Source: an uncultured SAR86 cluster bacterium
Lineage (GTDB): Bacteria > Pseudomonadota > Gammaproteobacteria > Magnimaribacterales > Magnimaribacteraceae
DNA: 64,000 nucleotides
Direction: 5' to 3'
Assembly: GCA_902606175.1 (NCBI GenBank)
Contig: CACLEZ010000009.1
Coordinates: 1-64,000, forward strand
In this document: piece after piece, positions 1 through 64,000 of the stretch
Position numbering within the stretch: the stretch's first letter is position 1
Layout of the letters: each line of letters opens with the position of its first letter
The notes under the pieces: model-generated
What the model saw: only the letters and a program-made list of their open reading frames with translations
Told to the model about the DNA's origin: nothing
Database searches by the model: none
Position numbers and translations under genes: made by a program

Positions 1-2189
1 ATTACTCAATGTACGTAATCCTTGATCGAGCTTTACCTCATATAGGTGATGGACTTAAACCGGTACAAAGGAGAATTATCTATGCCATGTCCGAGTTAGG
101 GCTAAGTTCAGCAGCTAAATATAAAAAGAGCGCCAGGACGGTAGGAGATGTAATAGGTAAATTTCATCCTCATGGCGATACTGCCGCTTACGAAGCAATG
201 GTCCTTCTATCTCAATCTTTCTCGACCAGATACCCACTTATTGATGGTCAAGGCAATTGGGGCTCCATAGATGATCCAAAATCTTTTGCTGCAATGAGAT
301 ATACCGAGTGCCGCCTCTCGCCGTATGCAAAAAGTCTTTTAGAAGAGCTTGGGCAAGGTACGGTAGATTGGGATAGTAATTTCGATGGAACACTTCTAGA
401 ACCCACTGTATTGCCTGCGAGGTTACCAAATCTATTATTGAATGGCGCTACAGGAATAGCTGTCGGAATGGCAACGGACATACCTCCCCACAATCTAAAC
501 GAAGTTGTAAACGCATGCATTAAAATCCTAGATGAACCTAAAGTTTCTGTTGAAGAGCTCTATAAAATTATTCCAGGACCTGATTTCCCAACTCAAGCTG
601 AAATAATTTCATCTGAAGAAGACCTCAAGGAAATTTATCAATCAGGTAGAGGATCTGTAAGAATGAGATCTACTTATAGTATTGAAAATAGTGAAATTGT
701 CATCACTGCCTTACCTCATCAAACATCAAGTTCCAAGATATTGGAACAAATAGCGCTTCAAATGGATGCAAAGAAGCTTCCCATGATAGTAGATTTAAGA
801 GATGAGAGTGATGAAGAGAACCCTACTAGATTAGTGCTAGTACCAAAATCTAACAGGGTTGATAAAGATGCAGTAATGAACCATTTATTTGCCACAACAG
901 ATCTTCAAAAGAACTATAGGGTAAATATGAATCTCATTGGCCTTAATGGTAAACCTCAGACAAGAGATATTAAGCTCGTTCTAAAAGAATGGCTTACATT
1001 TAGATCTCAAACAGTAACGAGAAGGCTCCAGTATAGGTTGGATTGGGTTTTGGATAGACTTCATATATTGGAAGGTCTTCTAGTTATTTACCTAAATATT
1101 GATGAGGTGATTAATATCATCAGAAATGAAGATGATCCGAAGAAAGTACTACAGAAAAAATTTAAATTAAGCGTAGTCCAAGTTGATGCTATTTTAGAGA
1201 TAAGGCTGAGACAATTAGCGAAGCTTGAAGAAATAAAAATTAAAGAAGAACAAGGTAATCTCGACTCTGAGAGGAAAGATTTAGAAAAGTTGTTAGGTTC
1301 CAAAACTCGCCTCAAGACTCTAATTAAAAAAGAGTTGAAAGCTGATGCAGAGATTTATGGAGATCAAAGAAATAGTCCTATAGTTACAAGAGAAGAAGCT
1401 TCTGCTTTCGATGAGACAGAGTTGATATCGTCTGATCCGGTTACAGTTGTTTTATCAGAACGAGGATGGATAAGGGCTGCAAAAGGACATGATATTGATC
1501 CAGAATCTTTGAATTATAGGGAAGGGGATAGTTATTTTTCATCAGCCTCATCAAGAAACAATCAGAATGCTGTATTCTTTGATTCAAAAGGTAAGGCATA
1601 CACTTTACCTTGTCACTCACTGCCATCTGCAAGGGGACAAGGGGAACCCCTTTCTGGAAGATTAAATGCAGAATCGGGTGAAACTTTCATGGGAGTTATT
1701 TCTGGAACAACCGAAGAAAAGATTGTCCTAGCAACTTCTTCAGGATATGGATTCTTAGCAAATCTTGGAGACTTGCAAACCAAAAATAAATCAGGAAAAG
1801 CGGCAATAAGGGTTCAAGAGAATGCAAAAGTTTTGATTCCCAAACTAATAGAAGATGAAAAAGATGTTCTAGCCGCTATATCAAATCAAGGTCGTATGCT
1901 TGTCTTCCCTCATTCTGAATTACCTCAATTAGCCAGGGGTAAGGGTAATAAAATTATTGGAATTCCAAAAGCAAACTTCGAATCTGGTGAAGAATTTTTA
2001 CAAGAGTTAGCTGTAATAGGTGAAGGTAGAGAGTTAAAGTTGATAAGCGGAAAACGACATTTCACAATTAAGTTTAAAGATTTAGAAAATTTTTATGGCA
2101 GCAGAGGACGAAGAGGAAACTTCTTACCAAAAGGCTTTAGAAAAGTTGATAAAGTTGAGGTAGTAATTCCAGAAAACTTACAGTCTTAA
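1..2189 (+). CDS. parC: DNA topoisomerase IV subunit A (5'-truncated by window edge)
   Basis: This is the breakage-reunion subunit of topoisomerase IV, which with ParE unlinks daughter chromosomes in the cytoplasm. The frame is already open at the first base and reads Tyr-Ser before the first visible Met, matching the NYSMYVI stretch of ParC, so about 22 codons lie upstream. Counting from that Met, the active-site tyrosine is Tyr98 in [10 protein letters not shown], equivalent to E. coli Tyr120. The quinolone-determining stretch [11 protein letters not shown] has Thr at the Ser80-equivalent site and Glu at the Glu84 site. A GyrA-like winged-helix and tower region is followed by a coiled coil (about 380-460) and a short, diverged C-terminal beta-pinwheel. 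Estimated full length (~748 aa) matches ParC rather than the longer GyrA. Confidence 0.96.
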
Positions 2190-2229
2190 TTTCAAGAATA
2201 ATTAAATATACTTTTAAATAGAGGAATCA

Positions 2230-2691
2230 ATGAAAGAAAAATTTCCATCCTTAGGTAATGAGGTCACTATAACCGAACAAATGTGTGATCTTAATGGTCA
2301 TATGAACGTCATCTATTATGCTCAAATTTTTGAAGATGAGTTTCCTTTTTATTCTAATTTAGGGTTTAACTCTGATTACTTTAAGGAGGGTTATTCATTT
2401 TTTACTCTAGAAATGAATATAAGATATTTGAAAGAGATGAAAAAAGGTGAAATTGCTTTGCCTTGTTTTAGGTACTTTGCAATCAAACCAAAATTAATCC
2501 ATTACGGAGGGATTATTCTTAATGAGTCAGGTGAAGTTTCCGCAATAACAGAAAATATTTTGGTCAATGTCGATATGAGTACAAGAAGATCTTGTGAGAT
2601 GAAAGATGAAATGATTCACCATCTTAACGGGATGCTGGATGAACACTCTGCTACGGGAGAAGTAGAATTTGAGTTAAGACTTAAGATTTAA
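2230..2691 (+). CDS. Hotdog-fold acyl-CoA thioesterase (4HBT/FadM type)
   Basis: A 153-aa single-domain hotdog protein that probably hydrolyses acyl-CoA thioesters in the cytoplasm. The 4HBT-type active-site signature is present near the N-terminus: Asp20-x-Asn22-x-His24-Met-Asn, then Tyr-Tyr. Family length fits. The start is supported by GAGG eight or so bases upstream (tagaggaatcaATG). It lies 40 bases after parC and overlaps the convergent aldo/keto reductase by 4 bases at the stops. The natural substrate cannot be read from sequence. Nearby acyl-CoA dehydrogenase and CoA-transferase genes suggest fatty-acyl or related CoA metabolism. Confidence 0.8.
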   Translation: MKEKFPSLGNEVTITEQMCDLNGHMNVIYYAQIFEDEFPFYSNLGFNSDYFKEGYSFFTLEMNIRYLKEMKKGEIALPCFRYFAIKPKLIHYGGIILNESGEVSAITENILVNVDMSTRRSCEMKDEMIHHLNGMLDEHSATGEVEFELRLKI

Positions 2692-3656
2692 ATCGATAAT
2701 AATTCTTTTTGTATATTCTCATCAATTAATGGAAGAACTTCGGTGCTCTCCAGATTTTCTTTTAATTGCGCAAGTTTGGAGGCACCTAAGATTACAGTCG
2801 AGACGTTTTTATTTAACAGACACCAGGCAATAGCAAGTTTTGACATACTGATATTTAACTTTTCTGCGATAGGCGCTAATTTTGTTACTCTTCCCATTCT
2901 CTCCTGACCTCGATCAGACTCTACCATACTTTTTTTGAGCCATTCATAACCAGATAAGGTTGCTCTCGAGCCATCTGGAATACCATCAAGGTATTTTCCT
3001 GTTAAAGCACCGGAAGCTAATGGAGACCAGATAGTAGTACCAAGACCGTACTTCTCGTAGAGAGGTCCATATTCGTTTTCAAATCTATTTCTATCGAGCA
3101 GGTTATATTGTGGTTGCTCCATAGAAGGAGGAGTTAAGTGATTTGTAAAGGCAAATTCGTATGCTTCTGTAATTTCTTCAGCAGACCATTCTGAAGTTCC
3201 CCAATACAAAACTTTACCTTGGGTAACTAGATTATGCATCGCCCATACTGTCTCACCTATGGGTGTATCAGGATCAGCCCTATGACAGAAAAATAGATCA
3301 AGGTAATCTACTTGCAGTCTTTCAAGTGCTTGATGACAGGCTTCGGTTATATGCTTTCTGCTAAGGCCAATTTGAGTTGGTAATGGATTTTCTTTAGCTC
3401 CAAAGAATACCTTTGAAGAGACGCAATAAGAATCTCTAGGGTTTGTTAAGGCTTTTAATGCCTTTCCCATGACAATCTCAGATTCTCCTCTTTCATATCC
3501 TTCAGCATTATCAAAGAAGTTAATACCAGCATCCAGGCAAGTTCCGAACATCGACTCAGCAAGATTTGTATCTACTTGTTTATTGAAAGTTACCCATGAT
3601 CCAAATGATAGTTCTGATACTTTCAAGCCTGATTTGCCTAAATTTCTATATTTCAT
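2688..3656 (-). CDS. Aldo/keto reductase (KCNAB/YghZ-like)
   Basis: A 322-aa NADPH-dependent aldo/keto reductase with a (beta/alpha)8 barrel. The catalytic tetrad is visible: Asp49 and Tyr54 in FFDNAEGYERG, Lys82 in SSKVFFG, and His125 in LFFCHRADPDTP. The N-terminus MKYRNLGKSGLKVSELSFG and the C-terminal cofactor region (VSTVILGASKLAQL) resemble the bacterial relatives of Kv-channel beta subunits (AKR6/YghZ group). It follows the argD-like gene by one base and is probably co-transcribed with it. Substrate unknown; reduction of reactive aldehydes is the usual role in this group. Confidence 0.88.
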   Translation of the reverse strand: MKYRNLGKSGLKVSELSFGSWVTFNKQVDTNLAESMFGTCLDAGINFFDNAEGYERGESEIVMGKALKALTNPRDSYCVSSKVFFGAKENPLPTQIGLSRKHITEACHQALERLQVDYLDLFFCHRADPDTPIGETVWAMHNLVTQGKVLYWGTSEWSAEEITEAYEFAFTNHLTPPSMEQPQYNLLDRNRFENEYGPLYEKYGLGTTIWSPLASGALTGKYLDGIPDGSRATLSGYEWLKKSMVESDRGQERMGRVTKLAPIAEKLNISMSKLAIAWCLLNKNVSTVILGASKLAQLKENLESTEVLPLIDENIQKELLSI

Positions 3657-3657
3657 A

Positions 3658-4857
3658 TTATTCCCCTAATAAAACTTGTTTTAATATCTCAACACCTTTT
3701 TCTATTTCGGAATTCGAGATATTTAGAGCAGGAGCTAATCTGAGACAATTTGAGCCTGCGGAAACTAAGATTAAACCTTGTTCATAAGCTTTATCTAATA
3801 CTTCATTAGCACTCTTTTCTACTAAATCGCATCCAATCCATAATCCCGCCGATCTTATATCTGAGAAGACTCCATGATTTTTTAACTCAGATAAAAGATT
3901 TAAAAATAATTTTTCCTTTTCACTTACTTCATTAAGAAATTCTTCATCATTCACTATATTTAATACTTCGTGGGCGACTGCACAGGCAATTGGATTACCT
4001 CCAAAAGTTGAGCCATGAGTGCCTGGCTGCATACTCTCGCCGATAATTCTTGTTGTTAGTGTTGCCCCAATAGGTATTCCACCACCTAATCCTTTGGCGG
4101 ATGTCACTATGTCCGGTTGAATGTTATAGTTCATATAACCATACAGGCTTCCCATTCTCCCAACTCCACTTTGTACTTCATCAATTATTAGTAGAGCACC
4201 TTTTTTAGATGTCACTTCATTAAGTTTTGTCATAAAGTTATTTGTTGCTTTGAAGACTCCAGCCTCTCCTTGAACTGGTTCAAGAATAACAGCTGCAGTT
4301 TGCTCAGTAATGAGCTCATCTAGACCTGATGAGTCATTAAATACTCCGTGTTTGATTCCAGGCATTAGAGGTTCAAATCCATTCCTATGCATTTCAGAGC
4401 TTCCCAGGGAGATATTTAAAAGGGATCTGCCATGAAAAGAATTTTGAAAAGAAACTATTTCATTTCTATTTTCATTTCTCGAAGAGTGATATTTTCTAGC
4501 TATTTTTATAGCAGCTTCATTAGCCTCTGATCCCGAATTACTGAAAAAAACATTTTCTGCAAAAGTTAACTCAGTTAGCTTATTTGCTAATTTTATAGCC
4601 GGCTCATTTGTTAAGTAATTACTGAGATGCCATATTTTCTTCGACTGATCCGTTAGTGCTTTGATAAGAGATGGGTGAGAATGGCCCAAGGAATTGACGG
4701 CTATTCCTCCTCCAAAATCTATGTATTCTTTATCATCTTGGTCCCATACCAAAGAACCCTCTGCCTTTTTCGGCACGAAATTTGCGGGGGAATAATTTGG
4801 TAACATGACGTTGTCATATTTCCCTCTTAATTCAATATTTTTACTATTTTGTTTCAT
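3658..4857 (-). CDS. argD: Acetylornithine/succinyl-DAP aminotransferase family (class III)
   Basis: A 399-aa PLP-dependent class III aminotransferase. It most resembles ArgD, which transfers an amino group between glutamate and N-acetylornithine (often also succinyl-diaminopimelate). Visible hallmarks are YIDFGGGIAVNSLGHSHP near residue 45, NSGSEANEAAIK at 107-118 (phosphate-binding), Asp226 in LLIIDEVQSG and the Schiff-base Lys255 in TSAKGLGGGIPIG. Length fits ArgD. The start ATG has no good Shine-Dalgarno, but TAAACT lies 7 bases upstream. Succinylornithine or 4-aminobutyrate transaminase are less likely alternatives. No other arginine gene is adjacent. Confidence 0.85.
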   Translation of the reverse strand: MKQNSKNIELRGKYDNVMLPNYSPANFVPKKAEGSLVWDQDDKEYIDFGGGIAVNSLGHSHPSLIKALTDQSKKIWHLSNYLTNEPAIKLANKLTELTFAENVFFSNSGSEANEAAIKIARKYHSSRNENRNEIVSFQNSFHGRSLLNISLGSSEMHRNGFEPLMPGIKHGVFNDSSGLDELITEQTAAVILEPVQGEAGVFKATNNFMTKLNEVTSKKGALLIIDEVQSGVGRMGSLYGYMNYNIQPDIVTSAKGLGGGIPIGATLTTRIIGESMQPGTHGSTFGGNPIACAVAHEVLNIVNDEEFLNEVSEKEKLFLNLLSELKNHGVFSDIRSAGLWIGCDLVEKSANEVLDKAYEQGLILVSAGSNCLRLAPALNISNSEIEKGVEILKQVLLGE

Positions 4858-4907
4858 TCACTGAAGTTTATTAGGCGAGACAGTAGTATTATAGATACCC
4901 TTTTTAT

Positions 4908-5390
4908 ATGGTCAAAATTGAAAATAACTTAGAAGATAATATATATCGGATATTGCTTCGTCCAAATCAATCTTCTGATTGGAAATCTAGTTTGATTTTT
5001 ATCCTAATAATAGCATTCACATGTTTATCTATTGGGATCGGTTTTGCCTTAGCCGGCGCTACCATGATTCTGCCTTTTGCAGGCTTAGAAATACTTTTTG
5101 TTGGTATATGCGTATATCTTGTAATGAAAAATACTTACAAACAAGAAGTGATAACTCTAACAAAAGAAACATTAAAAATTGAAAAAGGAGAGGGAAAACG
5201 AGACCAAGTTTGGGAATATTTTAGGATGTGGTCTTTTGTTTCAGTAGAACGACCTGAGCATCCTTGGTATCCAGCCCATATAGTAGTTTCATCAAAGGGA
5301 GAGCGTGTTCCTATAGGCGACTTTCTTACTGAAGACGAAAAAGAAGAGTTAGTAGAAAACCTTGAAAGAATAATTCTAGAATTAAAGTAA
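4908..5390 (+). CDS. DUF2244 membrane protein
   Basis: A 160-aa inner-membrane protein of the uncharacterised DUF2244 family. Two adjacent hydrophobic segments (about residues 25-45 and 50-72) follow a short cytoplasmic N-terminus with the family-like LLRPNQSSDWKS motif; GATMILPFAGLEILFVG matches the conserved PFAGLE turn. The C-terminal half is soluble and contains the conserved RPEHPWYPAHIVV and RVPIGDFLTEDE stretches. It is divergent from the aminotransferase and ends one base before the convergent acyl-CoA dehydrogenase. Function unknown. Confidence 0.75.
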   Translation: MVKIENNLEDNIYRILLRPNQSSDWKSSLIFILIIAFTCLSIGIGFALAGATMILPFAGLEILFVGICVYLVMKNTYKQEVITLTKETLKIEKGEGKRDQVWEYFRMWSFVSVERPEHPWYPAHIVVSSKGERVPIGDFLTEDEKEELVENLERIILELK

Positions 5391-6554
5391 CTATTTTCTT
5401 TGGTTAAATCTTTTTCCCACCATCGCTGAAGCGATATTTATTTTTTGAATATCTATAGTTCCGCCGGCTATTCCCCAGCCCCACACATCTCTATATTTTC
5501 TTTCCATGGAATACTCTTTGTTAAATCCATAACCACCCATTAGCTGCATAGCTGATGCAACTACTTCTCTAGCAGTTTCATTTGAAAAGCATTTTCCAAC
5601 ACTCGACTCGAAGATACTTGGAAAACCTTCTTGGGCATTATGAGCTGCTCGGTGAATAAGAAGTCTTGATGCTTCAACTTTCATTGCCATTTCAGCTAAT
5701 TTCATTTGTACGGCTTGAAATTCGACAATGGGTTTACCAAACTGTTCTCTTTCTTGAACATATTTTATTGAACTCTCTAGTGCCCCTGAAGCCTGTCCTA
5801 AACACATTATCGCATTGCCACATCTCTCAAGATCAAAGGCTTCCATGAGCTTTTTAAAACCACCATTAGCTTCAACGATTATATTTTCAACAGGCACTTC
5901 AACGTTATCAAAATAAATGTCTGCAGAGGGTATACCATTCCAGCCCATAAGTTTTTCTTGCTGACCAAAACTTACTCCAGGAGTGTCTTTCTCGATATAA
6001 ACTGCTCCAATACCATTTGCACCTGGATCGTCTGACATTCTGCAATAAACAACATAACCTTCAGAATGTCCTCCACCAGAACACCATCTTTTAGTTCCAT
6101 TTAGAATGAATTTATTGTCTTTAATTTCAGCTTTTGTAGTTAGATCAGTCAAGGCCGAACCTGCATTTGGTTCTGACATTGAAACAGCAACTACTATATT
6201 TCCGGCACAAACTTCAGGAATGACCTTCTGTTTTAATTCTTCAGAAGCAAAATGTTCTATTGCTTTAACAGGACCAACACAACTTTCAAATATTGGAAAC
6301 GCAACTGCAGAGGAAACTTTAGCGAATTCTTCCATGACAAGTAGAGCATCTAAATTAGATAAACCCAATCCACCATAATCTTCAGATACATTGATACCTA
6401 AGAAACCCATTTCTGAGTATTTTTTTAGCCATTCTTTAGAAAGTGGCTCGCTGGTTTGTTCCATGGAGTTCGCGACTTCAACCATTTCATTTTGAGCAAA
6501 TGATCGTGCCGTGTCTTGAAGCTCTTTTTGCTGGTCGGATAGTTTAAAGTCCAT
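5391..6554 (-). CDS. Acyl-CoA dehydrogenase (IVD-like placement of catalytic Glu)
   Basis: A 387-aa FAD-dependent acyl-CoA dehydrogenase that introduces an alpha-beta double bond into an acyl-CoA. The N-terminal helical domain, the middle beta domain with SMSEPNAGSAL and GTKRWCSGG, and the C-terminal helical domain with QFGKPIVEFQAVQ and QLMGGYGF are all present. At the usual catalytic position (IYEGT in MCAD) it reads IAGGT, without Glu. A Glu sits instead at residue 243 in FDLERCGN, the DLER context of isovaleryl-CoA dehydrogenase. That suggests a branched or bulky acyl substrate, which is an inference. It is nine bases downstream of the CoA-transferase gene on the same strand and probably co-transcribed. 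Confidence 0.9.
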   Translation of the reverse strand: MDFKLSDQQKELQDTARSFAQNEMVEVANSMEQTSEPLSKEWLKKYSEMGFLGINVSEDYGGLGLSNLDALLVMEEFAKVSSAVAFPIFESCVGPVKAIEHFASEELKQKVIPEVCAGNIVVAVSMSEPNAGSALTDLTTKAEIKDNKFILNGTKRWCSGGGHSEGYVVYCRMSDDPGANGIGAVYIEKDTPGVSFGQQEKLMGWNGIPSADIYFDNVEVPVENIIVEANGGFKKLMEAFDLERCGNAIMCLGQASGALESSIKYVQEREQFGKPIVEFQAVQMKLAEMAMKVEASRLLIHRAAHNAQEGFPSIFESSVGKCFSNETAREVVASAMQLMGGYGFNKEYSMERKYRDVWGWGIAGGTIDIQKINIASAMVGKRFNQRK

Positions 6555-6563
6555 ATTGATCTC

Positions 6564-7748
6564 CTAGATAATTCTATCTATTTTAAATTGCTCTATGTCT
6601 TCTTGAGTGTAGCCAAGGCCAGAGAGAATTTCTATATTATGTTCACCTAATTCAGGCGATCTGGTTTTTATCTGTCCTGGATTTTCTGATAATTCTATGG
6701 CAGGACCGACTACTGAGTATTCTTTATCCATTGTAGGATATTTCATCTTAATAAAAGAACCTTTTTTGAGAATATGTTCTTCATTTAGTGTCTCTTTTGC
6801 TTTAAGTACTTCTCCAACTGGAATTCTTGAACTTTCCAAGGCTTGTATAGCTTCTTTAGATGTCCTTTCTGCACACCAATCTGACATCCTTGCACTTATT
6901 AGTTCTCCGTTTTCGCCTCTACTTAAGTCATCTTTAAACCTCTCATCAGTTAACCAATTTTCTTCTCCCATTAGCTTGACCCATCTTTCGAAAAGTGGGC
7001 CTCCTACGGTCTGAACAAGGATCCATCCATCTTTTGTTTTGAATGTATCTGATGGACCTGATGTTTGGGCTCTATTCATAGATGCAACTCTATTAACATT
7101 TAGTATTTCTTGTTCGATCAAAAGACTATTGGTTGTTGTAAGTGCAGTTTGTAATAAAGATGTTTGAACTCTCTGACCTTTGCCAGTTTTTTGTTTTTCC
7201 AAATAAGCTAATAGAGTGCCAAAGGCTGCAAGCGAGGCACTACAAAAATCTACATAAGGTGCGTATGCTTTGGTTGGTTGATCTGGCTGCCCGGTCATGT
7301 CCATAGCTCCTGACATAGCTTGAGCAACGCCGTCAAATCCAACCCTTTCTGCGTAAGGACCTGTTGTTCCAAAAGCTGTGTTTGAAGTCAGTATTATTCC
7401 TGGATTTATTAATTTAAGGTCATCATAATCAAGGCCCATTGATTTGAGTGTCTGTTCTGGTAAGTTTGCGATGACAATATCAGAATTTTCTACAAGTCTT
7501 CTTACTATTTCCCTGCCTTTATCTTTAGTTGGATTTAATGTTAAACCCATTTTATTCCGATTAAGCTGCAGGAACATTGCACCTTGTCCATCTTCTGTCA
7601 CAGGTGTTACGTATCTATCTTCACTTCCACTGACTCTTTCTATTCTGATAACCTCTGCACCATAGTCTGCGAGCAGGGCGCCACAAAAGGGTCCTGCAAT
7701 ATATCTTCCAAAATCTAAAACTTTTACGCCTTCTAAAATTCCACTCAT
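6564..7748 (-). CDS. CaiB/BaiF-family (class III) CoA transferase
   Basis: A ~394-aa family III CoA transferase that moves CoA between carboxylic acids. LDFGRYIAGPFCGALLADYGAEVIRIE is the family N-terminus (pieces seen at residues 11-37), and the catalytic Asp is Asp167 in YAPYVDFCSA. I place the start at the second in-frame Met, because it is preceded by AAAGGAAACAGG and gives the normal family N-terminus. An upstream ATG at 7781 would add 11 residues and lacks a ribosome-binding site. Paired with the acyl-CoA dehydrogenase, it suggests activation and oxidation of a carboxylic acid (carnitine-, bile-acid- or racemase-like roles are known in the family). Substrate unresolved. Confidence 0.87.
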   Translation of the reverse strand: MSGILEGVKVLDFGRYIAGPFCGALLADYGAEVIRIERVSGSEDRYVTPVTEDGQGAMFLQLNRNKMGLTLNPTKDKGREIVRRLVENSDIVIANLPEQTLKSMGLDYDDLKLINPGIILTSNTAFGTTGPYAERVGFDGVAQAMSGAMDMTGQPDQPTKAYAPYVDFCSASLAAFGTLLAYLEKQKTGKGQRVQTSLLQTALTTTNSLLIEQEILNVNRVASMNRAQTSGPSDTFKTKDGWILVQTVGGPLFERWVKLMGEENWLTDERFKDDLSRGENGELISARMSDWCAERTSKEAIQALESSRIPVGEVLKAKETLNEEHILKKGSFIKMKYPTMDKEYSVVGPAIELSENPGQIKTRSPELGEHNIEILSGLGYTQEDIEQFKIDRII

Positions 7749-7802
7749 AAAACCTGTTTCCTTTAAATTAAATTTCCCCATTTATTTCATGCACACTAGG
7801 AT

Positions 7803-7808
7803 TATAAT
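7803..7808 (+). promoter_or_regulatory. -10 element (TATAAT) of the PaaI-like thioesterase gene
   Basis: A perfect TATAAT hexamer is followed by exactly six bases (caagct) and then the ATG. With the usual 6-7 base spacing from -10 to +1, transcription would begin on or next to the start codon. No Shine-Dalgarno is visible and no convincing -35 was found. Confidence 0.55.
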
Positions 7809-7814
7809 CAAGCT

Positions 7815-8228
7815 ATGACAGATCAAGAAATACCAGATGGTTTCAAGGAGTTAAAAATTCCCCAACCTCATATAGAAAATTTAGGTCCGGGGTTTTATAA
7901 AAAAGATGACGAGCAATTATTTATGATCTTCTTTGCTAAAGAGGAGCATAGTAATTTTTATAACTCAGCACATGGCGGAGCGCTCATGGCATTAGCTGAT
8001 TTTTGTCTGACATCTTCTATGATGAAAGATAGAAATAGTTTAGTGACTACGGTTAGCTTTCATTCAGAGTTTTTAGCCCCTGCACCTATCGGCAGCATGC
8101 TGTTAATCCGCTGTAAACCAAAAAAAATTGGTAAATCATTGGGCTTTTCTGAAGGTGACATAACTGTAGATGGAGAGACTATAATTACTTTTGGAGGAGT
8201 TGGAAGGATAATTAAAAATAATGGATAA
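7815..8228 (+). CDS. PaaI-type hotdog thioesterase
   Basis: A 137-aa hotdog-fold protein of the PaaI/YdiI-like group, which hydrolyses acyl- or aryl-CoA thioesters. The signature SAHGGALMALADFCLTS (about residues 54-70) carries the HGG motif and the downstream Asp expected for catalysis. A second conserved strand, TTVSFHSEFLAPAPIG, follows. Length fits a tetrameric single-domain thioesterase. It overlaps the next gene by 8 bases, so the two are translationally coupled. It is divergent from the CoA-transferase operon, consistent with a shared acyl-CoA pathway. Confidence 0.78.
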   Translation: MTDQEIPDGFKELKIPQPHIENLGPGFYKKDDEQLFMIFFAKEEHSNFYNSAHGGALMALADFCLTSSMMKDRNSLVTTVSFHSEFLAPAPIGSMLLIRCKPKKIGKSLGFSEGDITVDGETIITFGGVGRIIKNNG

Positions 8229-9399
8229 AAAATACGAAATAATTCTTTACGGGGCTACTGGTTTTACAGGTCAGATTTGTTGTAAATATATTCGAGATAA
8301 TTATCCTGATTTGCTTTGGGCAATTGGAGGGAGAAATAAAGAGAAACTTCAACAAATTAAATCGGATTTTAATCTCAATTGTGACGTAATTGAAGCTGAT
8401 GGAGCAGACATGGAGGCTTTAAAGTTGATGACCAGTCAAACTAAAGTTGTTTTATCTACTGCTGGGCCATTTGCAAGATATGGTTCTTTGTTGGTTCAAG
8501 CATGTGTTGAAGAAGGCTCTCACTATACTGATATAACTGGAGAGAATCATTGGGTAAAAGGTTTAATTGATAAGCATCATGAAGAAGCTGCTTCTAAAGG
8601 AATAAGAATTATTCCATCGTGCGGTTATGATTCTATACCTTCTGATATCGGAGCTTTTTTTACTATTTCTCAATTTGATAAACCTGTATCAAGAGTAGAC
8701 GTCTATCATGAAGCTCAAGGCGGCGCCTCAGGTGGAACAACCGAGACAATATTTACCATGGATGGCGTTGGAAAAGAAATGAGAGACCCTTTTGTTTTGA
8801 ATCCTAAAGACACAATATCAGATGAGCAGAGGGAAAATTCTAAAGATGGATTCAAAGTAGAGAAAGTTGATGGCCTGGAGGGATGGGCTGGAGTAGGTGT
8901 AATGGCTGTAGCCAATACAAGAGTTGTAAGACGATCTGCAGCTCTAATGGAACAGAATCAAAAACCCTATGGAAACAACTTTACTTTTGGAGAACATGGT
9001 TTATTTTCTTCAAAAAGAAATGCAAGATTAGCCTCGATAGGACTCGTAATCGGTTTTATAGTTTTAAGTACTCCAATAAAACGTCTAGTAAGACCTTTTC
9101 TTCCTAAACCAGGAGAAGGACCTAGTCAAGAAACACAAGATAATGGTTGGTTTAGAGCTACTTTTGTGGCTCGTTCTGAAGATAATGAAAAGAAGATTTG
9201 TTCAATGTACGGGTCTGGAGATCCGGGTTATAAATCTACGGCTAAATTAGTTTGTGAATCCGCAATAGCTCTTGCACGTTCTGATAACCTGCCTGGAGGT
9301 CCAGAGTATGGAGGGGTTCTAACCTCTGCTGTTGGATTAGGAGAGGTATTAGTCGATAGATTAAAAAATGCAGAAATTGAATTTAAAGTTTTAACTTAA
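8221..9399 (+). CDS. Saccharopine-dehydrogenase-like oxidoreductase
   Basis: A 392-aa Rossmann-fold oxidoreductase resembling the saccharopine dehydrogenase-like (SCCPDH) and mycobacterial trans-acting enoyl reductase group. The nucleotide-binding loop GATGFTGQICCKYI is at residues 11-24, and SCGYDSIPSDIGA (about 139-151) is a conserved family motif. A hydrophobic stretch (about 272-292, LASIGLVIGFIVLSTPI) may dip into membrane, as in SCCPDH. It is probably not lysine-pathway saccharopine dehydrogenase. A lipid-linked reductase role fits the thioesterase it overlaps, but the substrate is unknown. Confidence 0.8.
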   Translation: MDKKYEIILYGATGFTGQICCKYIRDNYPDLLWAIGGRNKEKLQQIKSDFNLNCDVIEADGADMEALKLMTSQTKVVLSTAGPFARYGSLLVQACVEEGSHYTDITGENHWVKGLIDKHHEEAASKGIRIIPSCGYDSIPSDIGAFFTISQFDKPVSRVDVYHEAQGGASGGTTETIFTMDGVGKEMRDPFVLNPKDTISDEQRENSKDGFKVEKVDGLEGWAGVGVMAVANTRVVRRSAALMEQNQKPYGNNFTFGEHGLFSSKRNARLASIGLVIGFIVLSTPIKRLVRPFLPKPGEGPSQETQDNGWFRATFVARSEDNEKKICSMYGSGDPGYKSTAKLVCESAIALARSDNLPGGPEYGGVLTSAVGLGEVLVDRLKNAEIEFKVLT

Positions 9400-10652
9400 A
9401 ATTTAAAATTTCTTAGCTTTTTCTTGATAAGTTTATTTTTCAAAGAAGCAGTTTGTATTACACCGTCTTCAAATGGTGCCCAAGCCTCACCTTGAATTAA
9501 CGGGCTTAGATAATTTTTACAAGATTGAGTAATACCAAAACCATCTTTTGAAATGAAATTTCTAGGCATCTTCTTCTCTATATTCGCCACTTTGCTCAAT
9601 GCAACTTTTCCAACCTCCCAGGAATAAGGTTTAGTTTTTTTTCTAACTATTATTGGCATAATGGCGTTTTCTCCCGAGGCAGCGTATTCAACAGCTGCTT
9701 TACCTACTGCATATGCATGATCTAAATCTACCTGTGATGAAATATGCCTAGCAGAGCGTTGTAAGTAGTCAGAGACTGCCCAATGATATTTAAAACCTAA
9801 TTTATTGCTTATCATGTCAGCAATACGAGGCGCAACCCCACCAAGTTGTTTATGACCAAATGAGTCCACTGTTCCTGCATCCGCAAGAAATCTTCCATCC
9901 TTATATTTAGCTCCTTCAGAAACAACAATGACGCAATAATCCTCTTTTTTTACCACTTCTTTTACTTTTTTAAGAAATAATTTTTCATTAAAGGTTACCT
10001 CTGGAAGCAAGATGATATGAGGAGCAGAGTTATTTTTTGATTTGGCAAGACCTGCAGAAGCAGCTAACCATCCTGCATGCCTGCCCATAACCTCAAAGAT
10101 AAAAACTTTAGTTGAGCTCTTAGACATACTTTTTACATCTAAAGCCGCTTCTTTAGTTGATGTGGCAATATACTTTGCAACAGATCCAAAACCAGGACAG
10201 TTATCTGTATAGGGCAAATCATTATCTATTGTTTTTGGTATGCCAATACATGTGACGGGAAATCCTGCATCATTTGTGTATTGGGCAATTTTGTTTGAGG
10301 TATCTTGAGAATCACCTCCACCGTTATAAAAAAAGTAACCAATATTATGAGCCTTAAAAACATCAATGAGTCTTTCATATTCTCTTTTGCTTTGATTGAC
10401 GTCTTTAAGTTTATGTCTACAGGAACCAAAAGCACCTCCCGGAGTGTGCATTAATTTTTTGATATCGGAAGAATTTTCCAGACTGGTATCAATTAGTTCT
10501 TCATTGAGTATTCCAATGATTCCATCCTTGCCAGCATAAAGTTTATTAATTTTCTTTGATTTTCTAGAAGTCTCTATTACCGCAGAGGCAGTTGCATTAA
10601 TAACAGAAGTTACCCCTCCTGATTGAGCATAGATTGCATTCTGAGATTTCAT
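9396..10652 (-). CDS. 6-phosphofructokinase, predicted pyrophosphate-dependent
   Basis: A 418-aa PFK-family enzyme phosphorylating fructose 6-phosphate in glycolysis. SGGVTSVINA starts the N-terminal phosphate-binding fold. GGGDSQDT (111-118) has Asp where ATP enzymes have Gly (GGDGS). PKTIDNDL (139-146) has Lys at the position that is Gly in ATP enzymes. Both changes are the recognised signature of PPi-dependent PFK (EC 2.7.1.90), which also works as a reversible gluconeogenic enzyme. VMGRHAGWLA is the sugar-phosphate motif. Length (~420) matches PPi-type group proteins. It converges with the preceding reductase (4-base overlap) and is divergent from mpl. Confidence 0.88.
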   Translation of the reverse strand: MKSQNAIYAQSGGVTSVINATASAVIETSRKSKKINKLYAGKDGIIGILNEELIDTSLENSSDIKKLMHTPGGAFGSCRHKLKDVNQSKREYERLIDVFKAHNIGYFFYNGGGDSQDTSNKIAQYTNDAGFPVTCIGIPKTIDNDLPYTDNCPGFGSVAKYIATSTKEAALDVKSMSKSSTKVFIFEVMGRHAGWLAASAGLAKSKNNSAPHIILLPEVTFNEKLFLKKVKEVVKKEDYCVIVVSEGAKYKDGRFLADAGTVDSFGHKQLGGVAPRIADMISNKLGFKYHWAVSDYLQRSARHISSQVDLDHAYAVGKAAVEYAASGENAIMPIIVRKKTKPYSWEVGKVALSKVANIEKKMPRNFISKDGFGITQSCKNYLSPLIQGEAWAPFEDGVIQTASLKNKLIKKKLRNFKF

Positions 10653-10659
10653 CGTAAGA

Positions 10660-10665
10660 ATAATA
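10660..10665 (-). promoter_or_regulatory. -10 element (TATTAT) of the phosphofructokinase gene
   Basis: On the minus strand TATTAT lies seven bases (tcttacg) before the ATG. No Shine-Dalgarno is visible. It is one of several -10-like hexamers in this window placed so close to the start codon that the transcript would have little or no leader. Confidence 0.45.
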
Positions 10666-10703
10666 CTTTAAAACAAATCTATCTTGTAATCATTCTTGAT
10701 AGT

Positions 10704-10709
10704 TATAAT
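10704..10709 (+). promoter_or_regulatory. -10 element (TATAAT) of mpl
   Basis: A perfect TATAAT, six bases (gaagtc) before the chosen mpl ATG. This spacing is identical to that at the PaaI-like gene and implies a leaderless message. It also supports ATG 10716 as the start, over upstream in-frame Met codons. Confidence 0.55.
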
Positions 10710-10715
10710 GAAGTC

Positions 10716-12065
10716 ATGTCTAAAGAAAGAGTTCACATACTTGGTATTTGTGGAACTTTTATGGGCGGACTTGCCTTGTTGGGGAAAGAGAAAGGTCTAG
10801 AGATTTCTGGATGTGACGAAAATATATATCCTCCTATGTCAGATCATTTGAAGGACATGGGCATAGAAATAATCGAAGGCTATGACTCCTCTGAACTACC
10901 TGTTGCTGATTGCTATGTAATTGGGAATTCAATCTCCAGGGGTAATCCGGCACTGGAATATTTACTCTCTAAAAAGTCTAATCTTATTTCGGGTCCAGAA
11001 TGGCTTTATGATTCGGTTATGAAAGATAAGAAAGTTATCGCAGTATCGGGAACTCATGGAAAAACTACTACTACAGCAATGATCGCTTGGATATTTGAAG
11101 ATAATAATATTGATGTTGGCTACTTGATAGCTGGAAAACCGAAAGACTTTGAAAAATCTGCAAGACTTGGAAGTGAAGATATATTCGTCATTGAGGCTGA
11201 TGAATATGACACAGCATTCTTCGATAAAAGATCAAAATTCATTCATTACAAACCAGATACTTTGGTCTTAAATAACCTAGAATTTGATCATGCAGATATA
11301 TTTCCCGATATAACTTATATCTTTCGAGAATTTCATCACTTACTAAGGACTTTAAAGAAGGAAGCTCAGATTATTTTTCCAAATGATGATTCAAATGTAT
11401 CAAAAGTTCTCGAGATGGGTACCTGGAGTAAATTAATAAGTTATGACGTTAATATTAATCATACAAATTCAGTAATGTTCAATGATGATTCTAAGCAAAC
11501 TACCTATAAAATTGATCAAGAAGAAGGTCGAATAGATTGGGAAATGTTTGGTGAGCACAATGCAAGAAATGCTATGACAGCTGCTTTAGCTGTAAAACAA
11601 TACGGGATTTCGTTGAAAGATTCACTGTCTTCACTAGAAAAGTTTCAAGGTGTTTCAAAGAGACAAGATATTCTTTTGGATACAGAAGACCTTGTGATTA
11701 TAGAGGACTTTGCTCACCATCCAACAGCTATAAAAACAACCCTAGATGGTCTAAGGAAGAAATTTCCCAAAAAACGCTTACTAGCAGCAATTGAATTGAG
11801 ATCAAATACAATGAAATCAGGTTTTCATGATGAGCAATTACTGCATTCAGTTTCTGAAGCTGACCATATATTTTGGAAAGGAGACGATTCTGAACAAGTC
11901 CAAGGACTTATTGATAAGAATCCATCTAAATTTTCTGACATTTGTAATGTAGATAATTTTATAGATGGTATCGATTCGTTATTTATTGCAGGTGATGTTT
12001 TACTTATTATGTCTAACGGAAATTTTGATAACCTCTCCAAAAGACTTTTGAAAAAATATATTTAA
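10716..12065 (+). CDS. mpl: UDP-N-acetylmuramate:L-alanyl-gamma-D-glutamyl-meso-DAP ligase
   Basis: A ~449-aa Mur-ligase-family enzyme of peptidoglycan recycling. It joins recovered murein tripeptide to UDP-MurNAc with ATP. The N-terminus HILGICGTFMGGLALL is characteristic of Mpl rather than MurC, and the ATP loop GTHGKTTT follows (about residues 109-116). Downstream motifs FVIEADEYDTAFFDKRSKF and FAHHPTAI are family hallmarks. The start is set by family alignment and by the TATAAT six bases upstream; the frame is open further 5' but that region overlaps the pfk start. Its stop overlaps the next ATG (TAATG). Confidence 0.93.
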   Translation: MSKERVHILGICGTFMGGLALLGKEKGLEISGCDENIYPPMSDHLKDMGIEIIEGYDSSELPVADCYVIGNSISRGNPALEYLLSKKSNLISGPEWLYDSVMKDKKVIAVSGTHGKTTTTAMIAWIFEDNNIDVGYLIAGKPKDFEKSARLGSEDIFVIEADEYDTAFFDKRSKFIHYKPDTLVLNNLEFDHADIFPDITYIFREFHHLLRTLKKEAQIIFPNDDSNVSKVLEMGTWSKLISYDVNINHTNSVMFNDDSKQTTYKIDQEEGRIDWEMFGEHNARNAMTAALAVKQYGISLKDSLSSLEKFQGVSKRQDILLDTEDLVIIEDFAHHPTAIKTTLDGLRKKFPKKRLLAAIELRSNTMKSGFHDEQLLHSVSEADHIFWKGDDSEQVQGLIDKNPSKFSDICNVDNFIDGIDSLFIAGDVLLIMSNGNFDNLSKRLLKKYI

Positions 12066-12661
12066 TGGAAAAAGAAACCTCTTCAGCTTTGTTTCCTTTG
12101 TCTGTGAACGTTTTACCGGGTGCTTATCTACCCTTGCAGATATTTGAGCCTAGATATATAGATATGGTGAGCGAATGTTTAGCTAATTCTGAAGGTTTTT
12201 GTATTGTCCTTTTTAAAGATGAAGAGAAAGAAGCAAATAATGAATATCTTCCTTATCATAATATTGCTACTTATGTCGAGATAGTTGATTTCAATAAACT
12301 GGAAAATGGTTTACTAGGCATAACGGTTCAGGGTAAATACAAGATCAAGATTGAAGATGTATGGAAACAGCAAGATGAATTACTGCTTGGAAAGATAGAA
12401 AAAATTAACGAAGAAGATGATAATCTTTCAAATGAGCCGGAATACCTAGATCTATGGAATATGGTCAAAGAAATTACAAATCATCCTGAAATTAAGAAGC
12501 TTAACCTGGACCTTGATCTCAATAGCTCTATAAGTGTTTGTTATATCCTAGCGAGTGTACTTCCTCTGAGACCTCAAGAGAAACAAACAATTCTTGAATT
12601 CGAAAACAACCGAGATAAGCTAGATTATTTAAAGGCTTTGATTAAAAGATTAGGTGGTTAA
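12065..12661 (+). CDS. LON-substrate-binding-domain protein (stand-alone)
   Basis: A 198-aa protein consisting of a Lon N-terminal (LON) substrate-binding domain without ATPase or protease parts. LFPLSVNVLPGAYLPLQIFEPRYIDMV spans the typical start (pieces at residues 9-34; the LPLxIFEPRY motif is clear). A helical C-terminal segment ends the protein, as in other stand-alone LON proteins. Translation is coupled to mpl by a TAATG overlap. Role unknown. Such proteins are common in proteobacteria and may bind misfolded protein, by analogy only. Confidence 0.85.
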   Translation: MEKETSSALFPLSVNVLPGAYLPLQIFEPRYIDMVSECLANSEGFCIVLFKDEEKEANNEYLPYHNIATYVEIVDFNKLENGLLGITVQGKYKIKIEDVWKQQDELLLGKIEKINEEDDNLSNEPEYLDLWNMVKEITNHPEIKKLNLDLDLNSSISVCYILASVLPLRPQEKQTILEFENNRDKLDYLKALIKRLGG

Positions 12662-14058
12662 CCTTGCCTCCAGTTTCCATGGAAACCATAAGGAATTCTA
12701 TGGGGTAGCATAGCCTTCGCAAGTGGTCCACTGGAAATATTTTCTGCATCAAAGATCATTAAATCTGAGCGATTCTCCATGCCTAGGTAAGAAAGTGCAA
12801 TTAGATAACCTTCTCCTTCTTTAGAATCCTGATTTTTTGGAACAAATATAGGTTCACCCACGGCATCAAGCTCAGATAGAGTAAAACTATCTTTATGACC
12901 TGTATTATAGTCATAACTAGTTACTGTGTTGAAGCTTACCCCTTTAGGAGAATCGCCATTATTCGAGGCATAATATCCATATCTATACTTCGACATTGTT
13001 TTTCTCTCATCTAACCTCGGAAATTCTCCAATACTTTCGTCGAGATACTGCTTTTTTATTGAACCCGAGTTTGAACTTAAATCAATTTCCCATCTATTCA
13101 GTCTGGCTTCACCTTTTTTAAGATCAGGTCTTGATCCGTCTAAATGAGGAAACATAGGCGCTTCTTCAAATTGCATCATATCAGCAATTATTTTATCCCC
13201 ATCTTCATAGGCATTCATCGGGTGGAAGACAAAACATGGATCACTCTCTATCCACTTTATATCTTCAGTTGAACCATCTCTGGGCATTATGCCTATTTGA
13301 CTCGGGCGATTCACATCCCAAGCAATAGGTGATTTACCGGCTGCTGCTAGATTAAAATCAATAATTAAAGGAAATATCGGGAAAATAATATGTTTGGTGG
13401 TAACAACAAAGTCATGCACCATGCTTGAGTATGGCGTTTTAAACTCTTTGTATGTAGTCATTATCCCTTCGGAGTTCACTACAAAGTAACTCATTTTATT
13501 TACCCCAAAACCATAGCTAAAACCAATCAGCTCTCCAGTTTTTGGGTCGATCTTTGGATGTGCAGTCATAGCTGAGTCCAATTTTCCTTTATAGTTCCAA
13601 GCACCTTTTGATTTCAGGGTTAAAGGGTCAAGTTCAAAGGGTTTATGGCCTTCTTCAAGGGCTAATAGTTTTCCTGAGTGGAAAACTATATTAGTATTTG
13701 CAGTTCCATCTTCACCTTCAAAATTAAATTCTGGATCAGGATCCATGGGATTAAGAGCATTGATGAGTGATCTACCAGCTTTCCTCTCCTGTTTCCACTT
13801 AGAAGTTTGGGCCCATCGGTTTAAATAAGAAATCCTACCATTTTCAAAATGGAAGGCATGGATCATCCCATCGCCTGCAAACCAGTGGTAGTCTCCTCCC
13901 ATGGGTGGAAATTGCGGATCTGGACCATTCCTGTAGTAACTACCAAATAAATCTCTAGGCACCTCTCCCTCAATGATGAGATCTTGAATGTTGCACTCCA
14001 TTCTTAAAGGAGCGTAATTACCTCTTAAATTTGGATGATCTGGATATAAATTTGTCAT
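12658..14058 (-). CDS. Carotenoid cleavage oxygenase (RPE65 family)
   Basis: A 466-aa, seven-bladed-propeller Fe(II) dioxygenase of the carotenoid oxygenase/RPE65 family, which cleaves double bonds in carotenoids, apocarotenoids or stilbene-like compounds. The four iron-binding histidines are visible: His167 (TAHPKIDP), His215 (SMVHDFVVT), His279 (VFHPMNAYE) and His460 (YGFHGNW at the C-terminus). YYRNGPDPQFPP near residue 41 is also typical. No signal peptide. It follows dedA by two bases in the same direction. It is not the unrelated Brp/Blh family that makes retinal for proteorhodopsin. Lignostilbene dioxygenase activity is an alternative. Confidence 0.9.
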   Translation of the reverse strand: MTNLYPDHPNLRGNYAPLRMECNIQDLIIEGEVPRDLFGSYYRNGPDPQFPPMGGDYHWFAGDGMIHAFHFENGRISYLNRWAQTSKWKQERKAGRSLINALNPMDPDPEFNFEGEDGTANTNIVFHSGKLLALEEGHKPFELDPLTLKSKGAWNYKGKLDSAMTAHPKIDPKTGELIGFSYGFGVNKMSYFVVNSEGIMTTYKEFKTPYSSMVHDFVVTTKHIIFPIFPLIIDFNLAAAGKSPIAWDVNRPSQIGIMPRDGSTEDIKWIESDPCFVFHPMNAYEDGDKIIADMMQFEEAPMFPHLDGSRPDLKKGEARLNRWEIDLSSNSGSIKKQYLDESIGEFPRLDERKTMSKYRYGYYASNNGDSPKGVSFNTVTSYDYNTGHKDSFTLSELDAVGEPIFVPKNQDSKEGEGYLIALSYLGMENRSDLMIFDAENISSGPLAKAMLPHRIPYGFHGNWRQG

Positions 14059-14060
14059 AG

Positions 14061-14660
14061 TTATGTATATTTTTTACTAAAGTATCTTATTAACATGAAT
14101 AAAACAACAACCCCAATCAAAATCCAAAGGTAATCAAATAGGTCGATTTTGTCTGAGACTAATGCTTGTGCAGTATAGTAACCGGGTACTGTGTAAACCA
14201 ATGCCCATAAAAAACACGAAAGACTTTCAACTAAGACGAATTTATTGATATTCATGTTTAATGATCCTGATGTAATGGGAAGCAGGGGCCTAATTGGGCC
14301 TATAAACTTTCCTACAAAAAGACCTACCATCCCATACTTTCTAAAGAATGCCTGACCATTTTCAAGAAAATGTGGATATTTTGTAAACGGCCAGATTTTT
14401 CTTAGAGAATTTCTAAGGCTATAGCCCAAAAAGAAACTAGCAATATCTGAAAGAAAGCTAGACACATATGCTAATAAAACTACTTCATAAATACTTATAG
14501 AAGCAGAAGCTAGTCCAGATATCAAAGCAAGTAAAACAACACCAGGAATAATAATTCCTACTAAAGCAAATGATTCTATAAATGAAGCTCCTATAATTCC
14601 TAGGCCAATCCATTGAGGATTGTCTTCAAGCCAAATTATTATTTCGTTAAATTCGAACAT
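14061..14660 (-). CDS. DedA-family membrane protein
   Basis: A ~199-aa polytopic inner-membrane protein of the DedA/SNARE-associated (VTT) family; recent work ties some members to undecaprenyl-phosphate or lipid flipping. The family core is visible: ESFALVGIIIPGVVLL, then FLGYSLRN and GLFVGKFIGPIRPLLPITSG, including the conserved Phe-x-Arg/Gly-Pro stretch, with about five hydrophobic segments. I start at MFEFNEIIIW. A further 51 codons are open upstream but would overlap proA and do not resemble the family. It is probably co-transcribed with the carotenoid oxygenase. Confidence 0.82.
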   Translation of the reverse strand: MFEFNEIIIWLEDNPQWIGLGIIGASFIESFALVGIIIPGVVLLALISGLASASISIYEVVLLAYVSSFLSDIASFFLGYSLRNSLRKIWPFTKYPHFLENGQAFFRKYGMVGLFVGKFIGPIRPLLPITSGSLNMNINKFVLVESLSCFLWALVYTVPGYYTAQALVSDKIDLFDYLWILIGVVVLFMLIRYFSKKYT

Positions 14661-14704
14661 CTTAAGTCTTTGAAAGCATAGATACTTAGGTAGAATATTC
14701 AACA

Positions 14705-15973
14705 ATGACTCAGAGTAAAGAAATAAATACCTATATGAATAGGTTAGGATCTGAAGCAAAAGAAGCTTCTTTGATCTTAGCCCAAGCTTCCCTAGAGCAG
14801 AAAAATGAGGCATTGAGTTGCATTTCAGAACAAATAGAATCTGATAGGGATGAAATATTAAGCATAAATAAAAAAGATTTAGATTTAGCTAAACAAAAAT
14901 CAATAGGATCAGCTCTCATTGATAGATTAGAACTAAATGACAGCAGAATTAATTCTATGATTTCTGGATTGCAGGTTGTTTCTGAGTTACCTGATCCCGT
15001 AGGAGAAATTACAGATTTAGATCCCACGCCTTCGGGAATTGAAGTTAGTAAAATGAGAGTGCCCTTAGGAGTTGTTGGAATAATATATGAATCCAGACCA
15101 AATGTTACTGCAGATGCTGCTGCACTATGTCTTAAATCTGGAAATGCCTGCCTATTAAGAGGAGGATCAGAAGCAATTCTATCTAATAAGATCATCTGGA
15201 ACTGCCTGCAAGAAGGTCTTAAAAAAGCCAGTTTACCTAAGGAGTGTATTCAACTTGTAGAGACTACTGATAGAGAGGCGGTAAAGACTCTATTGCATTT
15301 AGATAATTATTTGGATGTGGTCATTCCCAGAGGAGGCAAAGGTTTGGTTCAACTCATTTCTGATGAATCAAGGGTACCTGTAATAAAACACTTAGATGGA
15401 ATTTGTCACGTGTATATAGACGAGGCATCAGACATAAAGAAGGCTGAAAATATTGCTTTTAATGCAAAGACTTACAGATATGGAATATGCGGTGCTATGG
15501 AAACGCTTTTAGTACATTCGTCGGTAGCATCTTCACTTTTACCTACCTTAAACGATAGATTTTCTTCGGAAGGAGTAGAAGTAAGAGGCTGTCAAAAAAC
15601 TCTTCAAGTAATAAATGTAATTGAAGCTAAAGAAGATGACTGGTTAACAGAATATCTTGCTCCCATACTCTCCATAAAAGTTGTTGAAGATATGAGCGAG
15701 GCCATAGATCATATTCAAAAGTACGGATCACAACATACAGATTCAATAGTCACTGAAGACAAAAATAAAGCTGAATATTTTTTTAAAAACGTAGACTCGA
15801 GTTCTGTCATGCATAACTTGCCGACATGCTGGGCTGATGGGTTTGAGTACGGACTAGGAGCAGAAGTAGGAATTTCTACTGATAAGATTCATGCAAGAGG
15901 TCCCGTGGGCTTAGAGGGATTAACTTCACAAAAGTTTATTGTGAAAGGAAATTCAAACTTACGAGGAGTTTAA
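14705..15973 (+). CDS. proA: Gamma-glutamyl phosphate reductase
   Basis: A 422-aa NADPH-dependent reductase for the second step of proline synthesis, glutamyl-5-phosphate to glutamate semialdehyde. Aldehyde-dehydrogenase-like fold: GVVGIIYESRPNVTADAAAL (about 122-141), LRGGSEA (151-157), VIPRGGKGL (206-214), and catalytic Cys262 in YRYGICGAMET. Length matches ProA. TAGAAT lies 8 bases before the ATG and no Shine-Dalgarno is seen. It leads a nine-gene plus-strand operon. proB is not in this window. Confidence 0.95.
   Translation: MTQSKEINTYMNRLGSEAKEASLILAQASLEQKNEALSCISEQIESDRDEILSINKKDLDLAKQKSIGSALIDRLELNDSRINSMISGLQVVSELPDPVGEITDLDPTPSGIEVSKMRVPLGVVGIIYESRPNVTADAAALCLKSGNACLLRGGSEAILSNKIIWNCLQEGLKKASLPKECIQLVETTDREAVKTLLHLDNYLDVVIPRGGKGLVQLISDESRVPVIKHLDGICHVYIDEASDIKKAENIAFNAKTYRYGICGAMETLLVHSSVASSLLPTLNDRFSSEGVEVRGCQKTLQVINVIEAKEDDWLTEYLAPILSIKVVEDMSEAIDHIQKYGSQHTDSIVTEDKNKAEYFFKNVDSSSVMHNLPTCWADGFEYGLGAEVGISTDKIHARGPVGLEGLTSQKFIVKGNSNLRGV
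15963..15968 (+). promoter_or_regulatory. Shine-Dalgarno GAGGAG defining an unusual nadD start
   Basis: GAGGAG lies inside the last codons of proA, six bases before an ATA codon that opens the nadD frame. There is no ATG, GTG or TTG in that frame between the in-frame stop at 15942 and the conserved NadD N-terminus. This site is therefore the main evidence for ATA initiation. Confidence 0.6.
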
Positions 15974-15974
15974 A

Positions 15975-16616
15975 ATAGCCAACAAAAGACTTATCGGTAT
16001 ATTTGGTGGCACTTTTGATCCTATTCATAAAGGACATGTCCAAGTAATAGAGAACTTTCTTAAGTTAATCGATATAGATGAACTCATTGTTTTACCAAAT
16101 GGTACTCCACCTCACAAAGAGAAAAGAATTAATGAACTCAATAAAATTAAGCTTGTTAATCTTGCTCTAAGTCATATAAATAATTTAATAATTGATGAAA
16201 GAGAGATCTTAAAAAGCAGTCCCTCGTATGCCTACTTAACTTTAAGAGAGATTCAAAAAGAGAATCCAAATGACACTTTAGTATGGATAATGGGGATGGA
16301 CTCTTTTTTGGAGATAGAAACTTGGTATGAGTACAAGAATTTTTTAGAAGAAGTTAATTTATTAATATTGGAAAGACCAGGATATGAGGTAGATGAAACT
16401 TCATTCGTACAAAATTTATTAAAAGCTAAAAGAATTTTAAATTTTCAGGAGTTTAAGGACTCGAAAGGCAAAATTTTCATTTTGCCAATAGATCCTATTG
16501 AAGTTACCTCTACTGAGGTTCGAGAGTTGATAGCTAATAATGAAGATGTATCTGCTTTATTAGACAGCGATGTTTATCAGTTCATAAAAGATCAAAATTT
16601 ATATAAAGAGCAATGA
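15975..16616 (+). CDS. nadD: Nicotinate-nucleotide adenylyltransferase, apparent ATA start
   Basis: A 213-aa enzyme that adenylates nicotinate mononucleotide to deamido-NAD. The nucleotidyltransferase signature GIFGGTFDPIHKGHV is near residues 8-22; PNGTPPHKEK, SPSYAYLTL and WIMGMDSF follow, and STEVRELI closes the fold. Full length equals typical NadD only if translation begins at ATA 15975, preceded by GAGGAG six bases away. The first ATG in frame (16275, in WIMGMDSF) would delete the catalytic half. ATT 15951 is the only other rare start. A sequencing error (ATG to ATA) is possible. It lies just after proA and overlaps rsfS by ATGA. Confidence 0.88.
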   Translation: MANKRLIGIFGGTFDPIHKGHVQVIENFLKLIDIDELIVLPNGTPPHKEKRINELNKIKLVNLALSHINNLIIDEREILKSSPSYAYLTLREIQKENPNDTLVWIMGMDSFLEIETWYEYKNFLEEVNLLILERPGYEVDETSFVQNLLKAKRILNFQEFKDSKGKIFILPIDPIEVTSTEVRELIANNEDVSALLDSDVYQFIKDQNLYKEQ

Positions 16617-16936
16617 CTCAAAAACTCAAAAATAAAATTATCAATTCTTTGGAAGATATCAAAGCAGTAAATCCTATCGCAATAGATGTGACAAGGATTA
16701 GTTCTTTAACAGATTTTATGGTCGTTGCATCAGGAACATCTAATAGACATATAGCGGCTATGAGTGAGCATGTTTTGGAGGACCTAAAAGAAACAAATAT
16801 TTCAGGAATTAAGATTGAAGGACAAGGAGGAGATGATTGGGTTCTCGTTGATGCTGGAGATGTAGTCATTCACCTTATGTCAGAAGATGCTAGAGAGTTT
16901 TATGATCTAGAGAGTTTATGGGATCCTGAACTTTAA
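16613..16936 (+). CDS. rsfS: Ribosomal silencing factor RsfS
   Basis: A 107-aa RsfS/Iojap protein that binds ribosomal protein uL14 and blocks subunit joining when nutrients are low. The core SLTDFMVVASGTSNRHIAAM (about 30-49) and the end region GDDWVLVDAGDVVIHLM followed by FYDLESLWDP are strongly conserved. Length is normal. It overlaps nadD by 4 bases and rlmH by 1 base, the conserved nadD-rsfS-rlmH order. Confidence 0.95.
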   Translation: MTQKLKNKIINSLEDIKAVNPIAIDVTRISSLTDFMVVASGTSNRHIAAMSEHVLEDLKETNISGIKIEGQGGDDWVLVDAGDVVIHLMSEDAREFYDLESLWDPEL

Positions 16937-17403
16937 TGAAAATTAGGTTCATCTCAATAGAATCGAGCCGCCCTGACTGGGCAAAAAAAGCTTTTAGCAC
17001 TTATGAATCTAAATTTAATAAATCAATAAACATTGATTGGCTTGGATTAAAACCAGTCAGCCGTATTGGGAACTATAACGCTCTAGATGTTGTCGAAAAA
17101 GAGAGCAACTTATTACAATCAAAGGTTAAGAAGAATGAATTTGTGATTGCCCTAGACAAAGAAGGAGTTAGCTTGAGTACTGAGAAATTAAGATTTCAGT
17201 TCGATAATTGGATCTCTAGCTCAAAAGACATATCTGTTATCATTGGGGGCCCTGATGGATTAAGTCAAAAACTCATTAAGCAAAGCGACTTTTGTTGGTC
17301 CTTATCCCAATTAACTTTCCCCCATTCTATTGTTCCGGTTATAGTCTTGGAACAAATTTATAGAGTTTGGTCGATGACCCAAAATCATCCTTATCATAAG
17401 TAA
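16936..17403 (+). CDS. rlmH: 23S rRNA pseudouridine1915 N3-methyltransferase
   Basis: A 155-aa SPOUT methyltransferase that methylates pseudouridine 1915 in helix 69 of 23S rRNA. The knot region is visible as FVIALDKEGVSLSTEKL and SVIIGGPDGLSQKL. The conserved C-terminus WSMTQNHPYHK carries the family's His-Pro-Tyr-His tail, which completes the site. The usual LTLPH is LTFPHSIVP here. Start overlaps the rsfS stop (TAATG); six bases separate it from mrdA. Confidence 0.95.
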   Translation: MKIRFISIESSRPDWAKKAFSTYESKFNKSINIDWLGLKPVSRIGNYNALDVVEKESNLLQSKVKKNEFVIALDKEGVSLSTEKLRFQFDNWISSSKDISVIIGGPDGLSQKLIKQSDFCWSLSQLTFPHSIVPVIVLEQIYRVWSMTQNHPYHK

Positions 17404-17408
17404 AAGTA

Positions 17409-19247
17409 ATGAGAACCATACAGGATTTAAGAAGAGATGAAAAAGATACTCAATCATTGAGAAGCAGATCGGGTGTAATATTTTTTTTTCTACTGATTCT
17501 AATTATCTCAGGAGTATTTAAAATACTTCAATTAACTGTATTAGATAGAAATAACTACGAGGCCGAGTCAGATAAAAATAGAATAATCAACTTACCTATA
17601 TATCCAGCTAGGGGTCTTATAACGTTGGAAGATGGAACTCTTATTGCTGAAAATATAGTTACGAAAGATCTCTATATCAAAACTAAATTATACGAGACCT
17701 CAATGGACCAAGTTGCACAATTACATGACAAAGTTCTTGATGAAAATAGAAAAATTGATCAGTTACAGGCTCCAATTCAAGATGAAGAAAAAATTTGGCT
17801 TGCACGAAATCTAAGTGAACAGGAATTAGCTAAGTATGAAGTGCAAAAAAATTCAATACCTAATATTCAACTTGAAGCCAAATTAAGAAGATATCTTCCG
17901 CATAAAAATCTCTTTTCTCACGTTATCGGTCACTTAGGTCTCATAAATATGGATGAGAGACTTTCTCTATCAAGATCAGAATATCCAGATGATTCCTTCA
18001 TTGGAAAAGTAGGATTAGAGAAGTCCTATGAAAAAACTCTTAGAGGTAAGGCTGGAATTAGACTGATGGAGGTAGATGTATACGGAAATAAGATTAGAGA
18101 AATTAATAGAGTTTCCCCCGATAAGCCTTTCAACCTAACACTAACTCTTGACCTCAGATTACAGAAAATTGCTCAGGAAGAACTGGCTAATAGAAGAGGA
18201 GCTGTAGTGGCTTTGGACCCAACGACTGGGTTTATTAAAGCTCTAGTAAGTTCGCCAGACTATAACCCCAATATTTTAAATGGTTCAGAAAGTGGTTCGC
18301 CTGTTTCACAATCTTCCTTGGAAGACTCACCTTTCTTTAATCGAGCAATATCTGGTTTGTACCCGCCAGCCTCAACTATAAAACCTTTTATTGGTTTGCT
18401 TGGCCTTGAAGAAGAGCTAATTACTGAGTCAACTATAGTAGAAGATAAAGGCTTTTTTCAGCTAAAAGAAGAAGGAAGAAAGTATCGTGGATGGAAAGAG
18501 GATGGGCATGGAAGAGTAGATCTAAAGAAGGCAATCGTTGAGTCATCGGATGTTTATTTTTATGAACTTGCTTCAAAACTTACGATTGATAGGATTTCAT
18601 CATTCTTGTTGAGATTTGGTTTTGGAGAAATCAGTGGTATAGATTTGATTAATGAATCTAAAAGTATTTTACCAACTAGAAATTGGAAGTTAGGTAATAT
18701 TGGTGAAGCCTGGTTCGTAGGAGACACGATAAATATCGGAATAGGGCAGGGATACATAAGCTCTACCCCGCTCCAATTAGCAGTTTCACTCTCTGCAATA
18801 GCAAATAAAGGAAAGATTTTTCAGCCTAAACTCATAAGAAATAATCAGCTTGAAGATTATGAGCCTGACCTTTTGATGGAAGTACAAATTGAAAACCCAA
18901 GACATTGGAATATTATTGAAAAATCAATGATCTCGGTAATCAATTCTTGGAATGGTACAGCTCATAATTTATACGAAGAAGGAGGAATAACTATAGCTGG
19001 TAAAACTGGTACCGCTCAAATCAAAAGTCTTACTGATCAAGATCTTACTGTAAGAGAAGAATACGAGGGAATAAGAAAAGATATAAAAAATAGAGATCAC
19101 GCTCTTTTTGCAAGTTATGGCCCTGTTCCTGATCCTAATTTAGTTGTTGTTGTTATAGTAGAAAATGGTGAATCTGGAAGTGCCGTAGCTGCACCTATTG
19201 CAAAGCGTCTTATTGAACAATATCAAATAAATATTAATGAATCGTGA
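17409..19247 (+). CDS. mrdA: Penicillin-binding protein 2 (elongasome transpeptidase)
   Basis: A 612-aa class B PBP, the transpeptidase of the rod elongation complex. One N-terminal membrane helix (about 22-43) is followed by a pedestal domain and a transpeptidase domain. The three active-site motifs are Ser322-x-x-Lys325 (PASTIKPF), Ser379-Ser-Asp381 (SSDVYFY, as in PBP2) and Lys532-Thr-Gly (IAGKTGTAQ). Length is close to E. coli PBP2. It partners with RodA, encoded immediately downstream with a 4-base GTGA overlap. Confidence 0.96.
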   Translation: MRTIQDLRRDEKDTQSLRSRSGVIFFFLLILIISGVFKILQLTVLDRNNYEAESDKNRIINLPIYPARGLITLEDGTLIAENIVTKDLYIKTKLYETSMDQVAQLHDKVLDENRKIDQLQAPIQDEEKIWLARNLSEQELAKYEVQKNSIPNIQLEAKLRRYLPHKNLFSHVIGHLGLINMDERLSLSRSEYPDDSFIGKVGLEKSYEKTLRGKAGIRLMEVDVYGNKIREINRVSPDKPFNLTLTLDLRLQKIAQEELANRRGAVVALDPTTGFIKALVSSPDYNPNILNGSESGSPVSQSSLEDSPFFNRAISGLYPPASTIKPFIGLLGLEEELITESTIVEDKGFFQLKEEGRKYRGWKEDGHGRVDLKKAIVESSDVYFYELASKLTIDRISSFLLRFGFGEISGIDLINESKSILPTRNWKLGNIGEAWFVGDTINIGIGQGYISSTPLQLAVSLSAIANKGKIFQPKLIRNNQLEDYEPDLLMEVQIENPRHWNIIEKSMISVINSWNGTAHNLYEEGGITIAGKTGTAQIKSLTDQDLTVREEYEGIRKDIKNRDHALFASYGPVPDPNLVVVVIVENGESGSAVAAPIAKRLIEQYQININES

Positions 19248-20368
19248 ATAACAGAAACCCTCTTGATTATTCCCTAAATAAACCTTTAGTTACAAGTTTT
19301 AACCCTTTTAGATATTTATTTAAGGACATAACATTGGTGCTAGCCCTTATCGCCGTCCTTGTCTTTGGCTTGGCAATGTTGTACAGCTCAAGTGGTCAAT
19401 CCTTTTCGATGGTAATGCGTCAGTCAATTTATGTTTTTGCAGGTTTAATAATGATGATTTTCATTTCTCATTTAAAACCTGACTCTTATAAAAATGTTTT
19501 GATGCATTCTTACTGGATCGGTCTTTTACTTCTTATTTATGTTCTGTTTAATCCAGCTGAAGGCTATACAACTAGTAGATGGATAGATATTGGGTTTTTT
19601 CAGTTTCAACCGTCTGAAATTATAAGATTGATTTTGCCACTATCAATTGTTGCTTATTTGCATAGGAAGGAATCAAAAATAAGATTAGAAGATTGGCTAT
19701 ATACATCTTTAGCTGCACTATTGTGTTCATACTTGGTTTTTGAACAGCCTGATTTAGGAACCTCTATAATAGTTTTTACGTCTGGAATAATTCCAATTTA
19801 TTTAGCCGGTTTACCTTACAGGGTTATTGCCGCTTATGTAGGTATGTTGGCAATTGTTTCTCCTTTTATTTGGTCTAGCTTATTAGATTACCAAAAACAA
19901 AGGGTACTCACTTATTTTGATAGTAATGTCGATCCTCTCGGAGATGGTTGGAATATCGCACAGTCACAAACTGCCATAGGTTCTGGAGGTTTTTTTGGTA
20001 AGGGCTATTTAGAGGGTACTCAAAGTCAGCTCAATTTTATTCCCGAAAGTCATTCTGATTTCATTTTTTCTGTTATCGGAGAGGAGTTTGGCTTATTGGG
20101 AATAACTTGCCTATTTATTGTCTATGGAATAATCATATGGCGAATTTTTAAGATAGGTTTATCAGCACAATCTCCTTTCGAAAGACTTGCATGCTGTTCT
20201 TTGGGATTCATCTTTTTTTTATTTATTCTAATCAATGTATCTATGGTTATCGGTATAATTCCTGTTGTTGGAGTGCCTTTACCCTTGATTAGCCAAGGGG
20301 GAACTTCAATAGTTGTGCATTTATTGGCTTTTGGAGTTATTCTTTCTGCCAAGAGACCTCAGTTATGA
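19244..20368 (+). CDS. rodA: Rod-shape SEDS glycosyltransferase RodA
   Basis: A 374-aa polytopic SEDS protein (about ten membrane helices) that polymerises lipid II into glycan strands together with PBP2. Visible motifs: LAMLYSSSGQS in the first helix region, FQPSEIIRLILPL, FEQPDLGTSIIVF (with the catalytic-region Asp), GWNIAQSQTAIGSGGFFGKG, and FIPESHSDFIFSVIGEEFG, then PLPLISQGGTS at the end. Starts with GTG, overlapping the mrdA stop. Confidence 0.96.
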   Translation: MNNRNPLDYSLNKPLVTSFNPFRYLFKDITLVLALIAVLVFGLAMLYSSSGQSFSMVMRQSIYVFAGLIMMIFISHLKPDSYKNVLMHSYWIGLLLLIYVLFNPAEGYTTSRWIDIGFFQFQPSEIIRLILPLSIVAYLHRKESKIRLEDWLYTSLAALLCSYLVFEQPDLGTSIIVFTSGIIPIYLAGLPYRVIAAYVGMLAIVSPFIWSSLLDYQKQRVLTYFDSNVDPLGDGWNIAQSQTAIGSGGFFGKGYLEGTQSQLNFIPESHSDFIFSVIGEEFGLLGITCLFIVYGIIIWRIFKIGLSAQSPFERLACCSLGFIFFLFILINVSMVIGIIPVVGVPLPLISQGGTSIVVHLLAFGVILSAKRPQL

Positions 20369-21339
20369 ATATAAGAAAATATTTCAAAATCCTTGTAATT
20401 GCCTTTTTTACTTCGCAAAGCATATATTCCGACTATTCCGGAAACGATGAGACCGTTGAATTCATTGATTACATGGCCCAAAAACACGGATATGAAAAAT
20501 CTTATCTAGAAGCTATTTTTCAACGAGCGAAATATCAAGAAAGGGTTGTCAGGATAATGAATAGACAGCCAGAAGGCACTATGACATGGCAAAGGTATAG
20601 AGAAATTATGATTAATGAATCTAGAATTTCTGCTGGTAAAGAATTTATTAAGTCGCATAAACAGGATCTAAAAAGAGCTGAGAAAATATATGGTGTTCCA
20701 GCTGAAATTATTGCATCTATCATTGGAATCGAAACTAGATACGGAAGAATTAAAGGAAATATAAGAGTAATAGATTCGCTATCCACCTTGGCTTTTGATT
20801 ATCCTCGCAGATCTAAATTCTTTAAAGTCCAGCTAGAAGAATTCCTTTTACTGAGCAGAGAAGAGAACTTTAATCTTGAAGAAATAGAAGGTTCAATAGC
20901 TGGTGCTATGGGGTATGGTCAATTTATGCCCGATAGTTATAGGGACTATGCCGTAGATTTCGATAATGATGGAGTGAGAGATATTTTGAATAATCCTATA
21001 GATGCTATAGGAAGTGTCGCTAATTTCCTTAACAAGAAAGGCAAATGGAAACCGAATGTGCCTATAGCCATGAGAGCTAAAGCCATAAGCGAAGTAAAAG
21101 AAATTACATCCTCATTCAAGCCCTATATGACAGAAATTGAGCTAGAAAAATTTGGGCTAGAAGCGACTGAAGTTATTCCCAGTAATCTTAAATTTGTGCC
21201 TATCTCACTTAATCTTCAAGATGGTTACGAATATTGGCTTGGTTTTGATAACTATCAATCTATTTCCAGATACAATAGAAGTAAATTGTATGTTATGGCG
21301 GTCTTTGAATTTAGTAACTCACTTTCCAGTTTTTTATAA
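20365..21339 (+). CDS. mltB: Lytic murein transglycosylase B
   Basis: A 324-aa periplasmic lytic transglycosylase (SLT family 3) that cleaves MurNAc-GlcNAc bonds forming anhydro-MurNAc. An N-terminal signal peptide (residues ~1-22) has no lipobox cysteine, so it looks secreted rather than lipid-anchored. The catalytic Glu is Glu123 in IIGIETRYGRIKGN, and GAMGYGQFMPDSYRDYAVD is the conserved substrate-cleft motif. It overlaps rodA by ATGA; the rodA-mltB-dacA order is typical. Confidence 0.94.
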   Translation: MNIRKYFKILVIAFFTSQSIYSDYSGNDETVEFIDYMAQKHGYEKSYLEAIFQRAKYQERVVRIMNRQPEGTMTWQRYREIMINESRISAGKEFIKSHKQDLKRAEKIYGVPAEIIASIIGIETRYGRIKGNIRVIDSLSTLAFDYPRRSKFFKVQLEEFLLLSREENFNLEEIEGSIAGAMGYGQFMPDSYRDYAVDFDNDGVRDILNNPIDAIGSVANFLNKKGKWKPNVPIAMRAKAISEVKEITSSFKPYMTEIELEKFGLEATEVIPSNLKFVPISLNLQDGYEYWLGFDNYQSISRYNRSKLYVMAVFEFSNSLSSFL

Positions 21340-21340
21340 A

Positions 21341-22507
21341 ATGAAAAAATTAAAGAAATTAACTCTTTTTATAGCTTTGATAGGCGCCATTTCAACCATC
21401 TCGCTTCATTCTGAGGAGAGTTTTATTCCAAAGCCTCCCTCCTTAAATGCCTCAAATTATATTTTAATGGATTCAGTATCAGGAAGAATACTTGCTGAAA
21501 ATGACTCTGATGAAAGGATTGAACCTGCAAGCATTACTAAAATTATGACGGGCTATGTAGCCGCAGATCAAATAGCTAAAGGATTTGTAAGTTTAGAAGA
21601 TGAAGTATTTATTAGCGAGAATTGTTGGAAGAAAGGCGGTTCGAAGATGTTTATTAGAGAAGGAACAAGAGTTCTTTTTTCAGATCTTATCAAGGGAATG
21701 GTCATACAGTCTGGTAATGATGCTAGTTGTGCTATTGCAGAGCACGTAGCTATTTCGGAAGAAGGTTTTGTTGAGCTTATGCAGCTCTATATTGAAGAGA
21801 TGGGCATGGAGAATACCCAATTTAAAAATGTCAGTGGCTGGCCAGACCCTGAACATTATTCTTCAGCTAGAGACCTAGCAATTTTAACAAAAAATCTTAT
21901 AGACAAATTTCCTGATCACTATGCCCTTTATAAAGAGAAGTACTTTACTTTTAATGAAATCAAACAAAGAAATAGAAATAGCCTACTATGGCAGGATGAA
22001 TCTATTGATGGAGTAAAAACAGGTCATACCGAAAGTGCTGGATATTGTTTAGTTTCCTCGGGTGTTAGAAATGACACAAGGTTAATTGCGGTTACCTTGA
22101 GAAGCGCTACGGAAAAATCTAGATTAACCGATAACAGACGTTTATTGGATTATGGTTTCAGATATTACAGAACAAAAAGGATCCTTGAGGCTGATTTGTC
22201 TCTTGTCAATGAGCAAGTCTGGGGCGGTGAAGCAGATTCGGTAAATTTATCTTCCGCTGAAGAATTGTATCTAACCTTGTCACCCAGAGACTTTCCAAGA
22301 GTCGAACCTCAGATTAAGTTAAATGACTATCTTCAGGCACCAATTCAAAAAGGTCAGGTAGTTGGTCAGGTAAATCTAATTCTTGATGGAGACTCCCTTG
22401 CTTCTGTTGACCTTGTGGCCATGAAAGATGTTCCAGCTCTAGGTTTCTTTGGCAGAGCATGGTCAAATATTAAGTTACTTACATATCAATTTCTTATGGA
22501 AGAGTAA
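21341..22507 (+). CDS. dacA: D-alanyl-D-alanine carboxypeptidase (PBP5/6 type)
   Basis: A 388-aa class C PBP that trims the terminal D-Ala of peptidoglycan stem peptides in the periplasm. The chosen start gives a clear signal peptide (MKKLKKLTLFIALIG, cleaved near residue 23); an open frame further upstream lies inside mltB. Active-site motifs: Ser64-x-x-Lys67 (PASITKIMT), Ser124-Gly-Asn126 and Lys226-Thr-Gly (GVKTGHTESAGYC). A C-terminal beta domain and an amphipathic end (FFGRAWSNIKLLTYQFLM) for membrane attachment follow. The released D-Ala could be used by the aminotransferase encoded next. Confidence 0.95.
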   Translation: MKKLKKLTLFIALIGAISTISLHSEESFIPKPPSLNASNYILMDSVSGRILAENDSDERIEPASITKIMTGYVAADQIAKGFVSLEDEVFISENCWKKGGSKMFIREGTRVLFSDLIKGMVIQSGNDASCAIAEHVAISEEGFVELMQLYIEEMGMENTQFKNVSGWPDPEHYSSARDLAILTKNLIDKFPDHYALYKEKYFTFNEIKQRNRNSLLWQDESIDGVKTGHTESAGYCLVSSGVRNDTRLIAVTLRSATEKSRLTDNRRLLDYGFRYYRTKRILEADLSLVNEQVWGGEADSVNLSSAEELYLTLSPRDFPRVEPQIKLNDYLQAPIQKGQVVGQVNLILDGDSLASVDLVAMKDVPALGFFGRAWSNIKLLTYQFLMEE

Positions 22508-22515
22508 CAAGGTTG

Positions 22516-23355
22516 ATGTGGGTTTATTTAAACGGAGAAATAATTCCTGCTGATGAAGCAAAGATTTCTCCTCTTGATAGAAGTTTCACTTTTGGTGATG
22601 GCGTTTACGAGGTTATTCCTTCATATAACCAAGAATTATTCTTGTTTGAGGAACATTTAGAAAGATTCAAGATATCCTTAGCCAAGACTTTTATACCTGT
22701 TCCAACTGAACTTGATAATCTTGAGGATATTCTGAAGAAGTTGCATGTTAAGAATGAATATCAAAACCAGTCTTTCTACATACAAATCACTCGAGGAGTT
22801 CAAGAGTCTAGATCACACACAGCAAGTGAAAATATCGTCCCAACTTTATTCATTAATTCGCAAAATTTAGATATAAACCCCTATAGAGGAAATGCAAATA
22901 AACAAGGTCTAAGAGTTCGTTTGGAAGATGACATTAGATGGCAAAGGTGCGACATCAAAACAACTGCCCTCATTGGTAATATATTGTCTATGCATGACCC
23001 CTCTTTAGAAACAGTAGATGAAATACTTTTACATAAAGATGGGATACTAAACGAAGGCTCTAAGTCTAATATTTTCTTAGTAAAACAGGCTAAGGTTTAC
23101 ACCCCATCGTTGAATCAGAATATTCTCCCTGGTGTGACAAGAAATTTTATAATCAGTCTTCTTAAAAAAAATAATATAGAGGTCTTTGAAGAGGAAATTT
23201 CTGTAGATTCAATTTATGAATGTGAAGAACTTTGGTTGACAAGTTCAACTAAAGAAATTCAACCCGTTGCTTTTATTGATGACTATAAAATTCCTACAAA
23301 AAAGACTGAACAATTAATTTGGAATAAAGCTCTTAAGCTTTTCAATCCATATTAA
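22516..23355 (+). CDS. dat: Class IV aminotransferase, probable D-amino-acid transaminase
   Basis: A 279-aa fold-type IV PLP enzyme. The N-terminal VYLNGEIIPADEAKISPLD and FGDGVYEVI are typical, and the PLP lysine is Lys148 in RCDIKTTALIGNI, the CDIKTT context of D-alanine aminotransferases. NEGSKSNIFLV is the second conserved block. D-alanine transaminase is favoured over IlvE or 4-amino-4-deoxychorismate lyase because of this motif and the position right after dacA, as in other gammaproteobacteria. A TTG three bases upstream is a possible alternative start. Confidence 0.83.
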   Translation: MWVYLNGEIIPADEAKISPLDRSFTFGDGVYEVIPSYNQELFLFEEHLERFKISLAKTFIPVPTELDNLEDILKKLHVKNEYQNQSFYIQITRGVQESRSHTASENIVPTLFINSQNLDINPYRGNANKQGLRVRLEDDIRWQRCDIKTTALIGNILSMHDPSLETVDEILLHKDGILNEGSKSNIFLVKQAKVYTPSLNQNILPGVTRNFIISLLKKNNIEVFEEEISVDSIYECEELWLTSSTKEIQPVAFIDDYKIPTKKTEQLIWNKALKLFNPY

Positions 23356-24323
23356 AAATTCAATGCGAGATCTCTAATAGACTGCCAAGGATTCTTATCT
23401 GATAAGCCTTTTATTGCTGCGTCTATTTCTGCTATATCTTTAAGAGAATTTTTTATTTTAGAATAAGAAAGACTATTAGTACGTTTAGATAGTAAATCTA
23501 AGTAATATCTAGGACCCCAAATATTTTTTGTAGTCCCTTGTTCCAAGACTTTATATAGATTGTTTATTTCTTTAGAAAGTGCCCATAATACAAGGGGAGG
23601 TTGTGTTCCTTCTGCTCTCAAAGTTTCAATGATTCTAACTGTTCTTTTTCTATTTCCTTCAAGAAAGGAATTAGAGAGATCGAATATTCCAAATTTTGAA
23701 GAATTAGAAATAGATTTTTCCATATTTTCTAATGTAATTTCTTGCTCTGAAAATAAAAGAGATAGTTTCATTAACTCATGGGATGCAGCCAGTAGATTTC
23801 CCTCTGTTTTCTCAGATAAAAGCTGAATGGCTTGAACATCTAAATTAAGGTTTAAGCTCGAGGCCTTAGTTTTAATCCAGCTTGGCATAGAACTTTTATT
23901 AACCGGTGGTTCAACTACAAAAATGCCACTTTCACCTAAGGCCTTAGCCCAGGCACTGGTTTGTTGCTTTTTTTCAAGCCTTTCAGCTGAAATGATTAGC
24001 AGTTTATTTTCATCTGCATCAAGACAATAGTCCTTGATAGCTTTTGAACCTTTATTTCCTGGACCAGTTCCAATAAGTTTAATTTCAACTATTTTCTTTG
24101 AACCAAATAAATCAAAATTTTCATTTTCTGAACTAAGGAAGCTCCAATCTGTATCTCTAGTAATTATATGAGTTTGTTTATCCTCAAAACCAGCTAATTT
24201 TGCTTTCTTTATAACCTCATCAGTTAACTCAGAAATTTGAATTGATTCTTCTGCAAAGAAAGAATAAATAGGACCCAATTTAGTTTCTAAGTCCTTGATA
24301 AAGTGAGCTTTACTTAATTTCAT
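23352..24323 (-). CDS. holA: DNA polymerase III delta subunit
   Basis: A 323-aa clamp-loader delta subunit that opens the beta sliding clamp. Recognition rests on the AAA+-like but P-loop-less sequence with RDTDWSFLSSENENFDLFG, the KKIVEIKL strand, LLIISAERLEKKQQTSAWAK, and PPLVLWALSKEINNLYKV in domain III, and on its place downstream of leuS-lptE. It overlaps lptE by 14 bases and converges with dat by 4 bases. Confidence 0.9.
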   Translation of the reverse strand: MKLSKAHFIKDLETKLGPIYSFFAEESIQISELTDEVIKKAKLAGFEDKQTHIITRDTDWSFLSSENENFDLFGSKKIVEIKLIGTGPGNKGSKAIKDYCLDADENKLLIISAERLEKKQQTSAWAKALGESGIFVVEPPVNKSSMPSWIKTKASSLNLNLDVQAIQLLSEKTEGNLLAASHELMKLSLLFSEQEITLENMEKSISNSSKFGIFDLSNSFLEGNRKRTVRIIETLRAEGTQPPLVLWALSKEINNLYKVLEQGTTKNIWGPRYYLDLLSKRTNSLSYSKIKNSLKDIAEIDAAIKGLSDKNPWQSIRDLALNF

Positions 24324-24804
24324 TTAGTTGAGTAGATGCAATAAATTCTATATTCCTTATCGCTTTTGCGATAAAAGTTTTGGTTACTGATTGAATCTCT
24401 TCTTCAAATGCCAGAAGATTTGACTGGTTAAAATCAATAAAAGATGAATCTTCGAAAATATGCATTATCAAATTACCACCATCATTTCCTATTTGATATT
24501 TCAATTTATAATCTAATCTTACTTGTGTTGTTCTTGCACCTTGTCCAGTAGAACCAACAAATTGTTCTATAGAATGACTAATGATTTTGAGCCGCGAGTC
24601 AAAATCTGCATTTCTAGACAAAACATAATTCTTTGAATTAAGCTGATTTTCTAATTCTAGATTCAGTTCTGACTTTTTGGCATCATAATTTATGACTTGA
24701 TTAGACAAACTTGTTGAGTAATTTCTAAGTTCGTAGCCACACGAATTTACTATGAAAACTAAAGTTAAAAGTAATTTAATATCCAATATCTGCGTTATTT
24801 TCAT
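24310..24804 (-). CDS. lptE: LPS-assembly lipoprotein LptE
   Basis: A 164-aa outer-membrane lipoprotein that plugs the LptD barrel in lipopolysaccharide transport. An N-terminal signal with a lipobox-like VNSCGYELRN places the lipidated Cys at residue 22; CGYELR is the family start. Sequence beyond that is poorly conserved, as usual for LptE. Position between leuS and holA is diagnostic in Gammaproteobacteria. It overlaps leuS by 4 bases. Confidence 0.87.
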   Translation of the reverse strand: MKITQILDIKLLLTLVFIVNSCGYELRNYSTSLSNQVINYDAKKSELNLELENQLNSKNYVLSRNADFDSRLKIISHSIEQFVGSTGQGARTTQVRLDYKLKYQIGNDGGNLIMHIFEDSSFIDFNQSNLLAFEEEIQSVTKTFIAKAIRNIEFIASTQLNEIK

Positions 24805-27248
24805 ATAACTATATTCAGTATCTTTCCTGGAACATAGATTATTTTTTTAACTTCAGCACCATCTAAATGCTTTATTATTTTTTCGTTATTTAGAGCCATA
24901 GATTTCACAGAATCATCTTCAGTCTCTTTGTCTATTTCGATCTCAGATCGCAGCTTTCCATTTACTTGAATAGCAATTTTTAATTTGTCATCTATCAACA
25001 AGGATTCTTCAATTTTTGGCCAAGACTTATCAATAATCGACTCTTGAGGATAAAGTTGCCACCACAGATGCTGACATAAATGAGGCGTAATTGGATTTAA
25101 CATTAATAGAATTGATTCAATAGCTTCATTGGCAACTTTTCTCATCTCTGGACTCGCACTTGAGTCAAACCATTCTTGTGGAATATCATTAGAGAGCTCC
25201 ATTACAGCTGCTATAGCAGTATTGAAACTATGTCTTCTTAAATAATCATCTTTTACTTTAGATAAAGTCTTATGAATCTTTGATCGCATTAATTTCATAT
25301 CTTTTTTTGAATGATTTACATCAATATCTTCGGGCAGGCCTGCATCTATATGCTTATTAACAAGCTTCCATATTCTATTAATAAATCTATGGGCACCTTG
25401 TACTCCTTGATCAGACCATTCGAGAGATTGCTCAGGAGGAGCAGCAAATAATACAAAAAGTCTGACAGTATCTGCACCATATTTTTCAATTAAACCCTGT
25501 GGATCAACCGTATTTCCTTTTGATTTAGACATTTTGGCACCGTCTTTCAAAACCATACCTTGGCAAAGTAAATTTATGAAAGGTTCGTCTCCTTCAACTA
25601 GACCCATGTCTCTCATGCATCTGAAGAAAAAACGTGAATATAGAAGATGTAATACGGCGTGTTCTATCCCACCTATATACTGGTCTACCGGAAGCCAGTA
25701 GTTCGCTCTATCATCAAGCATGGAATCATGACTATCAAAACTAGCAAACCTCGCGTAATACCAAGATGATTCAAAGAATGTATCAAAAGTGTCAGTTTCT
25801 CTTATAAGTCTTTTACCATCTTGATCGACGTTCAAGAATTCAGGCATATCCTTCAATGGAGAACTGACGCCCTTGAATTCAACCTTGGAAGGAAGTTCAA
25901 CTGGCAAATCCTTGGCATGGAAATTTTCTTCACCATCACTCAGAATTGGAATCGGTGCGCCCCAATATCTTTGTCTTGAAACTCCCCAATCCCTCAAACG
26001 AAAGTTAGTCTCTTTGTAACCACAGTTCATTGCTGTTGCCTTTTTTTCTATCGCATGGAATGCATCATCAAAGTTTAATCCATCAAATTCACCTGAATTA
26101 ATGAGAATATTTTTTTCAATAGTTGCCTCTTGAATTTTAACCTCATCATGACTATTTTTTATAACCGGCAAGATGGGTAACTTGTACTTAGTGGCAAATT
26201 CAAAATCTCTTTGATCATGAGCTGGAACTGCCATCAAAGCACCAGAGCCGTAGTCACTGAGAACAAAGTTAGCAATCCAAATGGGTATTTTTTCTTTTGT
26301 GAATGGATGAATTGCAAATAGATTTGTAAAAATGCCCTCTTTTTCTTGTTTAGCAAATTCAGCTTCTGATACTTTTATCTTGCTCTGCTTTTCAACAAAC
26401 TCTTTTATATCATTTCTTTTTGCAGAAAGATCTGAAATTAGAAAATGAGATGATGATATAGCTATGAAGGACACACCCATTATCGTATCGGGTCTTGTTG
26501 TGAAGACATCAAGTACTGCTTCTCTGTCTTCGATACCAAAACTAAAATTCATACCTTCAGATTTGCCTATCCAATTTTTTTGTTGGATTTTTACTTGTTC
26601 TGGCCAGCCATCTAATTTATCTGTTCCCTGCAGAAGTTCTTCCGCGAAGTCTGTTATCTTTAAAAACCATTGCTTCAAAACCTTTTTTTCTACTTCTGCT
26701 CCAGATCTCCAGCCTTTTCCGTCTATTACTTGTTCATTCGCGAGTACTGTTTGATCTACAGGATCCCAATTAACTTCAGCTTCTTCTTGGTAAGCTAAGC
26801 CTTTTTCATGCATTTGAAGGAAGAACCATTGTTCCCATTTGTAGTAATCTGACTCTGAAGTAGCAAATTCTCTTTTCCAGTCGTATGCAAAGCCCAGCCT
26901 GGTAAGCTGCTTTTTCATGCTTTCTATATTTTCTGAAGTCCAATCTGATGGTTGGACCTTATTATCTATTGCAGCATTTTCAGCAGGTAGACCAAATGCA
27001 TCCCAACCCATTGGCTGAAGTACGTTTTTCCCAAGCATCCTTTGAAATCTACTTATTGCATCGCCAATGGTGTAGTTTCTAACATGGCCCATATGAATTG
27101 ATCCACTTGGATAAGGAAACATACTCAGGCAAAAGTACTTCTCTTTGCTATGGTCTTCGGTTACAGAAAACGATTCATTTTCTTTCCAATACTCTTGAAC
27201 CTGATGCTCTATGTCTCCCGGTTCGTAAGGAAGATCTTTATCGGGCAT
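24801..27248 (-). CDS. leuS: Leucyl-tRNA synthetase
   Basis: An 815-aa class I aminoacyl-tRNA synthetase charging tRNA-Leu. The HIGH-type motif is YPSGSIHMGHVRNYTIGD (about 43-60), the CP1 editing domain includes TTRPDTIMGVSF and GSGALMAVPAHDQRD, and the KMSKS loop is GAKMSKSKGN. Length is slightly below E. coli (860). Its stop is followed by overlapping lptE, and its start overlaps the accC stop by one base, giving an uninterrupted accB-accC-leuS-lptE-holA chain. Confidence 0.97.
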   Translation of the reverse strand: MPDKDLPYEPGDIEHQVQEYWKENESFSVTEDHSKEKYFCLSMFPYPSGSIHMGHVRNYTIGDAISRFQRMLGKNVLQPMGWDAFGLPAENAAIDNKVQPSDWTSENIESMKKQLTRLGFAYDWKREFATSESDYYKWEQWFFLQMHEKGLAYQEEAEVNWDPVDQTVLANEQVIDGKGWRSGAEVEKKVLKQWFLKITDFAEELLQGTDKLDGWPEQVKIQQKNWIGKSEGMNFSFGIEDREAVLDVFTTRPDTIMGVSFIAISSSHFLISDLSAKRNDIKEFVEKQSKIKVSEAEFAKQEKEGIFTNLFAIHPFTKEKIPIWIANFVLSDYGSGALMAVPAHDQRDFEFATKYKLPILPVIKNSHDEVKIQEATIEKNILINSGEFDGLNFDDAFHAIEKKATAMNCGYKETNFRLRDWGVSRQRYWGAPIPILSDGEENFHAKDLPVELPSKVEFKGVSSPLKDMPEFLNVDQDGKRLIRETDTFDTFFESSWYYARFASFDSHDSMLDDRANYWLPVDQYIGGIEHAVLHLLYSRFFFRCMRDMGLVEGDEPFINLLCQGMVLKDGAKMSKSKGNTVDPQGLIEKYGADTVRLFVLFAAPPEQSLEWSDQGVQGAHRFINRIWKLVNKHIDAGLPEDIDVNHSKKDMKLMRSKIHKTLSKVKDDYLRRHSFNTAIAAVMELSNDIPQEWFDSSASPEMRKVANEAIESILLMLNPITPHLCQHLWWQLYPQESIIDKSWPKIEESLLIDDKLKIAIQVNGKLRSEIEIDKETEDDSVKSMALNNEKIIKHLDGAEVKKIIYVPGKILNIVI

Positions 27249-28582
27249 TATTTTTCCTTATTGAGATTTTCTAGATAATTTATATTGAAAGTACCATTAA
27301 TAAAATTAGGATCATTTATTAATTTTCTATGCATATCTAAATTTGTGTCTATACCTAGAACATACATTTCATCTAGAGCTCTTTCTAATCTGGCTCTTGC
27401 GTCTTCACGGTCATTGGCTCGACAGATTACTTTTGCAATAAGAGAGTCATAATATGGAGGAACTACATAATCTTTATAGAGATGAGAGTCCATTCTAACT
27501 CCGATTCCTCCAGGAGCATGATATTCAAGAATTTTACCGGGGGAGGGCAAAAATGTTTCTGAGTTTTCTGCATTAATTCTGCACTCTATGGCATGACCTT
27601 TTAAGATAATTTCTTCTTGTTTAATTTTAAGTTCTTCATCTCTTGCTATCCTCAGCTGGAGCTTTACTAAGTCAATTCCCGTGACACTTTCTGTAACTGG
27701 ATGCTCTACTTGGATTCTTGTATTCATCTCAATAAAATAAAAATTATCATTTTCATAGAGAAACTCAAAAGTACCAGCACTTACATAATCTAATTGACGA
27801 CATGCTTCTATGCACTGCTCATATATTTCTTGCCTTTTTTCCTCTTTAATTCCAGGTGCGGGAGCTTCTTCAATCACTTTCTGATGCCTTCTTTGCAAAG
27901 AGCAATCTCTATCTCCGAGGTGAATTATATTTCCATGCCTGTCAGCCAGAACTTGAACTTCAATATGCCTAGGATTTTCTAAAAACTTTTCTAGATAAAC
28001 TGTTGAATCTCCAAAAGCTACTGCAGACTCCTGTTGAGTTAATTCAATTGCACTATCTAATTCTTCGGGCGAATAAACTATCTTCATTCCTCTACCGCCA
28101 CCACCTGAAGCCGCTTTAATTATTACTGGATAACCAAGTTTTTCTGCTTCCTCGTGGACATTTTCATCTACTGCTCCGGAAGAGCCGGGAACAATGGGCA
28201 GGCCGGATTTTAAGGCAAATTCCTTTGCAGAAACTTTATTTCCCATCCTTCTAATGACTGAAGCTGAAGGGCCAACAAAATCAAAACCACTTTTTTCAAC
28301 TTTTTCTGCGAAATCAGGATTTTCTGAAAGAAAGCCATACCCTGGATGTACACCATCCGATCCCGACAGCTCCATAGCACTTATTATCGCTGGTATGTTT
28401 AGATAACTTTGAGAAGAATCTGCAGGTCCTATACAAATCGACTCATCAGCCATTTTCACATGCATCAGATCTTTATCCGCTTCTGAATAGGCTGCGACAG
28501 TTGGAATTTTTAACTCTTTTGCAGCTCTTAGAATACGAAGTGCTATTTCGCCTCTATTGGCGATTAAAAGTTTACTAAGCAT
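27248..28582 (-). CDS. accC: Biotin carboxylase subunit of acetyl-CoA carboxylase
   Basis: A 444-aa ATP-grasp enzyme that carboxylates biotin on AccB for malonyl-CoA synthesis. [19 protein letters not shown] opens the biotin carboxylase N-domain, [14 protein letters not shown] (about 158-171) is the glycine-rich ATP loop, [16 protein letters not shown] the metal and catalytic block. Length matches AccC with no extra carboxyltransferase domain. Adjacent to accB (one-base junction), the classic accBC unit. Confidence 0.97.
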
Positions 28583-29031
28583 TATTTTGAAAGTTCAAAA
28601 AGTGATTGACCATATTCAACCGGCTCAGCATTTTCAACATTGATAGATAAAACTTTGCCAGAGAACTCAGACTTAATTTCATTCATCATTTTCATTGCTT
28701 CGACTATGCAAACCACATCTCCTTCTGCAACGATATCTCCAACTGATATGAAGGGCTTAGCACCAGGCGAGGCTGAGGCATAAAATGTACCAACCATTGG
28801 AGAATTTATTGAATTACTATCTTCTTTAGCCTCTTCTTTGGATTCAATTTCTTCAGGGATAATTTCCTGTTTATTATCTTGGGGTACCACTATAGATTGA
28901 GGTGCAATATTTTGAAGATTTCCATGACTCTTAACTAATCTAACTGACTCTTCTCCTTCTTGTATTTCTATTTCTTCAAGGTTTGAATTCTCCAACATTT
29001 CAATTAGTTTTTTTACTTTTCTTATGTCCAT
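28582..29031 (-). CDS. accB: Biotin carboxyl carrier protein
   Basis: A 149-aa BCCP. An N-terminal helix ([13 protein letters not shown]) leads to an acidic Glu/Lys linker, then the biotinyl domain beginning [18 protein letters not shown], the protruding thumb typical of acetyl-CoA carboxylase. The biotinylated lysine is Lys114 in VEAMKMMNE. It lies between aroQ (16 bases upstream) and accC, the usual gammaproteobacterial order. Confidence 0.97.
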
Positions 29032-29047
29032 TCTGTCTCCTAAATTA

Positions 29048-29485
29048 TCAATTAAATTTTTTCATAGCTTTAACTAGAGCTAGTTCGTAACCTTCTACAC
29101 CTAAACCTGAAATCACTCCCTCAGCTATATCAGATAGGTAAGATTTCTGTCTAAAATCTTCTCGTGCGTATATATTCGAAATATGAACTTCTATAAAAGG
29201 AATATCGACACCTGTTAATGCGTCTCTTAAGGCTATACTACTATGAGTTAAAGCTCCTGGATTGATTATGATGCATTTCACTTGGTTATCTTTCGCAGAA
29301 TGAATCAGATCTACTAACTCATGCTCAGCATTGCTTTGATGACATATTAAATTACATTTTTTATCCTTAGAGATTTCTACAAGATTTGCTTCTATATCTT
29401 CTAATGTTTCAGATCCATATAAATCAGGTTCTCTTGTTCCCAATAAATTTAAATTGGGGCCATTTAGGAGCATGTAGTTTGTCAT
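29048..29485 (-). CDS. aroQ: 3-dehydroquinate dehydratase, type II
   Basis: A 145-aa dodecameric type II dehydroquinase of the shikimate pathway. The active-site tyrosine region is [34 protein letters not shown] contains the binding loop and [14 protein letters not shown] the conserved His and the Arg. An internal Met four codons in (MLLNGPN) is a possible alternative start. It leads the accB-accC-leuS operon. Confidence 0.95.
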
Positions 29486-29548
29486 TAGGGTTTTATGAGG
29501 TATTTTCGACGATTTTAAATGAATTTATAAGAAAAAGGTATCAGGGTT

Positions 29549-29989
29549 TTAGAAATTTTCTAAATTGTCAACCTGAATCTCTTTACTTATTGGAGGGTAA
29601 CAAAAACCTTTCTCATTGCATCCTTGATAAACTACCTTTACGGAACCAACATGTTCAGTATTATCTATTGTCTGTCTAACACTATTGTAGAAGACATCCA
29701 CATTCCCAAAGTAAATATCATTTATGCGTATAGCCTCACCTTCCATTTTTTGGTTTTCAACAAGATCGGTATCTAAATAAGTTTTAAATTTATCTTTATA
29801 CAAAAAGCAGTTTTCTTTAATAGTCCATGTAAGTATGATGCTTTCATCATCTTGTATATGAGCGCTAAAGATAAAAGCTTCATCTCCAGAAAGAGCTTTA
29901 TTGTTTGTAATTTTTTCTAGAAAAGATTCTGTAGACAAAGAGTAAGATGCTAACGCAAAGATAGGAACAATGACGAAATATTTTTTCAA
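29549..29989 (-). CDS. Orphan DsbD alpha-domain (N-terminal thiol-disulfide domain only)
   Basis: A ~146-aa exported protein equal to just the N-terminal periplasmic domain of DsbD, which passes electrons to DsbC-type partners. The active-site block is VVYQGCNEKGFCYPPIS, with the two cysteines and the FCYPP motif typical of nDsbD; an upstream ENCFLYKDK also fits. A clean stop follows, with no membrane or C-terminal thioredoxin domain, and downstream DNA encodes aroQ. TTG 29989 gives a compact signal peptide (KKYFVIVPIFALASYS); ATG 30025 would add 12 residues. Either start overlaps the divergent lipoprotein gene. Its electron source must be elsewhere. Confidence 0.75.
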   Translation of the reverse strand: MKKYFVIVPIFALASYSLSTESFLEKITNNKALSGDEAFIFSAHIQDDESIILTWTIKENCFLYKDKFKTYLDTDLVENQKMEGEAIRINDIYFGNVDVFYNSVRQTIDNTEHVGSVKVVYQGCNEKGFCYPPISKEIQVDNLENF

Positions 29990-30407
29990 AGTTATTTTTA
30001 TAAGTTTTTTTACTTTTATAATCATCAGTTGCTCTAAACAAACTCCTCAAGATGTGATTATAAAGGATGCGCATCTATATGTTCCCTTAAAAGGTTCGAT
30101 GATGACTAGCGGATACCTGAGTATGGAAAATACTGCCAATAAATCTTTCGAGATAACAGGAATATCATGTTCGTCATCCAGAGCTGAAATTCATGAAACA
30201 AAAGTAAATGCTACAGGAATTATGACAATGGAAAAAAAGGATACATTTGTTTTAAATCCTTTTGAAAAAATAATTTTTGTCCCCGGTGGTAAACATATCA
30301 TGCTTTGGGGATTGAGTAACCCTACTGAGAACTATTTAGACTGTTCGTTTAATGTCTATGATGAAGATCCTATAAACTTTAAATTTACGGTACAAAAGCG
30401 TGGATAA
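29970..30407 (+). CDS. PCu(A)C-type copper chaperone lipoprotein
   Basis: A 145-aa periplasmic copper(I) chaperone of the PCu(A)C/DUF461 family, which helps metallate cytochrome oxidase. A lipobox-like IIISCS places a lipidated Cys at residue 21. The copper motif is seen as His75, Met87, then 21 residues to His109-x-Met111 (HIM), close to the family H-x(10)-M-x(21)-H-x-M pattern. It overlaps the DsbD-like gene head-to-head, and the ABC gene downstream by 8 bases. Pairing a copper chaperone with a thiol-disulfide domain suggests a respiratory-oxidase maturation role (inference). Confidence 0.82.
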   Translation: MTKYFFKVIFISFFTFIIISCSKQTPQDVIIKDAHLYVPLKGSMMTSGYLSMENTANKSFEITGISCSSSRAEIHETKVNATGIMTMEKKDTFVLNPFEKIIFVPGGKHIMLWGLSNPTENYLDCSFNVYDEDPINFKFTVQKRG

Positions 30408-31992
30408 AATATTAGAAATTAATAATTTAGTCATTGATTTTGAAACAAATGACTCAATTTTTAGAGCTGTAGATGATATTTCCCTTGCCATTGAAAAGGG
30501 CAAAACATTATCTCTAGTAGGCGAATCTGGATCAGGTAAATCTGTGACAGCACTATCCATCCTTCAGTTACTACCTGAAGGAACGGTTCAGTATTCTAGT
30601 GAATCATCAATCAAATTTGAAAATGATGAAATTATTGCCTGTCCTAAAAAGACCTTGTCTGCTTTGAGAGGTAATAAAATTTCTATGATATTTCAGGAAC
30701 CAATGACATCGCTTAATCCTTATCAGAAAGTAGGTTTCCAGATAGATGAAACATTAATAATACATAAAAAATTAACATCAAAACTAGCTAGAGAAAAGAC
30801 GATTGATCTATTAAAAAAAGTAAAAATTCCTGAACCAGAATCAAAAGTTGATTCTTATCCTCATCAACTATCAGGAGGTCAAAGGCAAAGAATAATGATT
30901 GCTATGGCTCTAGCAAACGAACCAGAACTATTAATTGCTGACGAACCAACAACTGCTCTGGATGTAACTGTTGAGAAAGCACTATTAGAATTATTATCTG
31001 ACTTACAGAAAGAGTTTGGCATGTCTATTTTATTCATTACACATGATTTAAATATTGTAAGAAGATTTTCTGATGAAGTTTGTGTCATGAAAGAAGGAAA
31101 AATAGTTGAATCAGGGAAGGTTAAGGATATTTTTGATAATCCTAAGCATCCCTATACCATCAAGTTACTTAATTCCATACCTGGAAAGAAAGCGGAATTA
31201 AATCTTGAGAATGAGCAGTTGCTCACTGGTCGAAAAGTGGACATAAAATATCCGATAACCAAGAATATATTTGGCAAAACAGTAGATTTTTTGAATGCTG
31301 TAAAAAAAGTTGATATAACAATACACAGCGGCTCCACTACTGGCTTAGTTGGTGAATCTGGTTCTGGTAAGTCATCTTTGGCAAGAGCTTTGTTAGGTAT
31401 TGAAAAGGCAGAAGGTAACATCGTTTTTGATGGAAGAAATATACATCAGTTGAACTCCAGTGAAACAAGGAGATTTAAAAAAGATTTCCAAATAGTGTTC
31501 CAAGATCCTTTTGGCTCTCTGTCCCCAAGGATGACAATTGGGGAAATAGTAGGAGAAGGGCTGAGAGTTCATGAACCTAGTTTAATCAGAAGTGAGAGAG
31601 AAAAAAAAATCATTAAGGCTCTTGAGGATGTCGAATTAGACAAATCTTCTTTTTCAAGATTTCCACATGAATTATCCGGTGGACAAAGACAAAGAGTTGC
31701 TATTGCAAGGGCAATTATTTTGGAGCCTAAACTTATATTATTAGACGAGCCTACTTCCGCTTTAGATGTTTCAATTCAGATGCAAATATTACATCTTTTG
31801 AAAGATCTTCAATCAAGACTTGGATTAGCCTTTCTTTGTATTAGTCATGACTTGAAGGTCATTAGATTTTTATCTGATTATGTTTATGTGATGAAAGACG
31901 GCATTATAGTTGAGGATGGAACTTCAGAAGATTTGTTTGAGTCTCCAAAACAAGCCTATACAAAAGAGCTACTAGCTGCATCACTGGCTTAA
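30400..31992 (+). CDS. Double-ATPase ABC transporter subunit (YejF-like, oligopeptide type)
   Basis: A 530-aa protein with two fused ABC ATPase domains, as in YejF/DppDF fusions of peptide importers. First domain: Walker A GESGSGKS at 41-48, signature LSGGQRQR, Walker B LLIADEPTTALD. Second domain begins after about residue 280 with GESGSGKSS, LSGGQRQR and LILLDEPTSALD. GTG start, overlapping the chaperone gene. The cognate permease (YejB/YejE) and binding protein (YejA) genes are not within this window. Substrate unknown; short peptides are likely from the family. Confidence 0.9.
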   Translation: MDKILEINNLVIDFETNDSIFRAVDDISLAIEKGKTLSLVGESGSGKSVTALSILQLLPEGTVQYSSESSIKFENDEIIACPKKTLSALRGNKISMIFQEPMTSLNPYQKVGFQIDETLIIHKKLTSKLAREKTIDLLKKVKIPEPESKVDSYPHQLSGGQRQRIMIAMALANEPELLIADEPTTALDVTVEKALLELLSDLQKEFGMSILFITHDLNIVRRFSDEVCVMKEGKIVESGKVKDIFDNPKHPYTIKLLNSIPGKKAELNLENEQLLTGRKVDIKYPITKNIFGKTVDFLNAVKKVDITIHSGSTTGLVGESGSGKSSLARALLGIEKAEGNIVFDGRNIHQLNSSETRRFKKDFQIVFQDPFGSLSPRMTIGEIVGEGLRVHEPSLIRSEREKKIIKALEDVELDKSSFSRFPHELSGGQRQRVAIARAIILEPKLILLDEPTSALDVSIQMQILHLLKDLQSRLGLAFLCISHDLKVIRFLSDYVYVMKDGIIVEDGTSEDLFESPKQAYTKELLAASLA

Positions 31993-32017
31993 TTTATAAG
32001 ATCCGTTGTTTCTAATT

Positions 32018-32023
32018 TATAAT
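32018..32023 (+). promoter_or_regulatory. -10 element (TATAAT) of ilvD
   Basis: A perfect TATAAT, seven bases (tcacctc) before the ilvD ATG with no Shine-Dalgarno between. It would start transcription at or one base before the start codon. Confidence 0.5.
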
Positions 32024-32030
32024 TCACCTC

Positions 32031-33704
32031 ATGTCTAAAGATAAAAGAAAATATTCATCGGAGATTGTCGATGGCGTAGAACAGGCCCCTTCAAGAGCTA
32101 TGCTGAGAGCAGTCGGTTTTGAATCTGAAGATTTCAATAAACCACAAGTTGGTATTGCTTCAACTTGGAGTATGGTTACACCTTGCAATATGCATATCAA
32201 TCAACTAGCTGAATCTGCTGCGAGTGGAGCTGATTCAGTTGGATCTAAATCAGTTATATTCAATACAATCACTGTCTCTGATGGCATATCAATGGGCACT
32301 AAGGGCATGAGGTATTCACTTATTTCAAGAGAAGTTATAGCTGATTCCATAGAAACAGTAGTTGGTGGTCAAGGCTTTGATGGATTAATTACGATTGGTG
32401 GATGCGATAAGAATATGCCAGCATGTGTAATGGCTATGGCACGGTTAAATAGACCATCGATTTTTGTTTACGGAGGTAGCATCAAACCGGGATCTAATCG
32501 TACCGATGTTGTGTCAGTTTTTGAGGCGGTAGGAAAACACTCTGAAGGAGCTATATCTGATATCGAATTATTGGATATTGAGTCAACTGCAATACCTGGT
32601 CCCGGCTCTTGCGGAGGAATGTATACAGCAAATACTATGGCTTCAGCCATTGAAGCTTTAGGTATGAGTCTTCCCAATAGCTCAGCTCAAGAGGCAGTTT
32701 CTTCAAGTAAACTTAAAGATTCTTCAGATGCAGGTGAATCGATCATGAATCTAATTTCTTTAGATTTAAAGCCACGCGATATTATGACTAAGCAAGCTTT
32801 TGAGAATGCAATTGCTGTTGTAATAGCCCTAGGAGGGTCGACTAATGCTGTATTACATTTATTGGCGATCGCGCATGAAGCGAAAATAAATTTATCTTTA
32901 AATGATTTTGAAAGAATTGGTAAAAGAACACCAGTCTTGGCAGATTTAAGACCAAGTGGGAATTATTTGATGTCCGAGTTGATCGAAATTGGCGGTATTG
33001 TGCCTCTAATGAAGAGCATGCTCGAAAAAGGTTTAATTGATGGAAATCAAATGACAGTTACGGGAAAAACACTTGAAGAAAATCTTTCAGACTATGATCA
33101 TTACCCAGAAGATCAAAAAATAATTACATCAACAGATAAACCTATAAAAACAGATAGCCATTTAAGAATTTTGTACGGCAATTTAGCTCCCTCCGGTGCA
33201 GTTGCCAAAATTTCAGGTAAAGAAGGTTTAAGTTTCCAAGGAAAAGCAAAAGTCTATAACTCTGAAGAAGATGCAATGGAAGGTATCTTATCTAATCAAA
33301 TATCAGAAGGTGATGTTCTAGTTATTAGATATGAAGGACCAAGAGGAGCTCCAGGCATGAGAGAGATGTTAAGTCCAACATCGGCAATAATGGGTAAAGG
33401 TCTTGGTGACAAAGTAGCTTTCTTAACTGACGGAAGGTTTTCTGGCGGAACACATGGTTTTGTTGTGGGACACATAACCCCTGAAGCGTATGATGGAGGT
33501 CCTATAGCTTTAATTAATGATGGTGATCTTATCTCCATTGACGCAACAACCAACCAGGTAAATATTGATTTGTCTGATGAAGAGCTAGCTAAGCGAAAAG
33601 AGTCATGGCTGTGCCCTGTGCAAGAAGAGGAAGGAGGGGTGCTAGATAAGTACAGGTCTCTTGTTACATCTGCTTCTGAAGGAGCAGTGACTACGAAAAA
33701 ATAA
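32031..33704 (+). CDS. ilvD: Dihydroxy-acid dehydratase
   Basis: A 557-aa iron-sulfur dehydratase for the third common step of isoleucine and valine synthesis. Cluster cysteines lie in [25 protein letters not shown] and [16 protein letters not shown]-terminal motifs [21 protein letters not shown] and [12 protein letters not shown] are intact. Length matches the shorter ilvD type. It is separate from the ilvBHC operon about 15 kb downstream. Confidence 0.97.
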
Positions 33705-33717
33705 TTCTTTTAGAATC

Positions 33718-33746
33718 TTGATAAATTCACTATTTAGTCCAATAAT
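33718..33746 (+). promoter_or_regulatory. Sigma-70-type promoter for trxA
   Basis: TTGATA (33718-33723) and AATAAT (33741-33746) are separated by 17 bases; each hexamer matches consensus at 5 of 6 positions. Predicted transcription start near 33753, giving a ~50-nt leader with a strong Shine-Dalgarno. Confidence 0.6.
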
Positions 33747-33801
33747 AGTTTTTTAAATGATTCTTTGTAAATTCCAATCAAAAATATCCTAAGGAGGAAA
33801 T

Positions 33802-34122
33802 ATGAATGTTGTCACGCTGACGGATGACAATTTCGAAACCGAAGTTAATGCATCTGATAAACCTGTGCTAGTTGATTACTGGGCAACCTGGTGTGGTCCT
33901 TGCAAGATGGTAGGTCCAATTGTTGAAGAAATAGCTATCGAGTTTTCAGACAAAATTAAAGTAGGAAAATTAGATGTTGATACAAATCAAACTTCCGCTG
34001 CCCAACAAAATGTTATGAGCATACCTACACTTGCCATATTTAAAGGTGGTGAGTTAGTTGCTCAACAGGTCGGTGCACTAAGCAAAACCCAATTAACAGA
34101 ATTCATAGAATCAAATCTATAA
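33802..34122 (+). CDS. trxA: Thioredoxin 1
   Basis: A 106-aa cytoplasmic thioredoxin, the general protein disulfide reductant. The active site is WATWCGPCKMVGP with the WCGPC motif, followed by the conserved cis-Pro in MSIPTLAIFKGG. It has one of the best ribosome-binding sites in the window (AAGGAGG, 4-5 bases before ATG) and its own promoter, in contrast to the many neighbours lacking a Shine-Dalgarno. It precedes rho, as in E. coli. Confidence 0.97.
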   Translation: MNVVTLTDDNFETEVNASDKPVLVDYWATWCGPCKMVGPIVEEIAIEFSDKIKVGKLDVDTNQTSAAQQNVMSIPTLAIFKGGELVAQQVGALSKTQLTEFIESNL

Positions 34123-34212
34123 AAAAACTAGACTCTCAATACTAAGAAGGTTAGTATAAATCTATCAAAGCCTCTTTGGTCAACCCCTTCTCTCAAGCAA
34201 TAACTTTATTTT

Positions 34213-35472
34213 ATGCAATTAACAGAATTAAAAAAAATGCCGGTCGAACAGCTAATTGAGCTGGGCGAAGAGTGCGGCATAGAAAATGCCTCTCGAGCAA
34301 AAAGACAAGATATTGTATTTGGAATACTCAAGAGCAAAGCAAAGAATGGAGAAGATATAGAAGGTGAAGGTGTTCTTGAAATCCTTCAAGATGGTTTTGG
34401 TTTTTTAAGATCACCAGATTCTTCATACTTAGCTGGACCAGATGATATTTATGTTTCTCCAAGTCAAATTAGAAGATTTGGTCTAAGAACCGGAGACACA
34501 ATCAAAGGTAAAATTAGATCACCTAAAGACGGTGAAAGATATTTTGCGATTCTTAAGATTGAAGAAATTAACTTTGAACAACCAGACAAAACAAAAAATA
34601 AACCCTCATTTGAAAATCTAACACCTCTCTTCCCAGATGAGAGGATGCTTTTTGAATTAGGAACTGGAAGTACAGAAGATTTGTCTTCCAGGGTTATTGA
34701 TCTCACAGCTCCTACTGGGAAAGGTCAGAGGTCTCTCATAGTTTCTCCACCTAAAGCTGGTAAGACGCTACTTCTTCAGAGCATAGCTCACTCTATAGAA
34801 AGAAATAATCCTGAATGTAAAATCATGGTTCTCCTTGTTGACGAAAGACCTGAGGAGGTCACTGAGATGAAACGTTCTGTTAAGGGCGAAGTAATTGCAA
34901 GTACTTTTGATGAAGCTCCAACTAGGCACGTTCAAGTCGCAGAAATGGCAATCAATAAAGCTCGAAGGCTAGTTGAACATAAACATGACGTAGTTATTTT
35001 ACTTGATTCTATTACTCGTTTAGCCAGAGCATACAATTCTACTCAAGCAGCTTCTGGAAAGATTCTAACAGGTGGTGTCGATGCAAATGCATTGCAAAAA
35101 CCGAAAAGATTTTTTGGAGCGGCAAGAAATATAGAAGGCGGTGGAAGTTTGTCAATTATTGCTACTGCACTTATTGATACAGGATCAAGAATGGACGAAG
35201 TTATCTTCGAAGAATTTAAAGGAACAGGAAACTCTGAGATCAATCTTGATCGTAAAATCGCAGAAAAAAGAGTTTTTCCTGCGATTAATGTCCGTAAAAC
35301 TGGAACAAGAAGAGAGGATCTCCTAACTTCTGATCTTGAACTAAGAAACATTACAGTACTAAGAAAACTTCTTAATGAGATGGACGATACAGCTGCAATG
35401 GAGTGGGTTCTTGACAAACTTAAGGATTACAAGACTAATGCAGAATTCTTTGAGTCTATGAAAAGAAAATAA
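34213..35472 (+). CDS. rho: Transcription termination factor Rho
   Basis: A 419-aa hexameric RNA helicase that terminates transcription. N-terminal helical domain, then the RNA-binding OB fold ([18 protein letters not shown] at about 54-71), and the RecA-like motor with Walker [13 protein letters not shown], Walker [17 protein letters not shown] and the Q/R loop region [21 protein letters not shown]. Length equals E. coli Rho. No Shine-Dalgarno is visible. The 90-base leader contains a perfect 7-bp hairpin (ATACTAA/TTAGTAT at 34139-34157) that could serve autoregulation, which is unproven. Confidence 0.97.
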
Positions 35473-35474
35473 TA

Positions 35475-35720
35475 TTACTCTTCTTTTCCCTTCTTTTTAC
35501 TAGCTCTTCTTGAGAAAAATAACTTCTCAACTATTCCGATACAAAGCACAAAAATCAAAGTAAAAAAAGCTATAAAAGAGATCATCATTTCTGAGTTCAC
35601 GATTATTTCTTTATTTAAAAACTCTATCTTAGTAGGAGAAAAAAGATTGAGAGAATCATTGAAAGTAATAACCAAAGTTATACATAAAAAAATAAGAATG
35701 AGGAACAATCTAGCTTTCAT
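35475..35720 (-). CDS. Small two-helix membrane protein, unknown
   Basis: An 81-aa protein with a hydrophobic N-terminus (residues ~4-22), a ~25-residue loop, a second hydrophobic helix (about 47-68) and a basic tail rich in Lys and Arg (FFSRRASKKKGKEE). The layout resembles small LapA-like proteins, but I cannot assign it. It starts within the end of rsmD (11-base overlap) and is probably translated with it. It converges with rho two bases away. Confidence 0.55.
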   Translation of the reverse strand: MKARLFLILIFLCITLVITFNDSLNLFSPTKIEFLNKEIIVNSEMMISFIAFFTLIFVLCIGIVEKLFFSRRASKKKGKEE

Positions 35721-36273
35721 AGAGATAAAATTTTGTTTGTCCCCCTTTTGATTGTTTTATTTGACCTAATTTGGTTTTGAGTGAATTTATATCAAAGTCC
35801 TTTTCGCATTCAATATAAATCAATCCATTTTTTGCTAGCAAGGCATTTTCATCAATTATATCCAATGATCTTTGAATGAGCTTTTCATGAAATGGAGGAT
35901 CTAAAAAAATTAAATCAAATTTAGCATTTAAGTTATTAAAATTAATCGAAGTTGAGTTTGCATTAATAATTCTGCATTTCTTTTTTATTCCGAGTTGTTT
36001 TGCAATATCTTCAATTGAGTTACAAAGACTCTTTTGTTTTTCAATAAAGATAACCTCTTTTGCTCCTCTAGAAAGTGCTTCAAAACCTAAGGATCCTGTT
36101 CCAGCAAACATGTCGAGACAATTTTTATTATCAAGATCGTTTAATAACCAATTAAAAAGTGTTTCTTTTGTCTTACTCTCAGTAGGCCTCAAACTTTTAT
36201 TAGGTTTAAAAGTTAGCTTTGTTCCTCTATATTTACCGGCAATAATTCTTGTTGTTGCTTGTCTTTTGGCCAT
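35710..36273 (-). CDS. rsmD: 16S rRNA (guanine966-N2)-methyltransferase
   Basis: A ~187-aa Rossmann methyltransferase for G966 of 16S rRNA. RIIAGKYRGTKL near the N-terminus is the RsmD hallmark, LDMFAGTGSLGFEALSRG binds SAM, and FDLIFLDPPFHEK carries the catalytic (D/N)PPF-type motif. I start at MAKRQATTRIIAG; an earlier in-frame ATG at 36333 adds 20 residues that do not resemble the family and would abut the divergent flavin reductase. Confidence 0.9.
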   Translation of the reverse strand: MAKRQATTRIIAGKYRGTKLTFKPNKSLRPTESKTKETLFNWLLNDLDNKNCLDMFAGTGSLGFEALSRGAKEVIFIEKQKSLCNSIEDIAKQLGIKKKCRIINANSTSINFNNLNAKFDLIFLDPPFHEKLIQRSLDIIDENALLAKNGLIYIECEKDFDINSLKTKLGQIKQSKGGQTKFYLYES

Positions 36274-36334
36274 ATGAACAATATTATGCTTTTTCAAACC
36301 ACTAGTAACTAAATTTGATCTGTGGTTTTCCAAG

Positions 36335-36805
36335 ATGGAAGATTTAAAAAAAAGCTATATCAATGCTATGCGAGGTGTTACCTCAACTGTGAGTATTATC
36401 TCAGCCAAAGAAGATGATGAAAGACATGCAATGACTGCAACATCGGTAACCTCTTTATCGCTAGACCCACCTGCTATGTTAGTTTGTGTAAACAAAGATG
36501 CTTCTATACATAACATTATCAATTACGGGTCATCATTTTGTATAAATATATTATCTAGTAGACAGAAGGAGCTCGCAGAAGTGTGCAGTAAAAGCGAAGA
36601 AGGTGAAGCTAGATTTGAAGGCCAACTTTGGAAAGAGAATGATAACTTTATTTATGCGAAACAGTCTTTATCGAATATCTTTTGTGAGTGTTCTAACCTT
36701 ATCGAACATTCAAGCCATACAATATTTATAGGAAATGTAACCAGTGTTGTAAATAGTGATGAAGATTGTCCTTTAATATATGGTTCTGGGAAATACTTAA
36801 ATTAA
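36335..36805 (+). CDS. Flavin reductase-like (FMN-binding split barrel) protein
   Basis: A 156-aa FMN-binding split-barrel protein of the HpaC/flavin reductase family, which supplies reduced flavin to two-component oxygenases. The pattern MRGVTSTVSIISA, AMTATSVTSLSLDPPAMLVCVN and the distal HTIFIGNVTSV match the family. C-terminal region is slightly short. No flavin monooxygenase partner is adjacent. It lies divergent from rsmD and just upstream of the DUF4399/DUF5916 cluster. Confidence 0.8.
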   Translation: MEDLKKSYINAMRGVTSTVSIISAKEDDERHAMTATSVTSLSLDPPAMLVCVNKDASIHNIINYGSSFCINILSSRQKELAEVCSKSEEGEARFEGQLWKENDNFIYAKQSLSNIFCECSNLIEHSSHTIFIGNVTSVVNSDEDCPLIYGSGKYLN

Positions 36806-36809
36806 TTAT

Positions 36810-37199
36810 ATGAAATTACTTGCTACTATCTTTTTATTGTTCCCTTTAATTATTTATTCCGAAAGTAAGGTTTATTTCATCAACCTTGAAGATGGGGACG
36901 AGTTACAATCTCCATTTCTAGTTCAATTCGGCCTCTCAGGAAAAGGTATAGCACCAGCTGGTGTTGATATAGATAATACGGGTCATCATCATTTATTAAT
37001 AAATGTAGATTCAATTGATTACTATTTACCCATACCTTCATCTAGTCAGCATATTCATTTTGGTTTAGGTCAAACAGAAACCGAACTCAATTTGCCTCCA
37101 GGTAAGCACCAACTTCAATTAATTTTAGGTGATAAATATCACGTACCCCATCAGCCGCCACTTGTCTCGAATAAAATTCAAGTAACAGTAACTGAGTAA
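36810..37199 (+). CDS. DUF4399 secreted protein
   Basis: A 129-aa exported protein with a signal peptide (cleaved near residue 18, IIYSES) and the DUF4399 core: VYFINLEDGDELQSPFLVQFGL, DNTGHHHLLINV and the closing HFGLGQTETELNLPPGKHQL. The repeated His residues (GHHHLL, QHIHFGLG, KYHVPH) suggest metal binding but this is untested. It is joined to the first DUF5916 gene by a TAA/ATG junction with no gap, so they are likely co-expressed. Confidence 0.8.
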   Translation: MKLLATIFLLFPLIIYSESKVYFINLEDGDELQSPFLVQFGLSGKGIAPAGVDIDNTGHHHLLINVDSIDYYLPIPSSSQHIHFGLGQTETELNLPPGKHQLQLILGDKYHVPHQPPLVSNKIQVTVTE

Positions 37200-39479
37200 A
37201 TGAAAAGCTACCTTTTACCAGGTCTTTTTCTGGGTTTAGTTTTTTGCATAAATTTAAAAGCAGAGATCAGCATCGACGGTGTGTTAGACGAGAAAGAATG
37301 GGAAACTGCAAGGAAAATTGATACCTTTTATGAAGTCTATCCTTATTCCTTAAGAGAGGTCGATGATTACATGACACAAGTGTTAATCCTTGAGTCTAAA
37401 GAAGGTCTTTATTTTGGGTTTAAGAATTATCAGCCTAATGAAACCATGAGAGTTATGAATCATATGAGAGATCAAGAAAGATCTATTTCTGATAAAAATG
37501 GCATTGTTATTGATTTCAATGGAGACGGAGTAGAGGGTTATAACTTTTTCGTTTCATCAAGTGGTTCAAAAGGAGATGGTACCGTACGAAATGAAAAAGA
37601 TAGGAACTGGGACTGGGATGCAGACTGGGAGACTGCAGCAACTGTAGATAATGGTGTGTGGTATACAGAATCTTTCATACCTTGGACTGTGGCTTCTATG
37701 AAATCTCAGTCAGGGGATATTAGAAAAATCAAAATGGCTTTTTATAGAATGATGATGGGCATTGGAAAGGGTGTCTCAACAATTAAAGGTAGTCCTTTTG
37801 AAAACCTTTACTTGTCGGTTTTTAACGAATACGAAGTAAAAAATTATTCAGGTTCCAAATTAGATTTCTTTCCCTATATAACAATAAGTGAAGACATTAT
37901 TGGTTCTGATTTATTATCGAAAGCTGGTGCGGAGATTTTTTGGAAGATAGATTCTAGTAGACAGGTTAATTTAACTCTGAATCCTGATTTCGGTCAGGTA
38001 GAGAGTGATGAAGTAGTTGTGAATTTTTCTGCTTTTGAAACTTTCTATTCTGATAAAAGACCCTTTTTTGCTGAAAATAATAATTTGTTTGATGTTAGCG
38101 ATCGCATGCACAGGATCATCAATACCAGAAGAATTGGAGGAAGGCCGGATTATGATTGCAGTACATATGGAGACCTTGAAAAGTATTGCGAGCAGAATAG
38201 AGCTGATACAAGCGAAATTGATTTCGCCTTAAAATATACACAAAAAGGAAATATTGATTTCGGTGTTATGAGTGCCTCTGAGAGGGATGAAAAATTTTCC
38301 CAAGGAAGAGATTTTTACGCACTAAGGCTCAATACAAAGTCGAATAATCTAAAATATGGATATTTAGGTACATACGTGGACAAACCTGTCACAGGAGAAA
38401 ATGCTCAAGTTAATTCAATTGATTTCTTATATCTTCCTTCAGAGATTCATAGGATGAATGGAAACTTCATGCATTCCAATGTAAACAATCAAGATGGCTT
38501 TGGTTTGACTCTGGGTTATGCATACAATCCAAATAAAGATTTTTCCTCGGGCATTGGTGTCAATTATTATGATGATCGACTCGATTTAAATGATATGGGA
38601 TATTTAATATTGAATGATCGTTTTATGTTTAATGGTAGAACACAATTCAAGAGAACAACCTTTAATGAAGGTTCTATCTTAAGGTCAAGATTATTTGAAA
38701 TTGGTTACGGATCTAAGTTCAATGTAGATTCACAAAGAGAGTCTTCTAATTTTGCCCTAAAATTAGAAAATAATTACGTAAATTTATCGGAGCTAAAAGC
38801 TGAAGTTTTTTACCGTAGTACAGGAAGAAATACGAGAATAACTAGAGGGTCACAATTTTCACCTTTTATAAAGATGCCAAAAGGAATCGGAGGATATATT
38901 GACTTAACTGGCCCTCGCAGACCAACATATATTTATGGCTTGAGATTTGAAAGAGGAAGAGGAAGTGAGCACTCGCCTGAACTGGGCTGGGGCACTAAAA
39001 CACGTGGTTACTTTAAATATATGCCAGTTGATAACCTATCCTTTAGTTTAATGCATCAACATGCAGACGAAAATCAGTGGCTGAATTGGTTTAATGATAA
39101 TTTACTTGCGACTTTCCATCGTAAACAAAGAACAAGCGTTGTTGAAATGGAGTGGTTTCATAACAATGTTCACGAGCTTAGAATTAAGGCTCAGATGGTA
39201 GCTTTTACTGCAAGAAATCCTCAAGCTTTATATGGTGATTTGTCAGGTAATCTTAATCCAGAGATTATTGATATAGCACCGATAACCATTAGTGAGTTAG
39301 CTTTTCAAGTGAGGTATAGATATGAAATCATGCCTCTTTCTTACCTTTATATTGTTTATTCAAAAGGCGGTAGAGTCTCTATGCAAGACGACGAAGATGG
39401 ATTGTTTAGTCTTTACAGAAGACCTTGGAATAGCCCTGAAAAAGAAAATTTTACTGTAAAACTTAGATATAGATTTTAA
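37200..39479 (+). CDS. DUF5916 outer-membrane protein, copy 1
   Basis: A 759-aa exported protein: signal peptide (to about residue 21, INLKAE), an N-terminal CBM9-like/DOMON-type beta domain (ISIDGVLDEKEWETARKI through about 200), then a long DUF5916 region predicted to form an outer-membrane beta-barrel ending in the Phe-terminated KLRYRF typical of BAM substrates. The conserved core NPDFGQVESDEVVVNFSA, followed by ETFYSDKRPFFAEN, is shared with the next two genes. Copy 1 is the most divergent of the three. Function unknown; sugar or glycan handling is suggested only by the N-domain. Confidence 0.85.
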   Translation: MKSYLLPGLFLGLVFCINLKAEISIDGVLDEKEWETARKIDTFYEVYPYSLREVDDYMTQVLILESKEGLYFGFKNYQPNETMRVMNHMRDQERSISDKNGIVIDFNGDGVEGYNFFVSSSGSKGDGTVRNEKDRNWDWDADWETAATVDNGVWYTESFIPWTVASMKSQSGDIRKIKMAFYRMMMGIGKGVSTIKGSPFENLYLSVFNEYEVKNYSGSKLDFFPYITISEDIIGSDLLSKAGAEIFWKIDSSRQVNLTLNPDFGQVESDEVVVNFSAFETFYSDKRPFFAENNNLFDVSDRMHRIINTRRIGGRPDYDCSTYGDLEKYCEQNRADTSEIDFALKYTQKGNIDFGVMSASERDEKFSQGRDFYALRLNTKSNNLKYGYLGTYVDKPVTGENAQVNSIDFLYLPSEIHRMNGNFMHSNVNNQDGFGLTLGYAYNPNKDFSSGIGVNYYDDRLDLNDMGYLILNDRFMFNGRTQFKRTTFNEGSILRSRLFEIGYGSKFNVDSQRESSNFALKLENNYVNLSELKAEVFYRSTGRNTRITRGSQFSPFIKMPKGIGGYIDLTGPRRPTYIYGLRFERGRGSEHSPELGWGTKTRGYFKYMPVDNLSFSLMHQHADENQWLNWFNDNLLATFHRKQRTSVVEMEWFHNNVHELRIKAQMVAFTARNPQALYGDLSGNLNPEIIDIAPITISELAFQVRYRYEIMPLSYLYIVYSKGGRVSMQDDEDGLFSLYRRPWNSPEKENFTVKLRYRF

Positions 39480-39492
39480 GGCTCGACACATC

Positions 39493-39498
39493 TAGAAT
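39493..39498 (+). promoter_or_regulatory. Conserved TAGAAT element before DUF5916 copy 2
   Basis: TAGAATAC sits exactly nine bases before the TTG start. The same element, with the same spacing and TTG, recurs before copy 3. A -10 role with a 1-3 base leader is the simplest reading; no Shine-Dalgarno is present. Confidence 0.45.
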
Positions 39499-39507
39499 AC
39501 CCGAATC

Positions 39508-41838
39508 TTGATAAGGGCTAAAATTTTCCATGGAAGGCTAAGATTTTACATAGCTTTTTTTTGTCTTTGCAGCATATCGAATTTATCTTATTCGCACGAG
39601 ATAAAAATTGATGGAAAGCTGAATGACCTCTCTTGGGAATCTGCTGAAGAATATACAAAGTTTTACGAGTCCTTTCCTTTTACCCTTAAATCTCCTACTA
39701 GTTTTCAGAAGGTCTTAATACTTGAAGACTCAGATGGAATCTACTTCGGATTTATAAATCAGCAAAAGAAAGAGCAGGTAAGAGCCAACAAACATGAACG
39801 AGATGACGAGATGTCAAATGCTGATAAAGTTGGCGTTTCAATAGATTTTGATGGAAATGGTCTTGTTGCATATAGTTTTTCTGTTTCTGCAGGAGGATCA
39901 ATTAGTGATGGTATTTACAGAAATGAAAATGAAATAAATTATGACTGGGATGCTGACTGGAAATCAGAAGTATACATAGACGATGATTACTGGTTTGCTG
40001 AAATTTTTATTCCATGGACTATTGCTCCTATGAAATCTATAGATGGTCCATCTAGACCTGTAAAACTAAATTTTTGGAGACTTTTAGCATCCGAATGGAA
40101 GGTACATTCGTCAATCAAAGGTAATGCACGCCAAGAAAAGTACATGTCTTTATTTCATGAGTATGAATTTAATAATTATAGTATTTCAAAAATAGATTTT
40201 TTCCCTTACCTAACACTGTCAGATGATAGAGTTCTAAATGAAGGCTCTAAAAAGGTTGGCGCAGAAATCTTCTGGAAAATTGACTCAGGTCAACAACTTA
40301 ATGTAGCAATAAATCCAGATTTTGGACAAGTTGAGAGTGATGAGTTAGTGGTAAATTTCTCTTCGTCTGAAACATTCTATTCAGATAAAAGGCCTTTTTT
40401 TTCCGAAAATCATTCCCTTTTCGATGTCAAAGGGATGAGCTTTTTCTATATAGTTAATACAAGGCGGATAGGTGGAGCGCCGGACTACGATTGTTCAAAA
40501 TATGCTCCTGTCATAGAAGATCATTGCAATAAAGCTGAAGTTGGAATTAATGATATTGATCATGCAATACGGTATACGTTACAAAATGAAAGCTTAGATT
40601 TTGGATTTCTAGGGGCTTCAGAAGCTGATGAGAACTTTAGTAAAGGTCGAGATTTTTATTCTTTTAGAGTAAGAAAAAACTTTAAAGATCTAACCCTTGG
40701 ATACTTAGGAACTAAAACTGATAGACCAATTTTGGATAGAAAAGCAGATGTACACTCATTTGATTTTACTTATCTTCCAAATGATAAAACTCGAATAGAT
40801 ACTATTTATGCCTTTTCAGACATATCACAGAGTACTCTTTTGGATAAAAAGGGAGAAATTTTTAGATTCAAATATGTTAATTCTCCATCGCAAAGAACAT
40901 ATTATGATATTTTCATCAATTTCTTTGACGAAGCTTCAGATTTAAATGATATGGGCTATCAGAGAACAGATGATTATTTCTTTATGGGCGCAAAAAAAGG
41001 CCTCAAGACCAATCAATTCAATGATTCTTCGATTTTCTTATTCAATCAAATGGAATTCGGACTAGGTCGTGAAGCAAACGCAGACTTTAATAAAGCCAGT
41101 GATTTTCTCTACATTACAAATAGAGCCTCTTTCAAAAATTCTAGTTTATTAGAAAATATAGTTTTTTTTCGACAATCTTCAAAAGATTACTGGATAACAA
41201 GAGGAAATCCCAAATATTGGTATGTTAAAAAACCTGAAAACTACGGCACTGAGATAAAGTTCTCCGGACCTTCCGGTGATTTCTTCAATTATTATTTAGA
41301 ATACAAAAGACAAAAGGGACAAAGATTCAATGGTACAGCATTAGGTTTATCGGATGTTTATACAGCTCGGCTAGACTTCGCACCGAGGGATAATTTAAAT
41401 CTTAGTTTGATGTTTAACTTAGTGGATGAAAATGACTGGTTGAATTGGCTAAATGATAATTTTTTTGGAGTTTATAAGAAAAAGCAAAAAACCACTATTG
41501 TATCTATGAACTGGTTTGGAGGGGATAAACACGAACTGAGACTGAAAGCACAAATGGTTGGATTCACTGCGAGAGATCCGCAATCATACCGGAGCGATTT
41601 TGATGGAAATCTAATCTCAGCAGATTCATCACTCGACCCCTTCACATTAAGTGATTTGGCTTTTCAAGCAAGGTACCGTTATGAGATCCTGCCGCTTGCA
41701 TATCTATACGTAGTATATTCTCGAGGAGGAAGGATCGTTGAATTTGACGAAGAAAATAATATTCAGGAGATTTATAAAAGACCCTGGAATCATCCTCAAG
41801 CAGATACTTTTACAGTTAAAGTTAGATATAGATTTTAA
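39508..41838 (+). CDS. DUF5916 outer-membrane protein, copy 2
   Basis: A 776-aa paralogue of the preceding gene. Signal peptide (hydrophobic FYIAFFCLCSISNLSYS, to about residue 29), CBM9-like domain from HEIKIDGKLNDLSWESA, and a barrel domain ending TVKVRYRF. It shares long stretches with copy 3, including DNA-level identity over at least 33 bases in the NPDFGQVESDE-coding block. There is no ATG in frame upstream of the signal peptide; TTG 39508 is inferred as the start because copy 3 has TTG in the same context. The intergenic gap to copy 1 is 28 bases. Confidence 0.84.
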   Translation: MIRAKIFHGRLRFYIAFFCLCSISNLSYSHEIKIDGKLNDLSWESAEEYTKFYESFPFTLKSPTSFQKVLILEDSDGIYFGFINQQKKEQVRANKHERDDEMSNADKVGVSIDFDGNGLVAYSFSVSAGGSISDGIYRNENEINYDWDADWKSEVYIDDDYWFAEIFIPWTIAPMKSIDGPSRPVKLNFWRLLASEWKVHSSIKGNARQEKYMSLFHEYEFNNYSISKIDFFPYLTLSDDRVLNEGSKKVGAEIFWKIDSGQQLNVAINPDFGQVESDELVVNFSSSETFYSDKRPFFSENHSLFDVKGMSFFYIVNTRRIGGAPDYDCSKYAPVIEDHCNKAEVGINDIDHAIRYTLQNESLDFGFLGASEADENFSKGRDFYSFRVRKNFKDLTLGYLGTKTDRPILDRKADVHSFDFTYLPNDKTRIDTIYAFSDISQSTLLDKKGEIFRFKYVNSPSQRTYYDIFINFFDEASDLNDMGYQRTDDYFFMGAKKGLKTNQFNDSSIFLFNQMEFGLGREANADFNKASDFLYITNRASFKNSSLLENIVFFRQSSKDYWITRGNPKYWYVKKPENYGTEIKFSGPSGDFFNYYLEYKRQKGQRFNGTALGLSDVYTARLDFAPRDNLNLSLMFNLVDENDWLNWLNDNFFGVYKKKQKTTIVSMNWFGGDKHELRLKAQMVGFTARDPQSYRSDFDGNLISADSSLDPFTLSDLAFQARYRYEILPLAYLYVVYSRGGRIVEFDEENNIQEIYKRPWNHPQADTFTVKVRYRF

Positions 41839-41851
41839 ATCGCTCTGCAAC

Positions 41852-41857
41852 TAGAAT
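41852..41857 (+). promoter_or_regulatory. Conserved TAGAAT element before DUF5916 copy 3
   Basis: The TAGAATAC motif of copy 2 is repeated here, again nine bases before a TTG start in an atcTTGa context. Preservation of element and spacing between paralogues supports a functional promoter or start signal. Confidence 0.45.
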
Positions 41858-41866
41858 ACGTCCATC

Positions 41867-44200
41867 TTGAAATGGGGAGTATCAGTGCATTGGAGGCTAA
41901 AAGCGTATTTAGCCTTTTTTTGTATTTGTTCTTCCGCTTCATCAGTTTTTTCTCATGAGATTATTATCGACGGAAAGCTGGATGATTCCGCATGGAAAAG
42001 TGCAGATGAATACACAAAGTATTATGAGTCTCTTCCTTTCACATTAAATGAACCTAAAGATTTTCAAAAGGTTTTAATCCTCGAGGATGAAAAAGGAATT
42101 TATCTTGGTTTTATAAATAAACAAGACAAAGAAACCATTCGGGCCAATAGACACGAAAGAGATGATGAGATGGCTAATGCAGATAAGGCTGGCCTCGCTA
42201 TCGATTTTGATGGCGATGGGTTGGCTGCATATGCCTTTACAGTTTCCGCTGGAGGATCTATATCAGATGGAATTTACAGAAATGAAAATGAAGTTAATTA
42301 TGATTGGGATGCAGACTGGAAGTCTGGAGTTTTTGTAGATAAAGACTATTGGTATGCCGAAATGTTTATACCTTGGTCTATTGCACCAATGAAAGCTGTA
42401 AATGGAGAGTTTAGGGATGTAAAACTATCCTTCTGGAGGTTACTGGCAGCTGAATGGAGGGTGAATACAACCATTAAGGGCAATCCAAGACAAGAAAAAT
42501 TCATTTCTCTGTTTCACCCTTACAAATTTAAGAACTATAGCGTATCAAAAATTGATTTCTTTCCCTATGTCACTGCACTAGATGATAGGGTTCTTAATGA
42601 AACAAACGAAAAGGTAGGGGCTGAAATTTTCTGGAAGATAGATTCTGGCAAGCAATTGAATATCGCAATCAATCCAGATTTTGGACAAGTTGAGAGTGAT
42701 GAGCTGGTTGTTAACTTTTCTTCTTCAGAAACTTTTTATTCTGACAAAAGGCCATTCTTTTCCGAAAATCATTCCCTTTTCGATGTTAAAGGATTTACCT
42801 ATTTCTATTTAATCAATACTAGAAGAATAGGAGCCGCACCTGACTATAATTGCGCTAGTTTTGAAGGTTCTCTAAAAGATTATTGTGAGTCAAGTCAGGT
42901 AGGCATAAATGATATTGACTATGCGATCCGGTACACACAACAAGGCGAGACTTTAGATTTTGGTTTTTTAGGCGCTTCTGAAGCAGATGAAACTTTCAGT
43001 GAAGGTAGAGACTTTTATTCTTTAAGGGCAAGAAAGAATTTTGAGGATTTTTCATTAGGGTACTTAAGCACTCATACTGATCGACCCATATTAGATAGAA
43101 CGGCTGAAGTTCATTCTATGGATTTAGTTTATCGCTACTCAGATAAGACGCGAATAGATGCAATTTACATTACTTCAGATACAGAACAAGGAATTAATGA
43201 CTCTGAAAAATCAGGAGAGGCATTTCGCTTTAGGCTCACTTCTTCACCTACTACTCAACGATATACGGATGCCTTCCTATTCTTTTTTGATGAGGATACA
43301 GATATAAACGATATGGGTTATCAAATTATTGATGATTATTTCTTTGGTGGTGTTCAAAACGGATATAAAAAGAATGATTTCGATGAGTCTTCTATCTTTC
43401 TCTCTAATACTTTTGAATTTGGGATAGGACATGAAGCTAATGGAGATCTCATAAAATCAAATGATTTTTTATACCTTAACAATAAGACAACTTTTCGTGA
43501 TACTTCATACCTAGAAAGCTCGATCTTCTATAGAACAAAAACTAAAGACTTTTGGATTACCAGAGGAAACCCAACTTACTGGTACGTCAATAAGCCCAAG
43601 AATTACGGCGGTGCACTTCAGTACAAGGGGGCTTCTCAAGATTTCTTCAACTACTATATTGAATACAAACGTCAGATGGGCGAGCAATTTGGAGGATCTG
43701 CACTTGGATTTTCTAATATTTATACAGCCAAATTGGATTTCGCTCCTAGAGACAACTTAAATTTTTCTTTAATGTATAACTATGCTGAAGAGGATGACTG
43801 GTTAAATTGGATTCAGGACAATTTCTTCGGCATTTACCAAAAGAAGCAAAAAACTACTATCGCCTCTATCAATTGGTTTGGGGGAGATAAGCATGAATTG
43901 AGACTCAAGGCACAAATGGTAGGTTTTACGGCTCGAGATCCAAAGCCCTATCTAAGCGATATAGAAGGTAATCTGAATACAATAGATACACAGATAGATC
44001 CTTTTACTTTGAGTGATTTAGCTTTTCAAATTCGATATCGATATGAAATATTACCGCTAGCTTATTTATATGTTGTCTACTCTCGAGGCGGAAGGATAGT
44101 TGAATTCGATGAAGAGGATAGTTTAAGTGAGATTTATAAAAGGCCCTGGAATGATCCTCAGGCAGACACCTTTACTGTAAAGGTTAGATATCGTTTTTAA
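41867..44200 (+). CDS. DUF5916 outer-membrane protein, copy 3
   Basis: A 777-aa paralogue closest to copy 2. Signal peptide (AYLAFFCICSSASSVFS, to about residue 29), CBM9-like domain starting HEIIIDGKLDDSAWKSA, aromatic-rich barrel strands and C-terminal TVKVRYRF. The plug-like core NFSSSETFYSDKRPFFSEN, with HSLFDVKG just after, is nearly identical to copy 2. Variable stretches lie around residues 310-330 and 420-470, where exposed loops would be expected. TTG start by analogy; GTG 41885 is an in-frame alternative. The stop overlaps the convergent zinc-motif gene by 17 bases. Confidence 0.85.
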   Translation: MKWGVSVHWRLKAYLAFFCICSSASSVFSHEIIIDGKLDDSAWKSADEYTKYYESLPFTLNEPKDFQKVLILEDEKGIYLGFINKQDKETIRANRHERDDEMANADKAGLAIDFDGDGLAAYAFTVSAGGSISDGIYRNENEVNYDWDADWKSGVFVDKDYWYAEMFIPWSIAPMKAVNGEFRDVKLSFWRLLAAEWRVNTTIKGNPRQEKFISLFHPYKFKNYSVSKIDFFPYVTALDDRVLNETNEKVGAEIFWKIDSGKQLNIAINPDFGQVESDELVVNFSSSETFYSDKRPFFSENHSLFDVKGFTYFYLINTRRIGAAPDYNCASFEGSLKDYCESSQVGINDIDYAIRYTQQGETLDFGFLGASEADETFSEGRDFYSLRARKNFEDFSLGYLSTHTDRPILDRTAEVHSMDLVYRYSDKTRIDAIYITSDTEQGINDSEKSGEAFRFRLTSSPTTQRYTDAFLFFFDEDTDINDMGYQIIDDYFFGGVQNGYKKNDFDESSIFLSNTFEFGIGHEANGDLIKSNDFLYLNNKTTFRDTSYLESSIFYRTKTKDFWITRGNPTYWYVNKPKNYGGALQYKGASQDFFNYYIEYKRQMGEQFGGSALGFSNIYTAKLDFAPRDNLNFSLMYNYAEEDDWLNWIQDNFFGIYQKKQKTTIASINWFGGDKHELRLKAQMVGFTARDPKPYLSDIEGNLNTIDTQIDPFTLSDLAFQIRYRYEILPLAYLYVVYSRGGRIVEFDEEDSLSEIYKRPWNDPQADTFTVKVRYRF

Positions 44201-44393
44201 CCACACAATCCTCAGAACAAAACCAATATTCACCTTTCCTGATTGATTCCGAAGATGGGGTATTTAAATCACATACGCAACATTTAACAATTTCTATTTT
44301 GTTTGTTGTTGATTCAATTCTCTTATTGCCTGTTAGTCTTGATGTTATGTAAACCAATAGGATTACCGCAATTAGGATAATCAATTGCCACAT
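44184..44393 (-). CDS. PP0621-like small membrane protein with cysteine motif
   Basis: A 69-aa protein: one N-terminal transmembrane helix (residues ~2-18) and a C-terminal cysteine-rich tail (VKCCVCDLNTPSSES, then YWFCSEDCV), which has the C-x2-C and C-x3-C spacing of a small zinc-binding treble clef. This matches the PP0621-type family of proteobacterial proteins of unknown function. Two bases separate it from bamD, so it probably shares the bamD transcript. Confidence 0.7.
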   Translation of the reverse strand: MWQLIILIAVILLVYITSRLTGNKRIESTTNKIEIVKCCVCDLNTPSSESIRKGEYWFCSEDCVVKNDI

Positions 44394-44395
44394 TT

Positions 44396-45271
44396 TTAAG
44401 GAGTCTCGGCATTAGGTCTTTTTATATCTTCTTTGCCAATTAAGCCTAAGGTAAGAATATTAGCCCATGACCTTTCCTTAACTGATTCATTCCCTTGAAA
44501 ATCAAAGTTTGGATAATTAGCGTTGAGTATTCCTAAGCTTGTTTTTCTTAACTCTTCATACTCAAGTATTTCATAGGCCTCAACAAGGATTGAAAGTGCA
44601 AAAGGAGTCTGGGGGGTATTAGGTAAATTTTCTATTACATATTTTGCTCTACCTATTGCAGCTAGATAGGCACCTCTTTTCATATAAAAGTCAGCAACAT
44701 ATATTTCGTGCTCAGCTAAAAGATTTCTTAAATAAATCATTCTTTGTTTTGCATGAGGTACATATTTACTTTCTGGGTATCTTGAAATAAATTCTGATAA
44801 CTCACCAAAGGAGGTTTGAGCCATCACGACCTCTCTTTTTGCTAAGTCAGATTGAAAATATCTTGAGAATAAGCCTGAATCATCTGTGAAGGCTGCAAGG
44901 CCTTTCATATAAAAGGCATAACCAGTATGGGAATGCCTTGGATGAAGATTTATAAATCTTTCAGAAGCTGATTGACTGGCTTCAAATTGTGAGTTCATGT
45001 AATAAGCGTAAATGAGTTCTGCTTGCGCTTGCTCTGCGTATCTACCAAAAGGGAATCTCGATTCTAGGGCTTCTAAACTCAAGATGGCAGTTGAAAAGCT
45101 TCCATTTTTTAATCGAGTTTGGGCTTGATCATAAAGTTCTTTTTCTACTAAACGCTCATCAGGCATTTCCTCATTTGATGAACAAGAAGAAACTAAAAGC
45201 AAAAGCATAAAAATCCCTAAAATACTGAGATTTCTCTTGCTAGAATTAATAAAATTGTGAAGGATTGTCAT
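44396..45271 (-). CDS. bamD: Outer-membrane assembly lipoprotein BamD
   Basis: A 291-aa essential lipoprotein of the BAM complex that inserts beta-barrels. The signal peptide ends at LLLVSSCSS, lipidated Cys at about residue 30. Five TPR-like repeats follow, including SFSTAILSLEALESRFPFGRYAEQAQAEL, where the FPFG/Y-AEQAQ segment is the family hallmark. It is divergent from rluD with a 72-base gap, the usual gammaproteobacterial arrangement. TAGAAT lies 11 bases upstream of the start. Confidence 0.94.
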   Translation of the reverse strand: MTILHNFINSSKRNLSILGIFMLLLLVSSCSSNEEMPDERLVEKELYDQAQTRLKNGSFSTAILSLEALESRFPFGRYAEQAQAELIYAYYMNSQFEASQSASERFINLHPRHSHTGYAFYMKGLAAFTDDSGLFSRYFQSDLAKREVVMAQTSFGELSEFISRYPESKYVPHAKQRMIYLRNLLAEHEIYVADFYMKRGAYLAAIGRAKYVIENLPNTPQTPFALSILVEAYEILEYEELRKTSLGILNANYPNFDFQGNESVKERSWANILTLGLIGKEDIKRPNAETP

Positions 45272-45343
45272 TTAACTTACGAATTCTACAGATCAGACTA
45301 GTTCTTGGACAGAAAAAGGTTTGATGGGTTCCAATTTGGTTTA

Positions 45344-46300
45344 ATGGAAAATAAAAAAAAGATATCACTTAATTACATCGCTCTTCCTGACGACCAAGGA
45401 CAAAGAGTTGATCAAATAATTGCAAAACAATTTACTGATTATTCGAGAGCACATATTCAGAGGTGGATCAAAGATGGTGACTTACTTGTTAATAGTAAGG
45501 AAGTTAAATCCAAATATATTATGCAAACAGATGATGCTGTCTCAGTAAATTTTTTGGAAGAATCTCAATTAATTGATCTTCCTGAAGATATTGCTCTTGA
45601 TGTAATTTTTGAGGATACAGAAATACTAATAATAAATAAGCCTGCAGGCTTGGTTGTTCATCCGGGCTCAGGAAATAGAAAGGGCACCTTGGTGAATGCT
45701 TTATTAGCTCATGATGAGAATCTCAGCTTCCTGCCCCGAGCAGGAATAGTTCATAGACTAGATAAAGATACATCTGGTTTGATGGTTATATCTAAAACAG
45801 AAAGCTCTTATCTTAATTTAGTGGAGCAACTCAAGGAAAGATCAGTAACTAGAACATATTTAGCTATGGTCGTAGGAGTGCCGGTTATCAACAAAACGAT
45901 AAATGAACCCATTGGAAGACATCCAAAAATAAGGACAAAGCAAGCTGTTAATCAAAATGGAAAGGAAGCAATTACAAGGTTTAGCATTCTCGAAAACCTA
46001 GATGGGTATTCTCTATTAAAGGTAAATCTGGAGACTGGACGTACTCACCAGATAAGAGTTCATTTATCTCATATAGGCTTCCCTATAATTGGTGACCCTC
46101 TTTATGGAAGTAGAAATAAATTTTCTCGAGGATCAAGTGAAGAGCAAAAAAAAATAATTTCCAACTTTAAAAGACAAGCCCTGCATGCAGAAGAACTTCA
46201 ATTAAACCATCCCTCTAGTGGAGAGTTGTTATCATTTAAAGCTCCAATGCCCTCAGATATGCAAACTCTGCTAAATCAAATAAAAATAAATGGGTATTGA
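45344..46300 (+). CDS. rluD: 23S rRNA pseudouridine1911/1915/1917 synthase
   Basis: A ~318-aa RluA-family pseudouridine synthase modifying helix 69 of 23S rRNA, the same helix methylated by RlmH encoded at 16.9 kb. N-terminal S4 RNA-binding domain (about 15-75), then the catalytic domain with Asp140 in GIVHRLDKDTSGLMV and LETGRTHQIRVHL. I choose ATG 45344 by family alignment; a TTG at 45305 is open upstream but adds residues unlike the family. Overlaps pgeF by 11 bases. Confidence 0.93.
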   Translation: MENKKKISLNYIALPDDQGQRVDQIIAKQFTDYSRAHIQRWIKDGDLLVNSKEVKSKYIMQTDDAVSVNFLEESQLIDLPEDIALDVIFEDTEILIINKPAGLVVHPGSGNRKGTLVNALLAHDENLSFLPRAGIVHRLDKDTSGLMVISKTESSYLNLVEQLKERSVTRTYLAMVVGVPVINKTINEPIGRHPKIRTKQAVNQNGKEAITRFSILENLDGYSLLKVNLETGRTHQIRVHLSHIGFPIIGDPLYGSRNKFSRGSSEEQKKIISNFKRQALHAEELQLNHPSSGELLSFKAPMPSDMQTLLNQIKINGY

Positions 46301-46982
46301 TTTCTTAAAACCCAGAGCACCCCTTGGAGATAAAATTCAGTGCCTATCATTCACTAAAGATTATTTTTACAAAAATAATATAAGCCCTGAAAAATCTCGA
46401 ATACTAAAAGTTTTTACTAAATTCGAGGATATCCCTATTCAATATATGAACCAGGTTCACGGAAACAGATTAGAAACAATATTTTCTCATTCAGCATTTC
46501 CTATAGATGAAACAGATTCTCTATTTTCTTCAACTAGCAATCTTGCTTTGGGTGTTTTGACTGCCGACTGTCTACCAATCGCATTGTCAAAAAATGATGG
46601 TAGTGAGTTTGCTATTCTGCATGCAGGCTGGAAAGGCCTTTTATCTGGAGTAATTGAATCTACATTGACCTCATTCACTAAAGGCTGTTCTGATGTATCT
46701 GCATGGATAGGGCCTTCAATATCCCTAAAAAACTATGAAGTTGGCAATGATTTATATGAATCTTTTATGAATAAGGATGATGGATCAGAATCCAACTTTA
46801 TAGGGAAAGGCAATGATAAATGGCTATTTAGTCTCCATGGGGAGGCGAAAAGAATTTTGGGCAAATATGATATTAATGTAGATTTTTCTTCGGAGTGCAC
46901 ATTCGAATCAGAATCATTATTCTCTTATAGAAGGGATCAAACTGAAAATAGAATACTTTCTATTATTTGGAGAAATGAATGA
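46290..46982 (+). CDS. pgeF: YfiH/PgeF-family purine nucleoside phosphorylase-like protein
   Basis: A 230-aa protein of the former polyphenol oxidase (laccase-domain, DUF152) family. E. coli YfiH/PgeF is linked to peptidoglycan editing and relatives act as purine nucleoside enzymes. The metal/active-site residues are seen as NQVHGNRLE, LTADCLPIAL and ILHAGWKGLLSG. Slightly short N-terminus. Overlaps rluD, the conserved rluD-yfiH pair, and overlaps the next gene by ATGA. Confidence 0.87.
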   Translation: MGIDFLKPRAPLGDKIQCLSFTKDYFYKNNISPEKSRILKVFTKFEDIPIQYMNQVHGNRLETIFSHSAFPIDETDSLFSSTSNLALGVLTADCLPIALSKNDGSEFAILHAGWKGLLSGVIESTLTSFTKGCSDVSAWIGPSISLKNYEVGNDLYESFMNKDDGSESNFIGKGNDKWLFSLHGEAKRILGKYDINVDFSSECTFESESLFSYRRDQTENRILSIIWRNE

Positions 46983-47848
46983 AAACTAGAGGTTTTATAG
47001 GGTTAGGAATAATGGGATTTCCAATGGCTGGATACATATCAAAGAAATATCCAACTCTAGTTTTCAATCGCTCTGTTGCTAAGGCAGAAAATTGGGTTAA
47101 AACCTATAAAGGTGAGATTTGTAATAGTCCAGCAGAACTAGGTAATGTCTGTGAAGAGATTTATATGTGTATTGGAAATGATGATGATGTAAGAGAAGTT
47201 ATATCCGGAGAAAATGGTATTTTAAGTTCAATATCACCTGGGGGCATCATCGTTGATCACACTACAACATCTTCTATTCTTTCAAATGAAATGAGTGAGA
47301 TGTGCTTGAAAAAGGGAGTTCATTACATAGATGCTCCTGTTTCGGGTGGTCAAGCGGGCGCGGAGAATGGTTCCCTCACGATTATGGCAGGTGGAGATAA
47401 AGATGCATTTGAAAAGGCAAATATCACTATGAACTGTTATGCAAAATTTACAAAATTAATGGGGTCCTCCGGAGCGGGCCAGCTTACCAAGATGGTGAAT
47501 CAAATATGTATAGCTGGATTAGTTCAAGGACTTTCTGAAGGTATAAATTTTTCAGAAAAAGCTGGTTTAGTAACTGAAGAAGTAATAGAAGTTATATCCA
47601 AAGGAGCAGCACAATCATGGCAAATGGATAACCGCTGGGAATCAATGTCTCAAGATCATTATGATCATGGTTTCGCGGTTGATCATATGCGTAAAGATCT
47701 AAAAATAGCAATTCAAGAAGCAGAAAAACAAGGTGCTAGCCTTGAAATTACGAAACTCATAGATAGATTTTACGAAGACATACAAAAAATGGGTGGCAGC
47801 AGGTGGGATACTTCCAGCTTATTGAAAAGATTACAAAATAATGACTAA
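46979..47848 (+). CDS. Beta-hydroxyacid dehydrogenase (tartronate-semialdehyde reductase-like)
   Basis: A 289-aa NAD(P)-dependent beta-hydroxyacid dehydrogenase (6-phosphogluconate dehydrogenase superfamily). Cofactor loop GFIGLGIMGFPMAGYI at residues 5-20, substrate loop DAPVSGGQAGAENGSL, and the catalytic Lys in GAGQLTKMVNQI. Family members include 3-hydroxyisobutyrate and tartronate-semialdehyde dehydrogenases. The 8-base overlap with a glycerate-kinase-like gene favours production of D-glycerate, which is an inference from context. An unrelated succinic-semialdehyde or sulfolactaldehyde role cannot be excluded. Confidence 0.83.
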   Translation: MKTRGFIGLGIMGFPMAGYISKKYPTLVFNRSVAKAENWVKTYKGEICNSPAELGNVCEEIYMCIGNDDDVREVISGENGILSSISPGGIIVDHTTTSSILSNEMSEMCLKKGVHYIDAPVSGGQAGAENGSLTIMAGGDKDAFEKANITMNCYAKFTKLMGSSGAGQLTKMVNQICIAGLVQGLSEGINFSEKAGLVTEEVIEVISKGAAQSWQMDNRWESMSQDHYDHGFAVDHMRKDLKIAIQEAEKQGASLEITKLIDRFYEDIQKMGGSRWDTSSLLKRLQNND

Positions 47849-48785
47849 CTTCCCAAATGCAAGCGATAAAGCCGTAAGACGCTTATTAGATCAGTCCAAA
47901 GGTCATTTATTTAATTTGGCTGAACAAATGAAAATAGAGAATTTGAGTGAAGAATTTTTAGCTGAAATAGTTATTCCAATCTCTTTATATCTAAATCAGA
48001 AATTTCCTAAAAGAAATCAGCCATATTTTATTTGTTTTACTGGGGGACAAGGTTCTGGAAAGACTACACTTTCTTTTTTTATACAAAAAGTACTAAATGA
48101 AATAAGCCAACGACCTGCTGTAGGATTTTCTATTGATGATATTTACAAGTCCCAAGAAGAAAGAAGATTTCTTGCAAATGAAATCCATCCACTTTGTTAT
48201 GTACGAGGAGTGCCGGGAACTCATGATATTAGAATGGGTTTGAATCTAATCAATGAATTATCCAATGCAAGTCCTGAGACAAAGACCAAAATTCCTGCCT
48301 TTTGTAAACCTGAAGATCGACATTATCCTTCAGAAGAATGGCCTATATACAAAGGAAAACCTGATTTTATTTTTTTTGATGCATGGTGTGGTGGGGCTAA
48401 GCCATTGCCTGAAGAGAATTGGCTGCCACCTTTAAATCAGCTCGAAAAGGAGGAAGATCCAGAAGGAATTTGGTCTAAATGGAGTAACCAGGAGCTATCT
48501 AAGGACTATCAGACTATGTTTTCTTTGTTTGATTTATTGCTAATGATAAAAGTACCTAATATGGATTTTGTTTATGAAAGTAGGTGGATACAAGAGCAGA
48601 CTTTAGCAAAGACTGTTAAAGATAAAGATCTAAAAGGTAAGATAATGACAAAAGAAGAGGTGTATCGTTTTGTCATGCATTATGAGCGTTTAACGCACTA
48701 TATTTTAGAAGAACTACCCAGATTATCTGACATTGTCTTAGCAAGAGATGGCAATTTTAAATTCTCTATTTCAAAAACCCCCTAG
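47841..48785 (+). CDS. D-glycerate 3-kinase-like P-loop kinase
   Basis: A 314-aa P-loop kinase of the PRK/uridine-kinase-like fold, resembling plant GLYK and yeast Tda10 rather than bacterial GarK/GlxK. Walker A FTGGQGSGKTT (67-75), IDDIYKSQEERRFLA, RGVPGTHDIRMGL and FFDAWCGG are visible and match the GLYK family (usual FEGWCVG). Likely reaction: D-glycerate + ATP to 3-phosphoglycerate. Translationally coupled to the dehydrogenase upstream. Confidence 0.8.
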   Translation: MTNFPNASDKAVRRLLDQSKGHLFNLAEQMKIENLSEEFLAEIVIPISLYLNQKFPKRNQPYFICFTGGQGSGKTTLSFFIQKVLNEISQRPAVGFSIDDIYKSQEERRFLANEIHPLCYVRGVPGTHDIRMGLNLINELSNASPETKTKIPAFCKPEDRHYPSEEWPIYKGKPDFIFFDAWCGGAKPLPEENWLPPLNQLEKEEDPEGIWSKWSNQELSKDYQTMFSLFDLLLMIKVPNMDFVYESRWIQEQTLAKTVKDKDLKGKIMTKEEVYRFVMHYERLTHYILEELPRLSDIVLARDGNFKFSISKTP

Positions 48786-48878
48786 ATGCAGTTAATATAA
48801 GGTTTTCTTGACTTAGACATATCAAATGTCACAATGCTCAACCTCCTTAGATTTGGAGCAACTTTATACAAATATTAA

Positions 48879-50624
48879 ATGGACAAAAGTAATAAATCTG
48901 GTGCTGAAGCATTAATCCATTCTCTTCATCTTGAGGGGGTAGATCTTATGTTTGGATACCCAGGAGGAGCAGCACTGCATATCTATGATGCAATATTTAA
49001 TCAAAACTATGTAGACCATATTCTTGTGAGACATGAGCAAGGAGCCGTCCATGCTGCTGATGGATATGCAAGAGCAACTGGAAAACCAGGTGTTGCATTA
49101 GTCACCTCAGGACCAGGAGCCACTAATGCCATTACAGGCTTAGCAACTGCTTACATGGATTCCACGCCCATCGTAGTTATTTCAGGACAAGTTAAATCCA
49201 ATTTAATCGGAACAGATTCTTTTCAAGAAACTGACATGATTGGCGTATCGCGACCTATCGTAAAGCATAGTTTCCTTGTTCAAAGAGCAGAAGATATACC
49301 TGATATCGTAAAAAAAGCCTTTCATATCGCCACAACTGGTAGAAAAGGTCCGGTTGTTATTGATATCCCTAAAGACTTTACCGATCCTGAACATAAATTC
49401 GAATTCAATTACCCAACGGAAGTTAATATGCGTTCGTATAATCCTCCAGAAGGTGCAGATACGTCGAGAATAAAAGAAGCTGCTGATCTGATTGCAACAG
49501 CTAAAAGACCTGTCATTTATTCTGGCGGCGGGGTAAATCAAAATAATGCTTCTGAAGAATTAACCGCTTTAGCAAAACTTTTAAATTTTCCAGTTACCAA
49601 TACTTTGATGGGATTAGGTGCATTCCCAGGTTCTGACCCACAATTCATGGGTATGTTGGGTATGCATGGAACTTATCAGGCAAATATGGCTATGCATCAT
49701 GCAGATTTAATCATTGCAGTAGGCGCTAGGTTTGATGATCGAATTACAAATGATCCTAATCAATTTGCCCTTAGTGCCAAGAAAATCCATATTGACGTGG
49801 ATCCTGCTTCCGTCTCAAAAATTATTCACGCTGATGTACCAATTGTTGGTTCTGCAAAAGAATCATTAACTGCACTTATTGAAGAACTTAAATCTAGAGA
49901 TTTGAAAACTAATGAATCGGATATTTCTGAGTGGAATCAACAGATTACAAACTGGCGAGATGCACACGGCTTGAATCATTCTCTATTAGAGATGGGAGCG
50001 CAAAATGGAAAGATACTTCCTCAGCAAGTTATACAATCTCTCTATAAAGAAACAAAAGGAGAGGCTTTCGTTACATCAGATGTGGGTCAACATCAGATGT
50101 TTGCTGCTCAGTACTACCATTTTGATAAACCAAGACAATGGATAAATTCTGGAGGTCTAGGCACGATGGGCTTTGGGCTTCCATCGGCAATGGGTGTTCA
50201 ACTGGCATATCCCGACTCTATAGTCTCATGTGTTACTGGTGAAGGAAGCATACAGATGTGTATCCAAGAACTTTCAACATGTCTTCAATATGGGTTGCCT
50301 ATAAAAATCATTAATCTCAATAACGCCGCATTGGGAATGGTAAAACAATGGCAAGATATGCAATACGGAGGTAGGCATTCATCTAGTACGTATGAAAATT
50401 CACTACCAGATTTTGTGGCACTTACTGAGTCATACGGACATGTTGGTATTAAAGCATCTAAATTCGATGAGCTAGAGTCAGCTATGAAAGAGTGCATATC
50501 CCTTAAAGATAAACTGGTATTTTTAGATGTGGATGTTGATCCAAATGAACATGTTTATCCTATGCTTGAGGCTGGCAATGCGATGGATCACATGCGTCTT
50601 AGCAAAGACGAAAAGACTTGGTAA
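48879..50624 (+). CDS. ilvB: Acetolactate synthase large subunit
   Basis: A 581-aa ThDP-dependent enzyme of branched-chain amino acid synthesis. YPGGAALHIYDAI near residue 28, catalytic Glu53 in VRHEQGAVHAADGYARATG, FAD-binding central domain (LMGLGAFPGSDPQF), and the ThDP motif GEGSIQMCIQEL with NNAALGM. Glu53 and the adjacent ilvH and ilvC rule out glyoxylate carboligase, which has Val at this site. No Shine-Dalgarno precedes the ATG; TATACA lies 8 bases upstream. Isozyme type (IlvB, IlvG or IlvI) is not resolved. Confidence 0.95.
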   Translation: MDKSNKSGAEALIHSLHLEGVDLMFGYPGGAALHIYDAIFNQNYVDHILVRHEQGAVHAADGYARATGKPGVALVTSGPGATNAITGLATAYMDSTPIVVISGQVKSNLIGTDSFQETDMIGVSRPIVKHSFLVQRAEDIPDIVKKAFHIATTGRKGPVVIDIPKDFTDPEHKFEFNYPTEVNMRSYNPPEGADTSRIKEAADLIATAKRPVIYSGGGVNQNNASEELTALAKLLNFPVTNTLMGLGAFPGSDPQFMGMLGMHGTYQANMAMHHADLIIAVGARFDDRITNDPNQFALSAKKIHIDVDPASVSKIIHADVPIVGSAKESLTALIEELKSRDLKTNESDISEWNQQITNWRDAHGLNHSLLEMGAQNGKILPQQVIQSLYKETKGEAFVTSDVGQHQMFAAQYYHFDKPRQWINSGGLGTMGFGLPSAMGVQLAYPDSIVSCVTGEGSIQMCIQELSTCLQYGLPIKIINLNNAALGMVKQWQDMQYGGRHSSSTYENSLPDFVALTESYGHVGIKASKFDELESAMKECISLKDKLVFLDVDVDPNEHVYPMLEAGNAMDHMRLSKDEKTW

Positions 50625-51103
50625 TGAAAAGAGTAATTGCTTTATTGATGGAAAACCAACCCGGGGCTCTTTCCAGAGTAGTTGGCCTTTTTTCTCAAAG
50701 AGGTTACAACATTGAGACGCTAGTTGTGGCTCCCACTAATGATGCAACCTTGTCCAGATTAACTATGTCTACTGAGGGCGACGAAAAAGTGGTTGAACAA
50801 ATAACCAAGCAACTGGATAAATTAATTGATGTTGTAATGGTTACTAATTTAAGTGAATCCGAATTTGTTGAAAGAGAGTTGATGTTGATAAAGTTTACAA
50901 AAGATTCTTTTCCCGAGAATGTCTTTGATGAATCCAATATAGTGTCTAAGAATAACAAAATTATAAATGTACAGGTTGTAGGTACTTCATTGGAATTGGA
51001 TAAATTGATTTCAGAGATTGATGCAAATAATCCCCTTGAAATTGTCAGGTCAGGTTCTTTAGGAATATCATCTGATGAAAAAACCTTAACTATCGAAAAT
51101 TAA
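50624..51103 (+). CDS. ilvH: Acetolactate synthase small subunit
   Basis: A ~159-aa regulatory subunit. N-terminal ACT domain MKRVIALLMENQPGALSRV and FSQRGYNIETLVVAPT (valine-feedback site region), then the C-terminal ALS-SS domain with RELMLIKF. The start shares the TAATG of the ilvB stop; an in-frame TTG two codons earlier is unlikely. Length fits IlvH/IlvN of the long type. Confidence 0.95.
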   Translation: MKRVIALLMENQPGALSRVVGLFSQRGYNIETLVVAPTNDATLSRLTMSTEGDEKVVEQITKQLDKLIDVVMVTNLSESEFVERELMLIKFTKDSFPENVFDESNIVSKNNKIINVQVVGTSLELDKLISEIDANNPLEIVRSGSLGISSDEKTLTIEN

Positions 51104-52147
<1,044 letters not shown>

Positions 52148-52151
52148 GTTT

Positions 52152-52937
52152 ATGTCTGATGATCATCAAGAAAGTCTAGATCTCTTTGATGATCATGAAG
52201 AGGTTGTCTCCGAGGACGGCAAGAAGGTTACTCGAAAAGGAATATATTTACTTCCTAATCTGCTAACAACCGCTTCACTTTTTTCAGGATTTTTCTCAAT
52301 TATTTCTGCCATAAATGGAAATTTCATTGCTTCAGGCATGGCTCTATTTGCAGCGCAAATGCTTGATGGTCTAGATGGAAGAGTTGCGAGATTAACTAAT
52401 TCTCAGAGTTTATTCGGCGCACAATATGACAGCCTCTGTGATGTCATCTCTTTTGGCCTTGCACCTGCCATTATTGTTTTTCTCTGGGGGTTAGACTCCA
52501 TCGGTCAAACAGGTTGGGTCTTTTCGTTTTTCTATGTTGCTGCTGCAGCATTAAGACTTGCCAGATTTAATACCTTCATAGGTTCAGAGGACACTTACTT
52601 CAAAGGGCTACCCAGTCCTGTTGCTAGCGCTACAGTCGTCTATTTTGTATGGGCAATGAGTTCTTTTGGTATTCAAGGAGAAGAAGTTGGAAGAATCTTA
52701 GCAATATTTACCGCTATTCTGACAGGATTCGTTTCTCTTCTGATGGTGGTTAACATTCCTTACTACAGTTTCAAAGAGATTGAACTCAAAAAGAGAGTAC
52801 CTTTCTTTAGTATGTTATTTGTTGTTTTCATATTTGTTCTTATCTCAATTGATCCACCAATCGTACTGGCATTATGTGCCTTTGCTTATGTTATTTCGGG
52901 GCCAATCATTTGGGCAGTAAAAGCCTTACGTAAATAG
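52152..52937 (+). CDS. pssA: CDP-diacylglycerol-serine O-phosphatidyltransferase
   Basis: A 261-aa membrane CDP-alcohol phosphotransferase making phosphatidylserine, the precursor of phosphatidylethanolamine. The catalytic motif D-G-x2-A-R-x8-G-x3-D-x3-D is complete from Asp75 to Asp97 (DGRVAR, then GAQYDSLCD). About seven hydrophobic segments and an acidic N-terminal tail. Position after ilvC is conserved in many gammaproteobacteria. Confidence 0.93.
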   Translation: MSDDHQESLDLFDDHEEVVSEDGKKVTRKGIYLLPNLLTTASLFSGFFSIISAINGNFIASGMALFAAQMLDGLDGRVARLTNSQSLFGAQYDSLCDVISFGLAPAIIVFLWGLDSIGQTGWVFSFFYVAAAALRLARFNTFIGSEDTYFKGLPSPVASATVVYFVWAMSSFGIQGEEVGRILAIFTAILTGFVSLLMVVNIPYYSFKEIELKKRVPFFSMLFVVFIFVLISIDPPIVLALCAFAYVISGPIIWAVKALRK

Positions 52938-52954
52938 TTAATTTCTAGTAAGAT
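52926..52954 (+). promoter_or_regulatory. Candidate tRNA-Ile promoter
   Basis: TAAGAT (52949-52954) is followed by a GC-rich discriminator (gcgcga), typical of growth-rate-controlled stable-RNA promoters. A weak -35 (TTACGT) lies 17 bases upstream, inside the end of pssA. Start expected near 52961, about 11 bases before the mature tRNA. Confidence 0.45.
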
Positions 52955-52971
52955 GCGCGATCCACGTAAGT

Positions 52972-53049
<78 letters not shown>

Positions 53050-53129
53050 ATTTCCCTCCATAAAAGAAAAAACAATTCAGAGAATTTCATTTATCATTGA
53101 GGTGAATATCTTATGAAAAGGAAAAATTT

Positions 53130-54068
53130 ATGAAAGCTATAGGCGTAATGAAACATGGCGGTCCAGAGGTACTAGAGGTAGTAGATCTTCCGGAAATGAA
53201 TGCAGGTCCAGGACAAATCAGAATTCGAAATTATGCAGCTGCTGTAAATCCTGTGGATATTTCAGTCAGGAATGGCTCGATGGCTGCAATTCAAGCTGCC
53301 AATCCTCCACCTTATGTTCCCGGAATGGATGCTGCAGGCATCGTAGACCAAGTTGGTGATGGCGTAGAGACTGATCTAAAGGAGGGCGATAAAGCAATGG
53401 CAATGGTCGTTCCAAGTGGATCCTATGGAGCTTACATGGAATATATCGTCCTTGATCAAAACGCTGTTGTTAAAGCACCTGAAGATACCTCTTATGTCCA
53501 AGCATCTACACTCCCAATGAATGCTTTAACGGCTAGATTATCATTAGATTTACTCGGTTTAAAAGAAGGGCAGGTACTGGCAGTAACTGGAGGTCCAGGA
53601 GCTTATGGTGGCTATGTCATACAGTTAGCTAAAGCAGAAGGCTTGATTGTTTTAGCAGATTCCAGTCCTTCCGATGAAGAACTACTTAAGTCTTGGGGAG
53701 TTGATGTAATTATTCCAAGAGGTGAAGGTTTTGTTGAGAGAGTAAGGTCAGAATTTCCAAAAGGTGTTGATGGTATTGCAGATGGAGCGCTATTAAATGA
53801 ATCTGCTATTGATGCTCTAACAGATGGAGGTTCCTTTACCTCAGTTAGAGGCTTTAAAGGCGAGCCTCAAAGAGAAATAAAATTTACGACCACTTGGGTT
53901 ACAGCATACGACTGTCAGAAAGACAAATTAGAAGACTTACGACAGAAAGTAGAAGACGGAATATTATCTTTAAGAGTTGCCGACACTGTAGACATAAATA
54001 ATGCCTCTGAAGCTCATGCAAGATTGGAAGCTGGAGGTACAAGAGGAAGAATGGTAATCGAATTTTGA
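53130..54068 (+). CDS. Zinc-independent quinone oxidoreductase / MDR-family reductase
   Basis: A 312-aa medium-chain dehydrogenase/reductase. MKAIGVMKHGGPEVLEV begins the GroES-like domain, NYAAAVNPVDISVRNG and PGMDAAGIVDQVGDGV are family blocks, and the Rossmann loop is AVTGGPGAYGGYVIQLAK. No zinc-binding cysteines are present, so it belongs to the quinone-oxidoreductase branch. Preceded by a Shine-Dalgarno (aaaagga). Substrate unknown. Confidence 0.85.
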   Translation: MKAIGVMKHGGPEVLEVVDLPEMNAGPGQIRIRNYAAAVNPVDISVRNGSMAAIQAANPPPYVPGMDAAGIVDQVGDGVETDLKEGDKAMAMVVPSGSYGAYMEYIVLDQNAVVKAPEDTSYVQASTLPMNALTARLSLDLLGLKEGQVLAVTGGPGAYGGYVIQLAKAEGLIVLADSSPSDEELLKSWGVDVIIPRGEGFVERVRSEFPKGVDGIADGALLNESAIDALTDGGSFTSVRGFKGEPQREIKFTTTWVTAYDCQKDKLEDLRQKVEDGILSLRVADTVDINNASEAHARLEAGGTRGRMVIEF

Positions 54069-54097
54069 TTTTATCCCTCTGCTGAAAGCATCAAAAT

Positions 54098-54119
54098 TTA
54101 GGGGGCCTAAGCCCCCTAA
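54098..54119. terminator. Strong GC-rich hairpin between convergent genes
   Basis: A perfect 9-bp stem (TTAGGGGGC/GCCCCCTAA) with a CTAA loop. Read on the minus strand it is followed by ATTTTG, serving the 46-aa gene; it lies 29 bases past the plus-strand reductase stop and may act in both directions. Confidence 0.75.
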
Positions 54120-54123
54120 GTCC

Positions 54124-54264
54124 TTAAGGATAAAAGGGATTGTCAGTCACATAAGCAGGTAGATCAGAAGATCTTCTGCGAATATAAACTGGTTCTCCCA
54201 GTTGTCTCTTAAGGGATTTTTTGACTGCACGATTGATTATTCGCGCTTCTTCATATTTAGTCAT
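54124..54264 (-). CDS. 46-aa basic small protein, unknown family
   Basis: A short protein beginning MTKYEEARIINRAVKKSLKR and ending YVTDNPFYP. It is rich in Arg and Lys (helical N-half, then a basic RRR stretch) with a Pro/aromatic tail. No signal peptide or membrane segment. I choose this ATG because AGGAG lies 6-7 bases upstream; an in-frame ATG 14 codons earlier would fall inside the repeated leader. It stands as its own unit: perfect TATAAT about 170 bases upstream, a structured repeat leader, and a hairpin terminator immediately after the stop. I do not recognise the family. Nucleic-acid binding is a guess from charge. Confidence 0.6.
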   Translation of the reverse strand: MTKYEEARIINRAVKKSLKRQLGEPVYIRRRSSDLPAYVTDNPFYP

Positions 54265-54282
54265 AACATCTCCTGTTAAAAA

Positions 54283-54335
54283 GATGCGTTCCTTCGGCAT
54301 TATCACCTACTTCCGTCCCTTTCGGGATGAACGAA
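54283..54335 (-). repeat. Leader repeat unit, proximal copy
   Basis: A 53-base unit nearest the start codon. Shares CGGAAGTAG and CGAAGGAACGCATCTT with the distal copy; central hairpin has a CCC-GAAA-GGG stem with a GNRA-type tetraloop. Confidence 0.7.
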
Positions 54336-54399
54336 GATGCGTTCCTTCGTCACAATTGACTACTTCCGTTCACTGCTACATTTAGAGTGAATGAACGAA
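54336..54399 (-). repeat. Leader repeat unit, distal copy
   Basis: A 64-base unit directly abutting the proximal one. Same flanking blocks but a larger hairpin (TTCACT/AGTGAA, about 11-base loop). Its 3' block can also fold as CGAAG-GAACGCAT-CTTCG across the unit junction. Confidence 0.7.
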
Positions 54400-54432
54400 T
54401 GTTCATGTTAACAAACTTCTTCAAAAACGTAA

Positions 54433-54438
54433 ATTATA
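54433..54438 (-). promoter_or_regulatory. -10 element (TATAAT) of the 46-aa gene
   Basis: A consensus TATAAT on the minus strand, in the AT-rich gap between divergent genes. The best -35 candidate (TTACTT) is 18 bases upstream. Transcription would start near 54426 and produce the repeat-containing leader. The rest of the 54400-54581 gap holds no reading frame I can support. Confidence 0.5.
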
Positions 54439-54581
54439 GTGATTTATAGGGTAATCAAGTAATTTGTAATAGTTTGCACTTAAAAAAGTACATAGATTTG
54501 TTAAGCTTAGCCAGCAAAAAAACTTAACTATAAACATTTTAAATTTCTTTTAACTTCTCTCCTTTAGTTAACTAAACTAAG

Positions 54582-56156
54582 ATGAGAGTTAATAAATGCC
54601 TTCCAAAAAATCGTATGTTTAAAAAAATAACAGAAAGTTTTCTTATTTTCCTTTTCTCTTTGCAGACTTTTGCGGAAGTAAAAGAGTTAACTATTTTGCA
54701 TACAAATGATTTACACGCGCACCTTTTTCCAAGAATAGCACCTTGGATAAGTGAATCTAGAAAGATTGGTGGTTTCGCCAATTTAGCTACCTTAGTAAAA
54801 CAACAAAAGGCATCTAATCCTAATAATATTCTTATTGATGCTGGAGATTACTTCTCAGGTCCCTACATAAGCACTTTAACTAAAGGTGAGGCAGTGATTA
54901 AGTCGATGAACTTCTTGGGAATTGATGCAGCATGCATAGGTAATCATGAATTTGATCATGGATGGGATAATATGTTGGAACAAATCAAGAAAGCCAATTT
55001 TCCAATTCTGAATGGCAATCTTTTTTTTGAAGGAACTGATGATTTAGTTTGGGATAACCCTTATTTAATTCTGGAAAGAGCAGGATTAAAAATTGGAATT
55101 ATTGGTCTTCATGGAAAATTTGCTTTCTATGACACCATCAATTTTAAAATGACTGAAGGTATTGAAGCCAGAGATGAAGAAGAGTATCTGAGACAATATA
55201 TAAAAGAGTTAGAACCCATAACAGACATCATTATTCTTGCGGTACATCAAGGAATGCCCGGAAGACAATCTACTATTGGATTAACTGATGTCGAGAGAAA
55301 TCTTTATAAGGATATTCTTCTCGCTCAAAATGTTCCCGGTGTGGATATTATTGTTACTGGACATGCCCATCAGGGAACAGAAAAGGCTCTGGTTTCAAAT
55401 GGCACAATTATTGTTTCAACCAATGCAACTGCAACTGAACTTGGAAAGCTTCAAGTTATGTTTGATACTGAAAAAAAGAAAATAGTTTCTCATTCTAATG
55501 AACTCATAACTATTTATGATGATGAGCTAGAAGATGATGCAGATATGCTTCGTGAAATTACTTTCTGGCAAAAAGAAGTAGACCAGGTTGCAAAAGTACC
55601 AATTGTTTCCGCTACAAAAAAACTTGTAAGAGCATATGGAAAAGAATCCAACATGGGCAACTTATTCGCTGATGCCATAGAAGCTTTTGATCCTAGAATA
55701 GATATTGCCGTTATAAACAGTGGTGCTCTCAGACAAGACATAAAACCAGGAATAGTGACTAAAGGGGATTTAATTTCTGCATTTCCTTTTCCTAATACTG
55801 TTGTTATGACAAAATTAAAAGGCTCTCAAGTTGTAAAAATATTTAATCATGCTGCAGGTATGACAAATGGAATATTGCAAGTTTCAAAAAATGCCAAATA
55901 TTCATTTAGTCCTAGAAATAAGGCTCATGAAATTTGGATCAAAGGAAAGCCATTAAAAAATGATGATGAATATTGGGTAGCCGCTCCTAATTTTGTTACT
56001 CAGGGAGGAGACGGATATTGGGAATTTCAGAACTCGATTGAGTATATTGATACAGGAGTTTTGATAGTTGATGCTGCTGAGTATTTTCTTCAAGATATGG
56101 AAGTTTATGAACCCAAATATGAAGGAAGAGTCCTTGTTATCGATTCAGAAATTTAA
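54582..56156 (+). CDS. Periplasmic 5'-nucleotidase / UshA-like metallophosphatase
   Basis: A 524-aa exported enzyme: signal peptide (cleaved near FAEVKE, residue ~31), an N-terminal calcineurin-like domain and a C-terminal 5'-nucleotidase domain. Metal ligands appear in ILHTNDLHAHLFP, DAGDYFSG, GNHEFDHGWD, AVHQGMPG and GHAHQGTE; the C-terminal domain shows ESNMGNLFADA, AVINSGALR and GGDGYWEF. Likely releases phosphate and nucleosides from extracellular nucleotides. ATG 54615 is an alternative start, giving a shorter signal peptide. No Pho box was seen upstream. Confidence 0.88.
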   Translation: MRVNKCLPKNRMFKKITESFLIFLFSLQTFAEVKELTILHTNDLHAHLFPRIAPWISESRKIGGFANLATLVKQQKASNPNNILIDAGDYFSGPYISTLTKGEAVIKSMNFLGIDAACIGNHEFDHGWDNMLEQIKKANFPILNGNLFFEGTDDLVWDNPYLILERAGLKIGIIGLHGKFAFYDTINFKMTEGIEARDEEEYLRQYIKELEPITDIIILAVHQGMPGRQSTIGLTDVERNLYKDILLAQNVPGVDIIVTGHAHQGTEKALVSNGTIIVSTNATATELGKLQVMFDTEKKKIVSHSNELITIYDDELEDDADMLREITFWQKEVDQVAKVPIVSATKKLVRAYGKESNMGNLFADAIEAFDPRIDIAVINSGALRQDIKPGIVTKGDLISAFPFPNTVVMTKLKGSQVVKIFNHAAGMTNGILQVSKNAKYSFSPRNKAHEIWIKGKPLKNDDEYWVAAPNFVTQGGDGYWEFQNSIEYIDTGVLIVDAAEYFLQDMEVYEPKYEGRVLVIDSEI

Positions 56157-56222
56157 TATCTATATTTAACTAACTTCATAAGAAATTTACAAAAAGTTAT
56201 TCAATTTTTAACTTTACTCAAA

Positions 56223-56228
56223 CATAAT
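56223..56228 (+). promoter_or_regulatory. -10 element (CATAAT) of the purple acid phosphatase gene
   Basis: CATAAT is six bases (gttttt) before the ATG; a weak -35 (TTCAAT) is 17 bases further up. No Shine-Dalgarno, so the message is predicted leaderless. Confidence 0.5.
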
Positions 56229-56234
56229 GTTTTT

Positions 56235-57839
56235 ATGAACTTTACAAAATATTTATCCAAATTTACCTTTCTCTTATTATTTTTTTTGAGCTACGGTGTT
56301 TCTTCTCATGATGAAAGTAAGGTCGCTAAATATTCTTCGGAGTTAGCTCATGCACCTTCACCACTTCCGGATAGGGTAGTGTTAACTTGGGAAGATGATC
56401 CAGCGACAACTCAATCTGTTACATGGCGTACAGACGCCTCAACAAAAAAAGGAATGGCTCATTTAGCCCTAGCAAATGCAAATGGAAGAGCTTTAGAAAT
56501 AGAGGAGTTTATTGCTGAAACTTCTTTCTTTAAGAGCGATATTAATGAGGCTAACTATCACAGTGTAACTTTCAAAAATCTTGATCCAGATACTCTCTAT
56601 ACTTATCGTGTGGGCGATGGAGTAAATTGGACTGAGTATTACCATTTCAAAACAGCTAGTGACAGACCTAGACCTTTTAGCTTCATCTATTTTGGTGATG
56701 CTCAAAATGAAGTTCGTACACATTGGTCGAGAGTTTTTAGGGAGGCATTTAGAGATGCACCAAGAGCTGCATTTACGTTACATGCTGGTGATTTAATCGA
56801 TAATCCTAATTGGGATGCTGAGTGGGGAGATTGGCATCAAGGTCCTGACTGGGTGAATGGTACTATTCCTGTAATAGCAACTCCTGGTAACCATGAATAC
56901 TATCGGATTAATCAGGGCCCTGAATCAGAACGTTACTGGCAGACAAAAGATGGAAAGACTATTGATGTCATGATGACCGCATTCGAACCTGTGCCATCCG
57001 ATAAAGGAACGACCTATAAAGTTTCATTTACCGGACCAGAAGGCAATAGTGCCTCCTTTGAGTTTAATGATGGAGGTAATATCATTTTTGTCGACGATCA
57101 AGTTGAATCCATTACAGGATTCAAGAAAAGCGAATTAGTTGGTTCAAGTTTTTACTCCAAGCCCCTATACGATCGACAAAGAGATCGAGGAACCCCAGCT
57201 GTAAGTAATCATTGGCGTCCACAATTTGCTTTTCCTATTCAAGATGTTCCTGATGAAACTCTAAAAGAGACTGTTTATTACATTGATTATCAGGGTGTTC
57301 GTTTTATTTCATTGGATTCAAATAAGGCAAAAGAAATACAGATCCCTTGGTTCAGGAAAGTACTGGAAGATAATCCTAATCGTTGGACTGTTGTTACTTT
57401 TCATCATCCAGTCTTTTCTCCTGGATCAGATCGAGATAATAAAGAGCTTCGTGAACTATGGAAGCCTCTCTTGGATGAGTTTAAAGTAGATTTAGTGCTA
57501 AGTGGTCATGATCATACCTATGCTCGTACCGGTCAGGTAGACACCGAAAATCTGGAAAATGTACCCTCTGGCTATCAGCAAGCCTATGACCCTGACATTG
57601 GAACAGTTTATGTTGTATCTGTGAGTGGACCGAAGATGTATGGCATTACTAAAGGTAATTATGCTAAGCGAGTAGCTGAAAATACTCAGCTTTATCAAAT
57701 TATCAATATTGATGATAAAAACTTAACTTATAAAGCTTATGAGGCAACTGGAAAACTTTATGATCAATTTACACTTCAAAAAAGAAAAGGATTGCCTAAC
57801 CTTTTACTCGAAGCTCTTCCTGAAGAAAATAGAAAATAA
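56235..57839 (+). CDS. Purple acid phosphatase-like metallophosphoesterase
   Basis: A 534-aa exported phosphatase: signal peptide (to about residue 24, YGVSSH), an N-terminal fibronectin-like PAP domain (RVVLTWEDDPATTQSVTWRT), and a calcineurin-like domain. Metal ligands appear in YFGDAQNE, HAGDLIDN, ATPGNHEYY, TFHHPVFSPG and LSGHDHTYARTG, the ordered set of purple acid phosphatases. It is the second secreted phosphatase in a row, suggesting organic-phosphate scavenging. Confidence 0.9.
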   Translation: MNFTKYLSKFTFLLLFFLSYGVSSHDESKVAKYSSELAHAPSPLPDRVVLTWEDDPATTQSVTWRTDASTKKGMAHLALANANGRALEIEEFIAETSFFKSDINEANYHSVTFKNLDPDTLYTYRVGDGVNWTEYYHFKTASDRPRPFSFIYFGDAQNEVRTHWSRVFREAFRDAPRAAFTLHAGDLIDNPNWDAEWGDWHQGPDWVNGTIPVIATPGNHEYYRINQGPESERYWQTKDGKTIDVMMTAFEPVPSDKGTTYKVSFTGPEGNSASFEFNDGGNIIFVDDQVESITGFKKSELVGSSFYSKPLYDRQRDRGTPAVSNHWRPQFAFPIQDVPDETLKETVYYIDYQGVRFISLDSNKAKEIQIPWFRKVLEDNPNRWTVVTFHHPVFSPGSDRDNKELRELWKPLLDEFKVDLVLSGHDHTYARTGQVDTENLENVPSGYQQAYDPDIGTVYVVSVSGPKMYGITKGNYAKRVAENTQLYQIINIDDKNLTYKAYEATGKLYDQFTLQKRKGLPNLLLEALPEENRK

Positions 57840-57897
57840 CTATTCTTAAGGGCTCTTCGATTGGTCAATATTTCTCACTTAAGATATATTTCACGAT

Positions 57898-58041
57898 GTG
57901 GAGACAAGAAAAGAAATATACCTAAAGGTATTGGTCAGTAGGGGCTATGATAATCCTAAACTATCTGAGCTAAGCGAATCAGCACTCAAAGAGATTCTTA
58001 AGAATGAAGAATCCTTTTATAAGAGAAATTCTAGTGAGTAG
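57898..58041 (+). CDS. Possible 47-aa small protein (GTG start)
   Basis: An open frame encoding a charged, helical peptide (ending SFYKRNSSE; contains VLVSRGYDNPKLSELS). TATATT lies seven bases before the GTG and TTGGTC 18 bases above that, the same close promoter-start arrangement as annotated genes here. It overlaps the following membrane-protein gene by 38 bases. No family recognised and no Shine-Dalgarno; it could be a chance frame. Confidence 0.35.
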   Translation: METRKEIYLKVLVSRGYDNPKLSELSESALKEILKNEESFYKRNSSE

Positions 58042-58354
58042 AACATTACTATGGTTTGCTTACTTTTTGGTTTTCACTACACCGATACAGATTGCATTTT
58101 GCATATGGACTTACTCTTTTCTTTTCTCTCCAGAGCATAGTTTAATGACTTTTAGTACTTCTGATTTCCTGGAACTTACATTCCTTAAGCCTGTAAAAGT
58201 TTGGATGTATTCTTGGTTTTGGAATGGTTTCTTAAATTTTGTCTGGAGTCTCCCAGCAAGCATAATGGTTACAGTGAAACTGATCGTAAATACATGGTTA
58301 GGGCTCTGGCTCCTTCCAATCGCAAAGGATTTATATGATAAAAAAAGCACTTAG
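58004..58354 (+). CDS. Small membrane protein, unknown
   Basis: A 116-aa protein with three hydrophobic stretches (about residues 15-42, 68-86 and 88-108) and many aromatic residues (YSWFWNGFLNFVWSL). No motif recognised. It overlaps the downstream thioredoxin-fold gene by 20 bases, so expression is probably coupled; a possible 47-aa frame overlaps its start. Confidence 0.55.
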   Translation: MKNPFIREILVSRTLLWFAYFLVFTTPIQIAFCIWTYSFLFSPEHSLMTFSTSDFLELTFLKPVKVWMYSWFWNGFLNFVWSLPASIMVTVKLIVNTWLGLWLLPIAKDLYDKKST

Positions 58355-59681
58355 GAATTTCTTGGCGAAACGCACCATAGGTAGCAAGCTTAGAAATTAC
58401 AGCATGAATACTTTTTCTAGCTATGATCTATTTAAAAAGATAAGAACAGATGCTGAGGCTAAAAGGGATTTGGAAAATAGGCCACACGAAGTAACATATT
58501 TTCATAAAGTAGATGATCCTTACTCACATTTAACTATTCAGTATATAGACAAAATTAAGGCATCTTATGATGTAGTCTTAAAACCTTTATTAGTTGGAGA
58601 TGAAAATCCTGAAACCATTCATGAACCTAATTTATATAATGCTTATTGTTTGGAAGATTCAAAACGCATAGCTCCTTACTATGGTATTGACTTTCAACCA
58701 ACATCTTATCCGAAAAAGGAATTAGTTGATTTGTCTAATGCTATTTTGACTTCGGTTGAAGAAGATAATTTTTTAGAAGTTGCTCAAGAAGTAAGCAATG
58801 CATTATGGCAAGGGGATAAAGATACCTTGAGTTCTTTATCTAAGGTTTATAGCTCCACTGAGACAGAAGTATCAGAGAAATTAGCCTCAGGTAATTCAAT
58901 AAGAAATGCAAAAGGTTATTATTTTGGATCAGCTTTTTACTACGAAAAAGAACTTTATTGGAGTGTAGATAGGATTCATCACTTAGAAGATAGATTATCG
59001 GAACTCGGTTTAAAGAAAGATTTAAATAATGAACCAATTTGTTCTCCTATTTTGAATTCTCCTCCATTGCTGGAATCAAATAAGCAAGTCAATTTATATT
59101 ACTATCCCTCTTTGAATAGTCCATATACCTATGCCAGTGCTAAAAGAGTCAGGGAAATGAAAGACGACTATCCTGTAAACTTGATTACGAAGCCTGTTTT
59201 ACCAATGCTAATGCGCAATATGAAAATTATTGATCTAAAAGCCAAATATATTATTTCTGACGCAGCCCGTGAGGCAAGAAAACATGGATATCCAATGGGT
59301 CAAATTTATTCACCAATCGGCAAACCAGCTAGGAAGGCTTATTCTTTATTTCCTGTGATTGATGAGGCTGGAAAAGGATTTGAGTACATTGATGAATTAT
59401 TAAAAGCTTCTTTTTATGATGGGATCAACATAGGCGAAGATGAATATTTAAAATCCCTTGTCGAAAGACTTGGACTTGATTGGTCTATAATCAATAAAGA
59501 TTTAAATACAAAAAAATGGAAAAAGGTTTTGGATGATAATCTTAAAGATATGTATGCAGGTAACTGTTGGGGAGTGCCAAGCTTTAAAATTACTGACTTA
59601 GATGGTGCTGATCCATTTTATGTTTGGGGCCAAGATAGGATGTGGCTTCTGAAAGAAGAGATAAATAGGCGTTTAGCTTAA
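58335..59681 (+). CDS. Two-domain DsbA/HCCA-isomerase-like (GST kappa) protein
   Basis: A 448-aa cytoplasmic protein built of two tandem thioredoxin-fold domains of the 2-hydroxychromene-2-carboxylate isomerase/GST-kappa group. Domain 1 (about 45-235) begins VTYFHKVDDPYSHL and ends YEKELYWSVDRIHHLEDRL. Domain 2 (about 255-448) begins NLYYYPSLNSPYTYAS, with the catalytic-type Ser in SPY, and ends WGVPSFKI, then WGQDRMWLLKEEI with cis-Pro. Domain 1 has Asp in place of the SPY Ser and lacks the GVP cis-Pro, so it looks degenerate. Glutathione-dependent isomerase or transferase activity is inferred. Confidence 0.75.
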   Translation: MIKKALRNFLAKRTIGSKLRNYSMNTFSSYDLFKKIRTDAEAKRDLENRPHEVTYFHKVDDPYSHLTIQYIDKIKASYDVVLKPLLVGDENPETIHEPNLYNAYCLEDSKRIAPYYGIDFQPTSYPKKELVDLSNAILTSVEEDNFLEVAQEVSNALWQGDKDTLSSLSKVYSSTETEVSEKLASGNSIRNAKGYYFGSAFYYEKELYWSVDRIHHLEDRLSELGLKKDLNNEPICSPILNSPPLLESNKQVNLYYYPSLNSPYTYASAKRVREMKDDYPVNLITKPVLPMLMRNMKIIDLKAKYIISDAAREARKHGYPMGQIYSPIGKPARKAYSLFPVIDEAGKGFEYIDELLKASFYDGINIGEDEYLKSLVERLGLDWSIINKDLNTKKWKKVLDDNLKDMYAGNCWGVPSFKITDLDGADPFYVWGQDRMWLLKEEINRRLA

Positions 59682-59691
59682 TTATCTAATA

Positions 59692-59721
59692 TTTTAAGAA
59701 ATCAGGATGTAATTCTTAAAA
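59692..59721. promoter_or_regulatory. AT-rich inverted repeat upstream of the DUF3604 gene
   Basis: TTTTAAGAA and TTCTTAAAA form a perfect 9-bp palindrome with a 12-base spacer, 27 bases before the DUF3604 start. It could be an operator or a weak hairpin; the lack of GC pairs argues against a terminator. Confidence 0.3.
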
Positions 59722-59747
59722 ATTGCATATAAAAACTGGGGAAAAAC

Positions 59748-61715
59748 ATGCCTAACTTTAAAAGTTTCTGGATTCTAATTTTTTTTATACTCAATGCTTG
59801 TTCAGAATCAGAACAAAAGATATCTACTGAGCAATATGTAGAAGAAATAAAGAAGGATATATATCCTAGACCAAAACCTAATCCAGATAAGAATGCTTAT
59901 TTTGGTGATTTACATGTTCATACAGCAAACTCATTTGATGCATACACTTTTGGGACTATAAGCACACCTGCAGATGCATATAGATTTGCTCAAGGTGAAG
60001 CAATACCGCATCCTACTGGATACAAAATACAACTAAAAAAGCCTTTAGATTTCTACGCTGTAACTGATCATGCAGTTTTTTTAGGACTATTAAAAGAATC
60101 GGCAGATACAAGTACTGAGTTCTCTAAGTATGAACTCTCAAAGCCTATGCATGACCTTAATAAAACAGTAAGTAACAGTATATTTTCAATTCTTAAGAGG
60201 AATGGTCTTTTTAGAGCCTTTGGTGCTGAACTTGCTGCAGGTGTAGAAGATGGAAGTATCGATAGAGATATAATTCAGAATGTAGGCAACTCAGTTTGGA
60301 AAAAAACTATTAAGGCAGCCAATGATGCATACAAACCAGGAGTATTTACTACATTTGCTGGTTATGAATTTACTTCAAGTGTAGAGCTATATGATAACTA
60401 TCTTCATCGGAATGTGATCTTCAAGAATACAAAGAACCTTCCTGAGCGAATTTTCTCAAGAGCAGATAGCCTCAATCCTGAAAAACTGTGGGACTGGATG
60501 GATGGATTAAGGGAAAGCGGTGTAGAAAGCTTGGCCATTCCTCATAATTCAAATATCTCAGGAGGATCTGCCTTCTCTATGAATGATTATAACGGAGGTC
60601 CGATAGATGAAGCTTATGTAAATCAGCGACTTCGGAATGAACCTCTAACTGAGATAACCCAGGCAAAAGGAACTTCTGAGACTCATCCATTTTTATCCAA
60701 GAATGATGAATGGGCAAACTTTGAAGCAAAAACAAATGTTGAAGGTGAGAACCTTATCAGCAATTTAAAGGGAAGTTATGTAAGAGATGCATACTTAAGA
60801 GGATTAATGTTTGAGGAAATGAGTTTATCTAATCCATATAAATTCGGAGTAATTGGATCGAGTGATACTCATGTTGCAGGAGGCTCCTATACCGAGGAAA
60901 CGCATTTTTCCAAAATCGGACTTTTAGATGGAGAGCCATATTTACGAGGTTCGGTTCCTTTTAGAGGTTTTTATGGATTTATATCAAAAGTTTTTAGACC
61001 TCAAACAGTAAGTGAGATAGGGGGCGAGAGTTATTTAAATATTGGAACACGCCTTATTAGATTTGGATCTTCAGGACTTGCAGGTGTGTGGGCTGAGGAA
61101 AATACTCGTGAGTCGATTTATGATGCTTTTAGACGCAAGGAAACATTTGGCACCAGCGGACCAAGAATAAAAGTACGTTTTTTTGCTGGTTATAACCTAG
61201 AGGATGCTGAGCTAAGCGACCTTGGTCTCATAAAAGATGCCTATGCCAAAAATATTCCTATGGGAGGAACAATCAATAAAGTGGTTGATGAAAGTCCTAG
61301 ATTTCTTGTTTGGGCAATTTCTGATCCTCTTGGAGCGCCCTTACAGAGAGTTCAAATAATCAAAGGATGGCTGGAAGAAGGAGAGCATAGGGAAAAGGTT
61401 TTTGATATAGCTTGCTCTGACAATGCAAATATAAATCCAACAACCCATAGGTGTGAAGACCATGACACTAATATTAATTTAGATGATTGCTCCATAGACC
61501 TTAAAAAAGGGGATCCAGAGATAAAAACCTTTTGGAAAGACCCTGAATTTAAAAAAGATCAAAATACTTTTTATTATGCAAGAGTCCTAGAAAATCCTAC
61601 TTGCAGGTGGTCAACTTGGGATGCGATCAGAGCAGGAGAGAAACCAAGACAAGATATACCCGCGACAATACAGGAAAGAGCCTGGTCTTCTCCAATATGG
61701 TTATCAGGAAGTTAA
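59748..61715 (+). CDS. DUF3604 lipoprotein (PHP-like metallohydrolase)
   Basis: A 655-aa predicted lipoprotein; lipobox-like ILNACSE gives Cys18. The DUF3604 domain starts YFGDLHVHTANSFDAYTFG with metal-type His56 and His58, followed by DFYAVTDHAVFLG, AGYEFTSSVELYDNYLHRN, SLAIPHNSNISGG and IGSSDTHVAGGSYTE, a PHP-like set of histidines and acids. The C-terminal part has cysteine pairs (FDIACSD, HRCEDHD, DDCSIDL, PTCRWS). Activity is not established from the sequence; the family is abundant in marine bacteria. Leadered, with a GGGGA before the ATG. Confidence 0.87.
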   Translation: MPNFKSFWILIFFILNACSESEQKISTEQYVEEIKKDIYPRPKPNPDKNAYFGDLHVHTANSFDAYTFGTISTPADAYRFAQGEAIPHPTGYKIQLKKPLDFYAVTDHAVFLGLLKESADTSTEFSKYELSKPMHDLNKTVSNSIFSILKRNGLFRAFGAELAAGVEDGSIDRDIIQNVGNSVWKKTIKAANDAYKPGVFTTFAGYEFTSSVELYDNYLHRNVIFKNTKNLPERIFSRADSLNPEKLWDWMDGLRESGVESLAIPHNSNISGGSAFSMNDYNGGPIDEAYVNQRLRNEPLTEITQAKGTSETHPFLSKNDEWANFEAKTNVEGENLISNLKGSYVRDAYLRGLMFEEMSLSNPYKFGVIGSSDTHVAGGSYTEETHFSKIGLLDGEPYLRGSVPFRGFYGFISKVFRPQTVSEIGGESYLNIGTRLIRFGSSGLAGVWAEENTRESIYDAFRRKETFGTSGPRIKVRFFAGYNLEDAELSDLGLIKDAYAKNIPMGGTINKVVDESPRFLVWAISDPLGAPLQRVQIIKGWLEEGEHREKVFDIACSDNANINPTTHRCEDHDTNINLDDCSIDLKKGDPEIKTFWKDPEFKKDQNTFYYARVLENPTCRWSTWDAIRAGEKPRQDIPATIQERAWSSPIWLSGS

Positions 61716-61745
61716 TTACCATACATTTATAGGTTTTTTTAAGTG

Positions 61746-61751
61746 TAAACT
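61746..61751 (+). promoter_or_regulatory. -10 element (TAAACT) of the FKBP-like gene
   Basis: TGTAAACT places an extended-type -10 six bases (atcact) before the ATG. No Shine-Dalgarno is present. Confidence 0.4.
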
Positions 61752-61757
61752 ATCACT

Positions 61758-62219
61758 ATGAGAAATATATTTTTGGTGATGATGTCAGCTTTGGTCATCA
61801 TTTCTTGCTCAGGAGGAGATGATAATTTAGATAACTTGTTAGAGAGTGATAATTTCCTAAAGAATAATTTAAGTAATCCTGAAGTTTTTGAAATTGAGGC
61901 TGGTCTTCAGTATGAAAAATTAAAGACGAGTGGTAGCGGGATAAGTCCAAGCCTTGATGATGTAATTAATGCAGACTTGCATGGTACTTTATTAGATGGA
62001 TCGGTTTTTTGGAGCTCCATTGAAAATGGAGAACCATTAATGGTAACTCTTGCTCAACTTATTCCGGGATGCCAGAAAGCAATATCTTTAATGGAGGTTG
62101 GGGATAGTTGGAAATTATTTATACATCCTGACCTTGCATATGGAACAGCAGGCAGACCAGGTATTCCTTCTAACTCCTTATTAATTTTCGAAGTAAGCCT
62201 TCATTCAATAGAAACTTAA
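61758..62219 (+). CDS. FKBP-type peptidyl-prolyl isomerase-like lipoprotein
   Basis: A 153-aa predicted lipoprotein; lipobox-like VIISCSGG gives Cys17. A single FKBP domain spans about 50-152 with LHGTLLDGSVFWSS, LIPGCQKAISLMEVGD and the well-conserved end DLAYGTAGRPGIPSNSLLIFEVSL. Two usual active-site residues differ: the Asp of FDSS is Trp, and the Trp of PGWxE is Cys. Isomerase activity may therefore be weak or lost, leaving a chaperone role. Confidence 0.82.
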   Translation: MRNIFLVMMSALVIISCSGGDDNLDNLLESDNFLKNNLSNPEVFEIEAGLQYEKLKTSGSGISPSLDDVINADLHGTLLDGSVFWSSIENGEPLMVTLAQLIPGCQKAISLMEVGDSWKLFIHPDLAYGTAGRPGIPSNSLLIFEVSLHSIET

Positions 62220-62222
62220 GAA

Positions 62223-62267
62223 AAAGTGGATGGCCAATGATACGATTAAATTGACCAACCACTTTTC
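62223..62267 (+). terminator. Imperfect hairpin after the FKBP-like gene
   Basis: AAAGTGG-a-TGG-c-CAAT pairs with ATTG-a-CCA-a-CCACTTT around an 11-base loop and is followed by TCTC. It starts four bases past the stop. The U-tract is poor. Confidence 0.5.
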
Positions 62268-62470
62268 TCAAGATTATGATTTCTCATAACTCGCTCATCC
62301 ATGAGCGATGAGATCTTAGGTGAGATTAGAGCCGAGCGTCTACAATGTGTAAGGAAATGCGTGCCCGAAATTTTCCAAGATTATTAGCAAAGCGGCTCAA
62401 TTAATTATTTAAGGGCAATTAAATTTTTTTCAAGATAAAAAATAGTTTTTTTAGTATAAAGTCACAAAAA
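62268..62470. other. Non-coding gap with hairpins
   Basis: No supported gene. It holds a CGCTCA-TCCA-TGAGCG hairpin (62292-62307) and a more distant pairing GAGCCG (62329-62334) with CGGCTC (62393-62398). The stretch 62290-62400 looks richer in G and C than the surrounding DNA, as structured RNA often is in AT-rich genomes. An AT-rich promoter-like region precedes the nitroreductase. Confidence 0.35.
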
Positions 62471-62481
62471 AAGGATGAATC

Positions 62482-63159
62482 ATGAGATACGAAGAAGTCA
62501 TAAATGATAGAAGAAGTGCAAGAGGATATTTAGATAAACCTGTACCAAAAGCAGTTTTGGAAGAAGTCATAAAGTTGGCTACTAGAGCTCCATCTTCTAT
62601 GAATACTCAGCCTTGGCATTTCCATGTCATAACCGGCACTGCCTTGGATAACATAAGAAAAGAGAATACAAAAAGAAATATTGAAGGTGTTCCGCCTTCA
62701 AGAGAAATCAGACCACCTATGGGTTATGAGGGTGTGCATAGAGAAAGACAAATAGAGATCGCCATTCAGCTTTTCAAGGAAATGGGTATAGAAAGAGACG
62801 ATAAAGATGCTAGACAAGATTGGGTTTTAAGAGGTTTTAGACAGTTTGATGCACCAGTAGCCATAATTGTGACTTTTGATAAAGAATTAAATGATGAAGA
62901 TATTTCGAAATTTGATTGTGGAGCGGCTGTTAATGGACTAGTAAATGCTGGCTGGTCAAAAGGACTAGGGTCCGTTATTAATAGTCAGGGAATTATGCAG
63001 TCTCCAGTTGTGAGAGAACATGCAAAGATTCCGGATGATCAAGTCATTATGATTTGCGTGGCCATGGGTTATCCAGATGATGATTTTCCAGCCAATAAGG
63101 TCGTATCAAAAAGGAGACCTGTTTCAGAAGTAGCTACTTTTATTGGATTTGAGGAATAG
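62482..63159 (+). CDS. Nitroreductase-family FMN oxidoreductase
   Basis: A 225-aa FMN-dependent nitroreductase-fold protein. RRSARGYLDKPV and TRAPSSMNTQPWHFHVI at the N-terminus bind FMN phosphate; the distal GLGSVINSQGIMQSP and CVAMGYPDDDFPANKV complete the fold. Good Shine-Dalgarno (aaaaggatgaatcATG) and a TATAAA further upstream. Substrate cannot be predicted; nitroaromatic, quinone or flavin-related reductions occur in the family. Confidence 0.88.
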   Translation: MRYEEVINDRRSARGYLDKPVPKAVLEEVIKLATRAPSSMNTQPWHFHVITGTALDNIRKENTKRNIEGVPPSREIRPPMGYEGVHRERQIEIAIQLFKEMGIERDDKDARQDWVLRGFRQFDAPVAIIVTFDKELNDEDISKFDCGAAVNGLVNAGWSKGLGSVINSQGIMQSPVVREHAKIPDDQVIMICVAMGYPDDDFPANKVVSKRRPVSEVATFIGFEE

Positions 63160-63161
63160 TA

Positions 63162-63473
63162 ATGTATCGCTTACTACTTTTAATATTTTTTTGGCCAAAT
63201 TTAATTTTCAGCGCTGTATTTATCGATGTCAGGACAGCGGAAGAGTTCGAAACCGAATCAATAATGAATACTCAAAATATTGAATGGCAAAATATTCTAG
63301 ATATTCAGACATTAGTTTCAAAAGATGAGGAAATTTTTTTGTTTTGTAGAAGTGGCAAAAGGTCCGGAAAAGCTAAGAAAATACTTGAAGCAGAAGGCTA
63401 CAATAGGGTAATAAATATTGGCGGATTCGAAGAAGCGAAAGAATTTATCAGCGCTAAAGGAACTAATTCTTAA
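63162..63473 (+). CDS. Secreted rhodanese-domain protein
   Basis: A 103-aa single rhodanese domain with a signal peptide (LLLLIFFWPNLIFSA, to about residue 18). AVFIDVRTAEEFETE is the usual N-motif and the active-site Cys62 lies in LFCRSGKRSGKA. Probably periplasmic sulfurtransferase or redox protein, similar to PspE. Two bases after the nitroreductase stop, so likely co-transcribed. Confidence 0.87.
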   Translation: MYRLLLLIFFWPNLIFSAVFIDVRTAEEFETESIMNTQNIEWQNILDIQTLVSKDEEIFLFCRSGKRSGKAKKILEAEGYNRVINIGGFEEAKEFISAKGTNS

Positions 63474-63475
63474 AA

Positions 63476-63504
63476 TTGATGCCAATGCATATAAAGGCTA
63501 AAAT
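63476..63504 (+). promoter_or_regulatory. Promoter before the small membrane-protein gene
   Basis: TTGATG (63476-63481), 17-base spacer, TAAAAT (63499-63504). The second of two tandem ATG codons (63511) lies six bases after the -10, matching the leaderless spacing seen elsewhere. Confidence 0.55.
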
Positions 63505-63507
63505 GCA

Positions 63508-63702
63508 ATGATGGAGTGGTTAAGTCAACATCTTGAACAATGGGCTTTAGTTTGGTTCGGCTTTTTATTTTGGGGAAGTATTTTTGGGGCTACTCTTCTT
63601 TATATTCTTGAAGCAGGTCTTCTTATTTCTTTAATTGGATACGGTTTAGGACTTCTATTTGGTCTCTTAGCAAAAAATAAAGGTTGGTCATGGATTACGT
63701 AA
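63508..63702 (+). CDS. Small two-helix membrane protein, unknown
   Basis: A 64-aa (or 63-aa from the second ATG) hydrophobic protein with two membrane helices, LVWFGFLFWGSIFGATLLYIL and LISLIGYGLGLLFGLLA in shortened form, and a Trp-rich end (GWSWIT). No family recognised. It overlaps the downstream desaturase-like gene by 13 bases, suggesting coupled translation and perhaps partnership. Confidence 0.6.
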   Translation: MMEWLSQHLEQWALVWFGFLFWGSIFGATLLYILEAGLLISLIGYGLGLLFGLLAKNKGWSWIT

Positions 63703-64000
63703 ATGATAATTCGATAGATTTATCTATAGAAGCAGAGAGAGAAGTTGCTAGAACTTTTATGGGCCGAATCGAATGGGAAATGATTCTTATTGGCCTTGGG
63801 CAATTCACAATATGGGTCGTTACTTGGGTGCTTGTTGTTAACGCAATAATTCCACTTTTCTTAGGATTTTTGATTGCTCTTTTTACAGCTTGTAATGCCT
63901 ATCTTCCATCTCATGCTGGTCAGCATGGTCATTTATCAGGAGGAAGGAAGAATCTTCAATGGCTAGATTTTTGGGTAGGACAAATAAGTGTAATCCCATT
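63690..64000 (+). CDS. Fatty-acid-desaturase-like membrane protein (3'-truncated by window edge)
   Basis: An open frame of 103 codons runs off the window. After a soluble N-terminus with acidic residues come two hydrophobic segments (about 31-50 and 52-70), then NAYLPSHAGQHGHLSGG, a histidine-box-like H-x2-Q-H-G-H as in membrane di-iron desaturases and hydroxylases. The remaining His boxes would lie beyond the end. It begins inside the preceding small gene. Assignment is tentative because only about a third of a typical protein is visible. Confidence 0.6.
   Translation, partial: MDYVNDNSIDLSIEAEREVARTFMGRIEWEMILIGLGQFTIWVVTWVLVVNAIIPLFLGFLIALFTACNAYLPSHAGQHGHLSGGRKNLQWLDFWVGQISVIP

Follow-up and report, generated by a model that had tools for sequence, protein, structure and literature searches.

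A tandem type-1 glutamine riboswitch probably controls an unannotated small-protein family of SAR86 bacteria and marine viral contigs

Which RNA lies in front of a small, unrecognised gene of an uncultured SAR86 cluster bacterium, and what does it do to that gene? The locus belongs to the first 64,000 nucleotides of contig CACLEZ010000009.1 (assembly GCA_902606175.1), and this whole stretch is called the window here. From the letters alone, the initial annotation had described a perfect TATAAT, a leader of two tandem units, a Shine-Dalgarno, a 46-codon gene and a 9-bp terminator stem as one self-contained module under selection for RNA structure. It had suggested control by a CsrA/RsmA-like protein or, as the alternative, a new class of cis-acting RNA. 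All of these elements were located on the minus strand of the window.

54433..54438, minus strand: TATAAT hexamer, possible -10 element, read in the sequence
54336..54399, minus strand: glutamine riboswitch aptamer 1 (RF01739), 55.4 bits, E 1.8e-9, full length 1-53
54283..54335, minus strand: glutamine riboswitch aptamer 2 (RF01739), 60.5 bits, E 7.1e-11, full length 1-53
54266..54287, minus strand: expression-platform hairpin GCATCTTTT-TAAC-AGGAGATGT, aptamer 2 tail paired with the Shine-Dalgarno region, in the MFE and centroid folds, arms covarying over 90 leaders
54270..54274, minus strand: Shine-Dalgarno AGGAG, from the sequence
54124..54264, minus strand: 46-aa gene MTKYEEARIINRAVKKSLKRQLGEPVYIRRRSSDLPAYVTDNPFYP with its ATG at 54264, an open reading frame with homologues in SAR86 and viral contigs and dN/dS ~0.2
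54098..54119, minus strand: intrinsic terminator with a 9-bp stem, downstream of the 46-aa gene

The TATAAT at 54438-54433 is indeed perfect; a consensus scan found no -35 partner for it, and the hexamer reads TAAAAT in the near relative L174. The two aptamers abut exactly, together spanning 54399-54283 of the minus strand, and the ATG of the 46-aa gene stands about 22 nt past the aptamer core.

Both leader units are full-length matches to RF01739 (glnA RNA), scoring 55.4 and 60.5 bits where the gathering cut-off is 35. The E values of 1.8e-9 and 7.1e-11 come from a search of all 64 kb of the window with 4227 RNA families, and the match is far beyond chance. The blocks CGGAAGTAG and CGAAGGAACGCATCTT are common to both units, while the P2 and P3 hairpins vary in sequence and keep their pairing, as had been noticed from the letters. 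The repeat blocks flagged at that time, CGGAAGTAG and CGAAGGAACGCATC, are the conserved RF01739 core. Each unit combines the conserved core sequence with the P1-P2-P3 structure above the curated score, and the pair occupies a 5'-leader position with an expression platform (ATG at 22 nt, covarying tail/Shine-Dalgarno hairpin). From this membership we infer that the leader RNA binds glutamine. Selection on RNA structure, regulation in cis and the self-contained module are all borne out. The Rfam comparison that the initial annotation had proposed returned a known class, an outcome it had itself named as speaking against novelty, and a new class of cis-acting RNA is excluded because of this match.

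The sequence, structure and leader position are all those of the type-1 glutamine riboswitch, and the aptamers show no difference from it. The glutamine-II riboswitch (RF01704, Downstream-peptide) also senses glutamine and precedes short ORFs (PMC6316151, PMC2864571); this leader is RF01739 instead. The RF01704 covariance model gave zero matches in 54100-54600 at E up to 0.5, and the glutamine-II class was rejected on that ground. Tandem arrangements of RF01739 are known, with 157 doublets and 4 triplets described (PMC9481103) and tandem glnA RNA copies reported earlier (PMC2864571). A 2018 review restricted RF01739 to cyanobacteria (PMC6316151). Compared with the known cases, the host SAR86 differs, and the controlled gene belongs to an unannotated small-protein family.

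In the SAR86 order, searches, on which all our presence and absence calls rest, found RF01739 in 95 of 203 genomes, which belong to 13 of the 22 genera. Only four genomes had a match in a class-wide sample (n=369): three from SAR86 and one other small genome, whose aptamers stand ahead of what read as two glutamate synthase subunits. The SAR86 genes behind RF01739, identified by reading their translations except for DUF4278, which was assigned by profile search, include GSII-type and GSI-type glutamine synthetase, glutamate synthase and DUF4278-like YRG proteins. An outer-membrane protein, a TonB-type receptor, an ATP-grasp-like protein and several small basic protein families of 43-54 aa follow RF01739 as well. 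All 13 aligned YRG relatives matched DUF4278 at E up to 0.1 (best 4.9e-9). The leaders of the small basic proteins resemble that of the window, with aptamers in tandem and the ATG 20-23 nt past the aptamer core.

Other SAR86 families have small proteins of their own behind the same tandem leader (L221, L216, L219, L224, L225); those of family f3 are 52-54 aa long and end in FFPYYL, and f4 has a 43-aa protein. The window genome contains three RF01739 matches, namely the tandem pair and one further aptamer. The third aptamer (G000:C2:64666-64791, 43.3 bits in a permissive scan) has a P3 insertion of roughly 73 nt and precedes a 54-aa DUF4278-like protein with three YRG motifs (locus L003:1501-1852, G000:C2:64666-65017); relatives carrying this P3 insertion are present in further SAR86 genera (L247-L252). 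No RF01739 leader stands ahead of the GSII-type gene in the window genome. Glutamine synthetase leaders of SAR86 (L022, L031, L036, L038, L042 and similar ones) have a longer platform, with the ATG 78-88 nt past the aptamer, and feature a GUUAAAC/GUUUAAC hairpin and a CCUGCAG block. Regulation of the opposite sign is possibly at work in them.

How the RNA acts on the 46-aa gene was addressed by folding 90 distinct junctions of aptamer and ORF, taken from SAR86 and from viral contigs. In most of them the aptamer tail pairs with a segment overlapping the Shine-Dalgarno, and the pairing tail begins at, or adjacent to, the C after P1. The compensatory arm pairs are CAUCU/AGAUG, CAAUCU/AGAUUG, CACCU/GGGUG and CACUUU/GAAGUG. 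When arms were swapped among the 90 leaders, pairing with the own partner had a mean energy of -8.15 kcal/mol as against -5.93 +/- 0.17 for permuted partners, and 0 of 5000 permutations matched own-arm pairing. The outcome was unchanged when each of the 23 types of 5' arm was represented by a single leader, a reduction that corrects only in part for the kinship of these mutually related leaders. The window leader forms the tail/Shine-Dalgarno hairpin in both its MFE and centroid folds. A long-range pair between UAGUCA of aptamer 1 and UGACUA at the start codon, seen in the centroid fold, was rejected; it has no covariation support because the same AGUC arm occurs in leaders with a differently starting gene (L219).

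Since the aptamer tail pairs, with covariation, with the Shine-Dalgarno region, glutamine most likely turns translation on. Without glutamine, the aptamer 2 tail GCAUCUUUU would pair with the Shine-Dalgarno region AGGAGAUGU and block the ribosome. With glutamine bound, the tail would be held inside the aptamer and the ribosome site freed, and plentiful glutamine would switch on translation of the 46-aa protein. Aptamer 1 also ends in CAUCUU and might serve as a second blocker; because it shares this end with aptamer 2, both aptamers probably need filling, which would sharpen the response. The second blocker is found in SAR86 leaders and some viral leaders, and the phage leaders L076, L106 and L127 are without it. 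We modelled the accessibility of the site with the helices and tails of bound aptamers fixed as if ligand-bound, and the chance that the Shine-Dalgarno GAG is unpaired was 0.02 with none bound, 0.01 with aptamer 1, ~0.33 with aptamer 2 and 0.97 with both. The model hinges on ligand binding capturing the tail, because the Shine-Dalgarno stays closed when the aptamer tails are left free. A crystal structure shows a long-range G23-C60 pair that couples the C after P1 to ligand binding. Capture of the CAUC tail by the ligand would fit published work on the glutamine aptamer, in which G22 and G23 make long-range contacts when ligand is bound. The ON direction and the two-aptamer logic are inferred. 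We regard as probable the reading of the leader as a tandem type-1 (glnA) glutamine riboswitch with an ON mechanism for the 46-aa protein.

The opposite sign, a switch in which glutamine lowers the output of the 46-aa protein as would suit glnA and gltB, appears distinctly unlikely. SAR86 glutamine synthetase and glutamate synthase do carry the same aptamer and should be needed at low glutamine, but the platform of the glutamine synthetase leaders differs and is longer (ATG 78-88 nt away). The short platform has a single hairpin that is conserved and covaries; its Shine-Dalgarno blocker is the aptamer tail itself, and ligand capture of the tail would open the site. The studied relatives are also ON switches: PMC6316151 describes activation of expression by cyanobacterial type-1 and type-2 glutamine riboswitches, and the ON direction proposed here agrees with cyanobacterial gifB and PMM1846 as described there. 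The CsrA/RsmA-like control first suggested for this leader is less probable by far, and we give it hardly any weight. CsrA is encoded in the window genome and AGGAGA overlaps the ribosome site, but the repeated GGA motifs proved to be fixed parts of the conserved RF01739 aptamer. Moreover, no CsrA match was found in the listed f3 and f4 genomes, some of them >90% complete, and these families keep a tandem leader of the same kind with the CATCTTT...AGGAGATGTTATG region. As the f3 and f4 leaders persist without any CsrA match, CsrA is not the conserved partner, and the CsrA/RsmA reading was rejected.

What, then, is the protein whose translation glutamine would turn on? Homologues were found in 5 of the 35 genomes of a family-level search, and all five belong to one genus (19 genomes). 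A scan for a tandem-specific pattern in one genome per species (84,980 species) returned four matches, three in genomes of SAR86 cluster bacteria and one in an uncultured gammaproteobacterium; all four have the 46-aa gene or its start, with an identical protein in one. The invariant residues of the family include M-T-x-Y, P36, Y38, N42-P43 and Y45-P46. Within the genus dN/dS is ~0.2; such purifying selection makes it very likely that the gene is translated and has a use. Pfam, NCBIfam and PDB gave no convincing match, and homology to known families or solved structures was rejected. The initial annotation had called the gene unrecognised, and it does represent a family with no convincing match among profile libraries and solved structures. 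An AlphaFold2 model shows a helix at residues 3-22 and is weak (pTM 0.38). The 29-member alignment of the family did not match DUF4278 (PF14105). Only three viral homologues have a YRG motif ahead of LPxYITDNPFYP, where the SAR86 copies have VYIRRR or VYRTRR, and descent of the family from a YRG protein is possible. The small-protein family is thus new and unannotated, and the kind of RNA in front of it is already known.

The tandem leader is found in 26 distinct leader/gene combinations of the 46-aa family, 22 of them viral. A motif scan of IMG/VR returned 44 viral loci with relatives of the protein, mostly behind the same tandem leader, and some viral leaders match the SAR86 leader nearly base for base. 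The sampled viral contigs with these relatives encode RNR, portal and scaffold proteins, and one portal is closest to that of the marine myophage Melnitz. Glutamine riboswitches have been described in phages of streamlined marine bacteria and of cyanobacteria, including Melnitz, Mosig and cyanophages (PMC9004378; PMC9964418). These phages share the RNA family, whereas none of the isolate phages in the collection searched encodes the 46-aa protein; only Pelagibacter phage Mosig showed DNA-level likeness to the leader, over 36% of the query. Viral-contig glutamine aptamers (L051-L170) also precede YRG proteins and many unrelated short basic ORFs of 28-81 aa, among them families such as MNRFDHLH, MTLWxxYCR and MKTKNNWQL, and the tail/Shine-Dalgarno hairpin is common to most of these leaders.

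The chromosomal copy of the module is flanked by housekeeping genes. The order ilvC-pssA-tRNA-Ile-ADH-5'-nucleotidase is retained, whole or in part, across the genus; the module follows ADH in the window genome (G000) and G025, precedes it in G020, G031 and G034, and was not found next to ADH in G017, G021 and G030. A tRNA-Ile gene lies upstream of ADH at 52972-53046 of the window. Partial, degenerate tRNA-Ile-like copies adjoin the module in G031 and lie upstream of ADH in G030 (loci L306 and L309, G031/G030), and these copies hint at integration of the module at tRNA-Ile.

Among nitrogen regulators, GlnE was found in none of 202 SAR86 genomes in a search with an E. coli positive control. PII occurs in 164 of the 202 and is largely missing in family f4. 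The GlnD domain occurs in 117 of the 202; it was not found in the window genome, which is 81% complete, and is present in the other genomes of the genus. Such basic regulators differ strongly within SAR86, as most f4 genomes have no PII match and the listed f3 and f4 genomes no CsrA match.

Close parallels in control are cyanobacterial gifB/IF17 and PMM1846, in which a glutamine riboswitch stands ahead of a small DUF4278 protein. IF17 restrains cyanobacterial glutamine synthetase by binding it. The protein here is likewise small and basic, and SAR86 too has DUF4278-like YRG proteins behind RF01739. Unlike IF7 and IF17, however, the 46-aa protein has no DUF4278 match, either as a single protein or as the 29-member alignment. 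The gifB-type riboswitch in the 5' leader is thus a shared control element and not a sign of protein homology. The best guess for the 46-aa protein is that it acts as a small brake, restraining nitrogen assimilation by binding glutamine synthetase or PII. This guess, rather more likely wrong than right, comes from the riboswitch regulon and the lack of GlnE. Nothing ties the protein itself to either target, since no Pfam or NCBIfam profile matches its family and no PDB structure does so convincingly. About as likely is a phage-derived function unrelated to glutamine synthetase. The protein might be phage cargo for host takeover or anti-defence, for example, with glutamine only a cue and the SAR86 copy domesticated, a reading to which we grant a substantial chance that is still short of even. 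Relatives at 44 IMG/VR loci beside phage genes (RNR, portal, scaffold), the many unrelated small basic ORFs that viral contigs have after single glutamine aptamers, and the presence, absence or placement on either side of ADH within one SAR86 genus argue for cargo. Against it, the other SAR86 genes with a glutamine riboswitch are clearly nitrogen genes, and the chromosomal copy lies between housekeeping genes under purifying selection. The widest form of the brake reading is unlikely as a whole. In it, glutamine would gate a two-aptamer AND switch common to marine phages and SAR86, and the switch would release a small brake on nitrogen metabolism from a GS/PII inhibitor family without sequence relationship to IF7/IF17; the SAR86 order would lack adenylylation of glutamine synthetase and run much of its nitrogen assimilation via riboswitches.

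SAR86 is among the most abundant bacterial groups of the surface ocean (PMC11582366). In the literature searched, we found no paper joining SAR86 to glutamine riboswitches, and a 2024 paper on a SAR86 isolate is silent on riboswitches. The RNA class, its tandem copies and its occurrence in phages were already known; the link to SAR86 seems to be new, and the small-protein family is unannotated. Glutamine riboswitches once regarded as cyanobacterial form an order-wide nitrogen regulon in SAR86. The occurrence of both switch and small protein in marine viral contigs raises the question whether phages may read the glutamine level of the host as a cue for releasing the protein and so re-setting nitrogen metabolism.
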